DNA of 64,000 nt from Sulfurimonas sp. Its GTDB lineage: Bacteria; Campylobacterota; Campylobacteria; Campylobacterales; Sulfurimonadaceae. The stretch lies in NCBI RefSeq assembly GCF_028714655.1, contig NZ_JAQTLY010000007.1, forward strand, positions 1 to 64,000, given 5' to 3'. Below the pieces are notes generated by a model that made no database searches, was not told where the DNA came from, and saw nothing but the letters and a program-made list of their open reading frames with translations. Shown in pieces: positions 1 through 64,000 of the stretch (positions are counted from its first letter, which is position 1; every line of letters starts with the position of its first letter). The position numbers and the translations under genes are program-made.

Positions 1-42
1 ATTTAGAAAAACTCTTTGAACTAAAATTAATCAACTTTTATA

Positions 43-48
43 TATAAT
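43..48 (+). promoter_or_regulatory. Predicted -10 box for ribBA
   Basis: A perfect TATAAT lies 28 bases before the ribBA start codon in an AT-rich leader. No clear -35 box is visible. The assignment rests on position and match alone. Confidence 0.45.
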
Positions 49-75
49 TCGCGCAATTAAAATAAAGAAGTATAT

Positions 76-1104
76 ATGACACCGATTCAAAGAGTATTAG
101 AAGCGATTGATGAGATAAAAAAAGGGCGTATGGTCATTATGGTTGATGATGAAGATAGAGAAAATGAGGGCGATTTGGTATATGCTTCCGCATTTTCGAC
201 TCCCGCACATGTAAACTTTATGGCAACGCATGCAAGGGGGCTTATCTGTGTAGCAATAAGTAAAAAAATTGCAACTCGCCTATCTTTAAATCCGATGGTA
301 AGTTCAAATACATCTTCGTACGAGACGGCATTTACTGTTTCGGTTGACGCTAAAAATGCACTAACGGGAATTTCAGCTTCAGAGAGAGATGAAACCATCA
401 AGATTTTAGCAAATCCGATAAGCCATGCGGATGAACTGGTAAAACCCGGTCATATTTTTCCTCTAATAGCAAAAGACGGCGGAACGCTTGTAAGAACCGG
501 ACATACTGAGGGTTCTGTTGATTTATGCCGTTTGGCAGGTCTTAGCGAATCATCGGTTATCTGTGAAATCATCAAAGAAGACGGCACGATGGCACGACGC
601 GATGATTTGGATATTTTCGGCGAAAAGCACAATCTTAAAACCGTTTTTATATCTGATATAGTTGAATATCGTCTTGCAAATGAGAGACTTGTCAATGAAA
701 CCGATGCCCAAGATATAGAATTTTTCGGTACAAAAGTTAAAAAATATACCTTTTTAGATCACGATAAGATAGAACATACCGCAATCGTGTTTCATAGCGT
801 GGCTTCAGTTGCAAATGTGAGGGTTCACAATGTGATACCGGATATGGAACTGCTTTTAAATCAGAAAAAGTATAGTAATCTTATAGCTTCTATCGAGTAT
901 CTAAAACAAAACAGCGGTGTGCTGATTTTTATAAACAAACCTACTCATAACGATAATGCCGCTATGAAAGAGTTCGGGATAGGTGCACAGATACTGAAAT
1001 CTTTCGGCGTATCTAAAATGAATCTAATTACTTCATTGAGCCATACCGAGTTTGTCGGACTTAGCGGATTTGGTTTAGAGATTAATGAAGTTATAAATTG
1101 TTAG
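76..1104 (+). CDS. ribBA: RibBA: DHBP synthase with degenerate GTP cyclohydrolase II domain
   Basis: The N-terminal half (about residues 1-200) is 3,4-dihydroxy-2-butanone-4-phosphate synthase, which makes the four-carbon precursor of riboflavin from ribulose 5-phosphate. Its signature DDEDRENEGD is near residue 24, with HARGLICVAIS, the GHTEGSVDLCRLAGL loop and EDGTMAR downstream. The C-terminal half (about 205-342) aligns with GTP cyclohydrolase II by RVHN and FGIGAQILKSFGV, but the zinc-binding cysteines and the RQEGRGIG-type loop are absent, so it is probably inactive for ring opening. Epsilonproteobacterial RibBA proteins are known to lack that activity and to rely on a separate RibA. 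ATG start at 76 follows AAAGAAG. Length 342 residues is typical. Confidence 0.93.
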   Translation: MTPIQRVLEAIDEIKKGRMVIMVDDEDRENEGDLVYASAFSTPAHVNFMATHARGLICVAISKKIATRLSLNPMVSSNTSSYETAFTVSVDAKNALTGISASERDETIKILANPISHADELVKPGHIFPLIAKDGGTLVRTGHTEGSVDLCRLAGLSESSVICEIIKEDGTMARRDDLDIFGEKHNLKTVFISDIVEYRLANERLVNETDAQDIEFFGTKVKKYTFLDHDKIEHTAIVFHSVASVANVRVHNVIPDMELLLNQKKYSNLIASIEYLKQNSGVLIFINKPTHNDNAAMKEFGIGAQILKSFGVSKMNLITSLSHTEFVGLSGFGLEINEVINC

Positions 1105-1120
1105 TTGTAGAAGCCGGCAT

Positions 1121-1840
1121 ATGAGAGAAATATTTAATAGAATACAAGACTCCGACTCTGTTGATATAGAAGTAGATATTGATGCCGATGATTTTGAAGG
1201 CTCTAACCCTTGGTTATTTAGCGTATTTGTAAAATCGGCTAATATCAGTGAAAACAGTGACAGTTTTGATGAATTTTTAGAAACAAAAGAGTCTCTCATA
1301 ATTGCGTTAGAGCATGAAAACAAGGCTAAATATGTCGGCACAAGAGTAAACGACGGCTGGCATGAGTTTTATTTTTACGCAAAAAATTCAAAAAATTTAG
1401 AATCGGTTGTTGCGCAAATGCTAAAAAACAGCGGTTATAAGTATGAGTGCAGCGTCGTAAAAGATGCTAAATGGGATTTTTACCATAAAAATCTTTTTCC
1501 GACCGAGTTGGAGTTTCACAATATCGAGAGTGATAAAATCATATTTTTACTTGAAGAAGAGGGCGATGAACTCTCAACTCCAAGAGATGTTGAGCATTAT
1601 GTCTCGTTTGACACCGCTACCCAAAAAGAGAGGTTTATACAAAATGCTTCGGCTTGCGGTTTTGAATTTAAAGATGATATCAGCTCCGAAGAGTTTGAGC
1701 ATGGCGTGGCACTTGTAAAAAAACATTCCGTGACAAATGAAGAGGTGAGAAAAGTTGTCGAAGAGTTATACTTGCTTCTAAAAAAAGATCACGGCTATTA
1801 TGAGGGTTGGAGTACGATATTAGTTGCTAAGGACGATTGA
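1121..1840 (+). CDS. DUF695-RraB fusion protein
   Basis: This 239-residue soluble acidic protein appears to join two small domains. The N-terminal part (about 1-130) resembles DUF695, with WHEFYFYA and a KWDFYHKNLFPTE stretch. The C-terminal part (about 140-235) resembles RraB, the protein inhibitor of RNase E: it has the EGDE, EHYVSFD and YYEGWSTIL pattern of that family. Campylobacterota generally use RNase Y and J rather than RNase E, so the partner is unclear. The gene lies 16 bases after ribBA and 6 bases before the transporter gene, consistent with one transcript. The family assignment is from memory of the pattern; the cellular role is unknown. Confidence 0.72.
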   Translation: MREIFNRIQDSDSVDIEVDIDADDFEGSNPWLFSVFVKSANISENSDSFDEFLETKESLIIALEHENKAKYVGTRVNDGWHEFYFYAKNSKNLESVVAQMLKNSGYKYECSVVKDAKWDFYHKNLFPTELEFHNIESDKIIFLLEEEGDELSTPRDVEHYVSFDTATQKERFIQNASACGFEFKDDISSEEFEHGVALVKKHSVTNEEVRKVVEELYLLLKKDHGYYEGWSTILVAKDD

Positions 1841-1846
1841 TTTAAC

Positions 1847-3661
1847 ATGAAAAAAATGTTTGCAATCGTCGGAGTTATAAACTATTTAGCAGTTGTTTTT
1901 TTAAACGCATTTACTGATTTAGGTCATAAGATAATCATCCAAAATACCGTTTTTAAGGTTTATGACGGAACAACTCAGATAATACTGACTGCGATTGTAA
2001 ATGCTTTGATGCTTCTTCCTTTTATCTTGGCATTTTCTCCCTCCGGTTATCTCTCAGATAGATTTGCAAAAAATATCGTGATGAAGCACGCTGCTCTTTT
2101 GGCTGTTTTTATCACTCTTGCTATCACTTTTTCTTATTATCAAGGCTGGTTTTTTACCGCTTTTGCTCTTACATTTTTACTTGCCCTCCAAAGTGCGCTT
2201 TACAGTCCCGCAAAATACGGATATATAAAAGAGTTAGTCGGTACAAAATATATAAGTGACGGAAACGGCGCTCTTCAAGCAGTTACGACAAGTGCGATTT
2301 TACTTGGAATAATAGTATATACCATACTTTTTGAGACGCTTTTAGGCGATGGTTTTGCTACAAAAGAGGATATTTTGCAAACTATAGCACCGCTTGGGTG
2401 GCTCTTGGTTTTGGGTTCCGTTGTCGAGTATATGCTGAGTTTAAAACTTCCAAACATGATGATAAAAGCAACTCGCAAAAAATTTGAGTTTGCAAAATAT
2501 ATAAAGGGTTTTTATCTTAAGAAAAACCTAATAATGCTTAAGAGAAAAAAAGAGGTTTTTGACTCCGTGATAGCACTTAGCCTTTTTTGGTCCATTTCTC
2601 AGGTAGTATTGGCAATTTTCGGCGAATATGCAAAGAGTGAGCTTGGAATTACAAATACGATTGTCGTTCAGGGAATTATGACTTTTTCGGTTATCGGCAT
2701 AGTTATCGGCTCAATGCTCTCATCGGCTTTTTCAAGATACTATATAAACAGCGGACTTTCAACACTTAGCGCATTTGGCATTGCGTTTATGCTTTTCATT
2801 ATCCCGTTTACGACAAATACGCTGTTTTTGGGAGCAGAATTTGTTTTGTTTGGACTCTTTAGCGGTATGCTTTTGGTTCCGCTAAACGCAAAAATACAGC
2901 ATCTCTCTCCCGATATCCACCTTGGAACTGTTTTAGCGGGAAACAACTTTGTCCAAACGCTTTTTATGTTCTCTTTTTTAATGCTCACAACGCTCTTTGC
3001 CTACTTCGGTATGAATGCAAAAATTCTATTTTTTGTTATGGGTATTGTCGCATTATATCTGCTGTATCTGCTTTTAAAGAGATACCTTGTTATGGCGGTT
3101 TGGACTCTTTTTGAGTCAATTTTAAAAATCCGTTACAGATGTACATATATAGGGTTAGAGCATATCCCACAAAACACGCCGATACTCTTGGCTGGAAACC
3201 ATGTTAGTTGGATTGACTGGTTTATACTTCAGCTTCCGCTGGAGAGAAGAGTTGTTTTTTTGATAGATAAAGATATATACAACAATAAATTTCTAAAACC
3301 GATTTTTAAATTAGGAGATTTGATTCCTATATCGCAAAAAGCTTCAAAAGATTCGTTTATTGAAACCTCAATGAAATTAAAAAATGGTAAAATTGTGGCA
3401 ATATTTCCCGAGGGTGAAATAGCAAGAAGTTCCGGCGTGTCAAAGTTTTACAGAGGGTATGAGTTTATCGAGAGAAGCGGCGTAGCAATAGTGCCGTTTC
3501 ATATCGATGGAATTTTTGGAAGTGTTTTTGCAAGACATAAAGGCGATGCAAAGAGATGCTTTTTGAAAAAAAGAGAGATTACGCTTACCTTCGGAGAGCC
3601 GATTTCTGGGCATATAAGTGCAGATGAACTTAGAGAGATAGTAGTAAATTTAAAATGTTAA
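1847..3661 (+). CDS. MFS (LplT-like) transporter fused to PlsC-type acyltransferase
   Basis: Residues about 1-410 form a twelve-helix major facilitator transporter of the lysophospholipid-flippase type, with the intracellular loop SGYLSDRFAK near residue 65. Residues about 415-604 form a PlsC/LPLAT acyltransferase with the catalytic GNHVSWIDW box (His and Asp four residues apart), the substrate-binding FPEGE box and VPFHIDG. Such fusions move lysophospholipid inward and re-acylate it at the inner membrane, as E. coli LplT plus Aas do from two genes; no acyl-ACP synthetase domain is present here, unlike Aas-containing fusions. The gene starts 6 bases after the DUF695-RraB gene. Domain calls are secure; substrate is inferred. 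Confidence 0.88.
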   Translation: MKKMFAIVGVINYLAVVFLNAFTDLGHKIIIQNTVFKVYDGTTQIILTAIVNALMLLPFILAFSPSGYLSDRFAKNIVMKHAALLAVFITLAITFSYYQGWFFTAFALTFLLALQSALYSPAKYGYIKELVGTKYISDGNGALQAVTTSAILLGIIVYTILFETLLGDGFATKEDILQTIAPLGWLLVLGSVVEYMLSLKLPNMMIKATRKKFEFAKYIKGFYLKKNLIMLKRKKEVFDSVIALSLFWSISQVVLAIFGEYAKSELGITNTIVVQGIMTFSVIGIVIGSMLSSAFSRYYINSGLSTLSAFGIAFMLFIIPFTTNTLFLGAEFVLFGLFSGMLLVPLNAKIQHLSPDIHLGTVLAGNNFVQTLFMFSFLMLTTLFAYFGMNAKILFFVMGIVALYLLYLLLKRYLVMAVWTLFESILKIRYRCTYIGLEHIPQNTPILLAGNHVSWIDWFILQLPLERRVVFLIDKDIYNNKFLKPIFKLGDLIPISQKASKDSFIETSMKLKNGKIVAIFPEGEIARSSGVSKFYRGYEFIERSGVAIVPFHIDGIFGSVFARHKGDAKRCFLKKREITLTFGEPISGHISADELREIVVNLKC

Positions 3662-3668
3662 TTAATCT

Positions 3669-3735
3669 GACGCTTTATGCGTCAAGCTTTAGTGCCATAG
3701 CGGCTAGCGTAGTCAATCGGGACGGGTTCCGATTG
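3669..3735 (+). other. Two short hairpins in leader of the norspermidine operon
   Basis: Between the acyltransferase gene and the carboxynorspermidine synthase gene there is a 5-bp stem (3669-3673 with 3679-3683) and a perfect 7-bp stem CAATCGG/CCGATTG (3714-3720 with 3729-3735, loop of eight). The first may help terminate the upstream transcript, although no T-run follows. The second lies about 30 bases before the synthase start and would be in the 5' leader of that mRNA. Confidence 0.45.
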
Positions 3736-3767
3736 GCGTGATATTTAGTAAAAAAAAGGATATAAAT

Positions 3768-4952
3768 TTGAGAACAACATTAATCATAGGTGCAGGCGGA
3801 GTTAGTCGTGTAGTCGTACATAAATGTGTACAAAATGCGGATGTTTTTGGGAAAATCGTATTGGCAAGCAGAACGCTAAAGAGATGTCAAGATATAAGAG
3901 ACGAGTTGCCAAATGCAGATATAGAGGTAGCAACGGTTGACGCAGACAGCACGGATGAAGTTATAAAACTTATAAATTCATGTAAACCAAGCATTGTTAT
4001 AAATGTTGCGCTTCCGTATCAGGATTTGGCGATTATGGATGCTTGTATTGCTACAAAAACCCCATACCTAGATACTGCAAACTATGAGCATCCCGATGAA
4101 GCAAAATTTGAGTACAAGCTTCAATGGGCAAGAGACGAGAGGTTTAAAGAAGCAGGAATCATGGGACTTCTTGGAAGCGGTTTTGATCCGGGGGCTACAA
4201 ATGTATTTTGTGCTTACGCTCAAAAACACTACTTTGACGAGATTCATACTATAGATATACTTGACTGTAATGCAGGCGACCATGGGTACGCTTTTGCAAC
4301 AAACTTTAACCCTGAAATCAACCTCCGTGAAGTGAGCGCAAACGGCAGATATTGGGAGAACGGCGAGTGGATAGAGACAAAGCCTTTAGAGATTATGCAA
4401 GTTTGGGATTATCCTGAAGTCGGACCAAAAGATAGTTATCTGCTCTACCATGAAGAGATGGAATCTTTGGTGCAAAACATAAAAGGGCTAAAGCGCATCA
4501 GATTTTTTATGACATTCGGACAGAGTTACATCAAACATATGGAAGTTCTTCAAAATGTCGGTATGCTTGGCATAGAGCCTGTTGAGCATAAAGGGATGAT
4601 GATTACTCCGATTGAGTTCTTAAAAACACTTCTGCCGGATCCCGCATCACTTGGAAGCAGAACTAAAGGCAAGACGAACATAGGGATAGTTGCCGAAGGT
4701 ATCAAAGACGGCAAAAAGAGAAAGATATATATCTACCAGGTAAAGGACCATGAAGAGTGCTACCGTGAGACAAACTCTCAGGGCGTATCTTACACAACAG
4801 GAGTTCCTGCTATGATAGGCGCAAAACTTATGCTCAAAGGTATCTGGAGCGGCGTGGGTGTCTTTAATATGGAACAGATGAATCCTGATCCGTTTATGGA
4901 GGAGATGAACACGCAAGGGCTTCCTTGGCAAGTTAAAGAGTTAGAAGTATAA
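3768..4952 (+). CDS. Carboxynorspermidine synthase (saccharopine dehydrogenase family)
   Basis: The protein is a saccharopine-dehydrogenase-type oxidoreductase that condenses diaminopropane or putrescine with aspartate semialdehyde using NADPH, giving carboxynorspermidine or carboxyspermidine. The Rossmann motif GAGGVSR sits at the N-terminus, followed by SRT and the GSGFDPG loop around residue 145. TTG at 3768 is preferred over an upstream GTG at 3738 because AAGGA (3756-3760) lies seven bases before it and the Rossmann strand then begins at residue 2, as in homologues. The nspC partner begins three bases after the stop, so both steps of this alternative spermidine route, common in Campylobacterota, are in one operon. 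About 394 residues. Confidence 0.9.
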   Translation: MRTTLIIGAGGVSRVVVHKCVQNADVFGKIVLASRTLKRCQDIRDELPNADIEVATVDADSTDEVIKLINSCKPSIVINVALPYQDLAIMDACIATKTPYLDTANYEHPDEAKFEYKLQWARDERFKEAGIMGLLGSGFDPGATNVFCAYAQKHYFDEIHTIDILDCNAGDHGYAFATNFNPEINLREVSANGRYWENGEWIETKPLEIMQVWDYPEVGPKDSYLLYHEEMESLVQNIKGLKRIRFFMTFGQSYIKHMEVLQNVGMLGIEPVEHKGMMITPIEFLKTLLPDPASLGSRTKGKTNIGIVAEGIKDGKKRKIYIYQVKDHEECYRETNSQGVSYTTGVPAMIGAKLMLKGIWSGVGVFNMEQMNPDPFMEEMNTQGLPWQVKELEV

Positions 4953-4954
4953 CA

Positions 4955-6106
4955 GTGATGCAGAGTTTAGAAAAAATCGCTACGCCGTACTATATTTGCG
5001 ACGAGTCTCTTCTTCGTGCAAACCTTGAAATCTTAGACCGTGTCCAAAAAAAGAGTGGGGCAAAAGTCATCCTCGCTCTTAAGGGTTTTGCGATGTGGAG
5101 TACATTTCCTTTGGTAAAACAGTATCTAAAAGGGTGTACTTCAAGCGGGCTTCATGAGGCGCTTTTGGCTAGGGAAGAGTTTGCAAAAGATGATAAAAAT
5201 CTTGAAGTTCATACCTACTCGCCTGCATACAAAGAAGAAGATATCGACGAGATAGCGCGCATATCCGACCACATAGTTTTCAACTCTCCAAATCAGCTCT
5301 TCAAGTACTCCGATAGGGTAAAAAAGATAAATCCTGCCGTGAGTCTGTCGCTAAGAATCAACCCTGAACAGTCTTCATCCCCAAAAGATATCTACAACCC
5401 TTGCGGACTTTACAGCCGCCTTGGAACAACGCTTGCAAATTTTGACGAGAGAGTTTTAGAACACATTGACGGGCTTAACTTTCACGCACTTTGTGAGCAG
5501 GATGTCGATGCGCTTGAAGAAGTTTTAGAGGCATTTGAAGCAAAATTTTCAAAATACTTTAAAGGCATGAAGTACATAAATTTCGGCGGCGGTCACCATA
5601 TAACCAAAAAGGGTTACGATGTTGAGAAACTCATAAGCATTATCAAAAATTTTAGAGCAAAATACGGCGTTGAAGTTTACCTAGAACCCGGAGAAGCGGT
5701 GGGCTGGCAGACTGGCGTGCTTGTGAGCAGTGTGCTTGACATTGTTCACAACGGCATGGATATCGCCATCTTAGATACTTCGGCAGAAGCGCATATGCCT
5801 GATACTCTTGCTATGCCATATCGTGCGATGGTGCGGGGATGCGGAGAAGCGGGAGAGAAAAAACACACTTACAGATTTGGCGGAAACACCTGTTTGGCAG
5901 GTGACATAATGGGAGATTACTCTTTTGATACGCCTCTGAAAATTGGCGATAAAATTATATTTGAAGACCAAATCCACTACACATTTGTTAAAAATACGAC
6001 ATTCAACGGCATTAAACTCCCCTCTCTTGTCCTGTTAAAAGAGGATAAGAGCGTAGAGATAGTTAAAGAGTTTGGATATCAGGATTATAGAAATAGATTA
6101 TCGTAA
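4955..6106 (+). CDS. nspC: Carboxynorspermidine decarboxylase
   Basis: This is a PLP-dependent fold III decarboxylase that releases carbon dioxide from carboxynorspermidine or carboxyspermidine, giving norspermidine or spermidine. The PLP lysine is in ALKGFAMW (about residue 43), the glycine-rich phosphate loop is FGGGHH (about residue 210), EPGEA follows near residue 248, and GNTCLAGD near residue 315 carries the catalytic cysteine of the opposite subunit. GTG at 4955 and ATG at 4958 are both possible starts; they differ by one residue. It completes the polyamine operon with the preceding synthase. Confidence 0.93.
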   Translation: MMQSLEKIATPYYICDESLLRANLEILDRVQKKSGAKVILALKGFAMWSTFPLVKQYLKGCTSSGLHEALLAREEFAKDDKNLEVHTYSPAYKEEDIDEIARISDHIVFNSPNQLFKYSDRVKKINPAVSLSLRINPEQSSSPKDIYNPCGLYSRLGTTLANFDERVLEHIDGLNFHALCEQDVDALEEVLEAFEAKFSKYFKGMKYINFGGGHHITKKGYDVEKLISIIKNFRAKYGVEVYLEPGEAVGWQTGVLVSSVLDIVHNGMDIAILDTSAEAHMPDTLAMPYRAMVRGCGEAGEKKHTYRFGGNTCLAGDIMGDYSFDTPLKIGDKIIFEDQIHYTFVKNTTFNGIKLPSLVLLKEDKSVEIVKEFGYQDYRNRLS

Positions 6107-6121
6107 AGGATTTTCCTCGTT

Positions 6122-6137
6122 CCACTCAAGAGAGTGG
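6122..6137 (+). terminator. Small hairpin after nspC, possible terminator
   Basis: A perfect 6-bp stem CCACTC/GAGTGG with an AAGA tetraloop lies 16 bases after the nspC stop. No T-run follows, so intrinsic termination is uncertain. Confidence 0.35.
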
Positions 6138-6209
6138 TAACTAGAGAATCTTATATCAAACATAGGGCTAAGGATTGTATTTTAAAATCCAATTTTGCCA
6201 TAGCTTGGT

Positions 6210-6239
6210 TTGACTTATTTAGATAAGGTTAAGTATAAT
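6210..6239 (+). promoter_or_regulatory. Strong sigma70-type promoter of the PIN toxin-antitoxin pair
   Basis: TTGACT (6210-6215) and TATAAT (6234-6239) are separated by 18 bases and lead directly into the antitoxin gene, whose start at 6268 is preceded by AGAGGGA. This is among the best-matched promoters in the window. Confidence 0.65.
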
Positions 6240-6267
6240 TGTCTATTAAAATTAGAGGGAGTTTTAT

Positions 6268-6462
6268 ATGCACACTTTAAAAGTAGAAGTAAATGATACC
6301 ATTCTCGATAAAGTTATGTTTTTTTTAAACAACCTTCCAAAATCTGAAATTAAATTAAGTATTGAAGAAACATCGCAAAACCATAAACCTAAAAAGCTAA
6401 ATTCTATCTCTTTAAAGACTAAAGGCTTTAAATTTGATAGAGATGAAGCAAATGCAAGATAA
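6268..6462 (+). CDS. Small antitoxin partner of a PIN-domain toxin
   Basis: A 64-residue protein ending in LKTKGFKFDRDEANAR. That C-terminal pattern (a GFKFDRDEAN tail following a basic linker) is typical of small antitoxins encoded directly ahead of PIN-domain toxins, where the tail occupies the toxin active site. The N-terminus, beginning HTLKVEVNDTILDKV, would supply dimerisation or DNA binding. Its end overlaps the toxin start, giving translational coupling, and its own promoter precedes it. No named family was recognised with certainty; the role is inferred from tail and context. Confidence 0.75.
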   Translation: MHTLKVEVNDTILDKVMFFLNNLPKSEIKLSIEETSQNHKPKKLNSISLKTKGFKFDRDEANAR

Positions 6463-6865
6463 AATTTTCTTAGATACAAATATTGTAATTTATGCTTTTT
6501 CAGAGGATGAAGCCCAAAAGCAGTCTATTGCTTTTAGCCTTTTGGATGGAGAGTACAATAATGCACTAATATCAAAGCAAGTTATAAATGAACTTGCCAA
6601 TATTTTGTTAAAAAAATTTAAACTCTCTTCCAATCAAGTAGAAAATGCCATTCTTGAACTTGACACAATAGTAAATATTGTAGATTTTGATTTATCAACA
6701 CAGATTAAAGCTCTCCATGTAAAAGATAAGTACAATTTACAATTTTATGATTCGCTTATTATTGCTACGGCTTTGGAGAACAAATGCACTACTCTCTATA
6801 GTGAAGATATGCATAATGGAATGCTTATTGAAAATAGACTCAAAATTATAAATCCGTTTAAGTAG
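6443..6865 (+). CDS. PIN-domain ribonuclease toxin (VapC-like)
   Basis: A PIN-domain RNase of about 140 residues. The conserved acidic residues are visible: Asp in FLDTNIVIYAF near the N-terminus, Glu in NELANILLKKF, and Asp in FYDSLIIATAL followed by the SEDM pair. VapC-type toxins cleave tRNA or rRNA and are neutralised by the cognate antitoxin, here the overlapping upstream gene. The start is chosen as ATG 6443; TTG 6434 and ATG 6452 are in frame and cannot be excluded. Fold assignment is firm; the RNA target is unknown. Confidence 0.85.
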   Translation: MKQMQDKIFLDTNIVIYAFSEDEAQKQSIAFSLLDGEYNNALISKQVINELANILLKKFKLSSNQVENAILELDTIVNIVDFDLSTQIKALHVKDKYNLQFYDSLIIATALENKCTTLYSEDMHNGMLIENRLKIINPFK

Positions 6866-6908
6866 TCTAATTAGATATTATTTGAACACTAAAAATAGGA
6901 GGTTTTTT

Positions 6909-7463
6909 ATGCAAGAAGATAAACAGAGATGGAATGAGAGATATTTGGATAACCCGATGCCCCAAACTGTATCGCCGCTCTTGGAGAAGTATATATCACA
7001 TGCCAAAGCGGGTCAAGCTATAGATGTGGCTTGCGGAACAGGTAGAAATACACACTTTTTGGCTGATTTGGGATTTTTAGTAGATGCGGTAGATATATCC
7101 GACTATGCACTCGGCAAAGTAAAAAACAGTGCAATGATTACAAAGATAGATACGGATTTAGATAAGTACAATCTGACTCCAAACAAATATGATTTAATCG
7201 TCAATGTAAACTACCTAAACCGCCGTTTGGTTTCGCAGATGAAAGATGCACTCAAGAGTGGCGGAGTTTTGATGTTTGAAACATTTATAGTTGCACACGG
7301 GGATTTCAATCTTCCGACTACAAACTTAGACTATCTCTTGCGTAAAAATGAGCTTTTGCACTCTTTTATCGGACTTGATATTGTTTACTATGAAGAGAGA
7401 ATCGACATAAATCTAAGAGGCGAGAAGATAAAGGTAGCATCTCTAGTAGCTAAAAAAAGATAA
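6909..7463 (+). CDS. SAM-dependent methyltransferase (TehB-like class I)
   Basis: A 184-residue class I methyltransferase. Motif I is VACGTGRNTHFLADLG (about residue 40), followed by VDAVDISDYAL with the acidic SAM-ribose ligand and DLIVNVNYLNR. The pattern resembles the TehB/tellurite-resistance methyltransferase group, but substrate cannot be read from sequence. ATG 6909 is chosen because a full TAGGAGG (6896-6902) lies six bases upstream; a longer frame from 6882 lacks such a site. The stop is followed within two bases by a palindromic repeat element. Confidence 0.85.
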   Translation: MQEDKQRWNERYLDNPMPQTVSPLLEKYISHAKAGQAIDVACGTGRNTHFLADLGFLVDAVDISDYALGKVKNSAMITKIDTDLDKYNLTPNKYDLIVNVNYLNRRLVSQMKDALKSGGVLMFETFIVAHGDFNLPTTNLDYLLRKNELLHSFIGLDIVYYEERIDINLRGEKIKVASLVAKKR

Positions 7464-7464
7464 T

Positions 7465-7589
7465 AGACTTCTTTTATAACCTAAAATTAGATTCCAAATC
7501 AAGTTTGGAATGACGAGATTTGACGAGACTTATTTATGAGATTTCGTCATCCTGAACTTGATTCAGGATTTAGGTTACGAAAGAAATCT
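7465..7589. repeat. Palindromic repeat element, family A copy 1, with terminal inverted repeats
   Basis: A 125-bp element fills the gap between two convergent genes. Its ends are 21-bp imperfect inverted repeats (7465-7485 and 7569-7589, 18 of 21 matching) carrying the core TAACCTAAA. Inside are two hairpins, one built on GATTCCAAATC/AAGTTTGGAAT and one on CATCCTGAA/TTCAGGATT. Related copies lie at 44485, 48565 and 58039. The structure resembles a miniature inverted-repeat element, but no transposase is present. Confidence 0.75.
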
Positions 7590-7599
7590 AATATACTTT

Positions 7600-9204
7600 T
7601 TAGCTTCTAAATTCGTTAATGCTGGAATCAAGCAGACGAGCTACTTCAAGCAGGCGTTTTGAATCGTTTTCAATGCTGATTACTCTCTCTTTGTTTGATG
7701 TCGAGTGGTGATTGATTTCACCGATTTTGTTTATGATTTCGTCGGTATGTTTTACGATAGTCTCCGAATCTTGAACTGATTTAATCGCCACTTCTATCGA
7801 GTGTCTCATCTGTGATGATGTATCGTTTATTTTTTCTTCAACATCTTTTGATATAGTCGTTAGTTTTTCCATACCTCTTGCATTATCGTTCATCTTATCG
7901 CTTACATCGTTAATAGATTGAACGATTGTGCTGACGCTAATTTCTATTTCAGATAGTGACTTTTGTGTGCGTTCCGCCAGTTTTCTTACTTCATCGGCAA
8001 CAACGGCAAAACCGCGTCCGTGTTCACCTGCTCTCGCAGCCTCAATCGCAGCATTAAGCGCTAAAAGATTTGTCTGTTCGGCTATATCTTTGATAACAAG
8101 CAGAACGCTTTTAACTTGATCGGCATCTTGTTTTAAGTTCGACAACTGACCTGAGAGTTCATTTTCTACCTCTATAAATACGGCAACTTCATCAACAAGC
8201 TGATCTAATACTTCTCTTGATGATTCAAGGTTTAAATTTGCTTGTGAAACTTTTTCTTGCGTCTCCTTTGCCATTGCTATAGATTTGTCGAGAATATCTT
8301 TTATGGATTTGCTCTTGTGCGTTGTATCTAAAACGATAGCACTTTCTTCCTCGATACTGTTGTGGATTGAGTAAGAAGACTCCGTTATCATATTGGCGAT
8401 AGAGACATTTTGGCTTCCGAGAGATTTTACATCATTGATTGTATTTTGTATGGAACTTACAAAATCATTTACCGCATAAGCGGATTTTGCAAACTCGTTT
8501 TCTCGCAGAACTTCAATTCTTTTGGTTAAATCTTTATCCCCATCGACCAGAGCGCGGATACGGGAACGAAGTTCATCCAGCGGAGCGATAACTTCTTTGC
8601 CGAAAAATAGACTGATTATAATCGCAAATGCAACAAATACTATAATAAGCGTAATGAGTAAAATCATTTTCGTATTATTAATCTCAACATCGTTTGCATC
8701 AAGAGAGATTACGAGATTCATAACTCCGAGTATATCTCCGTCTTTTGCATTGGAGTGACATGAGATACAGCTTGTGTCCGCTATCATAGGATTGAGTAGC
8801 TGAATAGAGTGACGGTTGTTTTGGATTTTTTCGATTGTTTTAGGCTTTTTGCCGGCAAATACCTCTTTAATCATCGCATCATTTGTAAATGTTTCACCGT
8901 TTTTTTTGTAAATTTCAAGCACTAGTTCAGATTTTGAAACATCAAGCGACTCAATCCCTTTAATCTCTTTGGATTTATTTAGTGTTTTTGCGACAACTTC
9001 AGGGTCTCCGGTTAGCATACTTTGCGTAACTGTTTGAAATATAGATTGACTTAACATCTCAAGAGAGTGCTTAGCCGTCTTGTTTGAAAAGTCGTTGAAT
9101 GTATAAGAGATGTAACTATACATCGAACCGACTGCAAGAGCACCGAAAAATAAAATTGTAACGACGATACGAGATTTGACTGAAGCTAACATTGTGCCAT
9201 CCAT
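7600..9204 (-). CDS. Methyl-accepting chemotaxis protein with periplasmic c-heme motif
   Basis: A 534-residue chemoreceptor. TM1 spans about residues 13-34 and TM2 about 178-200, enclosing a periplasmic domain of roughly 145 residues. Near its end, residues 146-150 are CISCH, a covalent heme c motif, followed by [14 protein letters not shown] follows TM2. The cytoplasmic hairpin contains the CheA/CheW tip (about residues 383-410, [20 protein letters not shown] and [13 protein letters not shown]). It probably senses redox state or a gas through heme. The same motif and layout occur in the GGDEF-EAL protein at 45995. ATG 9204 or in-frame ATG 9192 could be the start; GGATGG before the latter looks like a ribosome site. 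Confidence 0.9.
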
Positions 9205-9256
9205 GAAAAAATTATTTTAAATTCTAGCATAAGAATGTTGCAATATGCATATATTT

Positions 9257-9877
9257 TTACAATCCTTCAAGTAAAACATACCAGAGCCTGTCTATCTCTT
9301 CATCGTTTAAAAATATAGTAGACTTGTTTTTGAAAAGTTCGATTAAAGCGCTTTTTTTAATGCTAAATGTATGCGAACAGCTCTTGTGCGTCGGCAGAAA
9401 TGCACGAAGCAAAGAGATATCCTCATCAAGTATTGGAGTAGAGCATAAAAAACATTCAAGCTCTTTATGCAATCTTCCCTCATGTTCGAGTATTTTTATA
9501 TATGATTCTATCGCCACTCTTTTTGGATTTTGTTTGTTCCAGTTTTGTGAGGCGCTATCTAAGAGTTCAAAGTAGAACTCATCAATTTCATCGGCATCTT
9601 TTAGATGTTTGTAAAAAAGTGCGCTAAAGTCTTGCCAGAGTTTTAGAAGTTTGTAATCGTTTATCCATTTAAATCCTATATGAATCACATCTTTTAATCT
9701 ATGCACGGTAGATTTAAAAGAGCTTTCTTTCTCATAATCTATTTTAAAGCCGAGATTTATAACTCCGTGTCTCGCACCGTAAAATCTATAAAGAGTATCT
9801 AAGTTATCTCTCGATAGAATTGTCACTATTAAATCTTCATCTTTAACTCTGTTGAGATTTAAAATAAAACCCTGCAT
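9257..9877 (-). CDS. recO: DNA repair protein RecO
   Basis: A 206-residue protein matching the short epsilonproteobacterial RecO. It begins MQGFILNLNRVKDEDLIVTI, the OB-fold start typical of RecO, and keeps the FYGARHG turn and the cysteine pair CFLCS near residue 143 of the C-terminal helical domain. RecO helps load RecA at single-stranded gaps with RecR. It lies upstream of the chemoreceptor on the same strand and is divergent from gltB. The family is quite divergent in this phylum, so the name rests on overall pattern. Confidence 0.82.
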   Translation of the reverse strand: MQGFILNLNRVKDEDLIVTILSRDNLDTLYRFYGARHGVINLGFKIDYEKESSFKSTVHRLKDVIHIGFKWINDYKLLKLWQDFSALFYKHLKDADEIDEFYFELLDSASQNWNKQNPKRVAIESYIKILEHEGRLHKELECFLCSTPILDEDISLLRAFLPTHKSCSHTFSIKKSALIELFKNKSTIFLNDEEIDRLWYVLLEGL

Positions 9878-9957
9878 TATTCGCTTCTTTTGTACACATA
9901 TTTTGTTTTTTATTTAAAAATTATCCCGATATTATATTTTTTTAAACCTTTAACCAG

Positions 9958-9963
9958 TATAAT
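9958..9963 (+). promoter_or_regulatory. Predicted -10 box for gltBD
   Basis: A perfect TATAAT in the recO-gltB divergent gap, 91 bases before the gltB start. A long leader would follow, containing the palindrome at 10012. Confidence 0.4.
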
Positions 9964-10011
9964 GCAACTCTTGTCTCTAAATAGAATAAGTTACTTTAAA
10001 AAGAGATTAAA

Positions 10012-10030
10012 TTTGCAATAATATTGCAAA
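10012..10030. promoter_or_regulatory. Operator-like palindrome upstream of gltB
   Basis: TTTGCAAT and ATTGCAAA form a perfect 8-bp inverted repeat separated by three bases, ending 24 bases before the gltB start. Spacing and symmetry fit a dimeric regulator site; the regulator is unknown. A nitrogen-responsive role is only suggested by the target genes. Confidence 0.45.
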
Positions 10031-10054
10031 GAATTGTAAAATTTAGGAGTTAAT

Positions 10055-13000
10055 ATGGTTGAGCATCATGATTTATTAAGATCATTCAAAGATAATTGCG
10101 GTTTTGGTCTTATAGCAAATATTAAAAACAGAGCATCACATAAAGTTTTAAATGATGCGGTGACTGCATTAGAAAGAATGATGCATCGCGGTGCGGTGGC
10201 GGCTGACGGTAAAACCGGAGACGGAAGCGGTCTGCTTTTATCTTTGCCTGAAGAGTTTCTTCGTTTAGAAGCGACTAAAAGAGGTATCGAGTTACCGAAA
10301 CAGTTTGCAATAGCTTCAGTTTTTACGAAAGATTTGAAAAATTTAGATACAGTAGAAGAGATTTGTGAAGCCAATGACCTTAAAATTGTTCTTCGCCGAG
10401 TCGTTCCGGTTGACACAAACGCACTTGGAGAGCAGGCTTTGGCATCTCTGCCGAATATTATTCAACTTTTTATTACTCCAAACTCTATTATGGCTACAAA
10501 TAGATTTGATGCGCTTTTATACCTTTCAAGAAAAGAGAGCGAACATAAACTTATAAATGATAGAGATTTCTATATAGCATCGATGAGCTCAAAAGTTCTT
10601 TCATATAAAGGTCTTGTTATGCCTACGCATATCAAAGAGTTTTATAAAGACTTGCAAGATGAAAACTTTAAAATCTCTTTCTCGCTCTTTCATCAAAGAT
10701 TTTCAACAAATACTCTGCCTGAGTGGAAACTTGCACAACCGTTTCGCGCTGTGGCACATAACGGCGAAATCAACTCTGTTGAGGGGAACCGCTTTAATGT
10801 AGAGATAAAATCCGAATCAATTAAGAGTGAAGTTTTTACGGACGAAGAGATACAAAGAATATTGCCGATTTTGCAGCCGAGACTCTCAGACAGCGGTTCT
10901 GCGGATAACTTTTTTGAGTTTCTTTTAGTTAACGGAATGGATTTTTTCAAAGCCGTCAGAGCAGTTATTCCGGCAGCTTGGCAAAATGCTCCGCATATGG
11001 ATCCGGAACTTCGCGCATTTTATGAGTTTCACTCTACGGTTTTTGAAGCATGGGACGGTCCTGCGGCGTTTTCGGTAACGGATGGAAGATATGTAGGCTG
11101 TGTACTGGATAGAAACGGTCTTCGTCCGTCAAAATACATAATAACAAAAGATGATACTCTACTCATTGCCAGCGAGTACGGCGTTATTGATATTGAAGAA
11201 GAAAACATAAAAGAGAGAGGTCGTCTCCAATCAGGCGAGATGTTGGGACTTGACCTTAAATTCGGCAAAATATTAAAAAACAGTGAAATTAACGACTATT
11301 TAAAAAGTTCAAATCCATATATGAAGTGGCTTAACGAACATATGATTTACCTGCAAGAGCATGTAGTGGATCAATATATGTCGACCTCAGAGTATGGCAA
11401 AGAAGAGCTAATCGCAAGACAGAGATATTTTAATATTACGCATGAAGTCATAGAACAGGTAATCGAACCTATGATTTTAGAGGGCAAAGAGGCTGTAGGC
11501 TCTATGGGCGATGATACTCCGCTTGCCGCATTCTCAAACAAACAAAGAGCCTTTACCGACTTCTTTAAGCAAAAATTTGCCCAAGTAACAAATCCTCCGA
11601 TTGACCCGATTAGAGAAAAAGTGGTAATGAGCTTAAATACGGGCTTTGGAGAAGTTCATAATATTTTAGATGAAGTTCCTTTCCATGCACACCGTTTAAA
11701 GTCTATCTCACCGATTATTACAAGTGAAAAATTAAGTATTTTAAAATCATTCGGAGATAAAAAATCACCGAGTTATCAAGCTTTTTATCAAAGCAAAACA
11801 TTCTCTACCGCTTATGAAAAAGATTTGAAAAAAGCTTTGGACTCTTTGGTTGAATGTGTTGTTGATTCCGTAAAAAATGAGGGAACCAGAATCGTAATTT
11901 TAGATGATTACGAATTTAGCAAAAGTAATAAAATTATTCCTATGGCAATGGCAATCGGTCGTTTAAACATTGCACTTTTAAAGGCAAAAGTCCGCCATCT
12001 TGTTTCTATGATTGCAGTGAGCGGTGAAGTGTATGATCCTCATTGTGCAGCGGTGCTTATAGGGTACGGTGCAAATGCAATACATCCTAAACTTTTAGCA
12101 GAGACGGTTATCGAACATACAAAGCGTTCTAATGCAATTACGCTTGATTGCCATACGGCTTTAAAAGCGGTTCACAGCGCCCTAAATGCGGGAATACTCA
12201 AAATTATGTCTAAGATGGGAATTTCAACTATCGCCTCTTATAGAAATGCCGGCTTATTTGATGTTATGGGGCTTAGCCGTGAAATAGTAGAAGAGTGTTT
12301 TGAAATGTCAAACTCTGCACTTGGCGGATTAACTTACGGTGACATTGACGACAGACTTACAAAATATCATGCAGAGGCGTTTAACAGCGACGGATTTAAT
12401 AAGATTTTCCCGCTTAACATCGGCGGATACTATAAGTTCTATACAAATCAAGAACATCACGATTTCGGTCCTGCCGTTATTCAAGCTATCCATGCAATGG
12501 CACAGAGCGGATCTAAGAAAGATTATGACAGCTTAAGAGATCTGGTAAATAAAAGAGGATTGAAATTTATTCGCGATTTCTTCGATATAAAATCAGATAG
12601 AAAAGCGATAGATATTTCAGAAGTTGAACCTAAAGAAGCAATATTTAAAAGATTTGCATCTGCTGCTATGAGTCTTGGTTCTATAAGCCCTGAAGCGCAT
12701 GAGACGATAGCAATTGCCATGAATCAGATCGGTGCTCAGTCAAACTCGGGAGAGGGCGGAGAGGACAGTGAGAGATTTGGAACAAATAGAAATTCTAAAA
12801 TCAAACAAGTCGCAAGCGGAAGATTCGGAGTTACTCCTGCATATCTAAGAAGTGCCGAAGAGATTCAGATAAAAGTTGCTCAAGGGGCAAAACCGGGTGA
12901 GGGCGGACAGCTTCCGGGGCATAAAGTATCTCCGCTTATCGGAAAGCTTCGCTATACGGTTCCTGGCGTTACGCTTATTTCGCCTCCTCCTCATCACGAT

Positions 13001-14494
13001 ATCTACTCGATTGAAGATTTGGCACAGTTGATTTTTGATGTAAAACAGGTAAATCCAAAAGCAAGAGTTGCGGTTAAGCTGGTTTCTACAATCGGTGTCG
13101 GAACAATTGCAGCGGGCGTTGCAAAAGCGTATGCCGACAAGATTATCATCTCTGGCGGTGACGGCGGAACGGGTGCTGCGCCGCTAACTTCTATCAAGTT
13201 TGCAGGAAATCCTTGGGAATTGGGGCTTAGTGAAGCGCATAACGCTCTAAAAGCAAATAATCTTAGAGGTTTGGTCGAAGTTCAAGCAGACGGCGGATTA
13301 AAAACAGGTCTTGATGTCGTAAAAGCGGCACTTTTAGGTGCCGAGAGCTACGCGTTTGGTACGGGAGTTTTAACGATTGTCGGTTGTAAAATGCTCAGAA
13401 TTTGTCATGTAAACAAATGCAGTGTGGGAATTGCTACGCAAAACGAGAAACTTCGTCAAGAATTTTTCAAAGGGCATGTTCATCAGCTTGTAAATTATTT
13501 TACGCTTTTAGCAGAAGATGTTCGTTCTATCATGGCACAGCTTGGTTTTAGAACTATGGAAGAGATGGTAGGAAGAAGCGATCTTCTAAAAGTTGTGGAT
13601 GACGAGTTTGCTCAGAAGTTTGACTTTAGTGCTGTTTTACATCAAGAAGATGGCGTAAACAGTTGTCAACAAAGATTCAATCATCCGTTTGACGATAACG
13701 CTTTTGAAAAAGATGTTTTAAAAGAGGCTATGGGAACTATCAAAAATCCTGAACATCCGGTAAGAATCAGCAGAGAAATTACAAATGTCAATAGAAGTTT
13801 CGGAGCGTTAATCAGCGGTGAAATTGCTGAATATTACGGCAACAAAGGTTTAAACCCTGATACTATCAGAATAAATTTAACGGGTATTTCGGGGCAAGCT
13901 CTGGGTGCATTTTTGATACCGGGTGTTTCAGTTTACTTAGACGGCGTTGCAAACGACTATATCGGTAAAGGTATGCACGGCGGTAAAATAATTGTTACTT
14001 CCAAAAATGAGGGACAAGAGTTTGCTGCGGGCGGAAATACTTGTCTTTACGGTGCAACGGGCGGAAAACTGTATATATCGGGAAGCGTAGGCGAAAGATT
14101 TGCCGTTCGTAACTCGGGAGCGCTTGCTATCGTTGAGGGAACCGGCGACAATGCGTGTGAATATATGACAGGCGGAGTCGTCGTGATTTTAGGCAAGACT
14201 GGAATCAACTTCGGAGCGGGTATGACGGGCGGAATCAGCTTTGTATATGATGAAGAGCATAAATTTATGGAAAATGCTAATCGCGAGTTGGTGGAACTTG
14301 TCAGAATCGACACGGACGAAGCAGATGAAGCAAGACATTATCTTAAAAAACTTCTAAAAAGTTATGTTGTTGAGACGCAGAGCAAAAAAGCAAAGGCTCT
14401 TTTAGAAAACTTCAGAGTAGAAGTGAGAAATTTTTGGCTTGTAAAACCTAAAAATTTAACAAAACTTCCTATTAATTTAGAGATCGGAGATTAA
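10055..14494 (+). CDS. gltB: Glutamate synthase large (alpha) subunit
   Basis: The large subunit of bacterial glutamate synthase, which transfers the glutamine amide to 2-oxoglutarate. Cys15 (in KDNCGFGLIA) is the nucleophile exposed after removal of a 14-residue propeptide; the class II amidotransferase domain runs to about residue 420. The central and FMN-binding synthase domains follow, with GEGGEDSERFGTNRNSKIKQ (about 905), ISGGDGGTGAAPL (about 1031) and the 3Fe-4S cysteines in CKMLRICHVNKCSVGIATQ (about 1110). A C-terminal GXGXG beta-helix closes the protein. 1479 residues is the usual length. ATG is preceded by TAGGAG. gltD begins two bases after the stop. Confidence 0.97.
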   Translation: MVEHHDLLRSFKDNCGFGLIANIKNRASHKVLNDAVTALERMMHRGAVAADGKTGDGSGLLLSLPEEFLRLEATKRGIELPKQFAIASVFTKDLKNLDTVEEICEANDLKIVLRRVVPVDTNALGEQALASLPNIIQLFITPNSIMATNRFDALLYLSRKESEHKLINDRDFYIASMSSKVLSYKGLVMPTHIKEFYKDLQDENFKISFSLFHQRFSTNTLPEWKLAQPFRAVAHNGEINSVEGNRFNVEIKSESIKSEVFTDEEIQRILPILQPRLSDSGSADNFFEFLLVNGMDFFKAVRAVIPAAWQNAPHMDPELRAFYEFHSTVFEAWDGPAAFSVTDGRYVGCVLDRNGLRPSKYIITKDDTLLIASEYGVIDIEEENIKERGRLQSGEMLGLDLKFGKILKNSEINDYLKSSNPYMKWLNEHMIYLQEHVVDQYMSTSEYGKEELIARQRYFNITHEVIEQVIEPMILEGKEAVGSMGDDTPLAAFSNKQRAFTDFFKQKFAQVTNPPIDPIREKVVMSLNTGFGEVHNILDEVPFHAHRLKSISPIITSEKLSILKSFGDKKSPSYQAFYQSKTFSTAYEKDLKKALDSLVECVVDSVKNEGTRIVILDDYEFSKSNKIIPMAMAIGRLNIALLKAKVRHLVSMIAVSGEVYDPHCAAVLIGYGANAIHPKLLAETVIEHTKRSNAITLDCHTALKAVHSALNAGILKIMSKMGISTIASYRNAGLFDVMGLSREIVEECFEMSNSALGGLTYGDIDDRLTKYHAEAFNSDGFNKIFPLNIGGYYKFYTNQEHHDFGPAVIQAIHAMAQSGSKKDYDSLRDLVNKRGLKFIRDFFDIKSDRKAIDISEVEPKEAIFKRFASAAMSLGSISPEAHETIAIAMNQIGAQSNSGEGGEDSERFGTNRNSKIKQVASGRFGVTPAYLRSAEEIQIKVAQGAKPGEGGQLPGHKVSPLIGKLRYTVPGVTLISPPPHHDIYSIEDLAQLIFDVKQVNPKARVAVKLVSTIGVGTIAAGVAKAYADKIIISGGDGGTGAAPLTSIKFAGNPWELGLSEAHNALKANNLRGLVEVQADGGLKTGLDVVKAALLGAESYAFGTGVLTIVGCKMLRICHVNKCSVGIATQNEKLRQEFFKGHVHQLVNYFTLLAEDVRSIMAQLGFRTMEEMVGRSDLLKVVDDEFAQKFDFSAVLHQEDGVNSCQQRFNHPFDDNAFEKDVLKEAMGTIKNPEHPVRISREITNVNRSFGALISGEIAEYYGNKGLNPDTIRINLTGISGQALGAFLIPGVSVYLDGVANDYIGKGMHGGKIIVTSKNEGQEFAAGGNTCLYGATGGKLYISGSVGERFAVRNSGALAIVEGTGDNACEYMTGGVVVILGKTGINFGAGMTGGISFVYDEEHKFMENANRELVELVRIDTDEADEARHYLKKLLKSYVVETQSKKAKALLENFRVEVRNFWLVKPKNLTKLPINLEIGD

Positions 14495-14496
14495 TC

Positions 14497-15882
14497 ATGA
14501 GAGAATATTTAACAATTGATAGAGTAGAAGCCAGAAAAAGATTAGTCGTTGAGAGAACAAAAGATTTTGGCGAAATTTATGAAGTTTTTGATAAGAGTGA
14601 AGCGGCAACTCAAAGCGAGAGATGTATCCAGTGCGGAGATCCGTTTTGTCTAAACAAATGTCCGCTGCATAACTATGTACCGCAATGGCTAAAAGCCGTA
14701 AGCGAAAAAGATTTGGAGTTCGCTTTTAAACTTTCAAATGAACCCTCGCCGTTTCCCGAAGTTATGGGAAGAGTTTGTCCGCACGACAGACTTTGCGAGG
14801 GTGACTGTACTCTAAATGACGGACACGGTGCTATAACAATCGGCTCTGTTGAGACATACATTACGGAAGAGGGCTTTAAAGCCGGATATAAACCTGATTT
14901 TCCGGGAATTACAACGGATAAAAGAGTAGCAATCATAGGAAGCGGTCCTGCAGGATTATCGGCTGCTACATATCTGCTTCGTTCGGGAATAGCAGTAACT
15001 GTTTATGAGAGAAGCGACAGAGCGGGTGGACTTCTGACTTACGGAATTCCAAATTTTAAACTTGACAAAAAGATTATAGAGCGTCGTATAAAGTTTCTTG
15101 TCGAAGCAGGAATGGAACTTGTACTTAACTGTGAAGTAGGTCGCGATATATCGTTTGAAGAGATAGCTTCTAAGCATGATGCAATGTTTATCGGAGTAGG
15201 GGCGACCAAAGCTAAAATCGCTTCTATAAACGGCGAAAAAGCAAGCAATGTTTATAAGGCAATGGACTATTTAACTGCAATACAAAGAAAAAATTTCAAA
15301 CTCTCTTATGATAAAAAGTTTGATTTTAAAGATAAGGATGTAGTTGTAATCGGCGGCGGCGATACTGCTATGGATTGTCTTAGAACTGCAAAAAGAGACG
15401 GCGCAAAGAGCGTAATGTGTCTATACCGCCGCGATGCACACAATATGCCCGGAAGCCAAAAAGAGTATAAAAATGCTATGGAAGAGGGTGTGGATTTTAC
15501 ATTTTTCGTCTCTCCAAAAGAGATTATTTTAAATGAAAACGGAGTTGCAATTGCCGTTGAAGTTATAAAAACGACTCTCGGCGCAAAAGATGAGAGCGGT
15601 CGTCAAAAAATGGAAGAGGTAAAAGGAAGCGAGTTTAGAGTCAGTGCAGATGTAGTTATTATGTCGCTAGGCTTTGACCCTGAAGTACCGTCGTTCTTGG
15701 CAGAAAACGGCATTGAAACAAACAAGTGGGGCGGGATTATCATTAATGAAGATACGCACGAAACGACGACAGCCGGAGTTTATGCCGGCGGCGACTGCTA
15801 CAGAGGAGCCGACTTGGTTGTAAGTGCCGCATACGACGGTCGTGAAGCAGCAAGAAGTATCGTTAAATCTTTATTTAACTGA
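14497..15882 (+). CDS. gltD: Glutamate synthase small (beta) subunit
   Basis: The NADPH-oxidising partner of GltB. The N-terminal region carries two 4Fe-4S cysteine clusters (CIQCGDPFCLNKCPLHN near residue 41 and CPHDRLCEGDC near residue 90). The FAD Rossmann motif IIGSGPAGLSAATYL is near residue 147 and the NADPH motif VIGGGDTAMDCLRTA near residue 284. It is 461 residues long, as in the family, and is translationally adjacent to gltB, giving the gltBD operon for ammonium assimilation. Confidence 0.96.
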   Translation: MREYLTIDRVEARKRLVVERTKDFGEIYEVFDKSEAATQSERCIQCGDPFCLNKCPLHNYVPQWLKAVSEKDLEFAFKLSNEPSPFPEVMGRVCPHDRLCEGDCTLNDGHGAITIGSVETYITEEGFKAGYKPDFPGITTDKRVAIIGSGPAGLSAATYLLRSGIAVTVYERSDRAGGLLTYGIPNFKLDKKIIERRIKFLVEAGMELVLNCEVGRDISFEEIASKHDAMFIGVGATKAKIASINGEKASNVYKAMDYLTAIQRKNFKLSYDKKFDFKDKDVVVIGGGDTAMDCLRTAKRDGAKSVMCLYRRDAHNMPGSQKEYKNAMEEGVDFTFFVSPKEIILNENGVAIAVEVIKTTLGAKDESGRQKMEEVKGSEFRVSADVVIMSLGFDPEVPSFLAENGIETNKWGGIIINEDTHETTTAGVYAGGDCYRGADLVVSAAYDGREAARSIVKSLFN

Positions 15883-15884
15883 TG

Positions 15885-16019
15885 TTACGCACAAATAGGA
15901 GCAAAGCCCCTATTTGTGGCAGGGACACTTTTGTCCCTTGCAACCCCATAAAGTTACCCGCAAATGCGGGAGAGAAAGAAGCACTAAAAGTGCGTAAGGT
16001 CAATTACTTAAGTAGTAAT
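15885..16019 (+). other. Array of five hairpins in the gltD-accD gap
   Basis: Directly after gltD there are successive perfect stems: a 10-bp CACAAATAGG/CCTATTTGTG (15890-15899 with 15909-15918), a 7-bp AGGGACA/TGTCCCT (15921-15927 with 15932-15938), a 5-bp CCCGC/GCGGG (15957-15961 with 15966-15970), a 5-bp GCACT/AGTGC (15981-15985 with 15989-15993) and a 6-bp ATTACT/AGTAAT (16003-16008 with 16014-16019). An 8-bp TTACGCAC (15885-15892) can also pair with GTGCGTAA (15990-15997), enclosing the first three. It may be a terminator region, a structured RNA or a cruciform repeat; no reading frame of note is present. Confidence 0.6.
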
Positions 16020-16044
16020 CTTTTATGACATTTTTTATATTTAC

Positions 16045-16072
16045 TTGCAGTTATTTATAAATATGATATAAT
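16045..16072 (+). promoter_or_regulatory. Promoter opposing the small-peptide gene
   Basis: TTGCAG (16045-16050) and TATAAT (16067-16072), 16 bases apart. Transcription would begin near 16079 and run antisense through the whole 19-residue peptide gene. It could also serve as a distal promoter for accD, 300 bases downstream. Confidence 0.55.
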
Positions 16073-16090
16073 TTTGCCAGTTGGGACAAA

Positions 16091-16110
16091 TAGAGAGCGG
16101 GGGCTCTCTA
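16091..16110 (-). terminator. Terminator hairpin of the small-peptide mRNA
   Basis: An 8-bp perfect stem TAGAGAGC/GCTCTCTA with a four-base loop lies eight bases after the peptide stop codon. On the minus strand it is followed by TTTGTCCC, only a short T-run. The same hairpin would be at the 5' end of an antisense transcript. Confidence 0.55.
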
Positions 16111-16117
16111 TAAGCTT

Positions 16118-16177
16118 TTAATACAATCTTTCTGCTAAAAGCATAAAGATTATAACAATTACAAGGGCTAGTTGCAT
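16118..16177 (-). CDS. 19-residue hydrophobic peptide, candidate type I toxin
   Basis: The minus strand encodes MQLALVIVIIFMLLAERLY, a single hydrophobic segment with a short charged and aromatic tail. ATG at 16177 is preceded by AAAGGA (16185-16190) seven bases upstream, an excellent ribosome binding site for so short a frame. A TATAAT box at 16247-16242 and a hairpin at 16091-16110 bound a predicted mRNA of about 150 bases. The peptide resembles in size and composition the Ibs toxins of E. coli (18-19 residues, hydrophobic, ending in a tyrosine) and differs from the 30-residue cationic AapA toxins of Helicobacter. The ribosome site is buried in a hairpin, and the mRNA ends can pair. All of this is seen in sequence; toxicity is inference. 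Confidence 0.6.
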   Translation of the reverse strand: MQLALVIVIIFMLLAERLY

Positions 16178-16184
16178 TGTTACA

Positions 16185-16199
16185 TCCTTTTGTTAAAGG
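16185..16199 (-). promoter_or_regulatory. Hairpin that sequesters the peptide's ribosome binding site
   Basis: On the minus strand CCTTT (16199-16195), loop AACA, and AAAGG (16190-16186) form a 5-bp perfect stem whose 3' arm is the Shine-Dalgarno sequence of the 19-residue peptide. In addition TGGGACA near the mRNA 5' end (16213-16207) is perfectly complementary over seven bases to TGTCCCA after the terminator (16088-16082), a possible 5'-3' closing interaction. Confidence 0.55.
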
Positions 16200-16241
16200 C
16201 TGACCCTGTCCCACCTTCCACCTCACAATACAATCAAACCA

Positions 16242-16247
16242 ATTATA
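16242..16247 (-). promoter_or_regulatory. Predicted -10 box of the small-peptide gene
   Basis: TATAAT on the minus strand, 64 bases upstream of the peptide ATG. No good -35 box is apparent, which is normal for promoters in this phylum. Confidence 0.45.
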
Positions 16248-16337
16248 ACCGCCAACCAGAACTGAAATTATAGCCAATAATGTTTGTTTTAAAATTATGA
16301 TTTTTATGAGAATTTTTCAATTGAAGTATAAATTTGA

Positions 16338-16343
16338 TATAAT
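16338..16343 (+). promoter_or_regulatory. Predicted -10 box for the accD operon
   Basis: TATAAT within TTTGATATAATTATGCC, 28 bases before the chosen accD start. This is the nearest promoter to the seven-gene operon beginning with accD. Confidence 0.5.
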
Positions 16344-16371
16344 TATGCCATTATATAAAAAAGGATACTTT

Positions 16372-17217
16372 TTGAACCTACTTAGCATTTTTTCAAGAAA
16401 TACAGACATAAAACAACCGGTTAAAAGTGAAGCTCCTTCTCATTGGGTGAAGTGTAAATCTTGTCAATCTTTGATGTACTACAAAGAGGTTGAAAATCAG
16501 AAACATGTATGTCCTAAGTGCGGTTATCATATCAGAATAGGCGTAAAAGAAAGAATAGAGCTTTTAGCGGATGAAGGTACTTTTGTAGAGTATGACGATA
16601 ATTTAAAGCCTATAGATCCGCTTAAGTTTGTAGATAAAATATCATATAAACAGAGACTTGAAGAGGCAAAAACAAAAACAGGCAAAAGTTCATCTGTTGT
16701 GAGCGGTGAGTGCAAAATGAACGGTGTCGATGTTCAGCTTGTTATATTTGACTTTGCTTTTATGGGCGGTTCATTAGGCTCTGTAGAGGGTGAAAAAATT
16801 GTTCGTGCCGTAAATCGTGCAATAGAGAAAAAGCAGGGTTTGATAATTCTTAGTGCAAGCGGTGGGGCAAGAATGCAGGAGAGCACTTTTTCACTGCTTC
16901 AAATGAGCAAAACTTCTGCAGCTTTGGCAAAACTCTCAAGCCACAATCTTCCATATATTTCCGTGCTAACGGATCCTACGATGGGCGGGGTAAGTGCTTC
17001 GTTTGCTACGCTTGGAGATATTATTATAGCCGAACCGGGTGCATTGGTCGGTTTTGCGGGGCAGAGGGTTATCGAACAGACAATAGGTTCTGCTCTTCCG
17101 GATGGATTTCAAAGAGCGGAATTTTTACTTGAAAAAGGCTCTATAGATATGGTCGTAAATAGAAATAACCTTAAAAAGACACTCTCAGATTTATTAACAC
17201 TTCTTAAAGTTGCGTAA
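16372..17217 (+). CDS. accD: Acetyl-CoA carboxylase carboxyltransferase beta subunit
   Basis: AccD transfers the carboxyl group from biotin to acetyl-CoA with AccA, making malonyl-CoA. A four-cysteine zinc ribbon is at the N-terminus (CKSC, then CPKC 15 residues later), followed by the crotonase-fold carboxyltransferase with [21 protein letters not shown] and [15 protein letters not shown] 16372 is chosen: AAGGA (16361-16365) is six bases upstream and the protein then begins NLLSIFSRN like other AccD proteins; an in-frame ATG at 16297 would add 25 residues upstream of the promoter's -10 box. About 281 residues. Its stop overlaps the next start by one base. Confidence 0.94.
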
Positions 17218-17780
17218 TGCGGCTTTATGCGCTTTGTGATCAAGACCTTTTAGACAAAAAAGGTCTTTTGTTGGAAGATTTTGTAGATATTGCAAAACAA
17301 AAAAATGCCGAGATTATTCAGTACCGAAATAAAAACTCGGATGTAGTGTTTATAAAACAGCAACTTATAAAAATCAGGAAAATGTACGACGGTTTTTTAA
17401 TAGTTAACGATGCATATGAACTTATAGAGTTTTGTGACGGCGTTCATGTCGGGCAAGAAGACCTTAGAGCAATAGACAAAGATATATTTACCGCCGTAAA
17501 AATCCTTAGAAGCGTTATAAAAAAAGATAAGATTTTAGGCATATCTACACATAACAAAGAAGAAGTATTGCAGGCTAACGAAATGGATTTAAACTATATC
17601 GGCTTAGGTGCATACAGAAATACAAACACAAAGAGCGATGTGTCAACCGTTCTCGGAGAAAAACTCGATGAAATAGCCTCTCTTTCTAAACATTTAGTCG
17701 CTGCAATAGGCGATGTGCAAGAGAGCGATAAATTCCATCATGTAACTTATCATGTTATGGGAAGCGGACTTATTCGGTGA
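17217..17780 (+). CDS. Thiamine phosphate synthase / TenI-family protein
   Basis: A 187-residue TIM-barrel protein of the ThiE/TenI family. Seen are the IQYRNK strand, the VNDAYEL motif, GVHVGQEDL (the classic HLGQ-DL signature), GISTHN and [13 protein letters not shown], plus GSGLIR at the phosphate-binding end. ThiE joins the thiazole and pyrimidine halves of thiamine. The protein is about 20 residues shorter than typical ThiE, so a TenI-like or divergent role is possible. It overlaps accD by one base and rlmH by four, so it is translated within the operon. Confidence 0.8.
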
Positions 17781-18235
17781 ATATAGAGATAATATCAATC
17801 GCAAAAAAAGAGCGGTCTACCTACGACCCTCTTTATAAAGAGTTGCAAAAGATGATTTCACGCTTTGCAAAAGTGCAAGACATTGAACTTTTTAACAAAG
17901 ATGTAACAAAAGCACACACTATCTCGCCTGAAGCCTCAAAGGCGGCATATACAAAAATTTTAGAACCATATATATCAAACGGTTTTAGCGTAATACTGCA
18001 TCCTGATGGAAAAATAATCGACAGTTATGAATTTAGTAAGCTATTAGATGGTAAAATTGCAATTAAATTTTTCATAGGCGGGGCTTACGGCTTTGAAGAT
18101 GACTTTTTAAAAAAAAGTAGCGCAGTTATAAGTTTAGGAAATATCACTATGAGTCATAAAATCGCAAAAGCCGTTTTGCTTGAGCAGATTTATAGAGGTT
18201 TTTCAATTTTAAGTAATCATCCATATCACAAATAA
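17777..18235 (+). CDS. rlmH: 23S rRNA pseudouridine-1915 N3-methyltransferase
   Basis: A SPOUT methyltransferase of 152 residues that modifies helix 69 of 23S rRNA on assembled ribosomes. The SAM-binding knot is clear: FFIGGAYGF near residue 98, then [23 protein letters not shown] and the terminal ILSNHPYHK that is diagnostic of RlmH. GTG 17777 overlaps the thiE-like stop by four bases. Followed nine bases later by dksA. Confidence 0.95.
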
Positions 18236-18244
18236 GGAATATAA

Positions 18245-18595
18245 GTGCAAGATAGCGAGTTAAAATATTTTAAAGAGATTCTTGAAGGCAGAAAAGAGCA
18301 AATTATTAAAAATATTAAGGGTGTTAATGCCGAATTGGATCAGTTGAGTTCGTTAGAATTAAACGATGAAGGTGATTATGCGTCTGTGGACAATAGTTCA
18401 ATGGTAGAGAGTGCAATAGTTCAGCAGCAAGAAAAAGAGTTAAGAGAAATTAATGTAACACTCGGAAAGATTGTAACCGGTGATTACGGAATTTGTGAAA
18501 TGTGTGAAGACCCTATAGGTTTTCAAAGGCTAAAAGTTAAACCTCATGCGATATATTGTATTGATTGTAGAGAGATTGTAGAAAAAAGCAGATAA
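18245..18595 (+). CDS. dksA: DksA/TraR-family RNA polymerase-binding regulator
   Basis: A 116-residue DksA-type protein. A coiled-coil N-terminal arm (about 1-75, with DEGDYASVDNSSMVE near its tip) inserts into the RNA polymerase secondary channel, and a C4 zinc finger closes the protein (CEMC ... CIDC, about 85-110). DksA potentiates ppGpp control of rRNA and amino acid promoters. The start is GTG with AAGGA six bases upstream. Confidence 0.92.
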   Translation: MQDSELKYFKEILEGRKEQIIKNIKGVNAELDQLSSLELNDEGDYASVDNSSMVESAIVQQQEKELREINVTLGKIVTGDYGICEMCEDPIGFQRLKVKPHAIYCIDCREIVEKSR

Positions 18596-18605
18596 GGAGT
18601 AGGTT

Positions 18606-19622
18606 ATGCATATAAAAAAATATAGTGTAGCGGCATTTATATTAATCGTTTTAGTCGGGTGGTTTGTTTATGCTTTTATAACTCAAGAGAATATGAGTAT
18701 TAATTTTTTCGGGATAACACTGCCGTCACTATCGATAGCAGTATGGGTTGTTATTCCTCTTGTGTTTTTGTATATAGCAAGCGTATTGCATATGTCATTT
18801 TACTCACTGTTAGGTAGTTTAAAGCGTCGCAAATATGAAAAAGATCATGAAAAAATAATTGATGCTATTGTAGATGCTTTTCTTGGAAAAGAGAATCGTT
18901 CTATTACTTTTAAAACAGATAAGTATAAACTTATAGGGACATTGGTAAATAATGCAACAATTTTTCCCGTTGAAGAGTTTGATGTAAACAGCGATAATAA
19001 AAAATTGAATGAAGTTCTAAATAGTATTAACAATATCAGAAACGGCGGTGTTGCCGATTTAAGAAAATACTCATTGGCATCATCAAATGCGTTTGTTATA
19101 CAAAATGAGAGAAATAGATACAAAAAAGGTGATATAAGCGCAGAAGATATATTAAACTCCAAAGATAGATACGATATCAGTTTACGCAAAGAAGTTTATG
19201 TAGATTTTGTTAAAAATGCACAACTTCAAGCTATAGAAAAGTATAAGAACAATATGACAAAAGAGGCACTTTTTGAAATTTTATCAAGAATAAATGCCGA
19301 TACAAATACTTTGGTTATACCGAATGATTCGCTTATGCCTTTTTTCAAAGATTTAAATTTGAGTTCGGGAGATTATATGGAAGCATCAAAACGATTGTCT
19401 TATGCAATGCTTCCCGAGCAGAGAATGAAGCTCTTTGAGATGTTAAGCAACGATAGCGATGTTGCGATGGAAGCTTACCTTTTTACTCTTTTTGATTTGG
19501 AGATGATAGCACCTGCAAAAGAGATATTGGATATTTCTCAACCAAATGAGTATATGCGTTTTAAAGCATATGTTTCGCTAAAAGAGAGTGGAAAACACTT
19601 TAATATCAACCTTTTTGTATAG
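18606..19622 (+). CDS. Membrane protein with LapA-like N-terminal domain
   Basis: A 338-residue protein with two transmembrane helices (about 8-27 and 45-68) separated by NMSINFFGITLPSLSIAVWV, the pattern of LapA-type two-helix domains, then a long cytoplasmic region that is charged and helical. LapA/LapB proteins support lipopolysaccharide assembly in gamma-proteobacteria, but the C-terminal 260 residues here are not recognisable. A GGAG site lies in front of the ATG, 10 bases after dksA. It sits in the accD-dusB operon. Function unknown. Confidence 0.75.
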   Translation: MHIKKYSVAAFILIVLVGWFVYAFITQENMSINFFGITLPSLSIAVWVVIPLVFLYIASVLHMSFYSLLGSLKRRKYEKDHEKIIDAIVDAFLGKENRSITFKTDKYKLIGTLVNNATIFPVEEFDVNSDNKKLNEVLNSINNIRNGGVADLRKYSLASSNAFVIQNERNRYKKGDISAEDILNSKDRYDISLRKEVYVDFVKNAQLQAIEKYKNNMTKEALFEILSRINADTNTLVIPNDSLMPFFKDLNLSSGDYMEASKRLSYAMLPEQRMKLFEMLSNDSDVAMEAYLFTLFDLEMIAPAKEILDISQPNEYMRFKAYVSLKESGKHFNINLFV

Positions 19623-19629
19623 TATATAA

Positions 19630-20583
19630 ATGATTAAAAATCTATCTTTTGACAAACCGGTATATGCTTTGGCTCCGCTTGCGGGATATACTGATTTGCC
19701 TTTTAGAAGTGTCGTTAAAAAATTTGGTGCCGATTTAACGGTAAGCGAGATGCTCAGTTCTAACGCTTTAGCCTATGGCTCTGCAAAAACACTTCATATG
19801 ATAGAAAAAAGTCCTAATGAAGACCCATACTCTGTTCAAATTGCAGGGGCGGAAGTTGATGTCGTAAAACGAGCCGTTGAGATATTAAACGATCAAGAGG
19901 GTATAGATATAATTGATTTAAATTGCGGCTGTCCCGTGCCTAAAATAGTAGGTCACGGAAGCGGAAGTTCACTGCTTTTAAATTTGCCGTTAATGAGCGA
20001 TATTATAAAAACAATTAAAAAAACCTCCAATAAAAGTCTTACAAGCGTAAAAATAAGACTTGGTTTTGAGAAAAAAAATCATATAGAAATAGCCAAAATC
20101 GTTGAAGACAGCGGAGCAGATTTTTTAGCAGTTCACGGCAGAACACGCGCGGGAAAGTTCAAGTCAGCAGTTGATTATGATGCGATAAAAGAGATAAAAG
20201 AGAGTGTTAAAATCCCTGTAATCGCAAACGGGGACATAGATTCTTACGAAAAAGCAAAATGGGTTTTAGAACATACCGGTGCTGAGGGCGTTATGATAGG
20301 AAGAGGCGCAATAGGCGCTCCTTGGATATTTCATCAGCTTAAAAGCGGAACTAAAGATATTGACAAAAATGTCAGGCATGCTATAATCATGGAGCATTTT
20401 GACAAGATGATAGAGTTTTACGGCTCGCATGGGGTGGCTATGTTTAGAAAACATACGCACACATACTCTAAAGGTTATAGAGGTGCCTCGTCTCTTAGAG
20501 ACGGTGTAAACCGCATAGCAGATGTACAAGAGTATCGCGCCCTGATAGATGATTTTTTTAGTAATAGTGAGATAATTTGTTAA
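19630..20583 (+). CDS. dusB: tRNA-dihydrouridine synthase (DusB-type)
   Basis: An FMN enzyme that reduces uridines in the tRNA D-loop. The TIM barrel starts with ALAPLAGYTDLPFR; the catalytic cysteine is in NCGCPVPKIVGHGSGSSLL (about residue 101); KIRLGFE, VHGRTR, IANGDI and GVMIGRGAIGAPW follow, the last binding FMN phosphate. 317 residues is normal. Its final seven bases overlap the next gene. Confidence 0.94.
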   Translation: MIKNLSFDKPVYALAPLAGYTDLPFRSVVKKFGADLTVSEMLSSNALAYGSAKTLHMIEKSPNEDPYSVQIAGAEVDVVKRAVEILNDQEGIDIIDLNCGCPVPKIVGHGSGSSLLLNLPLMSDIIKTIKKTSNKSLTSVKIRLGFEKKNHIEIAKIVEDSGADFLAVHGRTRAGKFKSAVDYDAIKEIKESVKIPVIANGDIDSYEKAKWVLEHTGAEGVMIGRGAIGAPWIFHQLKSGTKDIDKNVRHAIIMEHFDKMIEFYGSHGVAMFRKHTHTYSKGYRGASSLRDGVNRIADVQEYRALIDDFFSNSEIIC

Positions 20584-21713
20584 AAATCAGCAAATCGATA
20601 AAAACATTAGACGAGAGTGATATAGGAGATAATCTACTACACTACGACTATAATGTTAAGCACCTTTTAAATTTAATCAGAAAAGGTATCAGTGAAGATG
20701 ACCCGCACTACTTAAGCTCTTACCGCTCTTTTGAAGGAGAAGTGTTTGAGAATTTTGTTTATGAGAAACTTTTAATATATGCGGCTCAAAATGAAGATAT
20801 AGAAAAATTTGTGCTAAAGGGTTTTCATCAAGACAGGATTAAGGCTCACGCAAATACTCTCTCTATAAGTGAAAAACAGCAGATAGTTTATAGAACTAAA
20901 AATAGAGAAATTAGTGAATTTGACGCTATGTTTATCACAAAAGATAAAGAGTTATATTTTGTAGAGATGACTTTGGTAAAGTCAGTTTTAAAGCTTAGAA
21001 AAAGGCTTAGAAAGAAGAAAGCCCTCTTAGAGATTATATTTCCAAATTATAATATAAAGTCTTTAATTATTTTAAACGAAGGTGCTACGGGAGCTAGACA
21101 GTTTCCGCCTTATTGCAGTGTTTGGTATACGGAAGAGTTTTCGGCAAAAAATGTACTTGATTATATAGTAGATACCGATTCTAAGAAATTATTGCCGAAA
21201 ATAAGACCTAAATCTCCTAAAATGATAGAAGCGCACTCTTTAAAACTTTTTCCTTTTAGATACTACAATACAATTTCATGGATAACTAAAACTATAAGAA
21301 ATCATAAAAAATATATCTTAGATATGAATTTTTTAATGAGTGAAAAAGTTCAAAGGTATCATGACCTTTATAATAAGTTTTATATCGGTTATATAGATGC
21401 GGTTGAACTAAGAGATGAATTGGGTTTAGAAAGCAACTATAGAGATGATCATAGAGTTATAGTGGCAATCGAGAAGAAACATTCCGGAGAAATAGTTTTA
21501 ACTTACTATATTCAACAAGCGCGTAAAAATCTCTATCTATACTCTTATGACGATAATGGAAAAATCGTTAAAGAGAAAAAAGATCCGTACGGTATTACGA
21601 TAACGGAAGTCTATCATATAAGTAAAATGATGGGTGAAGAGTATAAGCTGAGTACATCAAATCTAAATACAATCAAAAAACTTTTAGAAGATAGAACTCT
21701 TATAGAGAGTTAA
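20577..21713 (+). CDS. Uncharacterised protein with PD-(D/E)XK-like motif
   Basis: A 378-residue soluble protein not recognised by name. Residues about 118-140 read EFDAMFITKDKELYFVEMTLVKS, a strand-turn-strand with D and E-x-T spacing resembling the PD-(D/E)XK nuclease core (E/D ... D ... E-x-K, here E-x-T). A basic stretch LRKRLRKKKALLE follows. TTG start overlaps dusB by seven bases and the gene ends the accD operon; its last four bases overlap the convergent FliO-like gene. Similarity to nuclease folds is inference; it may be structural or inactive. Confidence 0.7.
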   Translation: MLKISKSIKTLDESDIGDNLLHYDYNVKHLLNLIRKGISEDDPHYLSSYRSFEGEVFENFVYEKLLIYAAQNEDIEKFVLKGFHQDRIKAHANTLSISEKQQIVYRTKNREISEFDAMFITKDKELYFVEMTLVKSVLKLRKRLRKKKALLEIIFPNYNIKSLIILNEGATGARQFPPYCSVWYTEEFSAKNVLDYIVDTDSKKLLPKIRPKSPKMIEAHSLKLFPFRYYNTISWITKTIRNHKKYILDMNFLMSEKVQRYHDLYNKFYIGYIDAVELRDELGLESNYRDDHRVIVAIEKKHSGEIVLTYYIQQARKNLYLYSYDDNGKIVKEKKDPYGITITEVYHISKMMGEEYKLSTSNLNTIKKLLEDRTLIES

Positions 21714-22606
21714 ACCTCATATAATATTGAGGCTGCTTTTTCTTTGTATGTCTGCAGCGGTTCTTTAGGGGTACTATCGTTATTTAAAAATTTTTCAAGC
21801 TCTTTATGTCTGCTTTGTAGTATAGAGTTAAAGTCATCCTGTGAAGCCGGTTTATTATCCGTAAATTTATCAAGCATTATATTGCTTTTTCCCATCAGAA
21901 CTAGATAGCTTTGATCCGCAAAATCAAGCATAACGACACTGTTTTCACTGTTGAGAGTTTTTTGAAATCTAATACTGACATTATTTGAATCACAAGTTTG
22001 CTCCATAACATCTTTTAGAGGTTCTTTATTCTCTTTAAACAGCCAAGCCGGCATCTCTTGCTTGTTTTGTGTTGTTGAGACTCTCTTTTTTATATAGAAG
22101 AGTACTATTATCCCCAAGATAAGTATCGTTACTACAATGTAGTAGCTTGTTGACATCTCATCATCTTTTTTTGTAGGAAGAGAGCTTAAAAACTGAGCTT
22201 GTGCCTCTTTTGACTCTTGTATGTTTGTGCTTGCAGGTACAGGCGCCGCAACTGCCGTTGAAAATCTGAGTCTTAAACCGTATGCATCCGATGTTTTTGA
22301 AGCTTGCAGAGTAACGGACGGAGGTACTTCCGCAACTATTTCGGTATAACCTTGCATCGGTGAAATGGTGATAGATTTTATATATTTAGATGAGAGCTGC
22401 TTGATTTTTGATGACTCAATCGAAGTATCTTGAAGTTTGATGGAGATAGCCGAGTCGTTTGTCTTCTGTTTAATGACTCCCTCATACGGAGTGTCAAATG
22501 TAATCATAACATCGACTCTGTCTGTTCTGTCGTAAATATTGTAGCTGAGTATTTTTGAAGCATATAGAGAAAATGGAATTATAAAAATAAGCAGTAATTT
22601 AATCAT
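21710..22606 (-). CDS. FliO-like flagellar membrane protein with AMIN-like periplasmic domain
   Basis: A 298-residue protein with an N-terminal signal segment, a periplasmic beta-rich domain (about 17-120) resembling AMIN, one transmembrane helix (about 153-172) and a cytoplasmic domain that contains VVMLDFADQSYLVLMG, the short motif seen in FliO-type flagellar export proteins. Campylobacter and Helicobacter place such a gene immediately after fliN, and FliO assists assembly of FliP. It overlaps fliN by four bases here. The FliO call rests on this synteny and the motif, so it is moderate. Confidence 0.68.
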   Translation of the reverse strand: MIKLLLIFIIPFSLYASKILSYNIYDRTDRVDVMITFDTPYEGVIKQKTNDSAISIKLQDTSIESSKIKQLSSKYIKSITISPMQGYTEIVAEVPPSVTLQASKTSDAYGLRLRFSTAVAAPVPASTNIQESKEAQAQFLSSLPTKKDDEMSTSYYIVVTILILGIIVLFYIKKRVSTTQNKQEMPAWLFKENKEPLKDVMEQTCDSNNVSIRFQKTLNSENSVVMLDFADQSYLVLMGKSNIMLDKFTDNKPASQDDFNSILQSRHKELEKFLNNDSTPKEPLQTYKEKAASILYEV

Positions 22607-22941
22607 AGTCTCTCTTTTGCAAGATGGTATAAAACAGCACTTGAATCTAAGATTTCATTAATACGAATTGCTAGGTTTTTTTCATAAACCATAACTTCGC
22701 CTTTGCCTAAGATGCGACCGTTTACATAAGATTCGACACTCTCTCCTGCCGGTTTTTTAAGATCTATGATGGAACCTTTTGTAAGTTTTAAAATATCCCC
22801 GATAGAGAGTTCTGTTTCGCCCAAATCAGATACGAACTCAACTTCCATATCCAATAATCCGGAATAATCCATCCATGAAAGCTCTTCTTGGGGATTAAAT
22901 ATGAATTCTTTGGCTCCGTAATTGTACTTTTTGTTTCTCAA
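22603..22941 (-). CDS. fliN: Flagellar motor switch protein FliN
   Basis: A 112-residue protein ending in a SpoA (surface presentation) domain: LLDMEVEFVSDLGETELSIGDILKLTKGSIIDLKKPAGESVE is the canonical FliN core, then VNGRILGKGEVMVYEKNLAIRI. FliN builds the C-ring base and binds CheY-P with FliM. The gene abuts the CheX-like gene directly and overlaps the FliO-like gene. Confidence 0.93.
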   Translation of the reverse strand: MRNKKYNYGAKEFIFNPQEELSWMDYSGLLDMEVEFVSDLGETELSIGDILKLTKGSIIDLKKPAGESVESYVNGRILGKGEVMVYEKNLAIRINEILDSSAVLYHLAKERL

Positions 22942-23364
22942 CTATAGTTCCTTGATAGCAATAATCATCTCATCATCTTCAACTTTTAAAACTTTTGCCG
23001 TGTCGTAATCAAGATCAAAACTATCTATCTTCTCAAAATGAGGAGTCGACATAGTATAGCTATGTTCGCCCGTTTCAAGTGATAAAACTTTAGCACTCCC
23101 GACTATTAGATTTGCGGTTTCAAGTATCATATCAATCAAAGTTTCTTCATCACTTTGTTCTTCTTCTAAAAGAAGCGTAGAGATTCTTTGCGCAAAACCT
23201 AAAGATGCTCCGATATAAACCCTGTATTTTTTAAAGCTTATAGTTTCTATATCTATATAAGCAATAACTGTTCTCATTTGAGTCACATCATCATGCACTT
23301 TATGCGGCGCTCTGATTTGGTGAATACAAAAATTTTGTGAAGCTTCTACAATTGTATTTAACAT
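22942..23364 (-). CDS. CheX/CheC-family phosphatase-like protein
   Basis: A 140-residue protein with the CheX-type active helix E-x-x-N: MILETANLIVGSAKVLS (about residues 85-101), followed by STPHF as in CheX. CheX and CheC dephosphorylate CheY-P. Lying directly ahead of fliN, it may set response-regulator phosphorylation at the switch. Only one E-x-x-N helix is visible, as in CheX rather than CheC. First gene of the minus-strand cluster. Confidence 0.75.
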   Translation of the reverse strand: MLNTIVEASQNFCIHQIRAPHKVHDDVTQMRTVIAYIDIETISFKKYRVYIGASLGFAQRISTLLLEEEQSDEETLIDMILETANLIVGSAKVLSLETGEHSYTMSTPHFEKIDSFDLDYDTAKVLKVEDDEMIIAIKEL

Positions 23365-23437
23365 TATTTATAACCCCTGGTGTAAGCGATTATACTTCAA
23401 TGAATCTCAAAGTAAAATTAAACCCTGGAAAGAATGA

Positions 23438-23443
23438 TATAAT
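23438..23443 (+). promoter_or_regulatory. Predicted -10 box for the TauE-like gene
   Basis: TATAAT within GATATAATTC, 23 bases before the start codon at 23466, in the divergent gap with the cheX-fliN cluster. Confidence 0.45.
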
Positions 23444-23465
23444 TCGAAAAAAAAAGTTTTAATAG

Positions 23466-24197
23466 ATGGTTGAATTAATTTTTTTGGGTATGGGTGTCGG
23501 TCTGTTATCCGGATTTTTCGGTATCGGGGGCGGAACCATACTCGTTCCTTCTCTTTTGTTTCTTGGTTATCAGATTAAAGATGCTATCGGCATATCGGTA
23601 GTGCAGATGGTTTTTAGCTCCGTGTACGGGAGTTATCTAAATAACAAGAAAAAAACATTGGATGTGCCGCTTGTAGCGGTTATCGGTGTAGGCGGCTTTA
23701 TCGGTGCGTTTCTGAGCGGGTTTGTGGCCGCAAAAATTGATGACAAAACATTGGAAATTATATTTTTGGCATTTGCGGTTTTTGCACTCGGGAGACTTTT
23801 TTTTAAAACAAAGACAGGCGCCGTACAAAAAAATGTAAACAGAGTCGTACTTTTTTTAATCGGTCTATGTTTAGGTACCGTGAGTATGCTTATCGGAGTC
23901 GGCGGAAGCATTATTTTAGTTCCGATACTTGTCGGATTTTTACATGTAGATCTTAAAAAAGCCATCTCTGCCGGTCTGTTTTTTGTAGTTTTTTCATCCG
24001 TTTCGGGTCTTATCTCCCATTCGCTAAGCAGAGAGATAGATTTTTACAGCGGAGCGGTTATAGGTCTGGCATCGCTTATCGGTGTTTATGTAGGGATACA
24101 TCTTAAAGATAGAGTCGATACGGCACTGCAAAAAAAATTATTAGTAGGTTTTTACCTTTTAATAGTAATATATTTAATAAAAAGAATACTTTTTTAG
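23466..24197 (+). CDS. TauE/SafE-family anion permease
   Basis: A 243-residue membrane protein with about seven or eight hydrophobic helices and an internal repeat: GFFGIGGGTILVPSLLFLG near residue 20 and MLIGVGGSIILVPILVGFL near residue 140. That twin motif defines the TauE/SafE (DUF81) family, implicated in export or uptake of sulfite, sulfoacetate or other organosulfur anions. Sulfite handling would suit a sulfur-oxidising organism, but substrate is not determinable. uvrA begins 17 bases later. Confidence 0.88.
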   Translation: MVELIFLGMGVGLLSGFFGIGGGTILVPSLLFLGYQIKDAIGISVVQMVFSSVYGSYLNNKKKTLDVPLVAVIGVGGFIGAFLSGFVAAKIDDKTLEIIFLAFAVFALGRLFFKTKTGAVQKNVNRVVLFLIGLCLGTVSMLIGVGGSIILVPILVGFLHVDLKKAISAGLFFVVFSSVSGLISHSLSREIDFYSGAVIGLASLIGVYVGIHLKDRVDTALQKKLLVGFYLLIVIYLIKRILF

Positions 24198-24213
24198 AGG
24201 GAATTGTTTATAA

Positions 24214-27042
24214 ATGAAAAATAGAGATGTCATCAAAATAACGGGTGCGAGAGAGAATAATTTAAAAAATATATCGCTTGAGATTCCAAAAAACGAGTTA
24301 GTCGTTTTTACGGGTCTTAGCGGAAGCGGAAAGTCGACTTTGGCATTTGACACGCTTTATGCGGAAGGGCAGAGACGATATATGGAGTCGTTGTCCTCTT
24401 ATGCAAGACAGTTCCTAGATCGCGTTGGCAAGCCTGATGTAGACAAGATAGAAGGTCTTACTCCTGCCATTGCGATTGACCAAAAAACAACCTCTAAAAA
24501 TCCCCGTTCAACAGTCGGAACAATCACGGAGATATATGACTACCTAAGACTTCTTTACGCCCGTGTAGGGGTTCAGCATTGTCATAACTGCAACAAAGAG
24601 ATATCGCAAATGAGTGCGTCGGATATTATCGCTCAAGTTGCAAAACTACCAGAAGATGCGAAGCTTGTTATTTTGGCACCGCTTGTAAGGGAAAAGAAAG
24701 GCAGTTTTAACGATGTTCTTGAATCATTGGTTCACAAAGGCTATGTACGGGCTATGATAGACGGCGTAATGGTGCGGCTTGATGAGGAGATAGAGTTATC
24801 TAAGACCAAAAAACACACTATAAAAGTAGTTATCGACAGAGTTGCGGTTAAGCCTGAAAACAAAGAACGAATAGCTGCGGATGTTGAAAAAGCTCTTAAA
24901 GAGAGTTACGGCGAGCTTGAAGTGGAGATATTAAACCATGAAGAGCTTGGGCTAAGAGAGACAAGTTTTTACTACAGCGAGCATAATGCCTGTTTTGACT
25001 GTAAGATAAGTTTTGACCCCCTTGAACCTCTCTCTTTTTCGTTTAATTCGCCAAAGGGTGCATGCAGGGAGTGTGACGGTCTGGGGATTCGCTATGCGCT
25101 TGACCATGACAAGATAATTGACAGGGATTTAAGCATAGAGAGCGGTGCCGTGAAGATAATTTACGGCTTCAATAAAGGGTATTATTTTACATTTTTAAAA
25201 GGATTCTGTACTGCAAACGATATAGATATGAAAATTCCTTATGCCGAACTTGAAGAGTATCAAAAAAAGGCTATTTTGCACGGCGGGATTGATGAAGTCG
25301 GGTTTTTATGGAAAAGCCATGAAGTAAAAAGAGTATGGCCGGGAATCATAAAAATAGCATACGATATGTTTAAAGATGAGAAAGAACTTTCCGATTATAT
25401 GAGTGAAAAGGTATGCAGCGTTTGTACAGGGCACAGACTTAAAAGAGAATCATTGGCTGTAAGAGTTGCTTCAAAAGGGATAGCCGATATTTTGGATATG
25501 CCGATTTCTAAAAGTTATGAGTGGTTCAAAAAAACAGAACATTTTTCTCATTTAAGCGATCAGAGTACGCAGATATCGGCGCCTATTTTAAATGAAATCA
25601 GAGAAAGACTCTACTTCTTGTTTGATGTAGGACTCGGCTATATTACACTCGGTCGTGATGCAAGAACTATCAGCGGCGGCGAAGCGCAGAGAATCCGCAT
25701 CGCTTCACAAATAGGGAGCGGTTTGACGGGTGTTTTATATGTACTTGATGAGCCGAGTATCGGGCTTCACGAGAGAGATACGCTTAAACTTATCCGTACG
25801 CTTAGAAGTTTGCAGGAGAAAGGAAACAGCGTTATAGTAGTTGAACATGACAAAGAGACTATAGAGAATGCGGATTTTATAGTAGATATCGGAAGCGGAG
25901 CAGGGAAGTTTGGAGGAGAGGTTGTTTTTGCAGGAACTCTTGATAAGCTGAAAAAAGCCAAAACGCTCACTGCCGACTATCTCTACGGCAGAAAAAAGAT
26001 AGAGTATTTTTACAGAAGAGCGCAAGAGAACTATATAGAGATAAAAAATGTTACGGTAAATAATATCAATAATTTAAGCGCGAAAATCCCGTTAAATAAT
26101 TTTGTCTGTATTACGGGTGTGAGCGGAAGCGGAAAAAGTTCGTTAATGCTTCAAACGCTTCTTCCCACGGCTAGAGAGCTGTTAAACCATGCCAGAAAAG
26201 TAAATAAAGTTGCAGGTGTAGAGATAACGGGTCTTGAATATGTCGATAAAGTTATTTATCTTGATCAAAGTCCAATAGGGCGAACTCCAAGGTCAAATCC
26301 AGCAACTTATACGGGCGTGATGGATGAGATAAGAAACCTTTTTGCGCAAACAAAAGAGGCTCAAATAAGAGGCTATACAAGCTCAAGATTTAGTTTCAAT
26401 GTCAAAGGCGGAAGATGCGAGAAGTGTCAAGGCGAGGGTGAAAACAAGATAGAGATGCACTTTTTGCCCGACATTATGGTCAAATGCGATACCTGCCACG
26501 GCACGAGATACAATCAGCAGACTTTGGAAGTTTTGTATAAGGGCAAAACTATCTCCGATGTGCTTAATATTAGTGTAGAAGAGGCTTTTGAATTTTTTAA
26601 GGCGATACCAAAAATATATCAAATATTATCAACATTAGTCGATGTCGGTCTTGGTTACATTACGCTTGGACAAAATGCGGTTACGCTCTCAGGCGGTGAA
26701 GCCCAAAGAATAAAACTAAGCAAGGAGCTTAGCCGCAAAGACACCGGTAAAACACTTTATGTCTTAGATGAACCGACGACGGGACTTCATTTTGCCGATG
26801 TCGACAGACTGACAGGCGTGCTTCATAAGTTTGTAGAACTTGGAAACTCCGTGCTAATAATCGAACACAATTTGGATATGATAAAAAATGCAGATTATGT
26901 TATAGATATGGGACCTGAGGGTGGAAGCGGCGGCGGTCTGATAATCGCCGAGGGAACTCCCGAAGAGGTGGCAGAGGGCTATAAAAAAACAGGCTCTTAC
27001 ACCGGCGAGTATCTTGCAAAAGAGCTTGCGCTTCATAAGTGA
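24214..27042 (+). CDS. uvrA: Excinuclease ABC subunit A
   Basis: The damage-recognition ATPase of nucleotide excision repair. First Walker A is GLSGSGKS at 34-41, with the interrupted ABC signature ISGGEAQRI near residue 488; the second is GVSGSGKSS near 635 with LSGGEAQRIKL near 827. The zinc modules are CxxC pairs near 127, 258-284 and 734-760 (CEKCQGEGENKIEMHF, CDTC). 942 residues is standard. All key residues are present. A repeat cluster follows the stop. Confidence 0.97.
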   Translation: MKNRDVIKITGARENNLKNISLEIPKNELVVFTGLSGSGKSTLAFDTLYAEGQRRYMESLSSYARQFLDRVGKPDVDKIEGLTPAIAIDQKTTSKNPRSTVGTITEIYDYLRLLYARVGVQHCHNCNKEISQMSASDIIAQVAKLPEDAKLVILAPLVREKKGSFNDVLESLVHKGYVRAMIDGVMVRLDEEIELSKTKKHTIKVVIDRVAVKPENKERIAADVEKALKESYGELEVEILNHEELGLRETSFYYSEHNACFDCKISFDPLEPLSFSFNSPKGACRECDGLGIRYALDHDKIIDRDLSIESGAVKIIYGFNKGYYFTFLKGFCTANDIDMKIPYAELEEYQKKAILHGGIDEVGFLWKSHEVKRVWPGIIKIAYDMFKDEKELSDYMSEKVCSVCTGHRLKRESLAVRVASKGIADILDMPISKSYEWFKKTEHFSHLSDQSTQISAPILNEIRERLYFLFDVGLGYITLGRDARTISGGEAQRIRIASQIGSGLTGVLYVLDEPSIGLHERDTLKLIRTLRSLQEKGNSVIVVEHDKETIENADFIVDIGSGAGKFGGEVVFAGTLDKLKKAKTLTADYLYGRKKIEYFYRRAQENYIEIKNVTVNNINNLSAKIPLNNFVCITGVSGSGKSSLMLQTLLPTARELLNHARKVNKVAGVEITGLEYVDKVIYLDQSPIGRTPRSNPATYTGVMDEIRNLFAQTKEAQIRGYTSSRFSFNVKGGRCEKCQGEGENKIEMHFLPDIMVKCDTCHGTRYNQQTLEVLYKGKTISDVLNISVEEAFEFFKAIPKIYQILSTLVDVGLGYITLGQNAVTLSGGEAQRIKLSKELSRKDTGKTLYVLDEPTTGLHFADVDRLTGVLHKFVELGNSVLIIEHNLDMIKNADYVIDMGPEGGSGGGLIIAEGTPEEVAEGYKKTGSYTGEYLAKELALHK

Positions 27043-27063
27043 AACACCTTTTAACTTGCTTCA

Positions 27064-27213
27064 GAGATTGCTTTGTCGCAGGAATAACGGAAAAACCGTC
27101 ACTGCGAGGAGTGCAACGACGCGGCAGTCTTTGTTGACGCACATAAGATTGCCGCGCTTCGCTCGCAGCAGTCTGAGAAAAATAAGATTGCTTCGCGCTT
27201 CGCTCGCAATGAC
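27064..27213. repeat. Palindromic repeat cluster, family B (GCGAGCGAAGC type)
   Basis: Three successive units each beginning AGATTGC and each rich in CGCTTCGCTCGCA lie between uvrA and the DUF4160 gene: about 27064-27129, 27147-27175 and 27186-27213. They are variants of the CATTGCGAGCGAAGCGCGGCAA palindrome that recurs at 27840 and 43252. Frames crossing it are artefacts. Confidence 0.7.
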
Positions 27214-27227
27214 AAGCGTTATTTCGA

Positions 27228-27259
27228 TTGACAAAGTATAATTATATTTTAGTTATAAT
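27228..27259 (+). promoter_or_regulatory. Candidate promoter of the DUF4160/DUF2442 module
   Basis: TTGACA (27228-27233) and TATAAT (27254-27259) are 20 bases apart, longer than ideal; a second TATAAT overlaps at 27237-27242. The start codon is at 27285 after ATAAGGAT. Confidence 0.4.
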
Positions 27260-27284
27260 TATCAATTAAAGTATAAGGATTTTA

Positions 27285-27554
27285 ATGCCGACTATAAGTA
27301 TGTTTTACGGAATTGTAGTTATGCTTTTTTATTATGATAATAAACAGCATAATTTACCTCATATTCATGTGAGATATCAAGATTCAAAAGCAATTTTTGA
27401 TATAGAAAATGCAGAAATGATTGAAGGTAATTTGCCAAATAAACAAAAAAGGTTGGTTCAGGCTTGGATGGAAATACACAAAGATGAATTGATAGCAGAT
27501 TGGGAATTGGCTATTTCTGGCGAACAACCTTATAAAATTGATCCTTTAAAATAG
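27285..27554 (+). CDS. DUF4160 protein, module copy 1
   Basis: An 89-residue protein with the DUF4160 signature: MPTISMFYGIVVMLFYYDN, then LPHIHVRYQDSKAIFDI, and the closing ELIADWELAISGEQPYKIDPLK. The family is of unknown activity and usually sits directly before a DUF2442 gene, as here; such pairs are often listed as putative toxin-antitoxin modules without firm proof. A second intact copy is at 44709 and a remnant at 55942. It lies between two blocks of palindromic repeats. Confidence 0.88.
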   Translation: MPTISMFYGIVVMLFYYDNKQHNLPHIHVRYQDSKAIFDIENAEMIEGNLPNKQKRLVQAWMEIHKDELIADWELAISGEQPYKIDPLK

Positions 27555-27564
27555 GAGTTAGACA

Positions 27565-27804
27565 ATGCTTATTGATGTAGTAAATGTAAAGCCAAAAGAT
27601 GATTTTATATTATTATTAAAATTTGAGAACGGTGAACAAAAAGAATTTGATTGCAAACCGCTTTTTGATAAAAAACCTTTTCAAAAACTAAAAGATAAAT
27701 ATTTTTTTGATAAAGCAAGAGTGGAATTTGGCACGGTTGTTTGGTCAGATGAAATTGATGTAGCACCTGAAACACTTTATTTAGAAAGTAAACTTCTCGC
27801 ATAA
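27565..27804 (+). CDS. DUF2442 protein, module copy 1
   Basis: A 79-residue DUF2442 protein: LIDVVNVKPKDDFILLLKFENGEQKEFDCKPL matches the N-terminal beta sheet and VVWSDEIDVAPETLYLES the conserved C-terminal motif (W-x-x-x-x-D-x-x-P-E-x-L-Y). It starts 10 bases after the DUF4160 stop with AGGAG upstream. Partner function is inferred from constant pairing; no biochemical role is known to me. Confidence 0.88.
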   Translation: MLIDVVNVKPKDDFILLLKFENGEQKEFDCKPLFDKKPFQKLKDKYFFDKARVEFGTVVWSDEIDVAPETLYLESKLLA

Positions 27805-27806
27805 TC

Positions 27807-27882
27807 TAAAATTTAGATTTCAAGCTTAATTTGGAATCTCGTCACTCAGATTGCAGCGCTTTGCTCGCAATGACGAGTGATG
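27807..27882. repeat. Composite palindromic repeat (family A-like plus family B)
   Basis: After the DUF2442 stop there is a decayed family A hairpin (around 27813-27840, ATTTCAAGCTTAATTTGGAAT) joined to a family B unit (27847-27875, AGATTGCAGCGCTTTGCTCG then CAATGACG). The mixture shows that the two families insert into or beside one another. Confidence 0.55.
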
Positions 27883-27903
27883 GACTAACTATCAAGGAAA
27901 AAA

Positions 27904-28935
27904 ATGGAACAAATAAAACTTACAGAGTATAGTCACGGTGCGGGGTGTGGATGCAAAATCTCTCCTATGTTGCTTGACGAAATATTAAAAAGCACTGTTT
28001 TGCAGCCTCACTACCCACAGCTTCTTGTAGGAAATGAGTTTAAAGACGATGCGGCGGCGTATGATTTGGGGGACGGCACATCCGTTTTATCGACTACGGA
28101 CTTTTTTATGCCTATCGTAGATGACCCTTTTACTTTTGGACGAATTGCCGCGACGAATGCGCTTAGCGATATTTATGCGATGGGTGGACGACCTCTTATG
28201 GCTATTGCAATTTTCGGATGGCCTATCGATAAACTCTCTGCTGATGTCGCAAGAGAGGTTATAGAGGGCGGTCGTGCCGTTTGCAAAGAGAGCGGTATCC
28301 CGCTTGCAGGCGGACACTCTATAGACTCGCCTGAGCCGATTTTCGGACTGGCGGTCACTGGTATAGTTCAGAATGAAAACCTTATGCAAAATAGCGGAGC
28401 GGTGGAGGATTGTTATATATTTTTAACAAAACCCATCGGCATAGGCATACTTACAACTGCACAAAAGCAAAAAAAGATAGAAGAAGGCGACATCGCCGTA
28501 GCGATTGAAGCGATGGTTACGCTAAATAAAATAGGTGCTTCTCTCTCAACGCTTGAGAGTGTAGTTACAATGACCGATGTAACCGGATTTGGTCTTTTGG
28601 GACATTTAAGCGAAGTGTGTGAAGCAAGCAATATAAGTGCTACAGTATGGTTTGAGAGAGTGCCGCTTCTGCCCAATGTAGAAAAATATAGAACTCTCGG
28701 GTGCATTGCCGGAGGAACACGAAAAAATTTTATGAGCTACGGTCATAAAATCTCCGAGATGTCGCAACAGCAGCGAGAGATATTGTGCGATGCCCAAACA
28801 TCGGGCGGTCTGCTTGTTTTTGTAAAAAAGGACGGAGTGGAAGAGTTTTATGAAGCAACCCGCCAAGCAGGTTTAAAACTTGAGCCAATCGGCGAGACGG
28901 TTGCAAAAAGCGAGCATTTGGTAAAGGTTTTATAG
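27904..28935 (+). CDS. selD: Selenide, water dikinase
   Basis: SelD makes selenophosphate from selenide and ATP. The N-terminal active-site loop is YSHGAGCGCKISP, with cysteine rather than selenocysteine at the catalytic position and the essential lysine three residues on. The ATP-binding segments DDAA, STTDFFMPIVDDPFTFGRIA and GHSIDSPEPIFGLAVTG follow. 343 residues. selU starts one base after the stop, so selenophosphate is directed at least to tRNA selenouridine; no selenocysteine machinery is in this window. Confidence 0.96.
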   Translation: MEQIKLTEYSHGAGCGCKISPMLLDEILKSTVLQPHYPQLLVGNEFKDDAAAYDLGDGTSVLSTTDFFMPIVDDPFTFGRIAATNALSDIYAMGGRPLMAIAIFGWPIDKLSADVAREVIEGGRAVCKESGIPLAGGHSIDSPEPIFGLAVTGIVQNENLMQNSGAVEDCYIFLTKPIGIGILTTAQKQKKIEEGDIAVAIEAMVTLNKIGASLSTLESVVTMTDVTGFGLLGHLSEVCEASNISATVWFERVPLLPNVEKYRTLGCIAGGTRKNFMSYGHKISEMSQQQREILCDAQTSGGLLVFVKKDGVEEFYEATRQAGLKLEPIGETVAKSEHLVKVL

Positions 28936-30066
28936 GTGTCTGAACTCTATGATGATTTTAAATCTATTGTTTTAAACAACACGCCGCTTATAGATGTGCG
29001 TGCACCTATTGAGTTTGAAAAGGGAGCATTTTTAAATTCCATAAATCTTCCCATTATGAATGATGATGAGCGGCATTTAGTGGGGATATGCTACAAAAAC
29101 GAGGGCAATGCAAAGGCGATAGAACTCGGTCATAAGCTTGTGAGCGGAGATATAAAAGAGGAACGGGTGCAGGCATGGATGGATTTTATGGATGCAAATC
29201 CTTCTTCGCTGCTTTACTGCTTTAGAGGAGGACAGCGTTCTAAGATATCGCAAAAATGGCTGAGTGACAAGGGTAGAGAGATTAGCCGTTTAAAGGGCGG
29301 ATATAAAGCTTTTAGAAACTACTTATTGCGTGAGCTTGAAGAGTCTCATAACCGGTTTAAACCGATTATTTTAGGCGGGCGAACCGGTTCAGGGAAAACT
29401 CTGCAGCTTAAAAAAATGCCAAATGCAATCGACCTTGAAGCCCTTGCAAATCATAGAGGTTCATCATTCGGTCAAAAAATCACGCCGCAAACCTCGCCGA
29501 TTAATTTTGAAAATAATCTCTCTTACGCGTTGATTCAAAAAATAGAAGAGGGTTTTAGCCATCTTTTATTTGAGGATGAAGGGAAACATATCGGCAATGT
29601 TTTTATGCCCCAGAGCTTTATTTTTGCTATGGCGGAAGCTCCTCTTATTATACTTGAGTCTACTATGGAGAAGCGAATAGATATCACGCTTGACGAATAT
29701 GTTATCGAAGCGCAAAAAATGTATATTGCGGCAGGCTTTAAGGATGCTTTTAGAGCGTGGCAGCAGAATATAGAGAGTGCTATGAAACGCATAGAAAAAC
29801 GGCTTGGATATGAGAAGTATGCTATCGTATGCGCTCTTTTTAAAAGCGGAGTCGATGAACAGATAAAAAACGGCTCTTATGAGAAGTACAAAGAGTGGAT
29901 AGAGTATCTGCTAGGAGAGTATTACGACCCTATGTATGATTACCAGATACAAAAACGCTCAAAACAGGTAGTGTTTCGTGGTAGCGAGAGAGAGGTTTAC
30001 GAGTATATTTTATCTTCTTTTAGCAATGCAATGAAATCATCTTCACACATCGGTTTTGCGAAATAG
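28936..30066 (+). CDS. selU: tRNA 2-selenouridine synthase
   Basis: Also called MnmH. A rhodanese domain (about 1-125) carries the active cysteine in YCFRGGQRS, and a P-loop domain follows with GGRTGSGKT near residue 150. The enzyme replaces sulfur by selenium at wobble 2-thiouridine of Lys, Glu and Gln tRNAs via a geranylated intermediate. GTG start directly after selD. Its last 70 bases overlap the convergent GGDEF-EAL gene. Confidence 0.94.
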
Positions 30067-31931
30067 TACCCTTGTATTATGTTGCATCCGTTGTCTCTTA
30101 AAAATTCGTACTGTTCTTTGGTTTCAACGCCTTCGGCAACGGTTTTTAGATTTAAACTTTTGCCCATAGACAAAATCGTATTTACCAACAATCTGCCGCT
30201 TTCATCTTTGCCGATAATATCATCTACAAAGCTTTTGTCTATTTTTAATGTATCTATGGGAAATTTTTTCAGGTAAGACAAGGACGAATATCCTGTGCCG
30301 AAATCATCTATATGTATGGAGACGCCGAGTTTTTTTATCTCATTTAAAACTATCAAGGCATTGTCTACATATTTTAGCATTACGCTCTCCGTTATTTCGA
30401 TTCCAAGCTGAACAGGGTCTATTTTGTTATCGTCTATGCTCTCTTTTAAATCCTGATATAAATTGCTATTTTGAAACTGTCTTGTAGATACATTTATGGA
30501 TATGTTCAGATTTTTATAACCCAAAGAGTTAAACTTTTTTATGGCTTGCGTGCTGTTTTGGATTACAAACTTGCCGAGATTGAGTATGAAACCGGTATTT
30601 TCTGCAAGCGGAATAAACAGATTTGGTCCGATTGTGCCTTTTTGCTTATGATGCCATCTAAGAAGCGCTTCGGCACCGATAATTTTTTTGCTTTTTATAT
30701 CTATTTTAGGTTGATAATAGAGTTTAAATTCGTTATCATAAAATGCTCTTTGCATATCATTGACGATATCTACTTCATTATGTATCTTTTTATTCAGCTC
30801 TTGCGTAAAAAAGCTGAAGTTGTCTCTTCCGTCCCCTTTGGCTTTGTACATTGCTATATCTGCATATTTCATAAGATCTTTTATGCTTTGCGAGTCATCG
30901 GGATATATTGAGACTCCTATGCTTGCGGAGAGTCTTAGCGAGTATCCCTTTATAAACAAATCTTTCCTAAAACTATTTAGCAGGTTATTGATGGTAGGTA
31001 TCAGTTCGTTTTGGTCGTTAAAGTCGGATACTACCATTATAAACTCATCACCGCCGATTCTTGAAATAAGAGTATCCTCTGAGACGCTGTTTTTCAATAT
31101 ATTTGCTACCGTTTGCAAAAGTGCATCACCGATATCGTGACCCAGCGTATCGTTTACATTTTTGAAGTGATCCAAATCCAAAAATATAATCGCAAATTTG
31201 TTAGAATTTTTTTCTGCATTTGACATCACGGTTTTTATTTTTTGATTTAGATTCAATCTGTTTGGCAAATCCGTAAGAGTATCATGCAAAGATATATGCT
31301 CCAACTCTTTGTTTAACTCATTTACCTGATTTTGGGAGCTGTTTATGTTGATTGTGTGTTCTATCTGCAGTCTAACCATATAGCCTAAAACAAACAGCTC
31401 TATTATTACAAAAACGGCATGCAGTATTACAATGTCAAATCCGCAACCGTAGTTAAAAACCATTACGGGCATATCAAAAAGCGAAACTTCATAGAGCTGC
31501 AGGTAGTTAAAGATCAGATGGTGCATTATGGTTGTGGCTGCTGCGATTATAAGCGGTACTACATCTTTATAGAGCGTTAAAATAGCCATACCTATAAATA
31601 CATGAAAGTGCATCTCGATTCTGCCAAGATATTGTTGAATAAATATAACGGAGAATAGCATCATAGCTACTGCTATAAAGTATCTATAGTATTTTTCGCC
31701 TTTTAGATATTTATATAAATAGAGCAGAGGCAAAACAACAAGAGCGCCGCTGAAAAATCCGTAGTAGTATGTATCGTACTTTATAGATGTGATAAATGTT
31801 GCTACAACCCATTGCAGGGCAAGCAAAAGCAACATTACTCTATCGGACTCTATATGAAAAAGTTTAAAGCTGATCTCTGCATAGCTTGGGATTTTCGGAT
31901 ACGCAAATATATAATTAACTATTTTCTTCAC
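29997..31931 (-). CDS. Membrane GGDEF-EAL cyclic-di-GMP enzyme
   Basis: A 644-residue protein. About six transmembrane helices occupy residues 30-205, with no evident soluble sensor. The GGDEF domain (about 215-375) has [18 protein letters not shown] and RIGGDEF; the inhibitory RxxD site is not conserved. The EAL domain (about 385-640) keeps [41 protein letters not shown] and EGVETKEQ, so both synthesis and hydrolysis look possible. Third gene of an operon with a periplasmic sensor and an SCO-like protein; it starts directly after the SCO stop. Confidence 0.92.
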
Positions 31932-32513
31932 TTATATTCCAGAAACTTTTTTTATTTGTATAATATCATCAATTAGCTTTTTTATCTTTAAGGGATGTGT
32001 TGAATAGATGGATTTTAGCACTTTACTCTCTTTGTCGTTTTGAATCAGGTATATATTATCGGTATGATTCAACTCCGTTTCGTCGTTTAGGCTTCTTGCA
32101 AAATAGAGTTCAAAATTTCTGTCTATAGCAAACAGCTCTCTTTTTGATAAATATACGCCTTTAAAATTTTTGTTAAAATACTTTGCAAACAGATCCGGCT
32201 GAAACTCTTCAACTTCCGGCGTAAGATTTACAAACAAAAAATCCACGCTATCTTTTACCTCTTCAAACTCTTTTGATTCATACAGCTTAGCCATCTCTTG
32301 CATAATCGGAGTACAGACATCCCTGCATCCGAAGTATCCGAAAAAAAGCAGTACAAATTTTTTATCGCTTTTTATAAAATCGGCTTTTACTTCTCTCTCG
32401 ATTTTTATGGCGCCTTTAGAACTGCCGCTAAAAAACAGCGACTGAACAAACGGAATTGTGCCAAAAAACAGAATTAAAACAAAGATAGCAACTGTTTTAT
32501 ATCGGTTTGTCAA
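31932..32513 (-). CDS. SCO1/SenC-like membrane-anchored thioredoxin-fold protein
   Basis: A 193-residue protein with one N-terminal membrane anchor (about 8-27). The thioredoxin-like domain has the SCO metal site: GYFGCRDVCTP gives C-x3-C near residue 62, and HTDNIYLI supplies the conserved histidine near residue 150. SCO proteins deliver copper to cytochrome oxidase or act as thiol sensors. No oxidase gene is nearby; instead it lies between a sensor and a cyclic-di-GMP enzyme, spaced by three bases and none, which hints at a signalling role. Confidence 0.82.
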   Translation of the reverse strand: MTNRYKTVAIFVLILFFGTIPFVQSLFFSGSSKGAIKIEREVKADFIKSDKKFVLLFFGYFGCRDVCTPIMQEMAKLYESKEFEEVKDSVDFLFVNLTPEVEEFQPDLFAKYFNKNFKGVYLSKRELFAIDRNFELYFARSLNDETELNHTDNIYLIQNDKESKVLKSIYSTHPLKIKKLIDDIIQIKKVSGI

Positions 32514-32516
32514 TTT

Positions 32517-33656
32517 TTATAATTCCTGCGATTGTAAATCTCTTTTTTTTCCCATCACATACAAAGTAACGGTTGTAAAAAAGAGAACGGTTGCAATGAC
32601 TGCAAAAATATTTAGAAGTGTAGATTGGTTCTTTTCGATAAAATCTTTGTCTTTGCCTATAATAGTAGAGTTCCTTGCAATATACTCCGAGAGTATCACT
32701 CTTGCTTCTACCAGCTCTTTAGAGTTGAAAATGTACAAATTCGGACTTTTCAGAAGAGAAGGTACATTTTTTAGTGTTTTCTCATCCAAATATTTTAACA
32801 CTAAATTTGCCGCCTCTTCGCCTTGTTTTATCCCGCTTGTTACATATCCGCCGACGACGCCTTCGGACATATAGGCATCCTCCATGCTCAGTATGATGAG
32901 GTTTTTGTTTTGTTTCATTCTTTGTATAGATTCGTTTGGCAGCAGCACGCTGTTTTTTTCATCTTTTATATTGCCGATAGTCGTTAAAATCACAAAAGTT
33001 TTCGGTTTATTCGGCAGCTCTCTTTGAATCTTGCCAATCTCACTTTCGCCGATATAATGAAATTTAAAATTTGGAAAAACAGCTTCTTGGGTTTGAATCT
33101 CTTTTTTTATAAATTCATAGGTGTTTGAGTTGTCACCGACGATATAAACTTCCCTTGTCTGCGGAGAGAACTGCTTTATCAGTTCAATATTCGGTTTTAT
33201 CTCTTTTAGCTCGTATACCCCCGTATAAATATCACTCGGAAGTTTTTCGTGCATACCAAAATCATTTATTCCCGAGAAGAAAACTGGTATCTTGTTTTTG
33301 TCGTTTTTAAACAGTTTGTCATAATGTTCATATATGAAATTTAACGCGTTGTCGTCGGAGACATATATAAGGTCTGGGCTTGCATCGGCGTATTTTGTTT
33401 TTAGATATTCGATAAATTTATTTTGATACTCGGGAGTTAAATCTACTCTTTTTGTATCCAGATATTCGCTATAGATTTCAAACTCATTAGCACTTTTCTT
33501 TAGTGTAGATACAAATGAAGAGTGCTGATTTTTCGTCCATTCGTACTCTTGAGAATACGAATGCAGTGCAAATACCTTTGCTTTTTGCGAGCCGTATAAA
33601 GAGTAGGCAAGGCAGAGGAGTAAAAAAAATATTTTAAATAGATTCAATTTTATCAC
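32517..33656 (-). CDS. ABC-type periplasmic sensor protein with C-terminal membrane anchor
   Basis: A 379-residue protein with a signal peptide (about 1-23), an uncharacterised ABC substrate-binding-like domain (about 25-330, with HSYSQEYEWTKNQ, IYVSDDNALNFI, PVFFSGIND and EGVVGGYVTSGIKQGEEAA) and one transmembrane helix (about 345-368) followed by a very short cytoplasmic tail. This domain is usually the input part of histidine kinases or GGDEF proteins, but here it stands alone ahead of the SCO-like and GGDEF-EAL genes. First gene of that operon. Confidence 0.85.
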   Translation of the reverse strand: MIKLNLFKIFFLLLCLAYSLYGSQKAKVFALHSYSQEYEWTKNQHSSFVSTLKKSANEFEIYSEYLDTKRVDLTPEYQNKFIEYLKTKYADASPDLIYVSDDNALNFIYEHYDKLFKNDKNKIPVFFSGINDFGMHEKLPSDIYTGVYELKEIKPNIELIKQFSPQTREVYIVGDNSNTYEFIKKEIQTQEAVFPNFKFHYIGESEIGKIQRELPNKPKTFVILTTIGNIKDEKNSVLLPNESIQRMKQNKNLIILSMEDAYMSEGVVGGYVTSGIKQGEEAANLVLKYLDEKTLKNVPSLLKSPNLYIFNSKELVEARVILSEYIARNSTIIGKDKDFIEKNQSTLLNIFAVIATVLFFTTVTLYVMGKKRDLQSQEL

Positions 33657-33782
33657 TTCCTTTGTCAGATATTAAATTATACATATAATATCTAAATATA
33701 ATTTTAAAAAAAGTTATGTTTTATAAAGCAAATTAATTTGTTTTAATCTTTATTGCCATACAATAATGCATAGGGGTGTGTC

Positions 33783-35204
33783 ATGAAAGTTTTATTAACT
33801 GGTGCAAACGGATATATCGGAAGAAGACTAAAAAATATACTTAAAAATCAAAAAGGGATAGAGTTAAGAGTTTTTGTTCGTAACAAAAAGAGCCTTTCAA
33901 AAGATACGGTTGAAAATTTTGAAGTAATAGAGGGTGATACTTTTGACAAAGATGCTCTGAAAAAAGCGCTTGAAGGAGTCGATACGGCTTATTATTTAAT
34001 TCATTCGTTAAACAAAGAAAACTATAAAGAGCTTGATAAACTCTCAGCTCAAAATTTTATAGATACGGCAAGTGAATGTGGAGTAAAAAGAGTTGTCTAT
34101 CTTGGTGGATTAGGCGTAAAAAACAGTGACACTAGCAAACATCTGCTAAGCAGAATCGAGACAGGTGAGATACTTAGTTCATCAAACAGTGTACAGGCGG
34201 TATGGATACGAGCAGGAGTCATAATAGGCTCGGGGAGTGCTAGTTTTGAAATTATTAGAAATCTTGTAGAGAAATTGCCCGTTATGATTACGCCAAAGTG
34301 GGTAAACACTTATGCCCAACCAATAGCCGTAGATGATGTAATAAGCTATCTTCTCTCATCTTTATATATTGAATATGAGAAAAATTTAGTAGTTGATATA
34401 GGTTCTCAAAAGATGATGTACAGGGATATGATGCTTCAAACAGCAGAAGCGCTTGAACTTAAAAGATATATTTTTAGCGTTCCTTTTATGAGCATAAATC
34501 TGTCATCATACTGGCTCAACCTTTTTACTCCGGTGCCTTTTAGTGTCGCAAAAGCACTTATAGAGGGATTGAAATCTGAAGTGACTATTCAAAATGAGAA
34601 TGCAAAAATATATTTTTCATCTATTGTGCCTATGAGTTATAAAGATGCCGTTAAAAAGGCTGTGCAAGAGATAGAGCAAAATCAGGTTATAAGCAGATGG
34701 AGCGATGCCGACGATGCATGCTGGGATAAAATACACTCAAAAGAGATAAATGATGCTATTTTTGTAGATAGAAAAGAGGTGGATATAAGTTCTTATGATA
34801 AAGATAAAGTTTTTCTTGCTATAAAATCAATCGGCGGTAAAAACGGCTGGTTTGATTATGATTTTTTATGGGAACTTCGAGGAATTATAGATAAAGCTTT
34901 AGGCGGTGTCGGACTCAATCGCGGAAGAAGAGATAACTGTGACTTAAGACTCGGTGAATGTCTTGATTTTTGGAGAGTTGAAGATATAAAAGAGGGTGAG
35001 AGACTTCTTTTATTTGCTCAAATGAAACTACCCGGGCATGCATGGCTTGAGTTTAAGATAGACGGAGATAAACTTATCCAGTCTGCATATTTTTATCCTA
35101 AAGGGATATTTGGCAGGGTGTATTGGTATTTTTTTATACCTATGCACTATTTTATTTTTAATAATATGATAAAGAGTATTTTGAAAAACAGTTTAAAAAT
35201 TTAA
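33783..35204 (+). CDS. NAD(P)-binding SDR protein with DUF2867 domain
   Basis: A 473-residue protein. The N-terminal Rossmann domain (about 1-300) has TGANGYIGRRL and the extended-SDR layout of NmrA/epimerase-like proteins. The C-terminal domain (about 320-470) is DUF2867, with GKNGWFDYDFLWELRGIIDK, PGHAWLEF and GIFGRVYWYF. Fusions of this type are widespread; substrate unknown. Its start is preceded by GGGGTG. Divergent from the sensor operon and convergent with the lipid A cluster. Confidence 0.85.
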   Translation: MKVLLTGANGYIGRRLKNILKNQKGIELRVFVRNKKSLSKDTVENFEVIEGDTFDKDALKKALEGVDTAYYLIHSLNKENYKELDKLSAQNFIDTASECGVKRVVYLGGLGVKNSDTSKHLLSRIETGEILSSSNSVQAVWIRAGVIIGSGSASFEIIRNLVEKLPVMITPKWVNTYAQPIAVDDVISYLLSSLYIEYEKNLVVDIGSQKMMYRDMMLQTAEALELKRYIFSVPFMSINLSSYWLNLFTPVPFSVAKALIEGLKSEVTIQNENAKIYFSSIVPMSYKDAVKKAVQEIEQNQVISRWSDADDACWDKIHSKEINDAIFVDRKEVDISSYDKDKVFLAIKSIGGKNGWFDYDFLWELRGIIDKALGGVGLNRGRRDNCDLRLGECLDFWRVEDIKEGERLLLFAQMKLPGHAWLEFKIDGDKLIQSAYFYPKGIFGRVYWYFFIPMHYFIFNNMIKSILKNSLKI

Positions 35205-35225
35205 CGCTTTGCTCATTTTGCGTAA

Positions 35226-35966
35226 TTATTGAAGATTACTAGAGGCTATAAAAGAGGCAAGCCTAACTATGTAGTCGTTCTCATTTGTCTCTGCAATCTC
35301 TTGTGCTAAGATTTTATCCGTGCCGTCGCCTAAAACTTTTTTATAGATGGCTTTTATCTCTTCTATGTCCTCTTTATTTTCAAGCCTTCTTCTAAGACCG
35401 ATGACATTGAGTCCTTTTATGGTTGCTTTGTTTCCCTCAACCAGCATAAAAGGCGGTATGTCGGTTGTTACGACCGATGCTCCTCCTATCATAACACCCG
35501 TGCCGATTTTATTGTTTGCTTCGATTGTGCTAAATCCGCCGACGATTACTCTTTCTTCGCATTTTACATTTTCATACAGTCTGACGGCATTTGTAACTAT
35601 ACAAAATTCACCTAGTTCAACGCCAAAGAGTATCTGTACATAGCCCATAATGAAATTATTTGCGCCGATAGTGATTTTTTTGTTTTTCTCATCTTCGCTG
35701 TCTTGAGTACCGATTTGCGTAAACTCTCTTATGTGCGTTTTTGTTCCTACCGTTATTTCAGAATCATCGCATCCGATTGTAGCAAAACTAAAGATTTTTA
35801 CATTTTCGTCTATCGTTATTTTGCCTCTGAGAATAATATTTGACTCCAAGGTACAGCCCGATTTTATCTCTACGCCTTTGCCGATATGGCAAAATGGACC
35901 GATGATAACATCGGGAGCGATAATCGCACCTTCTTCAATTATGGTTGTTGTATGTATATTTGACAT
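35226..35966 (-). CDS. LpxA-like acyltransferase lacking the catalytic histidine
   Basis: A 246-residue left-handed beta-helix protein with hexapeptide repeats through about residue 180 and the LpxA-type C-terminal helices (GNKATIKGLNVIGLRRRLENKEDI). LpxA transfers 3-hydroxyacyl from ACP to UDP-GlcNAc or its 3-amino analogue. In LpxA proteins the active site reads close to AHIAHDC; here the aligned segment is GYVQILFGV, so the histidine base and the following aspartate are lost. It follows the gnnA-like gene with a one-base overlap in a lipid A cluster. Either it is a non-catalytic or altered acyltransferase, or a canonical LpxA elsewhere does the reaction. Confidence 0.85.
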   Translation of the reverse strand: MSNIHTTTIIEEGAIIAPDVIIGPFCHIGKGVEIKSGCTLESNIILRGKITIDENVKIFSFATIGCDDSEITVGTKTHIREFTQIGTQDSEDEKNKKITIGANNFIMGYVQILFGVELGEFCIVTNAVRLYENVKCEERVIVGGFSTIEANNKIGTGVMIGGASVVTTDIPPFMLVEGNKATIKGLNVIGLRRRLENKEDIEEIKAIYKKVLGDGTDKILAQEIAETNENDYIVRLASFIASSNLQ

Positions 35967-36874
35967 TACTTACTCGCGATTTCTAGTGTTATGATGCTGT
36001 CTTCTACTGAAGCCAAAGAACCTCTCTCACCGCTTTTTAGGTAGTGTATAAAGGCTTTTAGCTCTGATTCGAGAGCATTGTTTCTTTGAACAAAACAATT
36101 TTTTGTTATATATGAGCTTGGGTTTATATTTACTCTCTCATCAAGAGTTTGCGAGATGAGATCCGCTTCAAAATATTTAATTTTGCTATGCTCATCAACT
36201 CTGCAAGCCACGGCAATGCTTCTTTTTCTGTAAGGAGTAAGCCAGTTTGTAGTTATGTCACCGATGATTTTTCCCTCAAGTTCAAATGCCAGTATTGCAT
36301 TGTCTTCATGAGTTTTATGAATCTTTTGGGACTTAAATACAGCACTTTTAATGATATCTTTTTTTGTTATAAATCTTATCAAGTCGCTGTCGTGAACTGA
36401 AAGGTCGGTTAGTATGCCCACATCTGCTATTCGCTCGGGAAATGAGCCGCTGCGGGTGATGGAGATTGAGAGTATTTCATGGTGTTGTATCTCTTTTATA
36501 AGCGAGACGACAACAGGGTTAAATCTCTCTATATGCCCGACACAGCTTTTAATGCCGTTTTCTTTGACGGCTTCTAGTATCTCTTTTGCCTCTTCTACGC
36601 TTGAAGCGGCAGGTTTTTCTATAAAGATATCTATTTTACGCTCTGCGCATTTCAGGGCAACTGTTTTATGTAAAAAAGTGGGTGTTACTATAATAACGGC
36701 ATCAGGATTCGTTGTATCTAGCATAGTTTCTAGGTCAGTAAAAAAAGGTTCTTCAAATTCCCCGTTTTTTACGACATCGCAAAGTCCGACTATCTTGACT
36801 CCGCTGATATTTTTTAGAGTGTTGTAGTGGTTTTTTCCCATCAGTCCAAGCCCGACAATAGCAATTTTCTTCAA
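35966..36874 (-). CDS. gnnA: Gfo/Idh/MocA oxidoreductase, GnnA-like
   Basis: A 302-residue NAD-dependent sugar dehydrogenase with the Rossmann motif [12 protein letters not shown] at the N-terminus and the EKPAA motif near residue 92. Placed with an aminotransferase between lpxB and an lpxA homologue, as described for Acidithiobacillus ferrooxidans gnnA, it is predicted to oxidise the 3-hydroxyl of UDP-GlcNAc before transamination. A WlbA-type role on UDP-GlcNAc uronate is the alternative. Two bases separate it from gnnB. Confidence 0.8.
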
Positions 36875-36876
36875 GA

Positions 36877-37968
36877 TTAACCTTTTATAGCTTGAACTAC
36901 GAAGTCCTGCTCCGCTTCACTTAAGTATGCGCTCATAGGCAGCGACATAATCTCTTTTGAGACAAGTTCGCTTATAGGAAAATCTCCCTCTTTGTAGCCT
37001 AAGTATGCAAATGCTTCTTGCAAGTGAAGAGGAAGCGGATAGTGAACTGCAGTGGGAACTCCAAGAGCGGATAGTTTTGCAACCATCGCTTCTCTATCTT
37101 TTACTCTGATAGAGTATTGGGCATAAACGCTTGTGTTTGTCTCTTTTATCTTTGGAGTGATAACTGCGGCATCTTCCAGCAAGTTGCTATATCTTGAGCC
37201 TATCTCTTCTCTAAGTTTTACTTCATTTTCAAAATGTTTTAGTTTAACACCTAAAATTGCGGCTTGAACAGCGTCAAGGCGACCGTTTATACCGATGTAT
37301 TTGTGTTTGTATCTCTCATTTTGACCGTGATTTAAAAGCATACGCATTTTTGCTGCAAGTTCATCGTCGCTAGTAAATATTGCTCCGCCGTCGCCGTAAG
37401 CTCCAAGAGGTTTTGACGGGAAAAAGCTGGTGCATGCAATCGTAGAGAGGTTACATGACTTTTTGCCGTTGTAAGTTGCGCCGAAACTCTGACACGCATC
37501 TTCTATAACCGTAATGTTATGTTTTTTGGCAATTGCATTTATCTCATCCATATCTGCGCATTGACCGTAGAGTGAAACGGGAATAATCGCTTTTGTTTTA
37601 GAAGTGATAGCCGCTTCGATTTTATAGGCATCTATGTTGTAGTTATCTTCGTTTATATCTATAAAAACACTCTTTGCGCCAAGCAGTGCAATAACTTCGG
37701 CAGTTGCTATAAATGTAAAAGGGGTAGTAATTACCTCATCGCCCGCACCGACATCAAGCGCCATAAGAGCCAGCAGAAGTGCATCGGTTCCGCTGCTGCA
37801 GCCTATGGCATGCTTTGCACCCGTATAAGTTGCAAGATTTTTCTCCAGTGAGTTTAGTTTCTCTCCGCCGATAAACTGTGCCGAGCTAAAAACCTCTAAA
37901 ACTTCACTGTCTATCTCATCTTTGTATGCTCTGTACTGCGCTTGTAAATCTATAAAATTAATCTTCAT
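36877..37968 (-). CDS. gnnB: DegT/DnrJ/EryC1 aminotransferase, GnnB-like
   Basis: A 363-residue PLP sugar aminotransferase. [13 protein letters not shown] binds the cofactor phosphate, EDACQSFGA carries the aspartate, and [16 protein letters not shown] contains the Schiff-base lysine near residue 186. With the GnnA-like dehydrogenase it should make UDP-GlcNAc3N (3-amino), allowing lipid A with amide-linked acyl chains, as known in Acidithiobacillus, Leptospira and Campylobacter. It overlaps lpxB by 11 bases. Confidence 0.82.
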
Positions 37969-39013
37969 CTCTACCCTCTATTATTTTTGCTACTTTTTTT
38001 GAACTGCCGTGTTCCAAATAAGCTCTCAATGCTTTTGAATCGCTTAAAAACAAATCTCTATCATACTTTCTGAAAGCATTTATGAGATTTTGTGCAGTTA
38101 CGGCTTCTTGTATAAACTCCGGATGCAGCGCTTTGTTTTTAAATTTAGAAAACATTATATTGCCAAGACCTATATACTCCAGTTTTACAAGTCTGCTTGC
38201 AATAAAGTAATCTAGCGGTTTGGCAATATAGCTTAGCACAAAAGGTATTCCGATAAGCGATGCCTCCAAAGTAGCAGTTCCGCTACAGATAAATGCAAAG
38301 TCTGCTTCAAGAAGTGTTTTGTGTGCATCATTAGCTATTTTAAAACCTGAAAGGCTACCATAAAGTTCTTTTATATCTTCTTTAGAGAAATGCTTAGGTA
38401 TGATAATTGTTGAGTCGATACCGAGTTCTTTTTGAACTTCTTTAAAGATAGGCATAAGTTTTTTTATCTCACCCTTTCTGCTTCCGGGCATAAAAGCAAT
38501 ATGCTTTACCTCTTTGTTAATCTCCTCTTTAAACTCTTTTATCTGATCAAGCAGAGGATGTCCGACATACTCAATCGGCGCACTTTTTGAGTAGTAATCT
38601 TTTTCAAACGGCAGTATTGAAGCAAGGCAATCAACGGTTTTTTCCAAAACCGGAATCCGTTTTTTCTTCCATGCCCAAGCCTGAGGTAAAATATAGTATA
38701 TTATCTCTTTGTTCGGGTACTTTTTTTTGATTTTTTTGGCAAGCGGAAGATTAAATCCTGACGAGTCGATAAGCAGGATTTTATCGGCATCTTTTGCCAG
38801 TTCGACCATTTGCGAATTTAGTTTAAAAAAGAAACTTATTTTTTTTAGTACATCAACAAAACCCATTATTGCCAAAGATTGCAAATCAACTATCGGAGTT
38901 CCGAGTTCGCTGTCAAATATACCGATAAATTCCATATCGCCGCGTAACTCTTTTTTGAGAGATTTTAGGTGGATATTTGCCGAATGTTCAAGCGCGCTGA
39001 CCAATATCTTCAT
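37958..39013 (-). CDS. lpxB: Lipid-A-disaccharide synthase
   Basis: A GT19 glycosyltransferase of 351 residues that joins UDP-2,3-diacylglucosamine (or its diamino analogue) with lipid X. Family motifs are SALEHSANIHLKSL at the N-terminus, YILPQAWAWKKKR, GHPLLDQI near residue 167, MPGSRKGEI and the donor-binding SGTATLEASLIGIPFVLSY. It overlaps the cytochrome gene by four bases and gnnB by 11, so the cluster is one transcript. Confidence 0.93.
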   Translation of the reverse strand: MKILVSALEHSANIHLKSLKKELRGDMEFIGIFDSELGTPIVDLQSLAIMGFVDVLKKISFFFKLNSQMVELAKDADKILLIDSSGFNLPLAKKIKKKYPNKEIIYYILPQAWAWKKKRIPVLEKTVDCLASILPFEKDYYSKSAPIEYVGHPLLDQIKEFKEEINKEVKHIAFMPGSRKGEIKKLMPIFKEVQKELGIDSTIIIPKHFSKEDIKELYGSLSGFKIANDAHKTLLEADFAFICSGTATLEASLIGIPFVLSYIAKPLDYFIASRLVKLEYIGLGNIMFSKFKNKALHPEFIQEAVTAQNLINAFRKYDRDLFLSDSKALRAYLEHGSSKKVAKIIEGRDED

Positions 39014-39378
39014 GAACCGCCGTCTCCTTGTGTTTTGTATTTATCATCATATCTTTTTCCGCTTTTCTCCTCAACAAACTCATACATATAGGTAGTCAAA
39101 TCTTCTATCTCTTTGTCGCTTAAATCGAGCGCAAAAGCTATCATCATCTCTTGTTGCTGATTGTCGGATATTTTAGAGCGAAATCTTTTGAGTTTGTATG
39201 ACATATACCCTTTTGCTCTGTTTGCAAGATATGGATATTTGTGTAAACCTTCCAATTTTGTTCCGTGGCAGCTGTAACACCCTTTTTGCATATAAAGGCG
39301 TTTGCCTGATTCATATGCCGCCGAGGCATCCAAAAAAGAGTGTAGTAGTAAAAATAAAAAAATGTATCGCAATATCAA
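39010..39378 (-). CDS. Small periplasmic monoheme cytochrome c
   Basis: A 122-residue protein with a signal peptide (about 1-20), one heme c site CYSCH near residue 34, and a likely axial methionine in QQEMMIAFALDLSD. The class I cytochrome layout with a KGY-MSYKLKRFRS middle matches small c553-like carriers. It is the first gene of the lipid A cluster transcript; a functional link is not apparent. Confidence 0.88.
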   Translation of the reverse strand: MILRYIFLFLLLHSFLDASAAYESGKRLYMQKGCYSCHGTKLEGLHKYPYLANRAKGYMSYKLKRFRSKISDNQQQEMMIAFALDLSDKEIEDLTTYMYEFVEEKSGKRYDDKYKTQGDGGS

Positions 39379-39402
39379 ACCTTAAATAAAATGAAATTAT
39401 TT

Positions 39403-41652
39403 CTAATTTGTGTTAAGGGTACCCTTAACATATCTGCTTAAAGTAGTAAAAAATTTTTCTACATCAATGGGTTTGGCAAGATGTTCATTCATTCCTGCGG
39501 CTTTTGTTTTTTCTATCTCATCTATCATTACATTTGCACTCAAGGCAATAATCGGGATATCTTTATCGATGCTTCTGATGATTTTAGTTGCTTCGTAACC
39601 GCCCATAACCGGCATCTGCAAATCCATAAGAATAAGTTCATATTTGCCGCTCTCAAACATATCGACTGCTTCTTTGCCGTTTTTTGCAACATCTATCTCT
39701 TTAACATGATCTTCCAATAGCCCTAAAAGTATGAGTTGATTTGTTACATTATCCTCTACAATGAGTATTTTGTTTAAATTTAATGTCTTTTTATCAAACT
39801 CGGTTTTTTCCTCATTTATATTCATAAAATTCGGTTCTATTTCTTGAATCTCTATGTCAAAGAAGAAGCTGCTGCCAATCCCCTCTTTGCTCACTACCCA
39901 AATTTTACCGCCCATTAACTCCGCAAGCTCTTTGCAGATAGCAAGTCCTAAGCCGGTTCCGCCATATTTTCTTGTAGTAGAATTATCGGCTTGTGAGAAG
40001 GACTTAAAGAGTTTTTTCTGTTGTTCGTAACTTAAGCCGATACCTGTGTCTCTGATTTGAAATCTTAATTTGTCGTCATCAATCTTTATAATGGTTATAT
40101 AAATATCCCCGTTGTTAGAAGTAAATTTAACGGCATTACTTAATAAATTTGTTAATATTTGAGAAATTCTTAAACTGTCTCCGTAAAAATAGTCTTTTAA
40201 ATTATGTCCGTACTTAAGATGAATTCTTATATTTTTTTCTTGAACTGTGAATTTTAAAGATTCTATGATGCCGCTAACACTTTTTTTAAGATTAAAAGTA
40301 GTTTTTTCAATCGTTAATTTTCCGGCTTCAATTTTTGAAAAATCTAAAATATCATTTATAATTCTAAGGAGTGATTTAGCTGAATTGTCAATGTTTTTAA
40401 GAAAATTCATCTGCTCTTTAGTTAATTTTGTTTCCAATAATAGATGGCTCATGCCGATAACACCGTTGATAGGTGTTCTAATCTCATGTGACATATTTGC
40501 CAAAAACTGCGATTTTGCTTTTGTTGCTTTTAGGGCATTTGTTTTTTCTTTCTCTAGCTCTTTTGTTCTCTCCTTTACTATTTTTTCTAGGTTTATACGC
40601 CGTTTTATATCAAGATAGATAACGGTAGATAAAAGCAGTAAACCTAAAAAAGCAACACAATTTATCCATATATACTCATGTCTCATATCTTTAAGATATT
40701 GATTTTTTTTGTATGAAACCAGATATGCTACGGTAGAGCCTTTTTCTATATCTTTTATAGGTAAAAAAGAGACTATGGTAGATGAGTGTTTATCATGATA
40801 GTAGAGTGCAAACGAGTTGTTATGTTCTATGTTTTTTGCGATCTCTTTTTTTAATTTTTTAGCGATATCTATCTTTTGGGAAGCAATGTTTTTGGCATCA
40901 TCGGAAGTAGTTATGGAAAAAAGAAAATCATCATGCTCGATACTTTCTGTATATTTTGCGCCTGAATTATTTTTATATATATTGGAATCAAAAATATTTT
41001 TTTTGATTATAAAGCTGGTATCCGTATCGTGTAGCTTTGTCATGTTTTCTTGTATGCTTTGAGATGAAAAGGATATATCTACGCTCCCTAAAAAATCATC
41101 TTTGTAAAAAAGCGGAAAGAGGTTGCGAAAACCGTGATCTACTTTGCCTTGTTCAAAACCGCTTATGGGTTTACGGTTTGTGTTTATATATGCAAATGAG
41201 TGGCGAACCGTCGATAAATCGTCACCGAATACATCCGGGCTATGCATTCTTAAAAATGATCTGTTGTCTTCAAAAGCAAACTGAATGATGTTAACACCGC
41301 TCTCTTTTAGGCGCTCAAAAATCGGTTTAACCTTAAAATAGAGCATTGCACGAAACATATTGCGCTCTTCTTCGTCTTTTGCATATTTTGCTTTGTAAAA
41401 TAGCTCTAAAACCGTAGTACTGTTAAAAACTTCATAATTGATAATATCGGAAATTATACGGTATCTTTCCGTCATACCTTTATAGTTGTGTTGCAAATCA
41501 ATGATTTGTTGGTTTAACAGCAACTCTATGCGTCTGTTTTTATCATTGGTGGTAACAAAATAGATAGTGAGATAAATGGAGAAAAAAAGTATAACAATAA
41601 AAGCTCTAACCGTATTTAACGAATATCTCAAATCGTTGCCTTTTTTTTTCAA
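39403..41652 (-). CDS. Hybrid sensor histidine kinase with CACHE-like sensor and receiver
   Basis: A 749-residue membrane kinase. TM1 (about 12-30) and TM2 (about 327-347) enclose a periplasmic sensor of CACHE-like appearance ([23 protein letters not shown]). The kinase core follows: H-box [18 protein letters not shown]-box [16 protein letters not shown], and [11 protein letters not shown]-terminal receiver (about 630-745) has the phospho-aspartate in [13 protein letters not shown] run of nine A residues in the DNA follows the start codon (K2-K4). No adjacent cognate regulator. Confidence 0.92.
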
Positions 41653-41737
41653 AAAGTATAGCTTATCTTCATAAAATTAATCTTATTTATAAGGCATAAT
41701 CTATTACAATTTCATCAACATTCCAAAGGTTGAAGAG

Positions 41738-42934
41738 ATGGTAATAAAAAATGCGATAGTTTGTGATGTAGAGTGTGAGAGGGAAGTTGATGTCCGTATT
41801 GAGGGCGGTATAATAACCGAGATAGGTTCAAATCTCATCGATAGCGAAGTTATAGACGCAGAGGGTTTATACTTTATGCCTCTTTTGGTTGATACCAATA
41901 TAAGAGTTCAAGACTCGGCACTAAACGCCAAAAATATAAAAGCCGTCTCAGATGAAGCGCTTAAGGGCGGAATAGGGCATATCGTTTTAAATCCAAACGG
42001 TACGCCTGCAATAGATAATGAGATAGTTTTGGAGTTTGCTCAAAACGGACTGCATGATTTAAGCGGTGCAAAAGTTGATTTGATGTTAAACACTCTAAAA
42101 GAGGATGCAACGCTTAGCAATATCGCGATTTTATTAAAACGCGGTGCAATAGCGCCGTATATGAGTACGATTGCAAAAAATGATGTAGCCATTAAAATTG
42201 CGCAGTATTGCCAAATGTACGGGGTTACTCTTTTTTGTAAAGCCGAAGACAATTCACTGATAAGCAGCGGTGTTATGCTAGAGGGCGATGTCGGCTCAAA
42301 ACTGGGACTCGCAGGCATACCGGATCTTAGCGAAGTTTTACATGTGTCTCGTATGATAGAACTTGCCAGACACTTTAAGATAAAGATTTTATTCAAATCA
42401 ATCGCTTCTCCTCGTTCAATCTACCTAATCGACAAAGCAAAAAAAGAGGGAGTGGATGTCAGATGCGAGGTGTCTGTTCATCATCTTATAAATTCCGATG
42501 AGGCTTGCAAAAACTTTAACACTACCGCAAAACTAAATCCGCCTCTGGCTTGTAAAGACGATATGAAACTTCTTCAAGATGCGCTGAAAAACAACCAAAT
42601 CGATATTTTAACGACTCTTCATCAGCCAAGCTCTCCGGTAAATAAAGAGGTAGCGTTTTATGATGCGGCTTACGGGTGTGAGGGGCTTAAAAATGCAATG
42701 AGTCTCTACTATACAAAACTTGTAAAGAGCAATATTATTTCTATGAGCCATCTTGTAAGAGTTTGCGTGAAAAACCCATCGGATACCATAGGATGTGAGC
42801 GTGGAGTTATAAAGGTAGGCGAGAGAGCAAATGCAATGCTTTTTGACCCAAATAAAACCGTAACTATGGATGAAAAATTCTCACTCTACGACGGTGAAAA
42901 ATTATACGGTGAAATTAAAAAGACTTTTTATTAA
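41738..42934 (+). CDS. Degenerate dihydroorotase-like protein (pseudo-DHOase)
   Basis: A 398-residue amidohydrolase-fold protein homologous to class I dihydroorotase, but the metal site is lost. The usual D-x-H-x-H motif reads VDTNIRVQD near residue 52; the catalytic aspartate region, normally TDHAPH, reads TTLHQPSS near residue 291. Inactive dihydroorotase homologues are known to bind and support aspartate transcarbamoylase, as in Pseudomonas PyrC'. A similar structural role in pyrimidine synthesis is likely but inferred; no pyrB is in the window. An active dihydroorotase is expected elsewhere. Confidence 0.85.
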   Translation: MVIKNAIVCDVECEREVDVRIEGGIITEIGSNLIDSEVIDAEGLYFMPLLVDTNIRVQDSALNAKNIKAVSDEALKGGIGHIVLNPNGTPAIDNEIVLEFAQNGLHDLSGAKVDLMLNTLKEDATLSNIAILLKRGAIAPYMSTIAKNDVAIKIAQYCQMYGVTLFCKAEDNSLISSGVMLEGDVGSKLGLAGIPDLSEVLHVSRMIELARHFKIKILFKSIASPRSIYLIDKAKKEGVDVRCEVSVHHLINSDEACKNFNTTAKLNPPLACKDDMKLLQDALKNNQIDILTTLHQPSSPVNKEVAFYDAAYGCEGLKNAMSLYYTKLVKSNIISMSHLVRVCVKNPSDTIGCERGVIKVGERANAMLFDPNKTVTMDEKFSLYDGEKLYGEIKKTFY

Positions 42935-42972
42935 GAATATGATAATATTCCAAAAAAACTAAGGAACGCAAA

Positions 42973-43209
42973 ATGTTACATGAATACCGTGATATTATTA
43001 CTCATATGAAAGAAACAGGAAATGAGAACGCTCATTTTTTAAGAATCTTCAACAAACACAACGAGCTTGACGACAATATAACAAAAGCTGAAAACGGTGA
43101 TGTAATATTAACTGATATGGAGCTGGAAACTCTTAAAAAAGAGAAGTTAATGTTAAAAGATGAAGCTTACGGACTTATTCTAAAGTATAAAAAAGAGCAT
43201 AACCTATAA
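42973..43209 (+). CDS. YdcH-family small protein (DUF465)
   Basis: A 78-residue highly charged helical protein starting LHEYRDIITHMKETGNENAHFLRIFNKHNELDDNI, the YdcH/DUF465 pattern of a helical hairpin. Function unknown in the family. AAGGA precedes the ATG. A family B repeat palindrome follows and separates it from convergent tgt. Confidence 0.87.
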   Translation: MLHEYRDIITHMKETGNENAHFLRIFNKHNELDDNITKAENGDVILTDMELETLKKEKLMLKDEAYGLILKYKKEHNL

Positions 43210-43251
43210 GACTGCCACGGCTTTTTCAAAGCCTCGCAGTGACAGTCACTG

Positions 43252-43292
43252 AGATTGCCGCGCTTGTCATTGCGAGCGAAGCGCGGCAATCT
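43252..43292. terminator. Family B palindrome, likely bidirectional terminator
   Basis: A perfect 14-bp stem (43252-43265 with 43279-43292), AGATTGCCGCGCTT pairing with AAGCGCGGCAATCT, around a 13-base loop that contains GTCATTGCGAGCG. It lies between convergent ydcH and tgt. A second, imperfect hairpin GACTGCC...GACAGTC precedes it at 43210-43247. It belongs to the same repeat family as 27064-27213. Confidence 0.65.
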
Positions 43293-43310
43293 GAAAACTA
43301 TTCAGAGTAT

Positions 43311-44429
43311 TTAACCTCTTTTTGCATAAAACTCCGCTTTAAACTCCGCGTATTTATCTTGTAAAATCGCTTCTCTGGCTTTTTTCATAAGATTTAAATA
43401 ATAATGTAAGTTATGAATGGTCGCAAGTCTGAAGTATGTTATCTCTCTTGCTCGAAATAGGTGATTTAAGTACGCTCTTGTGTATCTTTTGCATGTAAGA
43501 CATTCGCACTCGCTATCTACGGGAGTGTTATCCTCTTTGAACGGGGCACCTTTGATGTTTAATCTTCCAAACGATGTAAAAAGAGTTCCGTTTCTGGCAT
43601 TTCGTGTGGGCATAACACAGTCAAACATATCTATGCCTCGCTCTATGTTCTCCACCAAATCTTCAGGCGTTCCTACTCCCATAAGATAACGCGGTTTATC
43701 TTTGGGCATATACTGCACAGTATGTTCAACCGTATCGTACATATCTTGATTTGCTTCGCCTACACTAAGTCCGCCTATGGCAAAACCGTCAAAATCAAGT
43801 TCGCAAAGCTCCGTCGCACTCTTTGTTCTAAAAGCTTTGTCCGTTCCGCCTTGTATGATTGCAAATATATTTTGCTCCAAGCCGACACCCTCTTTTTGTT
43901 TTGCTCTAAAATAGCCGATAGACTCTTTTGCCCATGCCGTAGTTCTCTCTATGCTTAGCGCAATGCGCTCCTGTGTTGCGGGAAGTGCAACTAAATCGTC
44001 CAGAATCATCATAATGTCCGAGCCAAGATTATGCTGAATATCTATGACTTTTTTTGGAGTAAAGAAGTGTTTGCTTCCGTCTATGTGGCTTCTAAACTCT
44101 ATGCCGCTTTGCGAAGCTTTGGATATGTCGCTAAGGCTAAATGCCTGAAAACCGCCGCTATCGGTCAAAAAACTTTTAGGGTAAGTTGTAAAGCCGTGAA
44201 GTTTGCCCATTTTGGCAACCGTTTCATCTCCGGGACGAAGATACATATGATAGGTATTTGCCAAAATTATCTCGGCTCCAAGCAAATCTACTACATCTTG
44301 CATGTCGAGTGATTTAACGCTGCCAACCGTTCCTACCGGCATAAAAACAGGTGTTTTAATGGTAGAGTGAGCTGTTTTTATGGTACATGCTCTTGCATTT
44401 TTTGAAGTTGCTTCTAAAGTAAATTCCAT
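43311..44429 (-). CDS. tgt: tRNA-guanine transglycosylase
   Basis: Inserts preQ1 at position 34 of GUN tRNAs in queuosine synthesis. The catalytic aspartate region [12 protein letters not shown] is near residue 90, the second aspartate is in [14 protein letters not shown] near residue 267, and the zinc site is CECLTCKRY with the downstream histidine of LNHLF. 372 residues is standard. Confidence 0.97.
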
Positions 44430-44484
44430 GTGTAGTCGGTTCCTAAAGCTTATAATTTTTAGAAATTATAGCATTTTACTTATT

Positions 44485-44618
44485 AGACTTCTTGCAAACC
44501 AAAGATCCTGAATCAAGTTCAGGATGACGGAAGTTCATAAATCTAGTCATTTCAAGCTTGTACCACAAGGGGATTTCCTTTGGTCATTTGGAATCTAATT
44601 TTTAGGTTATGCAAATTC
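44485..44618. repeat. Family A palindromic repeat copy 2, inverted, with apex insert
   Basis: Begins AGACTTCTTGCAAACC and ends with TAGGTTATGCAAATTCC, imperfect inverted ends of the family. Its first hairpin is ATCCTGAATC/AAGTTCAGGAT. The second hairpin carries an extra 25-base segment at its apex (44561-44585, TACCACAAGG followed by GGATTTCCTTTGGTC) also present in copy 3. It fills the gap between tgt and the second DUF4160 gene. Confidence 0.65.
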
Positions 44619-44708
44619 CGTAATAAATGCCAAAGAGTTATAAGGTAATTCCTTAATATTCTTTTTTGATTTATGGTACAATCAACGAAATAAAATAAAG
44701 AGGTTACA

Positions 44709-44978
44709 ATGCCAACGATTAGTTTGTTTTATGGAATTGTTATTAGTCTTTACTATTTTGATAGTGAAAAACATCACACTCCTCATATTCATGCAAAATA
44801 TCAAGATTTTACAGGGGTATTTGATATTTATGGTGGTGAAATTATTGAAGGAGATTTGCCAAAAAACAAGGTAAAGCTCATTGAAGCATGGATTGAAATT
44901 CATAAAGAAGATTTGATAGCAGACTGGGAACTTGCCAGTACCGGGCAACAGGTCTTTAAAATTGAACCGCTGAAATAA
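44709..44978 (+). CDS. DUF4160 protein, module copy 2
   Basis: An 89-residue paralogue of the protein at 27285: MPTISLFYGIVISLYYFDS, TPHIHAKYQDFTGVFDI and the same ADWELASTGQQVFKIEPLK ending. Roughly two thirds of positions look identical, so the modules are paralogous copies with clear divergence rather than a recent duplication. Immediately upstream is a family A repeat; downstream is its DUF2442 partner after two bases. Confidence 0.88.
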   Translation: MPTISLFYGIVISLYYFDSEKHHTPHIHAKYQDFTGVFDIYGGEIIEGDLPKNKVKLIEAWIEIHKEDLIADWELASTGQQVFKIEPLK

Positions 44979-44980
44979 TC

Positions 44981-45211
44981 ATGAGTATCTATGTAGAATC
45001 GGTAGAAGTGCTAGAATTTCCAAAACTGAATATCACTTTTAGCACTCACGAAAAAAAGATATTTGATGTATCCCCATATTTAGATAAAGGGATATTTACA
45101 GAACTGCAAAATAGAGACTATTTTAAGCAAGTAAAAGCGGAAAATGGAACTATCGAATGGCCAAACGGTCAAGATTTTTGTCCTGACACATTATATATAA
45201 AAGGGCTGTAG
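44981..45211 (+). CDS. DUF2442 protein, module copy 2
   Basis: A 76-residue DUF2442 protein with VEVLEFPKLNITFSTHEKKIFDVSPYLDKGIF and the closing IEWPNGQDFCPDTLYIKG, the family's W-x-N-G-x-D-x-x-P-x-x-L-Y motif. More canonical than copy 1 in the WPNG turn. Role unknown; probably the partner of the preceding DUF4160 protein. Confidence 0.87.
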   Translation: MSIYVESVEVLEFPKLNITFSTHEKKIFDVSPYLDKGIFTELQNRDYFKQVKAENGTIEWPNGQDFCPDTLYIKGL

Positions 45212-45287
45212 TTTATAAATTTAGCGGCATTATATCATTTAAGAGCTTTTAGGGTAGAATTGCAAAAAAATTTTTCAAGGTGTGTTT

Positions 45288-45854
45288 ATGGCAACTATCG
45301 GAATGGGTGATATCAAAAAGAATGTTCGTTTAATTATTGGCGAAGTACCGTATAAAGTGGTGGAATTTCAACATGTTAAACCGGGTAAAGGCGCAGCATT
45401 TGTTCGTATGAAAGTTAAGAGCTTTTTAAACGGTAAAGTCGTTGAAAAAACCGTTCATGCCGGCGATAAATTTGAAGTTCCCGAGATAACTTACAAAACT
45501 ATGCAGTATCTATATGACGACGGCGAATCATTTCAGTTTATGGATCAGGATACTTATGAACAGATGTCTCTTTCATATGAGCAGTGTGACGATGCTTCAA
45601 AGTGGTTTAAAGACGGAATCAATGTCGACATTATTTTTTATAAAGGAAACGCTATATCCGTAACAGCTCCTGAAGTAATGGAACTGGTAATCACGGATAC
45701 TCCGCCAAACTTTAAAGGCGATACTTCAAGCGGAAGCAGAAAACCGGCAACTTTAGAAACAGGTGCCGTTGTTCAAGTTCCTTACCATGTACTTGAGGGT
45801 GATACCATCAAAGTAAATACGGTTGATTGCGAATACTTGGAAAAAGTAAAATAA
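45288..45854 (+). CDS. efp: Translation elongation factor P
   Basis: EF-P relieves ribosome stalling at polyproline. Three beta-barrel domains are evident: KOW-like with the modifiable tip HVKPGKGAAF (lysine near residue 35), the OB domain and the C-terminal domain ending VNTVDCEYLEKVK. ATG 45288 gives 188 residues with CAAGG upstream; the GTG six bases earlier is not needed. The tip lysine suggests EpmA-type or another lysine modification, but no modifying enzyme is nearby. Confidence 0.95.
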   Translation: MATIGMGDIKKNVRLIIGEVPYKVVEFQHVKPGKGAAFVRMKVKSFLNGKVVEKTVHAGDKFEVPEITYKTMQYLYDDGESFQFMDQDTYEQMSLSYEQCDDASKWFKDGINVDIIFYKGNAISVTAPEVMELVITDTPPNFKGDTSSGSRKPATLETGAVVQVPYHVLEGDTIKVNTVDCEYLEKVK

Positions 45855-45861
45855 ATCTTCT

Positions 45862-45885
45862 TTGATACGAGTTCTCTCGTATCAA
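45862..45885 (+). terminator. Hairpin terminator after efp
   Basis: A perfect 10-bp stem TTGATACGAG/CTCGTATCAA with a TTCT loop starts eight bases after the efp stop. The following CTGCTTCCTTTGC is pyrimidine-rich but not a pure T-run. Confidence 0.6.
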
Positions 45886-45994
45886 CTGCTTCCTTTGCTT
45901 CTTTCGTTTACTTACTATAACTATTTTTTATTTTTTAAGTTTAAAAAAATAATTTGCAGATATAATTGATTTTTTTAAAAAATCGGGGAAGTAA

Positions 45995-48553
45995 ATGCCT
46001 AAGACATTAAAAAACTTTATATTTTCGATAAACATAGTTCTTCTATCAACCCTCTTCATCGTAGTTCTAATCTTTACGGCATATCTGCACACTACACTAG
46101 CGCAAGAAAATGCCATAAAACACGCAAATGTAGTTTCAAATCAAATATTTTCTTCAATGTATCAAGTTATGAAAAAAGGGTGGAGCAGAGAGGATTTAAA
46201 TGATTTTATGCACTCCTTAAAAGAGAATTTTAACGATAGCGACTATACGGTAAATATCTATCGCTCAGATAAAATCAAAGAACTATTCGGAGAAGTTAAG
46301 GAGAAGCAAAAAGATGATTTGGCTAACTCCGTTTTAGCAAGCGGAGAGAAGATAACGCTTACCGAAATGGGCAAACTTAGAAACCTTTTGCCGCTAAACG
46401 CTAAAAAAGAGTGTCTTAGCTGTCATGTAAACGCAAAAGCAGGTGACACGCTTGGTGTAATAGATGTAGAGCAAAATTTTGTCGAAATCATAAAAAAGAC
46501 ATTTTTAGATTATATATATTTTTTCCTCATAGTGTTGCCTATTTTTGTGTTTGGCGCGTTTATGAGTTCAAGATATACGACATCAAGAATAACCGAGTCA
46601 TTGAAACTTTTTAATAAAAAAGTTCAATGTATCAACTCTATGAAAGATTTTAAAGAGTTTGACTCCACCGATATAGACTCAAGATTTGACGAGATTAATG
46701 CAATTATCGCAAATGTAAACGAGTTGGCTCAAAAGCTAAAAACTATTGCCGTCGATAAGGATTTGCTAGAGTTTGAAGTGCAGCTTTTAGATAAGTTTAT
46801 AATCACTTCGGAGGTTGTTCAAGATTGGCGTGACTTTATAAACGAGCTTTTAGTCGATATAAACAAAGTTATGCCTACATATACGCTTATGACCATATTT
46901 AGAATCGGCGATGATCAGTTTGAGGTTGATATATTTTGGTACGGTATTCCGGAGAGCGATGTTAAAGAGAAATTTGAAGAGTATGTAAGAGAGTCTGTTC
47001 AAAACAGCAATCACTTTTTGGGCTATACAGACTATACGATTCGCCACAATACATCTGAGTATAACAGATGTATAAGTATGGATGATTATGAAAATTTTGC
47101 ACATAGAACAAAATCGCTATTTTTAGATACTCCAAAAATAGGCGGAATTGTAGGACTCAGTGTTCAATCTGATATGGCAACAGACCCGATAAAACATATA
47201 GTAATAGACAGTATATTAACGACTATGGCAAATCTTGTCGGTTCCGTTAAGGCGATAAATAAATATACAAATGATTTAGAGTACTACGCAGCACATGATC
47301 CGCTTACAAATCTCTTTAATCAAAGAGTTTTTATAGACTTCTTAGAGTATGAGATAAAGCGTGCCGAGTCTCATTCCTACGAGTTTGCTTTGATGGTTAT
47401 AGATTGTGATAATTTTAAACCGATAAACGACAGATACGGGCACGCATTCGGAGATCTGTTTTTGCAAGAGTTTTCTAGAATTCTTGTAGAGTCAAAAAGA
47501 AATGAAGATATTCTTTCTCGATATGGTGGAGATGAATTTACCATTATTTTACCGGAGTGTGGGTTAGAGGGCGCTCTTGCCGTTGCTCATAAAATAGCAA
47601 ATGCTGTAGAGAAGTTTAAACTTTTAACTACTGACGGAAATTATGCGGGTGTTACAGTTTCTATCGGAATATCCATCTATCCTGAACATGCAAAAACACA
47701 AAAAGAGCTCTTTTTGATAGCTGATGGCATGATGTACAAGGCTAAAGAAGAGGGTAAAAACGGTATTAGAGTTCCTTGTGGTGATGATATCGTCTCTGTG
47801 ATAAAAGATCAAAAAGCAAAATCCGCGCTTTTAGTGGATGCCGTTACAAATAATCGTATCGTTCCGTATTTTCAACCTATCCAAACTACGCTTAGCGGTA
47901 AAAATGAGATACATGAACTTCTAATGAGAATCGAGGTAGACGGCAAGGTAGTATCTGCTTACGAGTTTATAGAAGTTGCAGAGAGTATGAGCATAATAAA
48001 CCGTATGGATTTGATGGTAATCGAAAATGCGTTTATTAAGATAAAAGCGGAGAATTATCAAGGGATTTTATTTATAAACTTATCTCCGAAATCTCTTATT
48101 GTCGGTAACTATGCAGACTCAATCACACAACTTATAAAGCACTATGATATATCCAAAGATCATATAGTTTTTGAGATAACGGAGAGAGAAACTGTTAAAA
48201 ACTTCTCTATTTTAGAAAAATTTGTAATGAATCTGAAAATGGCAGGATATAAGTTCGCAATTGATGATTTTGGTTCGGGATTCTCTTCGTTTCACTATAT
48301 CAAAAAATTCCCGATTGATTATTTGAAGATTGACGGCGAATTTATCATAAATATCAATAAAGATAAAAAAGACAAAGCTTTTGTTCATAGTATCTTAACA
48401 CTTGCAAAAGAGCTTAATGTAAAAACCGTTGCAGAATATGTCGAAGATGAAGAGATAGTAATAACCTTAAGGGAGATGGGTGTCGATTATCTGCAAGGAT
48501 TTCACATAGGAAGACCGCAAAACCATTTTACGATTAACAATAGAAACCTCTGA
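45995..48553 (+). CDS. GGDEF-EAL protein with periplasmic c-heme motif
   Basis: An 852-residue cyclic-di-GMP protein. TM1 is about 9-30 and TM2 about 168-190. The periplasmic domain ends with CLSCHVNAKAGDTLGV (heme c motif at residues 140-144), matching position and flanks in the chemoreceptor at 7600. A GAF-like region (about 270-425) precedes GGDEF (about 430-590, DCDNFKPINDRYGHAFGD, RYGGDEF) and EAL (about 610-845). The EAL box reads ELLMR and the other acidic motifs (FEITERE, AIDDFGSGFSSFHYIKKF, AEYVEDEE) are largely kept. A heme or redox sensor controlling c-di-GMP is likely. Confidence 0.9.
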   Translation: MPKTLKNFIFSINIVLLSTLFIVVLIFTAYLHTTLAQENAIKHANVVSNQIFSSMYQVMKKGWSREDLNDFMHSLKENFNDSDYTVNIYRSDKIKELFGEVKEKQKDDLANSVLASGEKITLTEMGKLRNLLPLNAKKECLSCHVNAKAGDTLGVIDVEQNFVEIIKKTFLDYIYFFLIVLPIFVFGAFMSSRYTTSRITESLKLFNKKVQCINSMKDFKEFDSTDIDSRFDEINAIIANVNELAQKLKTIAVDKDLLEFEVQLLDKFIITSEVVQDWRDFINELLVDINKVMPTYTLMTIFRIGDDQFEVDIFWYGIPESDVKEKFEEYVRESVQNSNHFLGYTDYTIRHNTSEYNRCISMDDYENFAHRTKSLFLDTPKIGGIVGLSVQSDMATDPIKHIVIDSILTTMANLVGSVKAINKYTNDLEYYAAHDPLTNLFNQRVFIDFLEYEIKRAESHSYEFALMVIDCDNFKPINDRYGHAFGDLFLQEFSRILVESKRNEDILSRYGGDEFTIILPECGLEGALAVAHKIANAVEKFKLLTTDGNYAGVTVSIGISIYPEHAKTQKELFLIADGMMYKAKEEGKNGIRVPCGDDIVSVIKDQKAKSALLVDAVTNNRIVPYFQPIQTTLSGKNEIHELLMRIEVDGKVVSAYEFIEVAESMSIINRMDLMVIENAFIKIKAENYQGILFINLSPKSLIVGNYADSITQLIKHYDISKDHIVFEITERETVKNFSILEKFVMNLKMAGYKFAIDDFGSGFSSFHYIKKFPIDYLKIDGEFIININKDKKDKAFVHSILTLAKELNVKTVAEYVEDEEIVITLREMGVDYLQGFHIGRPQNHFTINNRNL

Positions 48554-48564
48554 TTAAATCATAA

Positions 48565-48654
48565 ACTAGATTCCAAGTCAAGCTTGGAATGACGAACTAC
48601 CCGTCACCCTGAACTTGTACCGCAAGGGTATTTCCTTTGGTCATTCAGGGTCTA
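48565..48654. repeat. Family A palindromic repeat copy 3, with apex insert
   Basis: Contains the GATTCCAAGTC/AAGCTTGGAAT hairpin and a second hairpin CACCCTGAACTTG...ATTCAGGGTCT whose apex is expanded by a 25-base insert (48618-48642) nearly identical to that in copy 2. Outer TAACCTA ends are missing. Confidence 0.65.
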
Positions 48655-48764
48655 ATTCGATAATTGTTCAGAGGTTTCAATTAAAATTAGCATTCACCCT
48701 ATCTAATATCTCTGAGTTATCAGAGAAATTGCTACAATTTATCAGTTGTTTATATTTATCACTA

Positions 48765-48770
48765 TATAAT
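48765..48770 (+). promoter_or_regulatory. Predicted -10 box for the BrnT-like toxin-antitoxin pair
   Basis: TATAAT in CACTATATAATACATTG, 29 bases before the presumed toxin start at 48800. No convincing -35. Confidence 0.4.
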
Positions 48771-48799
48771 ACATTGTATGTATATAAAAAGGGTTTGCA

Positions 48800-49075
48800 T
48801 TGTTTGCTTATGGAAAAGAAAAAAATGAACTCCTCAAACAAAGCAGAGGAATAGGGTTTGAAGAGATTATTTTGGCGATAGATTCCGGAAAGGTTTTGGA
48901 TGTTTATGATCATCCGGATCAAGCGAATTATTTTGGGCAAAAGATTTATGTTGTAGAAGCATTAGATTATGTATATCTTGTTCCATTTGTCCGCAATGAT
49001 GAAGAGATATTTTTAAAAACAATCATTCCAAGTCGAAAAGCTAAAAAGATTTACAAAGGAGAAGGCGATGTTTGA
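48800..49075 (+). CDS. BrnT/DUF4258-like toxin
   Basis: A 91-residue small protein: FAYGKEKNELLKQSRGIGFEEII is the BrnT-like N-terminus (W/Y-x-x-x-K-N-x-x-L ... G-I-x-F-E-E), and VEALDYVYLVPFVRNDEEIFLKTIIPSRKAKKIY the RNase-fold end. BrnT toxins are RelE-fold RNases. The start is likely TTG 48800, which puts the family motif at residue 2; no ATG is suitable. The antitoxin gene overlaps its end by eight bases. Confidence 0.82.
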   Translation: MFAYGKEKNELLKQSRGIGFEEIILAIDSGKVLDVYDHPDQANYFGQKIYVVEALDYVYLVPFVRNDEEIFLKTIIPSRKAKKIYKGEGDV

Positions 49076-49334
49076 CACTGAAGAAATGGCGATTTTAAAC
49101 GCACTGGAAAATAATAAGCTTGCAAAAAGCATAGACGCCGATGAGGAGATTGCACTTGCTCGCAAGGCAGCTAAAGAGTATTTATCCAAATCAAAAAATA
49201 TTACAATTCGCCTAAGTATCGGGGATGTGACAACAATTAAAAACAAAGCGCAAGAGACCGGAATCCCTTATCAAACGATTATTTCATCGCTAGTGCATCA
49301 ATATGCGACCGGAAAAATTAGGCTAGAGGCTTAG
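49068..49334 (+). CDS. CopG/BrnA-like antitoxin
   Basis: An 88-residue protein whose C-terminal half, NITIRLSIGDVTTIKNKAQETGIPYQTIISSLVHQYATGK, is a ribbon-helix-helix DNA-binding domain, following an N-terminal toxin-binding segment. Typical of antitoxins paired with this toxin type, and likely to autorepress the operon. Overlaps the toxin gene by eight bases. dnaE starts eight bases after its stop. Confidence 0.85.
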   Translation: MFDTEEMAILNALENNKLAKSIDADEEIALARKAAKEYLSKSKNITIRLSIGDVTTIKNKAQETGIPYQTIISSLVHQYATGKIRLEA

Positions 49335-49341
49335 AACATAT

Positions 49342-52300
49342 ATGAGCGTTCAACCATTTACCCATCTTCACCTGCACACGGAGTATTCACTGCTTGACGG
49401 TGCAAATAAACTCTCAAATCTGGTGAAGCAGGTTAAAAAGCTCGGTATGACATCGGTTGCCATGACGGATCACGGCAATATGTTCGGTGCGATTGATTTT
49501 TACAAGCAGATGAGGGAAGCGGGTATAAAGCCTATTATCGGGATTGAAGGCTATATCCATAACGGCGAAGCCATAGATGATAAAAGTACAAAACAGAGAT
49601 TTCATATCTGCCTATATGCAAAAAATCAAAAAGGTTATGAAAACCTTATGTATCTCTCTTCAAAAGCTTTTATAGACGGTTTTTACTACTATCCGCGTAT
49701 AAATAAAAAAGAGCTAAGAGAGCATAGCGAGGGGCTTGTTTGCACCTCTGCATGCCTTCAAGGCGAGGTAAGCTGGCACTTAAATACGGTAAATGAGAGA
49801 AATATAAAAAACGGCGCACTTGGATATGAGGGTGCAAAAGCCGTTGCGTTAGAGTATAAAGAGATTTTCGGAGATGATTTTTATCTTGAACTTATGCGCC
49901 ACGGCATAGGCGATCAGCTTTTTATTGATGAGCAGGTTCTTAACCTCTCAAAAGAGCTTGATATAAAAGTAGTTGCTACAAACGACACTCACTACACATT
50001 CCATGACGATGCGCAGTATCATGAAGCGTTTATGTGCATCGGGATGAATAAACTCTATGACGACCCAAAACGCATGCGTCACTCCGTTCATGAATTTTAC
50101 CTCAAAAGCCCAGAGCAGATGGCGCGCCTTTTTGCAGATATTCCCGAAGCCATAGAAAATACGCAAGAAATAGTAGATAAATGTAATTTGGAACTAAAAC
50201 TTGGTGATCCGATTCCGCCAAATTTTAAGTTTACAAAAGAGTATGCTTTATTTGACGGCTTAAATATTAATAATGTCGATGACGAGCCGTTAAGCCAAGA
50301 TGCCTCAAAAGAGCAAAAAAGAGCTTGGAAGAGTGCAGCGGATAAAAATGATGCCGAGTATTTTATATATCGCTGTGAGCTGGGGTTAGAAGAGAGATTA
50401 AAGCATGTTCCTCAAAAAAGACACGAAGAGTATAGAGAGAGACTGAAATTTGAGATGAATGTAATCAACTCTATGAAATTTCCCGGGTATATGCTAATCG
50501 TTTGGGATTTCGTTAAAGTTGCAAAAGAGATGGGCATAGCTGTAGGGCCGGGGCGTGGAAGTGCGGCGGGGAGTTTAGTTGCTTATTCGCTTGAGATTAC
50601 GGATATCGACCCGATGAAGTATGACCTTCTTTTTGAGAGATTTTTAAATCCCGAACGCGTCAGTATGCCCGATATAGATATGGACTTTATGCAAGCAAGA
50701 CGCGGAGAAGTAATAGACTATGTCGTAAAAAAATATGGACGAAATCAAGTTGCGCAAATCATAACTTTCGGTTCGCTTCTTGCCAAAGGTGTTATCCGTG
50801 ATGTTGCCCGCGTTCTTGATATGCCGCTTAGCCAAGCCGATAAGATGGCAAAACTTATCCCCGACGAGCTTGGAATCACTCTAAACGGAAAGACAAAAAA
50901 CGGTGATTTTATACCCGGAGCATTCCAAAAAGAGCCAAAACTAAAAGAACTAATAGATAGCGATGCAAATGCCGCAAGGGTTTGGGAATTTGCAAAAAGA
51001 CTTGAGGGGCTAAAGCGAAATTCAGGTATACATGCCGCAGGGGTCGTTATCTCAAATGAGGAGCTTTGGAAGAAAACACCCATCTATAAACCCGCAGGCG
51101 AAGATGTTTTTGTAACGCAATATTCGCTTAACTATCTTGAAGATGTGGACTTGATAAAGTTTGACTTCTTGGGTTTAAAAACTCTTGATGTAATCGACAA
51201 TGCTATAAAACTCATAAAACTTAGATATGCCAAAGCCGTAGTCTGGCATGAGATAGACGAGAACGACCCAAAAGTTTATGATGTTATCCGCAGCGGCGAT
51301 ACGGTCGGGATGTTTCAGATAGAGAGTTCGGGTATGCAGGATTTGAACAAACGCCTAAAACCCGATAGTTTTGAAGATTTAATTGCGGTTTTGGCGCTAT
51401 ACCGCCCCGGACCGATGGAGTCGGGGATGCTTGAGAGCTTTATAGAGAGAAAGCACGGCAGAGAGAAGATAGAGTACACTTTTGATGCAATGGAGCCGAT
51501 ACTTAAAAACACTTACGGAGTCATCGTTTATCAAGAACAGGTTATGCAGATAGTTCAAACAATCGGCGGTTTTTCTCTCGGATACTCCGACATCATCCGC
51601 CGTTCTATGGGTAAGAAAAAAGATATGTCCGTTTATAACGACGAGTTTGCGACGGGTGCAAAAAATCAAGGGCTGGACTACGGTGGGGCATCTAAACTCT
51701 TTGATTTGATTGAGAAGTTTGCAGGATACGGTTTTAATAAATCCCACTCCGCTGCTTATGCAATGGTTACATTTCAAACCGCGTGGCTAAAGTGTTACTA
51801 TCCAAACGAGTTTATGGCGGCACTTTTAACTTCTGATAAAGATAATACCGATAAAGTCGTCCGCTATATAGATGAGACGAAAAGAATGGGAATTGAACTC
51901 TCTCCGCCTGATATTTGTGACTCTCAGTTGGAGTTTTCAGCTATCACAAAAGATGAAAGAGAGATAGTTCTTTTTGGGCTTGGTGCGATCAAAGGAGTAG
52001 GCGAAGCTGCCGTTTACTCAATTTTGGAGACAAGAAAAGAGGGTGGAAGTTTTAAATCGCTGGAAGATTTTGTAAACAGAATCGAGCCTTCAAAAGTAAA
52101 TAAAAGAGTTATAGAGTCAATCATAAAAGCGGGCGGCTTTGATAGATTCGGATATTCTCGAAAAGCTCTGCTAGACCAAATAGAGAAGATTGTAGAGACT
52201 GCAAAAGATGCTTCAAATGCAAGAAAAAATGCCATCGGAAGCCTTTTTGGAGATGACACGGAAATCACAAGCGTCGAGTTAAAACTGACAAACTCCGGCG

Positions 52301-52959
52301 AATATGAGTTAAAAGAGATTTTGGAGTTTGAAAAAGAGACCATAGGTTTTTATATCTCGGGTCATCCGCTTGATGAGTATAGAGAAAAGCTTGATGAGTT
52401 AGATTATACGCTCTCATCGGAGATAGAGAGTGTAAAGGACGGTTCATACGCTATTTTTATAGGAAAAGTTGAAGAGATAACCAAAAAAACATCCAAAAAA
52501 GGAAATCAGTTCGGCATAGTAAATCTTATGGATTTCCACGGAAACATTGAAGTTATGCTTTTTAGTGACAAGCTTGAAGAACTGAGTCAAATGAACCTGC
52601 AAGAGCCGATAGCAATTAAAGCAAAAATAACTCATACGGAAATGTTTACAAGAATCGGCGTGACTAAAATCATGACGCTTAAAGAGGCAAAAAAAGAGAC
52701 TCAAAAGACAAAAAAAGAGGTAAGAGAGATCGAACAAGAGCCGCAAGAGGCGATAAATCTAGCGATAAAACTAAGCACCGATATGAGAGTTTTGGAAGAT
52801 TTATACAGAATCGTCCGTCAAAACCCAGGCAACAGAGAGCTAAAACTTACTATTATCTCTAAACTTCAAAATGTAGTAATCGACTCGGCAATTAGAGTAG
52901 ATAGTAAGATTTTAACCGCACTTGACGGGAATGAGTTTGTGGATATTTTGAGTTGTTGA
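49342..52959 (+). CDS. dnaE: DNA polymerase III alpha subunit
   Basis: The replicative polymerase catalytic subunit, 1205 residues. The PHP domain opens with FTHLHLHTEYSLLDGANK; the polymerase active site has GPGRGSAAGSLVAY near residue 393 and the catalytic PDIDMDF near residue 437; YRPGPMESGM and the fingers follow; then the helix-hairpin-helix and a C-terminal OB fold (about 1030-1100). The start lies close behind a toxin-antitoxin pair, so some read-through is likely. Confidence 0.96.
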   Translation: MSVQPFTHLHLHTEYSLLDGANKLSNLVKQVKKLGMTSVAMTDHGNMFGAIDFYKQMREAGIKPIIGIEGYIHNGEAIDDKSTKQRFHICLYAKNQKGYENLMYLSSKAFIDGFYYYPRINKKELREHSEGLVCTSACLQGEVSWHLNTVNERNIKNGALGYEGAKAVALEYKEIFGDDFYLELMRHGIGDQLFIDEQVLNLSKELDIKVVATNDTHYTFHDDAQYHEAFMCIGMNKLYDDPKRMRHSVHEFYLKSPEQMARLFADIPEAIENTQEIVDKCNLELKLGDPIPPNFKFTKEYALFDGLNINNVDDEPLSQDASKEQKRAWKSAADKNDAEYFIYRCELGLEERLKHVPQKRHEEYRERLKFEMNVINSMKFPGYMLIVWDFVKVAKEMGIAVGPGRGSAAGSLVAYSLEITDIDPMKYDLLFERFLNPERVSMPDIDMDFMQARRGEVIDYVVKKYGRNQVAQIITFGSLLAKGVIRDVARVLDMPLSQADKMAKLIPDELGITLNGKTKNGDFIPGAFQKEPKLKELIDSDANAARVWEFAKRLEGLKRNSGIHAAGVVISNEELWKKTPIYKPAGEDVFVTQYSLNYLEDVDLIKFDFLGLKTLDVIDNAIKLIKLRYAKAVVWHEIDENDPKVYDVIRSGDTVGMFQIESSGMQDLNKRLKPDSFEDLIAVLALYRPGPMESGMLESFIERKHGREKIEYTFDAMEPILKNTYGVIVYQEQVMQIVQTIGGFSLGYSDIIRRSMGKKKDMSVYNDEFATGAKNQGLDYGGASKLFDLIEKFAGYGFNKSHSAAYAMVTFQTAWLKCYYPNEFMAALLTSDKDNTDKVVRYIDETKRMGIELSPPDICDSQLEFSAITKDEREIVLFGLGAIKGVGEAAVYSILETRKEGGSFKSLEDFVNRIEPSKVNKRVIESIIKAGGFDRFGYSRKALLDQIEKIVETAKDASNARKNAIGSLFGDDTEITSVELKLTNSGEYELKEILEFEKETIGFYISGHPLDEYREKLDELDYTLSSEIESVKDGSYAIFIGKVEEITKKTSKKGNQFGIVNLMDFHGNIEVMLFSDKLEELSQMNLQEPIAIKAKITHTEMFTRIGVTKIMTLKEAKKETQKTKKEVREIEQEPQEAINLAIKLSTDMRVLEDLYRIVRQNPGNRELKLTIISKLQNVVIDSAIRVDSKILTALDGNEFVDILSC

Positions 52960-53093
52960 TGGATGTCTATTTTTTTAATTTAAAAATGAAGATTTATAGA
53001 TAAAAATTACATAGTTATAATTTTACTACTCTCTCCTGTATAAGGAGAGAATTTTCGTATAAGTAAGCACTTATTACTTTGATATAAGTTGGG

Positions 53094-53378
53094 TTAATAT
53101 TTATCCCAGTTATTGGAAATCCATTGTTTGACATTAATTTGGCTTCTGATATCAGATGGTAGATGGTTACGAATCATTTTTTCCATTTTTTCAGCAGATG
53201 ACTTGTTTTTGAAACTCCAAATTTCTGCTAATTTGTTAATCAAATACAAAACCTCATAGCCTTCATGTCTATTAAATAATGTACTATCTGGTTCACCTGT
53301 GACTTTTGGATTATCACCTGATACAGCTGTCCAACTGTAGTCTTTATAAATCAAATCATTTTTTGAAATTAAACCCAT
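53094..53378 (-). CDS. Small uncharacterised protein
   Basis: A 94-residue soluble protein beginning MGLISKNDLIYKDYSWTAVS, with a C-terminal tryptophan-rich IRSQINVKQWISNNWDKY. ATG 53378 is chosen because AAGGAG is seven or so bases upstream; a longer frame to 53414 lacks one. Not recognised. It is AT-rich like the neighbouring RloA/RloB pair, suggesting shared accessory origin. It could be a small effector or a remnant. Confidence 0.6.
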   Translation of the reverse strand: MGLISKNDLIYKDYSWTAVSGDNPKVTGEPDSTLFNRHEGYEVLYLINKLAEIWSFKNKSSAEKMEKMIRNHLPSDIRSQINVKQWISNNWDKY

Positions 53379-53455
53379 ATTTACTCCTTTGGATATGGTT
53401 AAAAATATGAGCAATTTTGTAACATTAATGTGATAAGTTAAAAATAGAAGACACT

Positions 53456-53556
53456 ACACTATAAAGAATATAGTGTTTATCTGCTATGATAGCATTCATA
53501 TTAACCGTCTGTTAATTGCTCTACAAGAGTAATTTCTACGCCAATAGAAATTACTC
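53456..53556 (+). other. Hairpin array upstream of the RloA/RloB pair
   Basis: Within the 358-base gap between the small minus-strand gene and rloA there are three perfect stems: 8 bp ACACTATA/TATAGTGT (53456-53463 with 53469-53476), 6 bp ATTAAC/GTTAAT (53500-53505 with 53511-53516) and 12 bp GAGTAATTTCTA/TAGAAATTACTC (53527-53538 with 53545-53556). The remainder to 53736 is AT-rich with no other clear feature. They could be terminators, operators or part of a small RNA. Confidence 0.5.
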
Positions 53557-53736
53557 CACCTCATTTACTGCAATCATAAATCGCAATAATATTTCTGCTA
53601 CTTTATTTGTTTAGCATTAACACAATTATATCATAGTTTTAAGAAAAACCAAACAATAAACGATATTTTTGTAAATTTTATGCAAAAAATGTAATTATTA
53701 TGATATTATTTGTGATAATAAAAGGAGTTGGAAGAG

Positions 53737-55011
53737 ATGTTGGTCGAATTTAAAGTAAATAATTTTCGTTCTATCAAAGATACTGCAACATTTAGTATGC
53801 TTACTTCTTCAAAAGATGAGGAAAATTATTTTGAAGTTAGAAACTATAATCTATTAAAAAGTTCAATCATCTACGGTGCAAATGCGAGCGGTAAGAGTAA
53901 TCTTTTAAAAGCAATGGCTTTTATGGGACGATTGGTATTGAACCGCTATAAGATTATGCAATCTACCGATTTGTTGCCTCATGATCCTTATCGATTGTCT
54001 GTTGAGACAGAAAATGAGTCGAGTACATTTGAAATTGTTTTTTTTATTGATGAAATTAAATATAGATATGGATTTGAAACAGATAGCGAAGTTGTTTATA
54101 GTGAATGGCTTTATGCTGATGAAAAAGGAAAAGAGGCAAAACTTTTTTTTAGAGATGTAGAAGAATCAGATTATGTCAATCCTAATAAATTTAAAGAGGG
54201 GTATGATTTTTTTAATAAAAAAGAAGAAAAAATAAAAATTGCAAAAAATCAGCTTTTTATCTGGAAATGTGACCAATCAGATGGTGAAATTTCTAAAGCA
54301 ATTCTCGGATGGTTCAATCAGTTTAATATGATTGATGGAATGGAACATGATGGATATATTAATTTCACGATGAAAAAAATGGAAGATGAAGCGTTTAGAA
54401 AAAAAATTATAGAGCTTGTTAAAACAGCTGATATTGGCATTGATGATATTCAAATAGAAGAGGAAGATATGCCAATAGAAGCAATTGCAAAACTTCCTTT
54501 GCCTGATGATGTTAAAGCTAAAATTATTAATGAAAAAGGATGGAAATCTGTTTCACTCAATACCATTCATCAGAAATTTGATAAAGATGGTCAAATAATC
54601 GGTAATGTTGTTTTTGAGTTAAATGAAGATGAATCAAAGGGCACAAGAAAGTTTTTTGCAATGTCTGCACCTATTTTAGACACATTGAAAAATGGAAAGA
54701 TTTTAATTATTGATGAATTAGATGCAAGTTTACATCCTATCTTGACACAGCACTTGATTAAGCTTTTCCATAATAAAAAAATTAATAAAGAAAAAGCGCA
54801 ACTTATCTTTGCGACTCATGATACCAATCTTTTAAAACCTGAACTCTTTCGAAGAGATCAAGTTTGGTTGACTGAAAAAGATCAATATGGTGCAACGACT
54901 ATCTATTCGTTGGCACAATTTAAAAATGTGAGGAAACAAGAAGATTTTGAAAGACAATATATTCAAGGCAAATATGGGGCAATTCCTTATTTGAGTCCTT
55001 TTGAGTTTTAG
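53737..55011 (+). CDS. AAA ATPase, RloA/AbiLi-like
   Basis: A 424-residue SMC-like ABC-type ATPase of the AAA_15/AAA_21 group. It starts LVEFKVNNFRSIKD, has Walker A YGANASGKSN near residue 46, Walker B KILIIDELDASLHP near residue 325, and FATHDTNLL. Such ATPases partner with RloB-type proteins in phage defence (AbiL: AbiLi plus AbiLii). ATG 53737 is chosen over TTG 53728, which abuts the AAAGGAG site. RloB starts eight bases downstream. Confidence 0.85.
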   Translation: MLVEFKVNNFRSIKDTATFSMLTSSKDEENYFEVRNYNLLKSSIIYGANASGKSNLLKAMAFMGRLVLNRYKIMQSTDLLPHDPYRLSVETENESSTFEIVFFIDEIKYRYGFETDSEVVYSEWLYADEKGKEAKLFFRDVEESDYVNPNKFKEGYDFFNKKEEKIKIAKNQLFIWKCDQSDGEISKAILGWFNQFNMIDGMEHDGYINFTMKKMEDEAFRKKIIELVKTADIGIDDIQIEEEDMPIEAIAKLPLPDDVKAKIINEKGWKSVSLNTIHQKFDKDGQIIGNVVFELNEDESKGTRKFFAMSAPILDTLKNGKILIIDELDASLHPILTQHLIKLFHNKKINKEKAQLIFATHDTNLLKPELFRRDQVWLTEKDQYGATTIYSLAQFKNVRKQEDFERQYIQGKYGAIPYLSPFEF

Positions 55012-55019
55012 GAAACAAC

Positions 55020-55787
55020 ATGGGACGAAGAAGCGGAGGAGATAAACTTTTTCAAAAAAATCAGGAAAAAGTCAAAACGGATTTCAAACGAACTATTAAT
55101 GATAGAAATACGGTTAATGATGTAATTATTGCCTGTGAGGATAGTGTCTCTTCTCCTACTTATTTTAGAATGATACTAGAACAACTTATCAAAGCTAAAA
55201 AAATTACCCAAGATTCTATTGTCATCGTTCCACACGATGGGGCTACCCATCCTACGGGAGTTCTGAAAAATCTTAAAAATTATAAAAATCAATATGGAAA
55301 AACTTATAAGGAGTTTGACTATAAATGGATTGTTATTGATAGAGATGTTGAAAAAGTCAATGGCGGTGGGCATACAGCACAAGATTTTAATAATGCAATT
55401 AAAAACGCGAAAAATAGAAGAAAAGATTTAAATGTTGATGTTGCTTATGCTAATGATTCGTTTGAACTGTGGTATCTTTTACATTTTGAATACAGAACGA
55501 CAGCAATCATTAGAGGTGAAATTGTGCAACAAGTGATAAATAAACTTAAAGAGATTGAACCACATAAATTTTCTAGTTTAAATAGAGACAATATTAAACA
55601 AGAAAACTATTCTAAGTTAATGTTTGAAACTCTTCACAACAAACAAGCTGTTGCGATTGATAATGCTACAAGATTATTAAATAGTTATGGTGAAAATAAT
55701 AATCCAGAAGCCGATAACCCATCCACGACAATACATCAACTAGTTATTCTATTAAATCAAACATCTAAACATGCCAACCCTACTTAA
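55020..55787 (+). CDS. RloB-family protein (AbiLii-like)
   Basis: A 255-residue RloB-domain protein. The N-terminal basic region (GRRSGGDKLFQKNQEKVK) precedes NDVIIACEDSVSSPTYFRMILEQL, with the conserved acidic residue, and KWIVIDRDVEK, the D-x-D of a Toprim-like fold; NDSFELWYLLHFE is the diagnostic RloB motif near residue 145. With the ATPase it forms a two-gene abortive-infection-type system; the effector is presumably RloB. No restriction-modification genes flank it, unlike the original Campylobacter rlo loci. Confidence 0.86.
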   Translation: MGRRSGGDKLFQKNQEKVKTDFKRTINDRNTVNDVIIACEDSVSSPTYFRMILEQLIKAKKITQDSIVIVPHDGATHPTGVLKNLKNYKNQYGKTYKEFDYKWIVIDRDVEKVNGGGHTAQDFNNAIKNAKNRRKDLNVDVAYANDSFELWYLLHFEYRTTAIIRGEIVQQVINKLKEIEPHKFSSLNRDNIKQENYSKLMFETLHNKQAVAIDNATRLLNSYGENNNPEADNPSTTIHQLVILLNQTSKHANPT

Positions 55788-55941
55788 GGATTATTTTATC
55801 GTAAAATTACTATTTTGAGAAAATTCTGAATTTACAAATTTTTTATATTATATTATTTTAATAAGTTTTATATGTGTAAAAAAAAGGTTGTAAAATTAGG
55901 TTGAAGTGACTTATTATACCGTCTAAAACTTTTCTCATTTC

Positions 55942-55998
55942 TATTGGAATCTTGCAAGAGAAGAGCAACCGCTGAAAAAGATAGAACCTCTCGTTTAA
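55942..55998 (+). pseudogene. Remnant of a third DUF4160 gene (C-terminus only)
   Basis: The frame YWNLAREEQPLKKIEPLV ends in a stop at 55996-55998 and matches the DUF4160 C-terminus of both intact copies (WELA...Q...KIEPL). No DUF4160 N-terminus is found upstream. It is followed by AAGGAG and the broken DUF2442 gene in the usual order. The stretch 55788-55941 before it holds no gene. Confidence 0.6.
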
Positions 55999-56009
55999 GG
56001 AGTGAAAAA

Positions 56010-56275
56010 ATGATAAACATCATAGAAGCAAAACAGATAAAAGATTTTAAACTGCAACTTCTTTTTGAAATAAGCGATTATAAAGTAGGCAAAAAAGAGC
56101 AAGTGAGAAAAGAAGCGGATTTGAAAGAGTATCTTATGGCAAAAAAAAGACGGGAGTTTTTGCTCCCCTAAAAGATGTGGATTTTTTTAAAAATTTCAAG
56201 CTCAATGCAAATACGATAGAATGGGCAAACGGTGCAGATATAGCACCTGAGAGAATTTATGAGTTGTCTAAGTGA
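56010..56275 (+). pseudogene. Frameshifted DUF2442 gene, module copy 3
   Basis: The first frame (MINIIEAKQIKDFKLQLLFEISDYKVG) runs to the end of an eight-A tract at 56141-56148 and then stops at 56169-56171. The next frame continues TGVFAPLKDVDFFKNFKL and NTIEWANGADIAPERIYEL to a stop at 56273-56275, the normal DUF2442 end. The full span is one base short of a codon multiple, so one missing A would explain it: a mutation, slippage or sequencing error. Confidence 0.7.
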
Positions 56276-56280
56276 TAAAG

Positions 56281-56323
56281 AGATAAAAATGGTAGAGGGT
56301 GAAAAATGAACCTAGAACTGCAA
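56281..56323. repeat. Direct repeat copy 1 before the DUF1016 gene
   Basis: 43 bases spanning the DUF1016 start codon match 57300-57342 at 40 positions. In this copy the first part would read EIKMVEGEK then stop, exactly like the C-terminus of the DUF1016 gene. Confidence 0.75.
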
Positions 56324-57328
56324 ACTACAAACTTAACAAATGATATAAAAAATCTTATAGCCTCTGCACAAGAAAAGGCGATAAGAACGGTTGATTATCA
56401 GAGGGTTTTGCTTTATTGGAACATAGGAAAAAGGATTTTTGAAGAGGTGCAGGGCGGTGAGGCAAGGGCTGAGTATGGAAAGTCTATCATCAAAAATCTC
56501 TCAAGTGAGTTAGAGCCTGTTTATGGTAGCGGGTATGGTGTAAGACAACTTGAGCTTATGAGGCAGTTTTATAGAATATTTCCAATTGCGAACACACTGT
56601 ATTCGCAATTGAACTGGAGTCAATATAAGCTTCTGATACGCCTAGAAGATGATGTCAAAAGAGAGTTTTATATCGCAGAATCTGTAAAAAATCTATGGAG
56701 CAAAAGAGACCTTGAGAGACAAATAAACTCTTCTCTATATGAAAGATTGCTTCTTAGCAGTGATAAAAAATCTGTTTTAGAAGTTGCTAAAAATGAAAGG
56801 CTACCTCAAAATCCAAGTGAGATTATTAAAGACCCGATGGTTTTGGAGTTTTTAGGGTTAGAGAAAAAAAGTGCTTATTATGAAAAAGATTTGGAGAGTG
56901 CCATCATCTCCCATCTTCAAGAGTTTATTTTGGAACTTGGTAACGGTTTCTCATTTGTAAGCCGTCAAAAAAGGCTTCATATAGACGGAGATGATTTTTT
57001 TGTGGATTTGGTTTTTTATAATAGGCTGCTTCAATGTTTTGTAATATTTGAGATAAAAACGCATAAACTTACACATCAAGATATAGGACAACTTCAAATG
57101 TATGTAAACTATTTTGATAGAGTTGAAAAGCAAGATTTCGAGAATCCGACTATCGGTGTATTGCTTTGTGCAGATAAAAATGACACAGTAGTGAAATATA
57201 CACTCCCGCAAAACAATCAAACCATTTTGGCAAGTAAATATCAACTCTATTTACCAAGCGAAGAGGAACTTGTAAAAGAGCTTTATAAAGAGTTGCGAGA
57301 GATAAAGATGGTAGAGGGTGAGAAATGA
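56306..57328 (+). CDS. DUF1016 (YhcG-type) PD-(D/E)XK nuclease-like protein
   Basis: A 340-residue protein. The N-terminal DUF1016 helical domain (about 1-170) has YWNIGKRIFEE and GYGVRQLELMRQFYR. The C-terminal nuclease domain has DDFFVDLVFYNRLLQCFVIFEIKT near residue 228, which supplies the D and E-x-K of the PD-(D/E)XK fold, followed by GQLQMYVNYFDR. These proteins are common in defence and mobile regions; targets are poorly known. Direct repeats flank the gene. Confidence 0.9.
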   Translation: MNLELQTTNLTNDIKNLIASAQEKAIRTVDYQRVLLYWNIGKRIFEEVQGGEARAEYGKSIIKNLSSELEPVYGSGYGVRQLELMRQFYRIFPIANTLYSQLNWSQYKLLIRLEDDVKREFYIAESVKNLWSKRDLERQINSSLYERLLLSSDKKSVLEVAKNERLPQNPSEIIKDPMVLEFLGLEKKSAYYEKDLESAIISHLQEFILELGNGFSFVSRQKRLHIDGDDFFVDLVFYNRLLQCFVIFEIKTHKLTHQDIGQLQMYVNYFDRVEKQDFENPTIGVLLCADKNDTVVKYTLPQNNQTILASKYQLYLPSEEELVKELYKELREIKMVEGEK

Positions 57329-57342
57329 ACCTAGAACAGCAA
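57300..57342. repeat. Direct repeat copy 2 after the DUF1016 gene
   Basis: Covers the DUF1016 stop and a false restart (MNLEQQ). A frame beyond it reads NKILESDVKKRVLKYENKW before stopping, resembling a decayed DUF1016-type N-terminus. Together with copy 1 it looks like the scar of a tandem duplication or an excisable unit of about 1.02 kb. Confidence 0.7.
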
Positions 57343-57434
57343 CAAAATTTTAGAAAGTGATGTCAAAAAAAGAGTGCTTAAATATGAAAATAAATGGTTA
57401 AAGAACAAGAGATGAAGATTATTAAGGGCGTTAA

Positions 57435-57746
57435 ATGAAACAAAAACTCAAAGCAAAAGCAATAGAGATAGTACAAAATCCAAATACGCAAAAAGCATTG
57501 CAGTCGATGAAACCCGAAAAAAATATATGGGGGATAAGCGGGGTTGTTTTGTTTATGATAGCTCCTGAGATTATCGCTTACATTTGGGGTGCGGATATAG
57601 TGCAGTATGCGCGAAATGAGCTTCTGCAGCCTCAAGAGTTTTTGCAAGAGAAATATTATGAACTCTTAGTTATGCTCTTTGAAGAGGGTATGAGCTGGTT
57701 TAATCTTGCTTTTGGTATAGCACTTCTTGTTTGGCTTTTTTTCTGA
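57435..57746 (+). CDS. Small membrane protein
   Basis: A 103-residue protein with a basic amphipathic N-terminus and two hydrophobic helices (about 33-52 and 84-103, the latter ending at the C-terminus VWLFF). The family was not recognised. Its TGA overlaps the ATG of the DUF167 gene (TGATG), so the two are coupled. Confidence 0.7.
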   Translation: MKQKLKAKAIEIVQNPNTQKALQSMKPEKNIWGISGVVLFMIAPEIIAYIWGADIVQYARNELLQPQEFLQEKYYELLVMLFEEGMSWFNLAFGIALLVWLFF

Positions 57747-58054
57747 TGAAAGCAAAAAATTTAGCCCATGTTTTTTATGAGTGGCAAGGCGATGTGCTGG
57801 TTATCAATATCTTAGGAACTCCTGCCGCAAAACGGGATGCTATCGGAAAGGTAAAGGGCAATCAGCTAAAAGTAAGCGTAAAAGCACAGCCTGTAGCGGG
57901 AAAGGCGACGGACTATATGGTCAATTTTTTGGCAAAAGAGTTTGGTATAAGCACATCCAACTTTGAGGTTGTTTACGGACGAGAAAGTATCCATAAACAA
58001 CTTCGCATAAAAGCACCGAAAAAACTACCAAAAATAATAGACTTTATAACCTAA
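57746..58054 (+). CDS. DUF167 (YggU-family) protein
   Basis: A 102-residue protein with the YggU core: VKAQPVAGKATDYMVNFLAKEFG, then VVYGRESIHKQLRIK. The family is small, ubiquitous and functionally undefined. ATG 57746 overlaps the previous stop. The last codons and the stop (58039-58054) lie inside the left end of a family A repeat, so the natural C-terminus was apparently replaced or trimmed by the repeat. Confidence 0.88.
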   Translation: MKAKNLAHVFYEWQGDVLVINILGTPAAKRDAIGKVKGNQLKVSVKAQPVAGKATDYMVNFLAKEFGISTSNFEVVYGRESIHKQLRIKAPKKLPKIIDFIT

Positions 58055-58145
58055 AATTAGATTCCAAGTCAAGCTTGGAATGACGAAAGCTCATAAATTT
58101 CGTCATCCTGAACTTGATTCAGGATCTAGGTTATTAAAGAAGCTT
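58039..58145. repeat. Family A palindromic repeat copy 4, with terminal inverted repeats
   Basis: Left end AGACTTTATAACCTAAA (58039-58055), right end beginning TCTAGGTTATTAAAG (58125-58145), with the same two internal hairpins as copy 1 (GATTCCAAGTC/AAGCTTGGAAT and CATCCTGAA/TTCAGGATC). It supplies the DUF167 stop codon and ends just ahead of the aminopeptidase ribosome site. Confidence 0.75.
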
Positions 58146-58160
58146 AATAGGAGAATGAAG

Positions 58161-59420
58161 ATGAATAAACAAGATTTTAACGATGGATTTTTAGGGTTTT
58201 TAGATGCTTCGCCCACGCCTTTTCATGCAACGCAAAATATGGTCGGGATGTTTGCCAATGCAGGGTTTATCAGGCTTTATGAAGAGCAAAAATGGGCGTT
58301 GGAGCAGGGAGGGAAGTATTTTGTTACCCGCAACGACTCTTCCGTAATCGCTTTTACATATCCTAAGAGCAAAAATTATGTGATGGTAGGTGCGCATACG
58401 GATTCGCCAAATCTTAGACTAAAACCAAATCCCGTGATAAAAGAGCACGGAGTTGTGAAGTTTGGGGTTGAACCTTATGGCGGTTTGCTGTTTAACACTT
58501 GGTTTGACAGAGATTTATCTTTAGCAGGGCGAGTCTCTTACTTGGATTCTAGTAACATGATAAAAGATGCTTTGGTTGATGCCAAAAAAGCCGTTGCAAT
58601 AATCCCATCTCTTGCAATCCATCTCGATGACAATGCAAATAAAGATAAAACCGTAAATGCGCAAACGGACATTATTCCGATTTTATCAACTTCTAGCGAG
58701 TTTAATCTTGACGAGTTTTTAAAAGAGCTCTTAAAGCAAAGCGGCGTAGAGAATGTAAAAGAGCTTTATGCAAACGAGCTTAGTTTTTATGATACGCAAA
58801 AGGCATCTTTTGTAGGTTTAAATGACGACTTTATTGCAAGTGCCAGAATCGATAATCTTCTTAGCTGCTATGTCGGTATGCTCTGTATCTGCAGCGTAGA
58901 TGAGAGCAAACCTATGCTTTTTATTGCAAGTGACCATGAAGAGGTCGGGAGCGAATCAACTTCGGGTGCGGGTGGGAGTTTTTTAGAAAATACGCTTTGC
59001 AGAGTGTTTAGCGATTATGAGGAGTATATGCTTCTTATCCGCACATCCGTAATGATTTCAGCAGATAACGCACATGCAATCCACCCCAATTTTCCCTCAA
59101 AACATGACTCAAATCACGCTCCGCACATAAATAGAGGAAGTGTCGTAAAAGTCAATGCAAATCAGCGTTACGCGTCAAACTCAAAAACTATTTCAAGATT
59201 TATGAATGTTGCATCATCTTTAAATGAGCCTATTCAGACATTTGTAACAAGAAGCGATATGAGATGCGGATCAACCATCGGTCCCATCACTGCAACGAGA
59301 CTCGGTATCGAGACTTTGGATGTAGGAGTTCCTACTTATGCTATGCACTCGGTGCGAGAACTTTGCGGGAGCGACGATGCTTACTCTCTTTATAAAATTA
59401 TTTTAGGACTTAGCGACTGA
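58161..59420 (+). CDS. M18-family aminopeptidase
   Basis: A di-metal aminopeptidase of about 420 residues. Metal and catalytic motifs are GAHTDSPNLRLKP (His ligand), DNLLSCY, SDHEEVGSESTSGAGGSFLE (catalytic glutamates) and SADNAHAIHPN (His ligand), as in aspartyl aminopeptidases. ATG 58161 has AGGAG seven bases upstream; the frame extends to 58080, but that extension is translated repeat sequence (HPELDSGS) and is not native. Confidence 0.93.
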   Translation: MNKQDFNDGFLGFLDASPTPFHATQNMVGMFANAGFIRLYEEQKWALEQGGKYFVTRNDSSVIAFTYPKSKNYVMVGAHTDSPNLRLKPNPVIKEHGVVKFGVEPYGGLLFNTWFDRDLSLAGRVSYLDSSNMIKDALVDAKKAVAIIPSLAIHLDDNANKDKTVNAQTDIIPILSTSSEFNLDEFLKELLKQSGVENVKELYANELSFYDTQKASFVGLNDDFIASARIDNLLSCYVGMLCICSVDESKPMLFIASDHEEVGSESTSGAGGSFLENTLCRVFSDYEEYMLLIRTSVMISADNAHAIHPNFPSKHDSNHAPHINRGSVVKVNANQRYASNSKTISRFMNVASSLNEPIQTFVTRSDMRCGSTIGPITATRLGIETLDVGVPTYAMHSVRELCGSDDAYSLYKIILGLSD

Positions 59421-59483
59421 TGTTTTTAATCATAGCAATACTATAATAGAGTTTTTCTAAGAAAAGAGGGGTGTTTGGTTTTT

Positions 59484-62400
59484 ATGAGAAAGAGAGCTTT
59501 TGAAGTTTATGTAGCTATCGGGTCAAGTGCCGGCGGTTTTGAGGCATTGTCTGAATTGGTTGCTTCATTGCCAAAAAAAACAGGTTTTTTTTATTTTTTG
59601 GCACAACATCATGCCCGCGGCGAAAAAACTATGCTTGCAGAACTTCTTGGACGAAAGAGTACTATTGAAGTTATTCTTGTTCGAGAGGGAATGATTTTTA
59701 AACCTGATATTTTATATGTTCTTCCCCCGGAATTGAAAATTATCGTCAAACATAATAAATTAAAAGTGGTCTTAGAAGATCTAAATCTACATCTGCCTAT
59801 TCCAAGCGCAGATTTTTTATTTAGTGAACTTTGCACTCTTAAAAATTCAAAAATTATTGCTATTGTACTCTCAGGTTCCGGCTTTGACGGTACAAAAGGG
59901 ATGCGTGCAGTTAAAGAATCAGACGGTATAACAATCGCTGAATTTCCGCAAGAAGCTATGTTTGAGAGTATGCCAAAAAGTGCTATAAATGCTAAATTGG
60001 TCGACTGCATTTTAAGTGTTAAAGATATAGGCTCAAAACTTGCCAAACTCTCATCGGCGTTTAGCAACGGTACATATATTAGTCAAGAAATACCGTTTGA
60101 TTTGATAGTAAAAATTTTGCATAAAGAAAAACAGTTAGATTTGTTTAAATACAAAGAAGAAACTATCAAACGCCGCATAGAAAAGCGTATGAAAATTTTA
60201 AATTTTGCGACTATCGAAGAGTACTCACACTACTTAAAAGCCAATGATAAAGAGATTGACATACTTAACCAAGAAGTTCTGATAGGAGTAACCGAGTTTT
60301 TTCGCGGGGCCGAATCTTTTGAATCTCTCAAAAATTATATGAAAAAGCAGCTGCTTCTTAAAGCAGAGTATAGCGAATATCGTTTATGGAGCGTTGCCTG
60401 TTCAAGCGGCGAAGAAGCTTACTCTCTCGCAATATTGGCAAACGAGGTTTCTAAAGAGCTTGGCAAAAAGTTGCATATTAAAATATTTGCCACGGATATA
60501 GATGATATGGCACTTGAGAAGGCTAGAATCGGCGAATATAAAGAGAGTGCTTTAAAATATGTAGAAAAAAAGTTGATTGAAAAATATTTTATAAAATCCG
60601 AATACGGTTATAGAGTCGTAAAGACGCTTCGTGATCAGATTATATTTGCTCATCACAACTTTTTAAATAACCCGCCGTTTATAAATATGGATCTCATTAG
60701 TTGCAGAAATGTTTTGATATATCTCAAATCTTCCACGCAAAGCGATGTTTTTTCCATTTTTCACTATTCCTTAAAAAATGACGGATTGCTTTTTTTAGGA
60801 TCTTCGGAATCTACACTAAGCAGTATAGATCTTTTTGTTACGCTAGATAGCAAATATAGAATTTATGAAAAAAAAGCACAAGATAAACAGACTAAATTTC
60901 AAATAGAGATTGTAAATCAACATCCAAAAAAACTACTAAGTTCGGGAGAAGAGAGTATGCAAAAATTAATAAATCCTACAGAGATAGAAAAACATCTTCA
61001 TGATGATTTGTTTGATTATTTTAGCAACGGCTGTTTAATTATAGATCATGATTACAATATAGTTTATAAGAAGGGAAATATCTCTTATCTGAATTTTTCA
61101 GATGGAATTTTGAGTTTAAATATTTTTAACAACATCGATAAAGGTCTTCACTATCATATGAGAATAGTTCTAAATCGTGTATTGGTTTCAAATATGAGGG
61201 AGGAGAGTAAATTTATTCAGCTTGAATCTTCTAAAGATGAAAAATTTGTTAAAATAATCGCACAGCCTTTTTTTGTATCTTCGCAAAAGTGTATGATTCT
61301 AATAACTTTTCAAGAGATAGAATTGGAAGAGTTCCTTTTAAACGGAACTATTTTGCCGTCTTTTAGTGAAAATACGATTATATCCACACTCTCTTCTCAG
61401 GTTTCAGAAGCACGCAATGAGATACAAAATATTTCTGATGAACTGCTTTTTTCAAAACAAAATATGTCAATGATAAATGCGGAACTTCAAGACTCAAACG
61501 AAAAACTCCAATCTACGGTTGAAGAACTTGAAACATCAAGCGAAGAGCTGCAATCTTCAAACGAAGAGCTTTTAGCTTCGCTTTCGTCAAACAGGGAACT
61601 TCAAAATAAACTCTCTCTTATTTTAGAATCATCTATAGACGGAATAGTCGGTTTAGATATTCACTCCCGCCATATTTTTGTAAATGACAAGGCAGCCAAA
61701 ATGCTTGGCTACTCCGCAGAATATCTTATCGGCAAAAGCAGTCACGGTATGTGGCACCACACAAAACCGGACGGTTCTTATTATCCTGAAGAGGAGTGTC
61801 CTATAGTCCGCACTTTATCCAGCGGCGAATCAGCCCGAGGAGAAGAGCTGTTTTGGCGCAAAGGCGGTACCTCTTTTCCTGTTGAGTTTGTTCGCAGCCC
61901 TATCGTAGAGGATGGAAAAATCACGGGTGCGGTTATCAGTTTTCACGATATCAGTGAGAAAAAAGCACTTGAGGCGCAGGTAAAGAATGAACATGAGCAG
62001 ATGCTTTTGTATCTTGAAGTCTCAGGATTGATAATTATCATTTTAGATAAAAATGCAAATGTGGTGAGTGTAAACAATGCAGGAAGCAAACTTCTTGGAC
62101 TTAGCAAAGATGAGTTAGTCGGTCTTAACTGGTTTGATAACTTTATTGACAAGCAGATTTGTTCTGAAGTAAAACAAGTTTTTAATGATATGATAAATGA
62201 AAAAATAAGTTCAACCTCACATTATATAAATAAAATTTTAGACATCAATAAAAATGAACGCCTAATTTCATGGAACAATGCCAAGTATAAAGATGAAAAC
62301 GGCAATATTATCGGTGTTATAGCCATCGGGAACGATATAACGCAAGAGGAGTTTTTAACGGAAGAGCTTAAAATCAGCAACCTCAAATATGAACAAACAT

Positions 62401-63842
62401 TTAAAACTGCACAAATCGGTATAGCACATGTAGGACTTGACGGTTCTTGGCTTGATGTAAATGATTATCTGTGCAAACTTATCGGATATTCAAAGGACGA
62501 GTTGTTAAAACTTACATTTCAGGATATTACTTATGCCGATGATTTGGCTAAAGATTTGGCTTATGTTCGTAAGCTTTTAGAAAATAAACTAGATTCATAT
62601 CATATTGAAAAACGATATATCCGTAAAGACGGAAATATCATCTGGGTTAACCTTTCCGTTATCTTACTGCGTGATAGTTCGGATAAGCCTCTCTATTTTA
62701 TTTCAATTATTCAAGACATTTCGCAAATCAAACTATTGATGCTTGAACTTGAATCGAAAAAGAATGAGCTTGAAAATGTCATTCGTTTTGCACCTAATCC
62801 GATTATGCTTTATGACGAAGAGGGAACGATATTGCTCATAAACGAGGCATTTGAGGAGATAACGGGATATACGATTAAAGAGATGGCTACTATCGAAGCG
62901 TGGAATGAGAGAGCACTAGGCACAGGGGAGAGTTTAAATCTTTTAGATGTGGATCAGCTTTTTAAAAATAATATTCGTGTAGACAAGGGTGCAAAAACTA
63001 TCATTACCAAAGGCGGCAAAGAACTTATTTGGATATTTTCTTTAGCGCCGCTTGGAGATGTTTACGGCGGTAAAAGGGTTGTTATTTCTTCTGCAATGGA
63101 TATTACGGAGATTCAAAGAAAAGAGGAATTGATGCTTGCTCAGTCCCGTCAGGCGGCGATGGGAGATATGATAGGAATGATAGCGCATCAATGGCGTCAG
63201 CCTTTGAGCATTATATCTATGGTTGCAAATAATCTAAGAGTAAATTTAGAGCTTAACGAAGAGATTTCATCATTGGAAATTTATAAATTAACGGATGTGT
63301 TAAATGAACAAACGCAGTATTTGAGTCATACTATTGATGATTTTAGAACATTCTTTAAGCCTGAGAAAGCAAAAGAAAAAGTTTCTCTGTGTAAAATTTA
63401 TGAGAAACTTGACAGTATGATGCAAAAAATACTTGAAAACAATCAAATTACTATGATATTTATAAATGATTGCAATATTGAGTTTTACACTTATCCAAAT
63501 GAACTTATACAGGTTATGATTAACTTGGTAAACAATGCCAAAGATGCAATAAAAGAGCGCAATATAAAAGATGCAAAAATTCAAATCAACACTTCTTTTA
63601 AAGAAAATTTGCTTACAATTGCTATCAGTGACAATGCAGGCGGAATCGACAAATCCGTTATCGATAAGTTGGGCGAACCTTATGTTACGACAAAAAGCGC
63701 TAACGGAACAGGGCTTGGAATTTATATGTCATTGATAATTATAGAAAAACATTTCGGCGGAAGTATGAACTGGAAAAATATTAATAACGGAAGTTGTTTT
63801 ACAATTGAATTGCCTATGTCAAACTGTGGAAAAGAGATATAA
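59484..63842 (+). CDS. CheB-CheR-PAS-histidine kinase fusion
   Basis: About 1452 residues, cytoplasmic. CheB methylesterase-like (about 10-190) has GSSAGGFEAL, AQHH and SGSGFDGTKGM, keeping Ser-His-Asp. CheR methyltransferase-like (about 210-480) has VACSSGEEAYSLA, FATDIDD and SCRNVLIYL. A long glutamate-rich coiled coil (about 650-715) follows, then four PAS-type domains (about 715-1200) and a histidine kinase (AHQWRQPLS near 1235, NLVNNAKDAI, DNAGGI, GTGLGIYMS). TTG 59475 is an alternative start. The next gene, a response regulator, overlaps by one base and is the probable partner. Confidence 0.9.
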   Translation: MRKRAFEVYVAIGSSAGGFEALSELVASLPKKTGFFYFLAQHHARGEKTMLAELLGRKSTIEVILVREGMIFKPDILYVLPPELKIIVKHNKLKVVLEDLNLHLPIPSADFLFSELCTLKNSKIIAIVLSGSGFDGTKGMRAVKESDGITIAEFPQEAMFESMPKSAINAKLVDCILSVKDIGSKLAKLSSAFSNGTYISQEIPFDLIVKILHKEKQLDLFKYKEETIKRRIEKRMKILNFATIEEYSHYLKANDKEIDILNQEVLIGVTEFFRGAESFESLKNYMKKQLLLKAEYSEYRLWSVACSSGEEAYSLAILANEVSKELGKKLHIKIFATDIDDMALEKARIGEYKESALKYVEKKLIEKYFIKSEYGYRVVKTLRDQIIFAHHNFLNNPPFINMDLISCRNVLIYLKSSTQSDVFSIFHYSLKNDGLLFLGSSESTLSSIDLFVTLDSKYRIYEKKAQDKQTKFQIEIVNQHPKKLLSSGEESMQKLINPTEIEKHLHDDLFDYFSNGCLIIDHDYNIVYKKGNISYLNFSDGILSLNIFNNIDKGLHYHMRIVLNRVLVSNMREESKFIQLESSKDEKFVKIIAQPFFVSSQKCMILITFQEIELEEFLLNGTILPSFSENTIISTLSSQVSEARNEIQNISDELLFSKQNMSMINAELQDSNEKLQSTVEELETSSEELQSSNEELLASLSSNRELQNKLSLILESSIDGIVGLDIHSRHIFVNDKAAKMLGYSAEYLIGKSSHGMWHHTKPDGSYYPEEECPIVRTLSSGESARGEELFWRKGGTSFPVEFVRSPIVEDGKITGAVISFHDISEKKALEAQVKNEHEQMLLYLEVSGLIIIILDKNANVVSVNNAGSKLLGLSKDELVGLNWFDNFIDKQICSEVKQVFNDMINEKISSTSHYINKILDINKNERLISWNNAKYKDENGNIIGVIAIGNDITQEEFLTEELKISNLKYEQTFKTAQIGIAHVGLDGSWLDVNDYLCKLIGYSKDELLKLTFQDITYADDLAKDLAYVRKLLENKLDSYHIEKRYIRKDGNIIWVNLSVILLRDSSDKPLYFISIIQDISQIKLLMLELESKKNELENVIRFAPNPIMLYDEEGTILLINEAFEEITGYTIKEMATIEAWNERALGTGESLNLLDVDQLFKNNIRVDKGAKTIITKGGKELIWIFSLAPLGDVYGGKRVVISSAMDITEIQRKEELMLAQSRQAAMGDMIGMIAHQWRQPLSIISMVANNLRVNLELNEEISSLEIYKLTDVLNEQTQYLSHTIDDFRTFFKPEKAKEKVSLCKIYEKLDSMMQKILENNQITMIFINDCNIEFYTYPNELIQVMINLVNNAKDAIKERNIKDAKIQINTSFKENLLTIAISDNAGGIDKSVIDKLGEPYVTTKSANGTGLGIYMSLIIIEKHFGGSMNWKNINNGSCFTIELPMSNCGKEI

Positions 63843-64000
63843 TGATTTGTGTTAAAGAACTTAAAGATCTTTGCTCAAAACTTAGTGTTTTATATGTGGA
63901 AGATGACGGCGGACTGCGGGATATGGTCACTGATTATCTTAAAAAACTGTTTTTAAATGTCAAAGCGGCAGAAAACGGGGAGATTGGTTTATGTGAGTTT
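63842..64000 (+). CDS. Response regulator, N-terminus only (window end)
   Basis: The frame starts at ATG 63842 inside the previous stop (TAATG) and runs off the window. It reads LSVLYVEDDGGLRDMVTDYLKKLF, a receiver-domain beginning with the acidic pair, then AAENGEIGL. Output domain unknown. Confidence 0.85.
   Translation, partial: MICVKELKDLCSKLSVLYVEDDGGLRDMVTDYLKKLFLNVKAAENGEIGLCEF

What the first reader, a model, noticed from the sequence alone, without database searches (positions are those of the whole stretch)
45995..48553. Same heme-sensor layout reused in a GGDEF-EAL protein
The N-terminal about 190 residues repeat the TM-periplasmic domain-CLSCHVNAKAGDTLGV-TM layout of the chemoreceptor 38 kb away, with the motif at nearly the same residue number (140 against 146). 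One input domain therefore seems to feed both chemotaxis and cyclic-di-GMP, with shared flank signature that could define an unnamed sensor family.
Basis: partly seen in the sequence, partly recalled or inferred. Interest (0 to 1): 0.52.

Follow-up and report, generated by a model that had tools for sequence, protein, structure and literature searches.

The report
Heme-sensing cyclic-di-GMP switch protein
This gene encodes a membrane protein whose outside half very likely carries a covalently bound heme that senses a gas or redox change, and whose inside half controls the bacterial messenger cyclic-di-GMP; the sensor belongs to a recently named family, so it is a well-defined new member rather than a new kind of thing.

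Summary
45995-48553 encodes an 852-aa protein (TM, periplasmic domain with CLSCH at residue 140, TM, GGDEF, EAL). Its sensor is homologous to that of the chemoreceptor at 7600-9204(-): BLASTP E=1e-9, and still detectable with the heme motif cut out. 'Unnamed family' does not hold: this is the heme-Cache sensor (Pfam Tll0287-like/DUF3365 and Mcp40H-20_sensor; 'sCache_heme' in a 2026 preprint, PMC12889525), already reported fused to chemoreceptors and GGDEF/EAL enzymes. The profile finds the Geobacter sensors GSU0935/GSU0582, and the model finds them and Tll0287 by fold.

New detail: a nearly invariant Met59 aligns with Met60, the distal heme ligand of GSU0935. Residues 252-430 form a GAF-like domain that no Pfam model recognises. 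The whole sCache_heme-GAF-GGDEF-EAL protein recurs across several phyla. Selected by the GAF-like part alone, 34 of 37 proteins keep both CXXCH and Met. Sensors cluster by output, so swapping of sensors is rare. The genome holds six heme-Cache proteins: five go to cyclic-di-GMP, one to chemotaxis.

Likely mechanism, inferred: NO or oxidation displaces Met59 and resets cyclic-di-GMP turnover.

The parts
45995..48553 (+). CDS, 852 aa: sCache_heme - TM - GAF-like - GGDEF - EAL
46016..46072 (+). first transmembrane helix (residues 8-26)
   Evidence: hydropathy; helix 2-57 of the model (numbered from residue 5)
46088..46489 (+). periplasmic heme-Cache sensor domain (about residues 32-165)
   Evidence: profile match to 3b42/3b47; fold match to 3b42, 3b47, 5b82
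46169..46171 (+). Met59, predicted distal heme ligand
   Evidence: aligned with Met60 of GSU0935 (ligand role read in PMC8396549); present in 79 of 81 (the other two open frames start after it) and 69 of 70 relatives
46412..46426 (+). CLSCH (Cys140, Cys143, His144), covalent heme c site, in a short helix between strands 3 and 4
46514..46570 (+). second transmembrane helix (residues 174-192)
   Evidence: hydropathy
46748..47284 (+). GAF-like linker domain (residues 252-430), not recognised by Pfam
47288..47761 (+). GGDEF domain with GGDEF signature and RxxD inhibitory site
   Evidence: Pfam E=1.7e-46; motifs
47831..48517 (+). EAL domain with EAL-type catalytic residues kept
   Evidence: Pfam E=1.3e-59; residues
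7600..9204 (-). chemoreceptor (534 aa) with the homologous sensor, HAMP and MCPsignal
8755..8769 (-). CISCH (from Cys146) of the chemoreceptor
9016..9018 (-). Met63 of the chemoreceptor, aligned with Met59
   Evidence: alignments A2 (all 76 rows Met)

Best explanation
A one-protein transmembrane switch. A periplasmic Cache-fold domain carries a c-type heme bound to Cys140/Cys143, with His144 as proximal and Met59 (end of the long N-terminal helix that continues from TM1) as distal ligand. In the reduced state Met59 closes the heme. Nitric oxide, or oxidation of the heme, displaces Met59, shifts the N-terminal helix against the core, and the change passes through TM2 and the GAF-like linker to the GGDEF-EAL pair, changing cyclic-di-GMP turnover. 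Shown by sequence or model: domain order, homology to GSU0935/GSU0582, fold, conservation of the heme site and of Met59, intact enzyme motifs. Inferred: heme loading, ligation by Met59, the signal (NO or redox), the direction of the output (I lean to phosphodiesterase activation, about 55:45).
For: Profile of 76 sensors finds GSU0935 (3b42, E=3.3e-9) and GSU0582 (3b47, E=7.2e-8) first in the PDB and puts Met59 on Met60 in both. Foldseek puts 3b42_B first (E=3.1e-5); 3b47 has 3.4e-4 and 5b82 (Tll0287) 1.9e-2; VIA gives 5b82 Z 10.5, 3.5 A over 125 residues. CXXCH lies in a short helix between strands 3 and 4 of the model, as described for sCache_heme. Proteins chosen by the linker domain alone keep both CXXCH and Met: 16 of 16 in Campylobacterota, 18 of 21 in the second class sampled. 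One of the other three (L263) has lost the heme His and the Met together. GGDEF and EAL catalytic positions are kept in 30-31 of 31 orthologs and RxxD in 28 of 31. Own genome has a CcsBA-type heme-attachment gene and a cd1-type nitrite reductase match, an NO source. NO or CO displaces Met60 in the Geobacter sensors; a fused sCache_heme binds NO and forms no stable O2 complex.
Against: No experiment on this protein. The single sequence matches neither PF11845 nor PF21563 at E<10, nor any relevant PDB sequence by phmmer; membership rests on the family profile and the model. Co-occurrence with cd1 nitrite reductase is 8 of 16 against 38 of 282 over the phylum sample, but 5 of 10 against 10 of 17 within the window's own family (counted by hand; tests), so it does not single out NO. 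The 25 commonest Pfam families among 97 neighbouring ORFs hold no denitrification or NO-reductase family; 83 rarer families were not shown. The crystal sensors are helix-swapped dimers; only a monomer was modelled.
Confidence: 0.68

Rival explanations
1. It is chiefly a redox (electron-acceptor or potential) sensor, not an NO sensor: oxidation releases Met59 and sets the output, as proposed for GSU0935/GSU0582.
For: That mechanism is the one proposed for the closest solved relatives. No specific link with NO metabolism survives within the window's family, and the commonest neighbour families hold none of denitrification.
Against: The only fused member in the 2026 preprint binds NO tightly with a dissociation rate like known NO sensors; but its distal site is reported without the Cys and the paper never uses the word methionine, so it may differ from this branch.
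Confidence: 0.35
2. It is an O2 sensor like DosP, placed outside the membrane.
For: Domain order GAF-GGDEF-EAL behind a heme sensor resembles DosP, whose residues 257-385 are the second-best fold match of the linker (Z 9.9).
Against: No sCache_heme protein tested in the preprint formed a stable O2 complex; heme c and the periplasmic site differ from DosP's cytosolic heme PAS (recalled).
Confidence: 0.1
3. The domain is a small-molecule Cache receptor in which the heme is structural.
For: The fold is a Cache fold (WalK, CitA, DcuS matches).
Against: CXXCH in 80 of 81 relatives, Met beside it, and the joint loss of His and Met in L263 point to an active heme site.
Confidence: 0.07

Closest known systems
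sCache_heme (DUF3365/Tll0287-like, PF11845; PMC12889525)
   Same: Periplasmic Cache fold, CXXCH in a helix inserted between strands 3 and 4, fused through TM2 to signalling outputs including MCP and GGDEF/EAL; enriched in Campylobacterota
   Different: This sequence scores below Pfam's PF11845 model; Tll0287's distal ligand is Cys, and the preprint's fused protein lacks that Cys and is thought to hold water there, whereas this branch has a nearly invariant Met
GSU0935 and GSU0582 sensor domains (PDB 3b42, 3b47; PF21563 Mcp40H-20_sensor)
   Same: Fold, CXXCH and distal Met60, which aligns with Met59
   Different: Those are chemoreceptors; here the output is GGDEF-EAL with a GAF-like linker
DosP (E. 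coli heme-PAS phosphodiesterase)
   Same: Works alike in outline: heme sensor, GAF-like fold, GGDEF, EAL in one chain
   Different: Heme is non-covalent in a cytosolic PAS domain in DosP (recalled); covalent and periplasmic here; the sensors are not the same family

Membership tests
sCache_heme | CXXCH heme c motif | tested here: met
   Residues 140-144; first and second Cys in 81 of 81, His in 80 of 81
sCache_heme | Cache fold with the motif in a helix between strands 3 and 4 | tested here: met
   Model pLDDT 85.8; 5b82 Z 10.5, 3b42 Foldseek E 3.1e-5, several Cache chains at Z 8-10
sCache_heme | Extracytoplasmic, between two TM helices | tested here: met
   Hydropathy; orientation inferred
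sCache_heme | Covalently bound heme | not testable with these tools
   Only the motif and a heme-attachment gene in the genome
Pfam PF11845 as thresholded | Score over the curated cut-off | tested here: not met
   No match at E<10 for this protein; 30 of the 81 proteins of A1 match at E<=0.01. So it is filed in the fold-and-motif family, not in PF11845 as drawn
GSU0935/GSU0582 type (PF21563) | Distal Met ligand position | tested here: met
   Met59 on Met60 of 3b42 and 3b47; that Met59 binds the iron is not tested
GSU0935/GSU0582 type (PF21563) | Pfam PF21563 score | tested here: not met
   No match for this protein; the window chemoreceptor is over the cut-off, 27.5 against 27
GSU0935/GSU0582 type (PF21563) | Helix-swapped dimer | not tested
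   Only a monomer was predicted; the alignment to 3b42/3b47 covers residues 79-159 of the model, without the N-terminal helix
GGDEF-EAL enzyme | GGDEF, RxxD, EAL motif and EAL catalytic residues | tested here: met
   GGDEF 511-515, R502xxD505, E641, N695, E727, D757, K778, E817, Q834; which residues are catalytic is recalled
DosP | Cytosolic heme-PAS input | tested here: not met
   Input is a domain between two TM helices with CXXCH and a Cache fold

The most novel reading that the evidence does not exclude
A distinct, cross-phylum orthologous signalling protein: a Met-ligated branch of the heme-Cache family wired by a so far unnamed GAF-like domain to GGDEF-EAL, acting as the extracytoplasmic counterpart of DosP and, with five sister proteins in the same genome, making periplasmic heme a main input to cyclic-di-GMP and chemotaxis in Sulfurimonas-like bacteria.
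Probability: 0.4. Interest if true: 0.5.

Novelty: new member of a known kind. Interest (0 to 1): 0.33.

Why it matters
It ties an uncharacterised GGDEF-EAL protein to a chemical cue that can be tested with one expressed domain, and shows one sensor family covering swimming and surface-life decisions in the same cell. The Met59 position separates this branch from the two heme-Cache proteins measured in the preprint, so their NO and redox behaviour should not be carried over without a test. The GAF-like linker is a conserved domain that Pfam does not yet recognise.

Tried and rejected
Single-sequence searches (Pfam, PDB phmmer) gave nothing for the sensor of this protein; the family profile was needed. 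Link to denitrification: cd1 nitrite reductase is commoner among genomes with this protein over the phylum sample (Fisher p=0.0009), but not within the window's family (p=0.71) (counts read by eye from the tables with E<1e-40 as a full match), so I dropped it as evidence for NO. Neighbouring genes: 97 of the 110 neighbour ORFs were scanned; no shared neighbour gene stood out. An ODP-type diiron protein occurs among 2 of 97 and was not placed; the ORFs I guessed at were something else. Distal ligand over the whole Pfam family: helix register is unsafe there; many PF11845 proteins of the class of G435 have no Met at the aligned place, and for stand-alone ones an aligned Met may be chance, so the Met claim is kept to this branch. 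Linker by Foldseek: no match at E<=0.001; the GAF call rests on VIA Z 8-10, which is moderate. L184 (Chloroflexi MCP) has CXXCH but no Met at that place. In one search the row L266 was cut at the wrong place; its motif and Met are read. NCBIfam gave only generic GGDEF/EAL and MCP models below their cut-offs, apart from the GGDEF domain model.

Conservation counts are biased: the scan pattern forced CH, N, A and D; the first Cys and Met59 were not forced. The linker-selected counts carry no such bias.

Full report
1. Observation. The ORF 45995-48553 (+) is an 852-aa protein with GGDEF and EAL domains. Its N-terminus repeats the layout of the chemoreceptor at 7600-9204 (-): TM, about 130 periplasmic residues, C..CH followed by H.NAK.GD.LGV, TM. 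The two N-termini align at E=1e-9, 26% identity. The likeness does not hang on the heme motif: a profile from 31 chemoreceptor sensors truncated before the motif finds this protein's stretch at E=1.4e-6, one from 26 GGDEF-type sensors at 5.7e-7; best shuffled copies scored 0.13 and 0.078.

2. Family. A search of 60 related genomes (the own one among them) gave the domain in 43; 80 stretches were fetched out of a longer list of matches, and one ORF taken from each. With the window protein this makes 81 (the window's chemoreceptor and two other own-genome copies are among the 80). By Pfam at E<=0.01: GGDEF 42, MCPsignal 32, Tll0287-like 30, Mcp40H-20_sensor 29, EAL 15, HD 2. The two Cys are in 81 of 81, His144 in 80, Pro133 and Gly154 in 81, Met59 in 79. 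The missing His is in L034, the closest relative then fetched, which also has a premature stop and is a decayed gene or a poor assembly; L067 and L109 start after the Met. Over the phylum the profile of 76 sensors (A2; five of the 81 were left out as short or decayed) finds the domain in 268 of 397 genomes and 60 of 68 genera. The preprint PMC12889525 (parts 1-3 of 6 read, passages) names this family sCache_heme, says that more than half of Campylobacterota genomes have it, and lists MCP, histidine kinase and GGDEF/EAL fusions. So the family is not unnamed. A search for that name found this one paper.

3. Structure. Profile A2 against the PDB: 3b42 (GSU0935) E=3.3e-9 and 3b47 (GSU0582) E=7.2e-8, then de novo designs and noise. 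By the printed alignment Met59 falls on chain residue 26 of both; with the Cys of the motif at chain 106, which the review calls Cys140, this is Met60. The review PMC8396549 (passages only) gives His144 and Met60 as the heme ligands of GSU0935, Met60 displaced by CO and NO. The AlphaFold model of residues 5-196 (pLDDT 85.8, pTM 0.71) gives 3b42_B, 3b42_A and 3b47 at E 3.1e-5 to 3.4e-4, with one WalK model among them, and in the second look 9a5d (WalK model) Z 12.0, 5b82 (Tll0287) Z 10.5 over 125 residues, WalK 9.9, 3b42 8.2 and 3b47 7.9 over about 70 residues. The short cover of 3b42/3b47 fits their swapped N-terminal helices (inference). The chemoreceptor's sensor was not modelled.

4. The linker. 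Residues 252-430 are conserved among 31 orthologs but no member gives a convincing Pfam match (best E 0.008, one member). The model (pLDDT 83.4, pTM 0.80) is GAF-like: best Z 10.0 to an Aquifex GAF domain, 9.9 to DosP residues 257-385, then phytochrome, CodY and LuxR-type domains; Foldseek alone gave nothing at E<=0.001. The linker is in 16 of 298 Campylobacterota genomes and 17 of 369 genomes of the class of G435, the genome of L132 (Oceanospirillum multiglobuliferum). Of these 37 proteins, 34 carry CXXCH with Met about 81-84 residues before it (16 of 16; 18 of 21). L263 keeps the architecture but has a CxxC without His and no Met (sensor identity 12-20% to the others over 118-120 columns, and 8% to one mis-cut row), and L264 and L265 have no such sensor. 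One joint loss is one event, not a statistic.

5. Spread and history. The genome-contig scan gave 70 loci; 31 are GGDEF-EAL of the long kind, 11 of the short kind, 15 GGDEF, 9 MCP, and 4 unclassed, most of them short because the contig or held stretch ends. Long-kind proteins occur in Sulfurimonas and kin, Aquificaceae, Hydrogenothermaceae, Oceanospirillum, Halomonas, Halothiobacillus, Oceanisphaera, Marinobacterium, Rhodocyclaceae, Nitrospirae and Caldimicrobium records (titles; architecture). The nearest record is Sulfurimonas sp. STA_12, 99% identical. Met is at the aligned place in 69 of 70. On trees of 143 sensors the four outputs need 3 changes (FastTree, whole domain) or 4 (IQ-TREE quick, periplasmic part), against 71 for shuffled labels; 10 rows without a class were not counted. 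All EAL-type sensors lie on one side of a starred branch (55 rows, two of them unclassed). Near-copies and few columns limit this.

6. Inventory of the genome. A2 finds five sensors in the own genome: this protein, the chemoreceptor, a GGDEF protein (C1:255138), a short GGDEF-EAL protein (C1:96281) and an HD-type protein (C5:137340). PF11845 adds a sixth, GGDEF-EAL, at C17:13369, without Met at the aligned place. The genome has one Cytochrom_C_asm protein of 1050 aa, 5 kb past the window's end ('CcsBA-type' is my reading of its length), and a cd1-type nitrite reductase match at C6:69590.

7. Mechanism. Ferrous heme closed by Met59 and opened by NO or oxidation is the best-supported reading, by analogy with GSU0935/GSU0582; the signal and the sign of the output are inferred. 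NO is favoured slightly by the preprint's fused protein, redox by the Geobacter model; co-occurrence with denitrification does not decide it.

8. Novelty. Known sensor family, known class of fusion; the Met branch, the unrecognised GAF-like linker and the tight cross-phylum architecture are details that I did not see in the parts of PMC12889525 read. Searches behind that: 'DUF3365'+'GGDEF' (three papers), 'sCache_heme', 'c-type heme'+'diguanylate cyclase'+'periplasmic' (ten papers; listing only, apart from the parts of PMC12889525 and passages of PMC8396549 named above), 'Sulfurimonas'+'cyclic di-GMP'+'heme' (one paper, listing only).

Noticed in passing
own genome C1:255138, C1:96281, C5:137340, C17:13369 (L213, L215, L217, L247): Four further heme-Cache proteins with GGDEF, GGDEF-EAL, HD-type and GGDEF-EAL outputs: with the two in the window, six in one 2.2 Mb genome.
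   Followed up: partly
L034 (G004:C27): The 83% identical relative lacks the heme His and has a premature stop after the sensor; decay or assembly error.
   Followed up: no
L263 (G606): GGDEF-EAL ortholog that keeps the GAF-like linker but has lost the heme His and the Met, a natural heme-free variant.
   Followed up: partly
L264, L265: GAF-like linker in proteins of 717 and 737 aa without the heme sensor, so the linker exists apart from it.
   Followed up: no
39010-41652 (-): A small c-type cytochrome gene next to a hybrid histidine kinase with a dCache_3 sensor.
   Followed up: no
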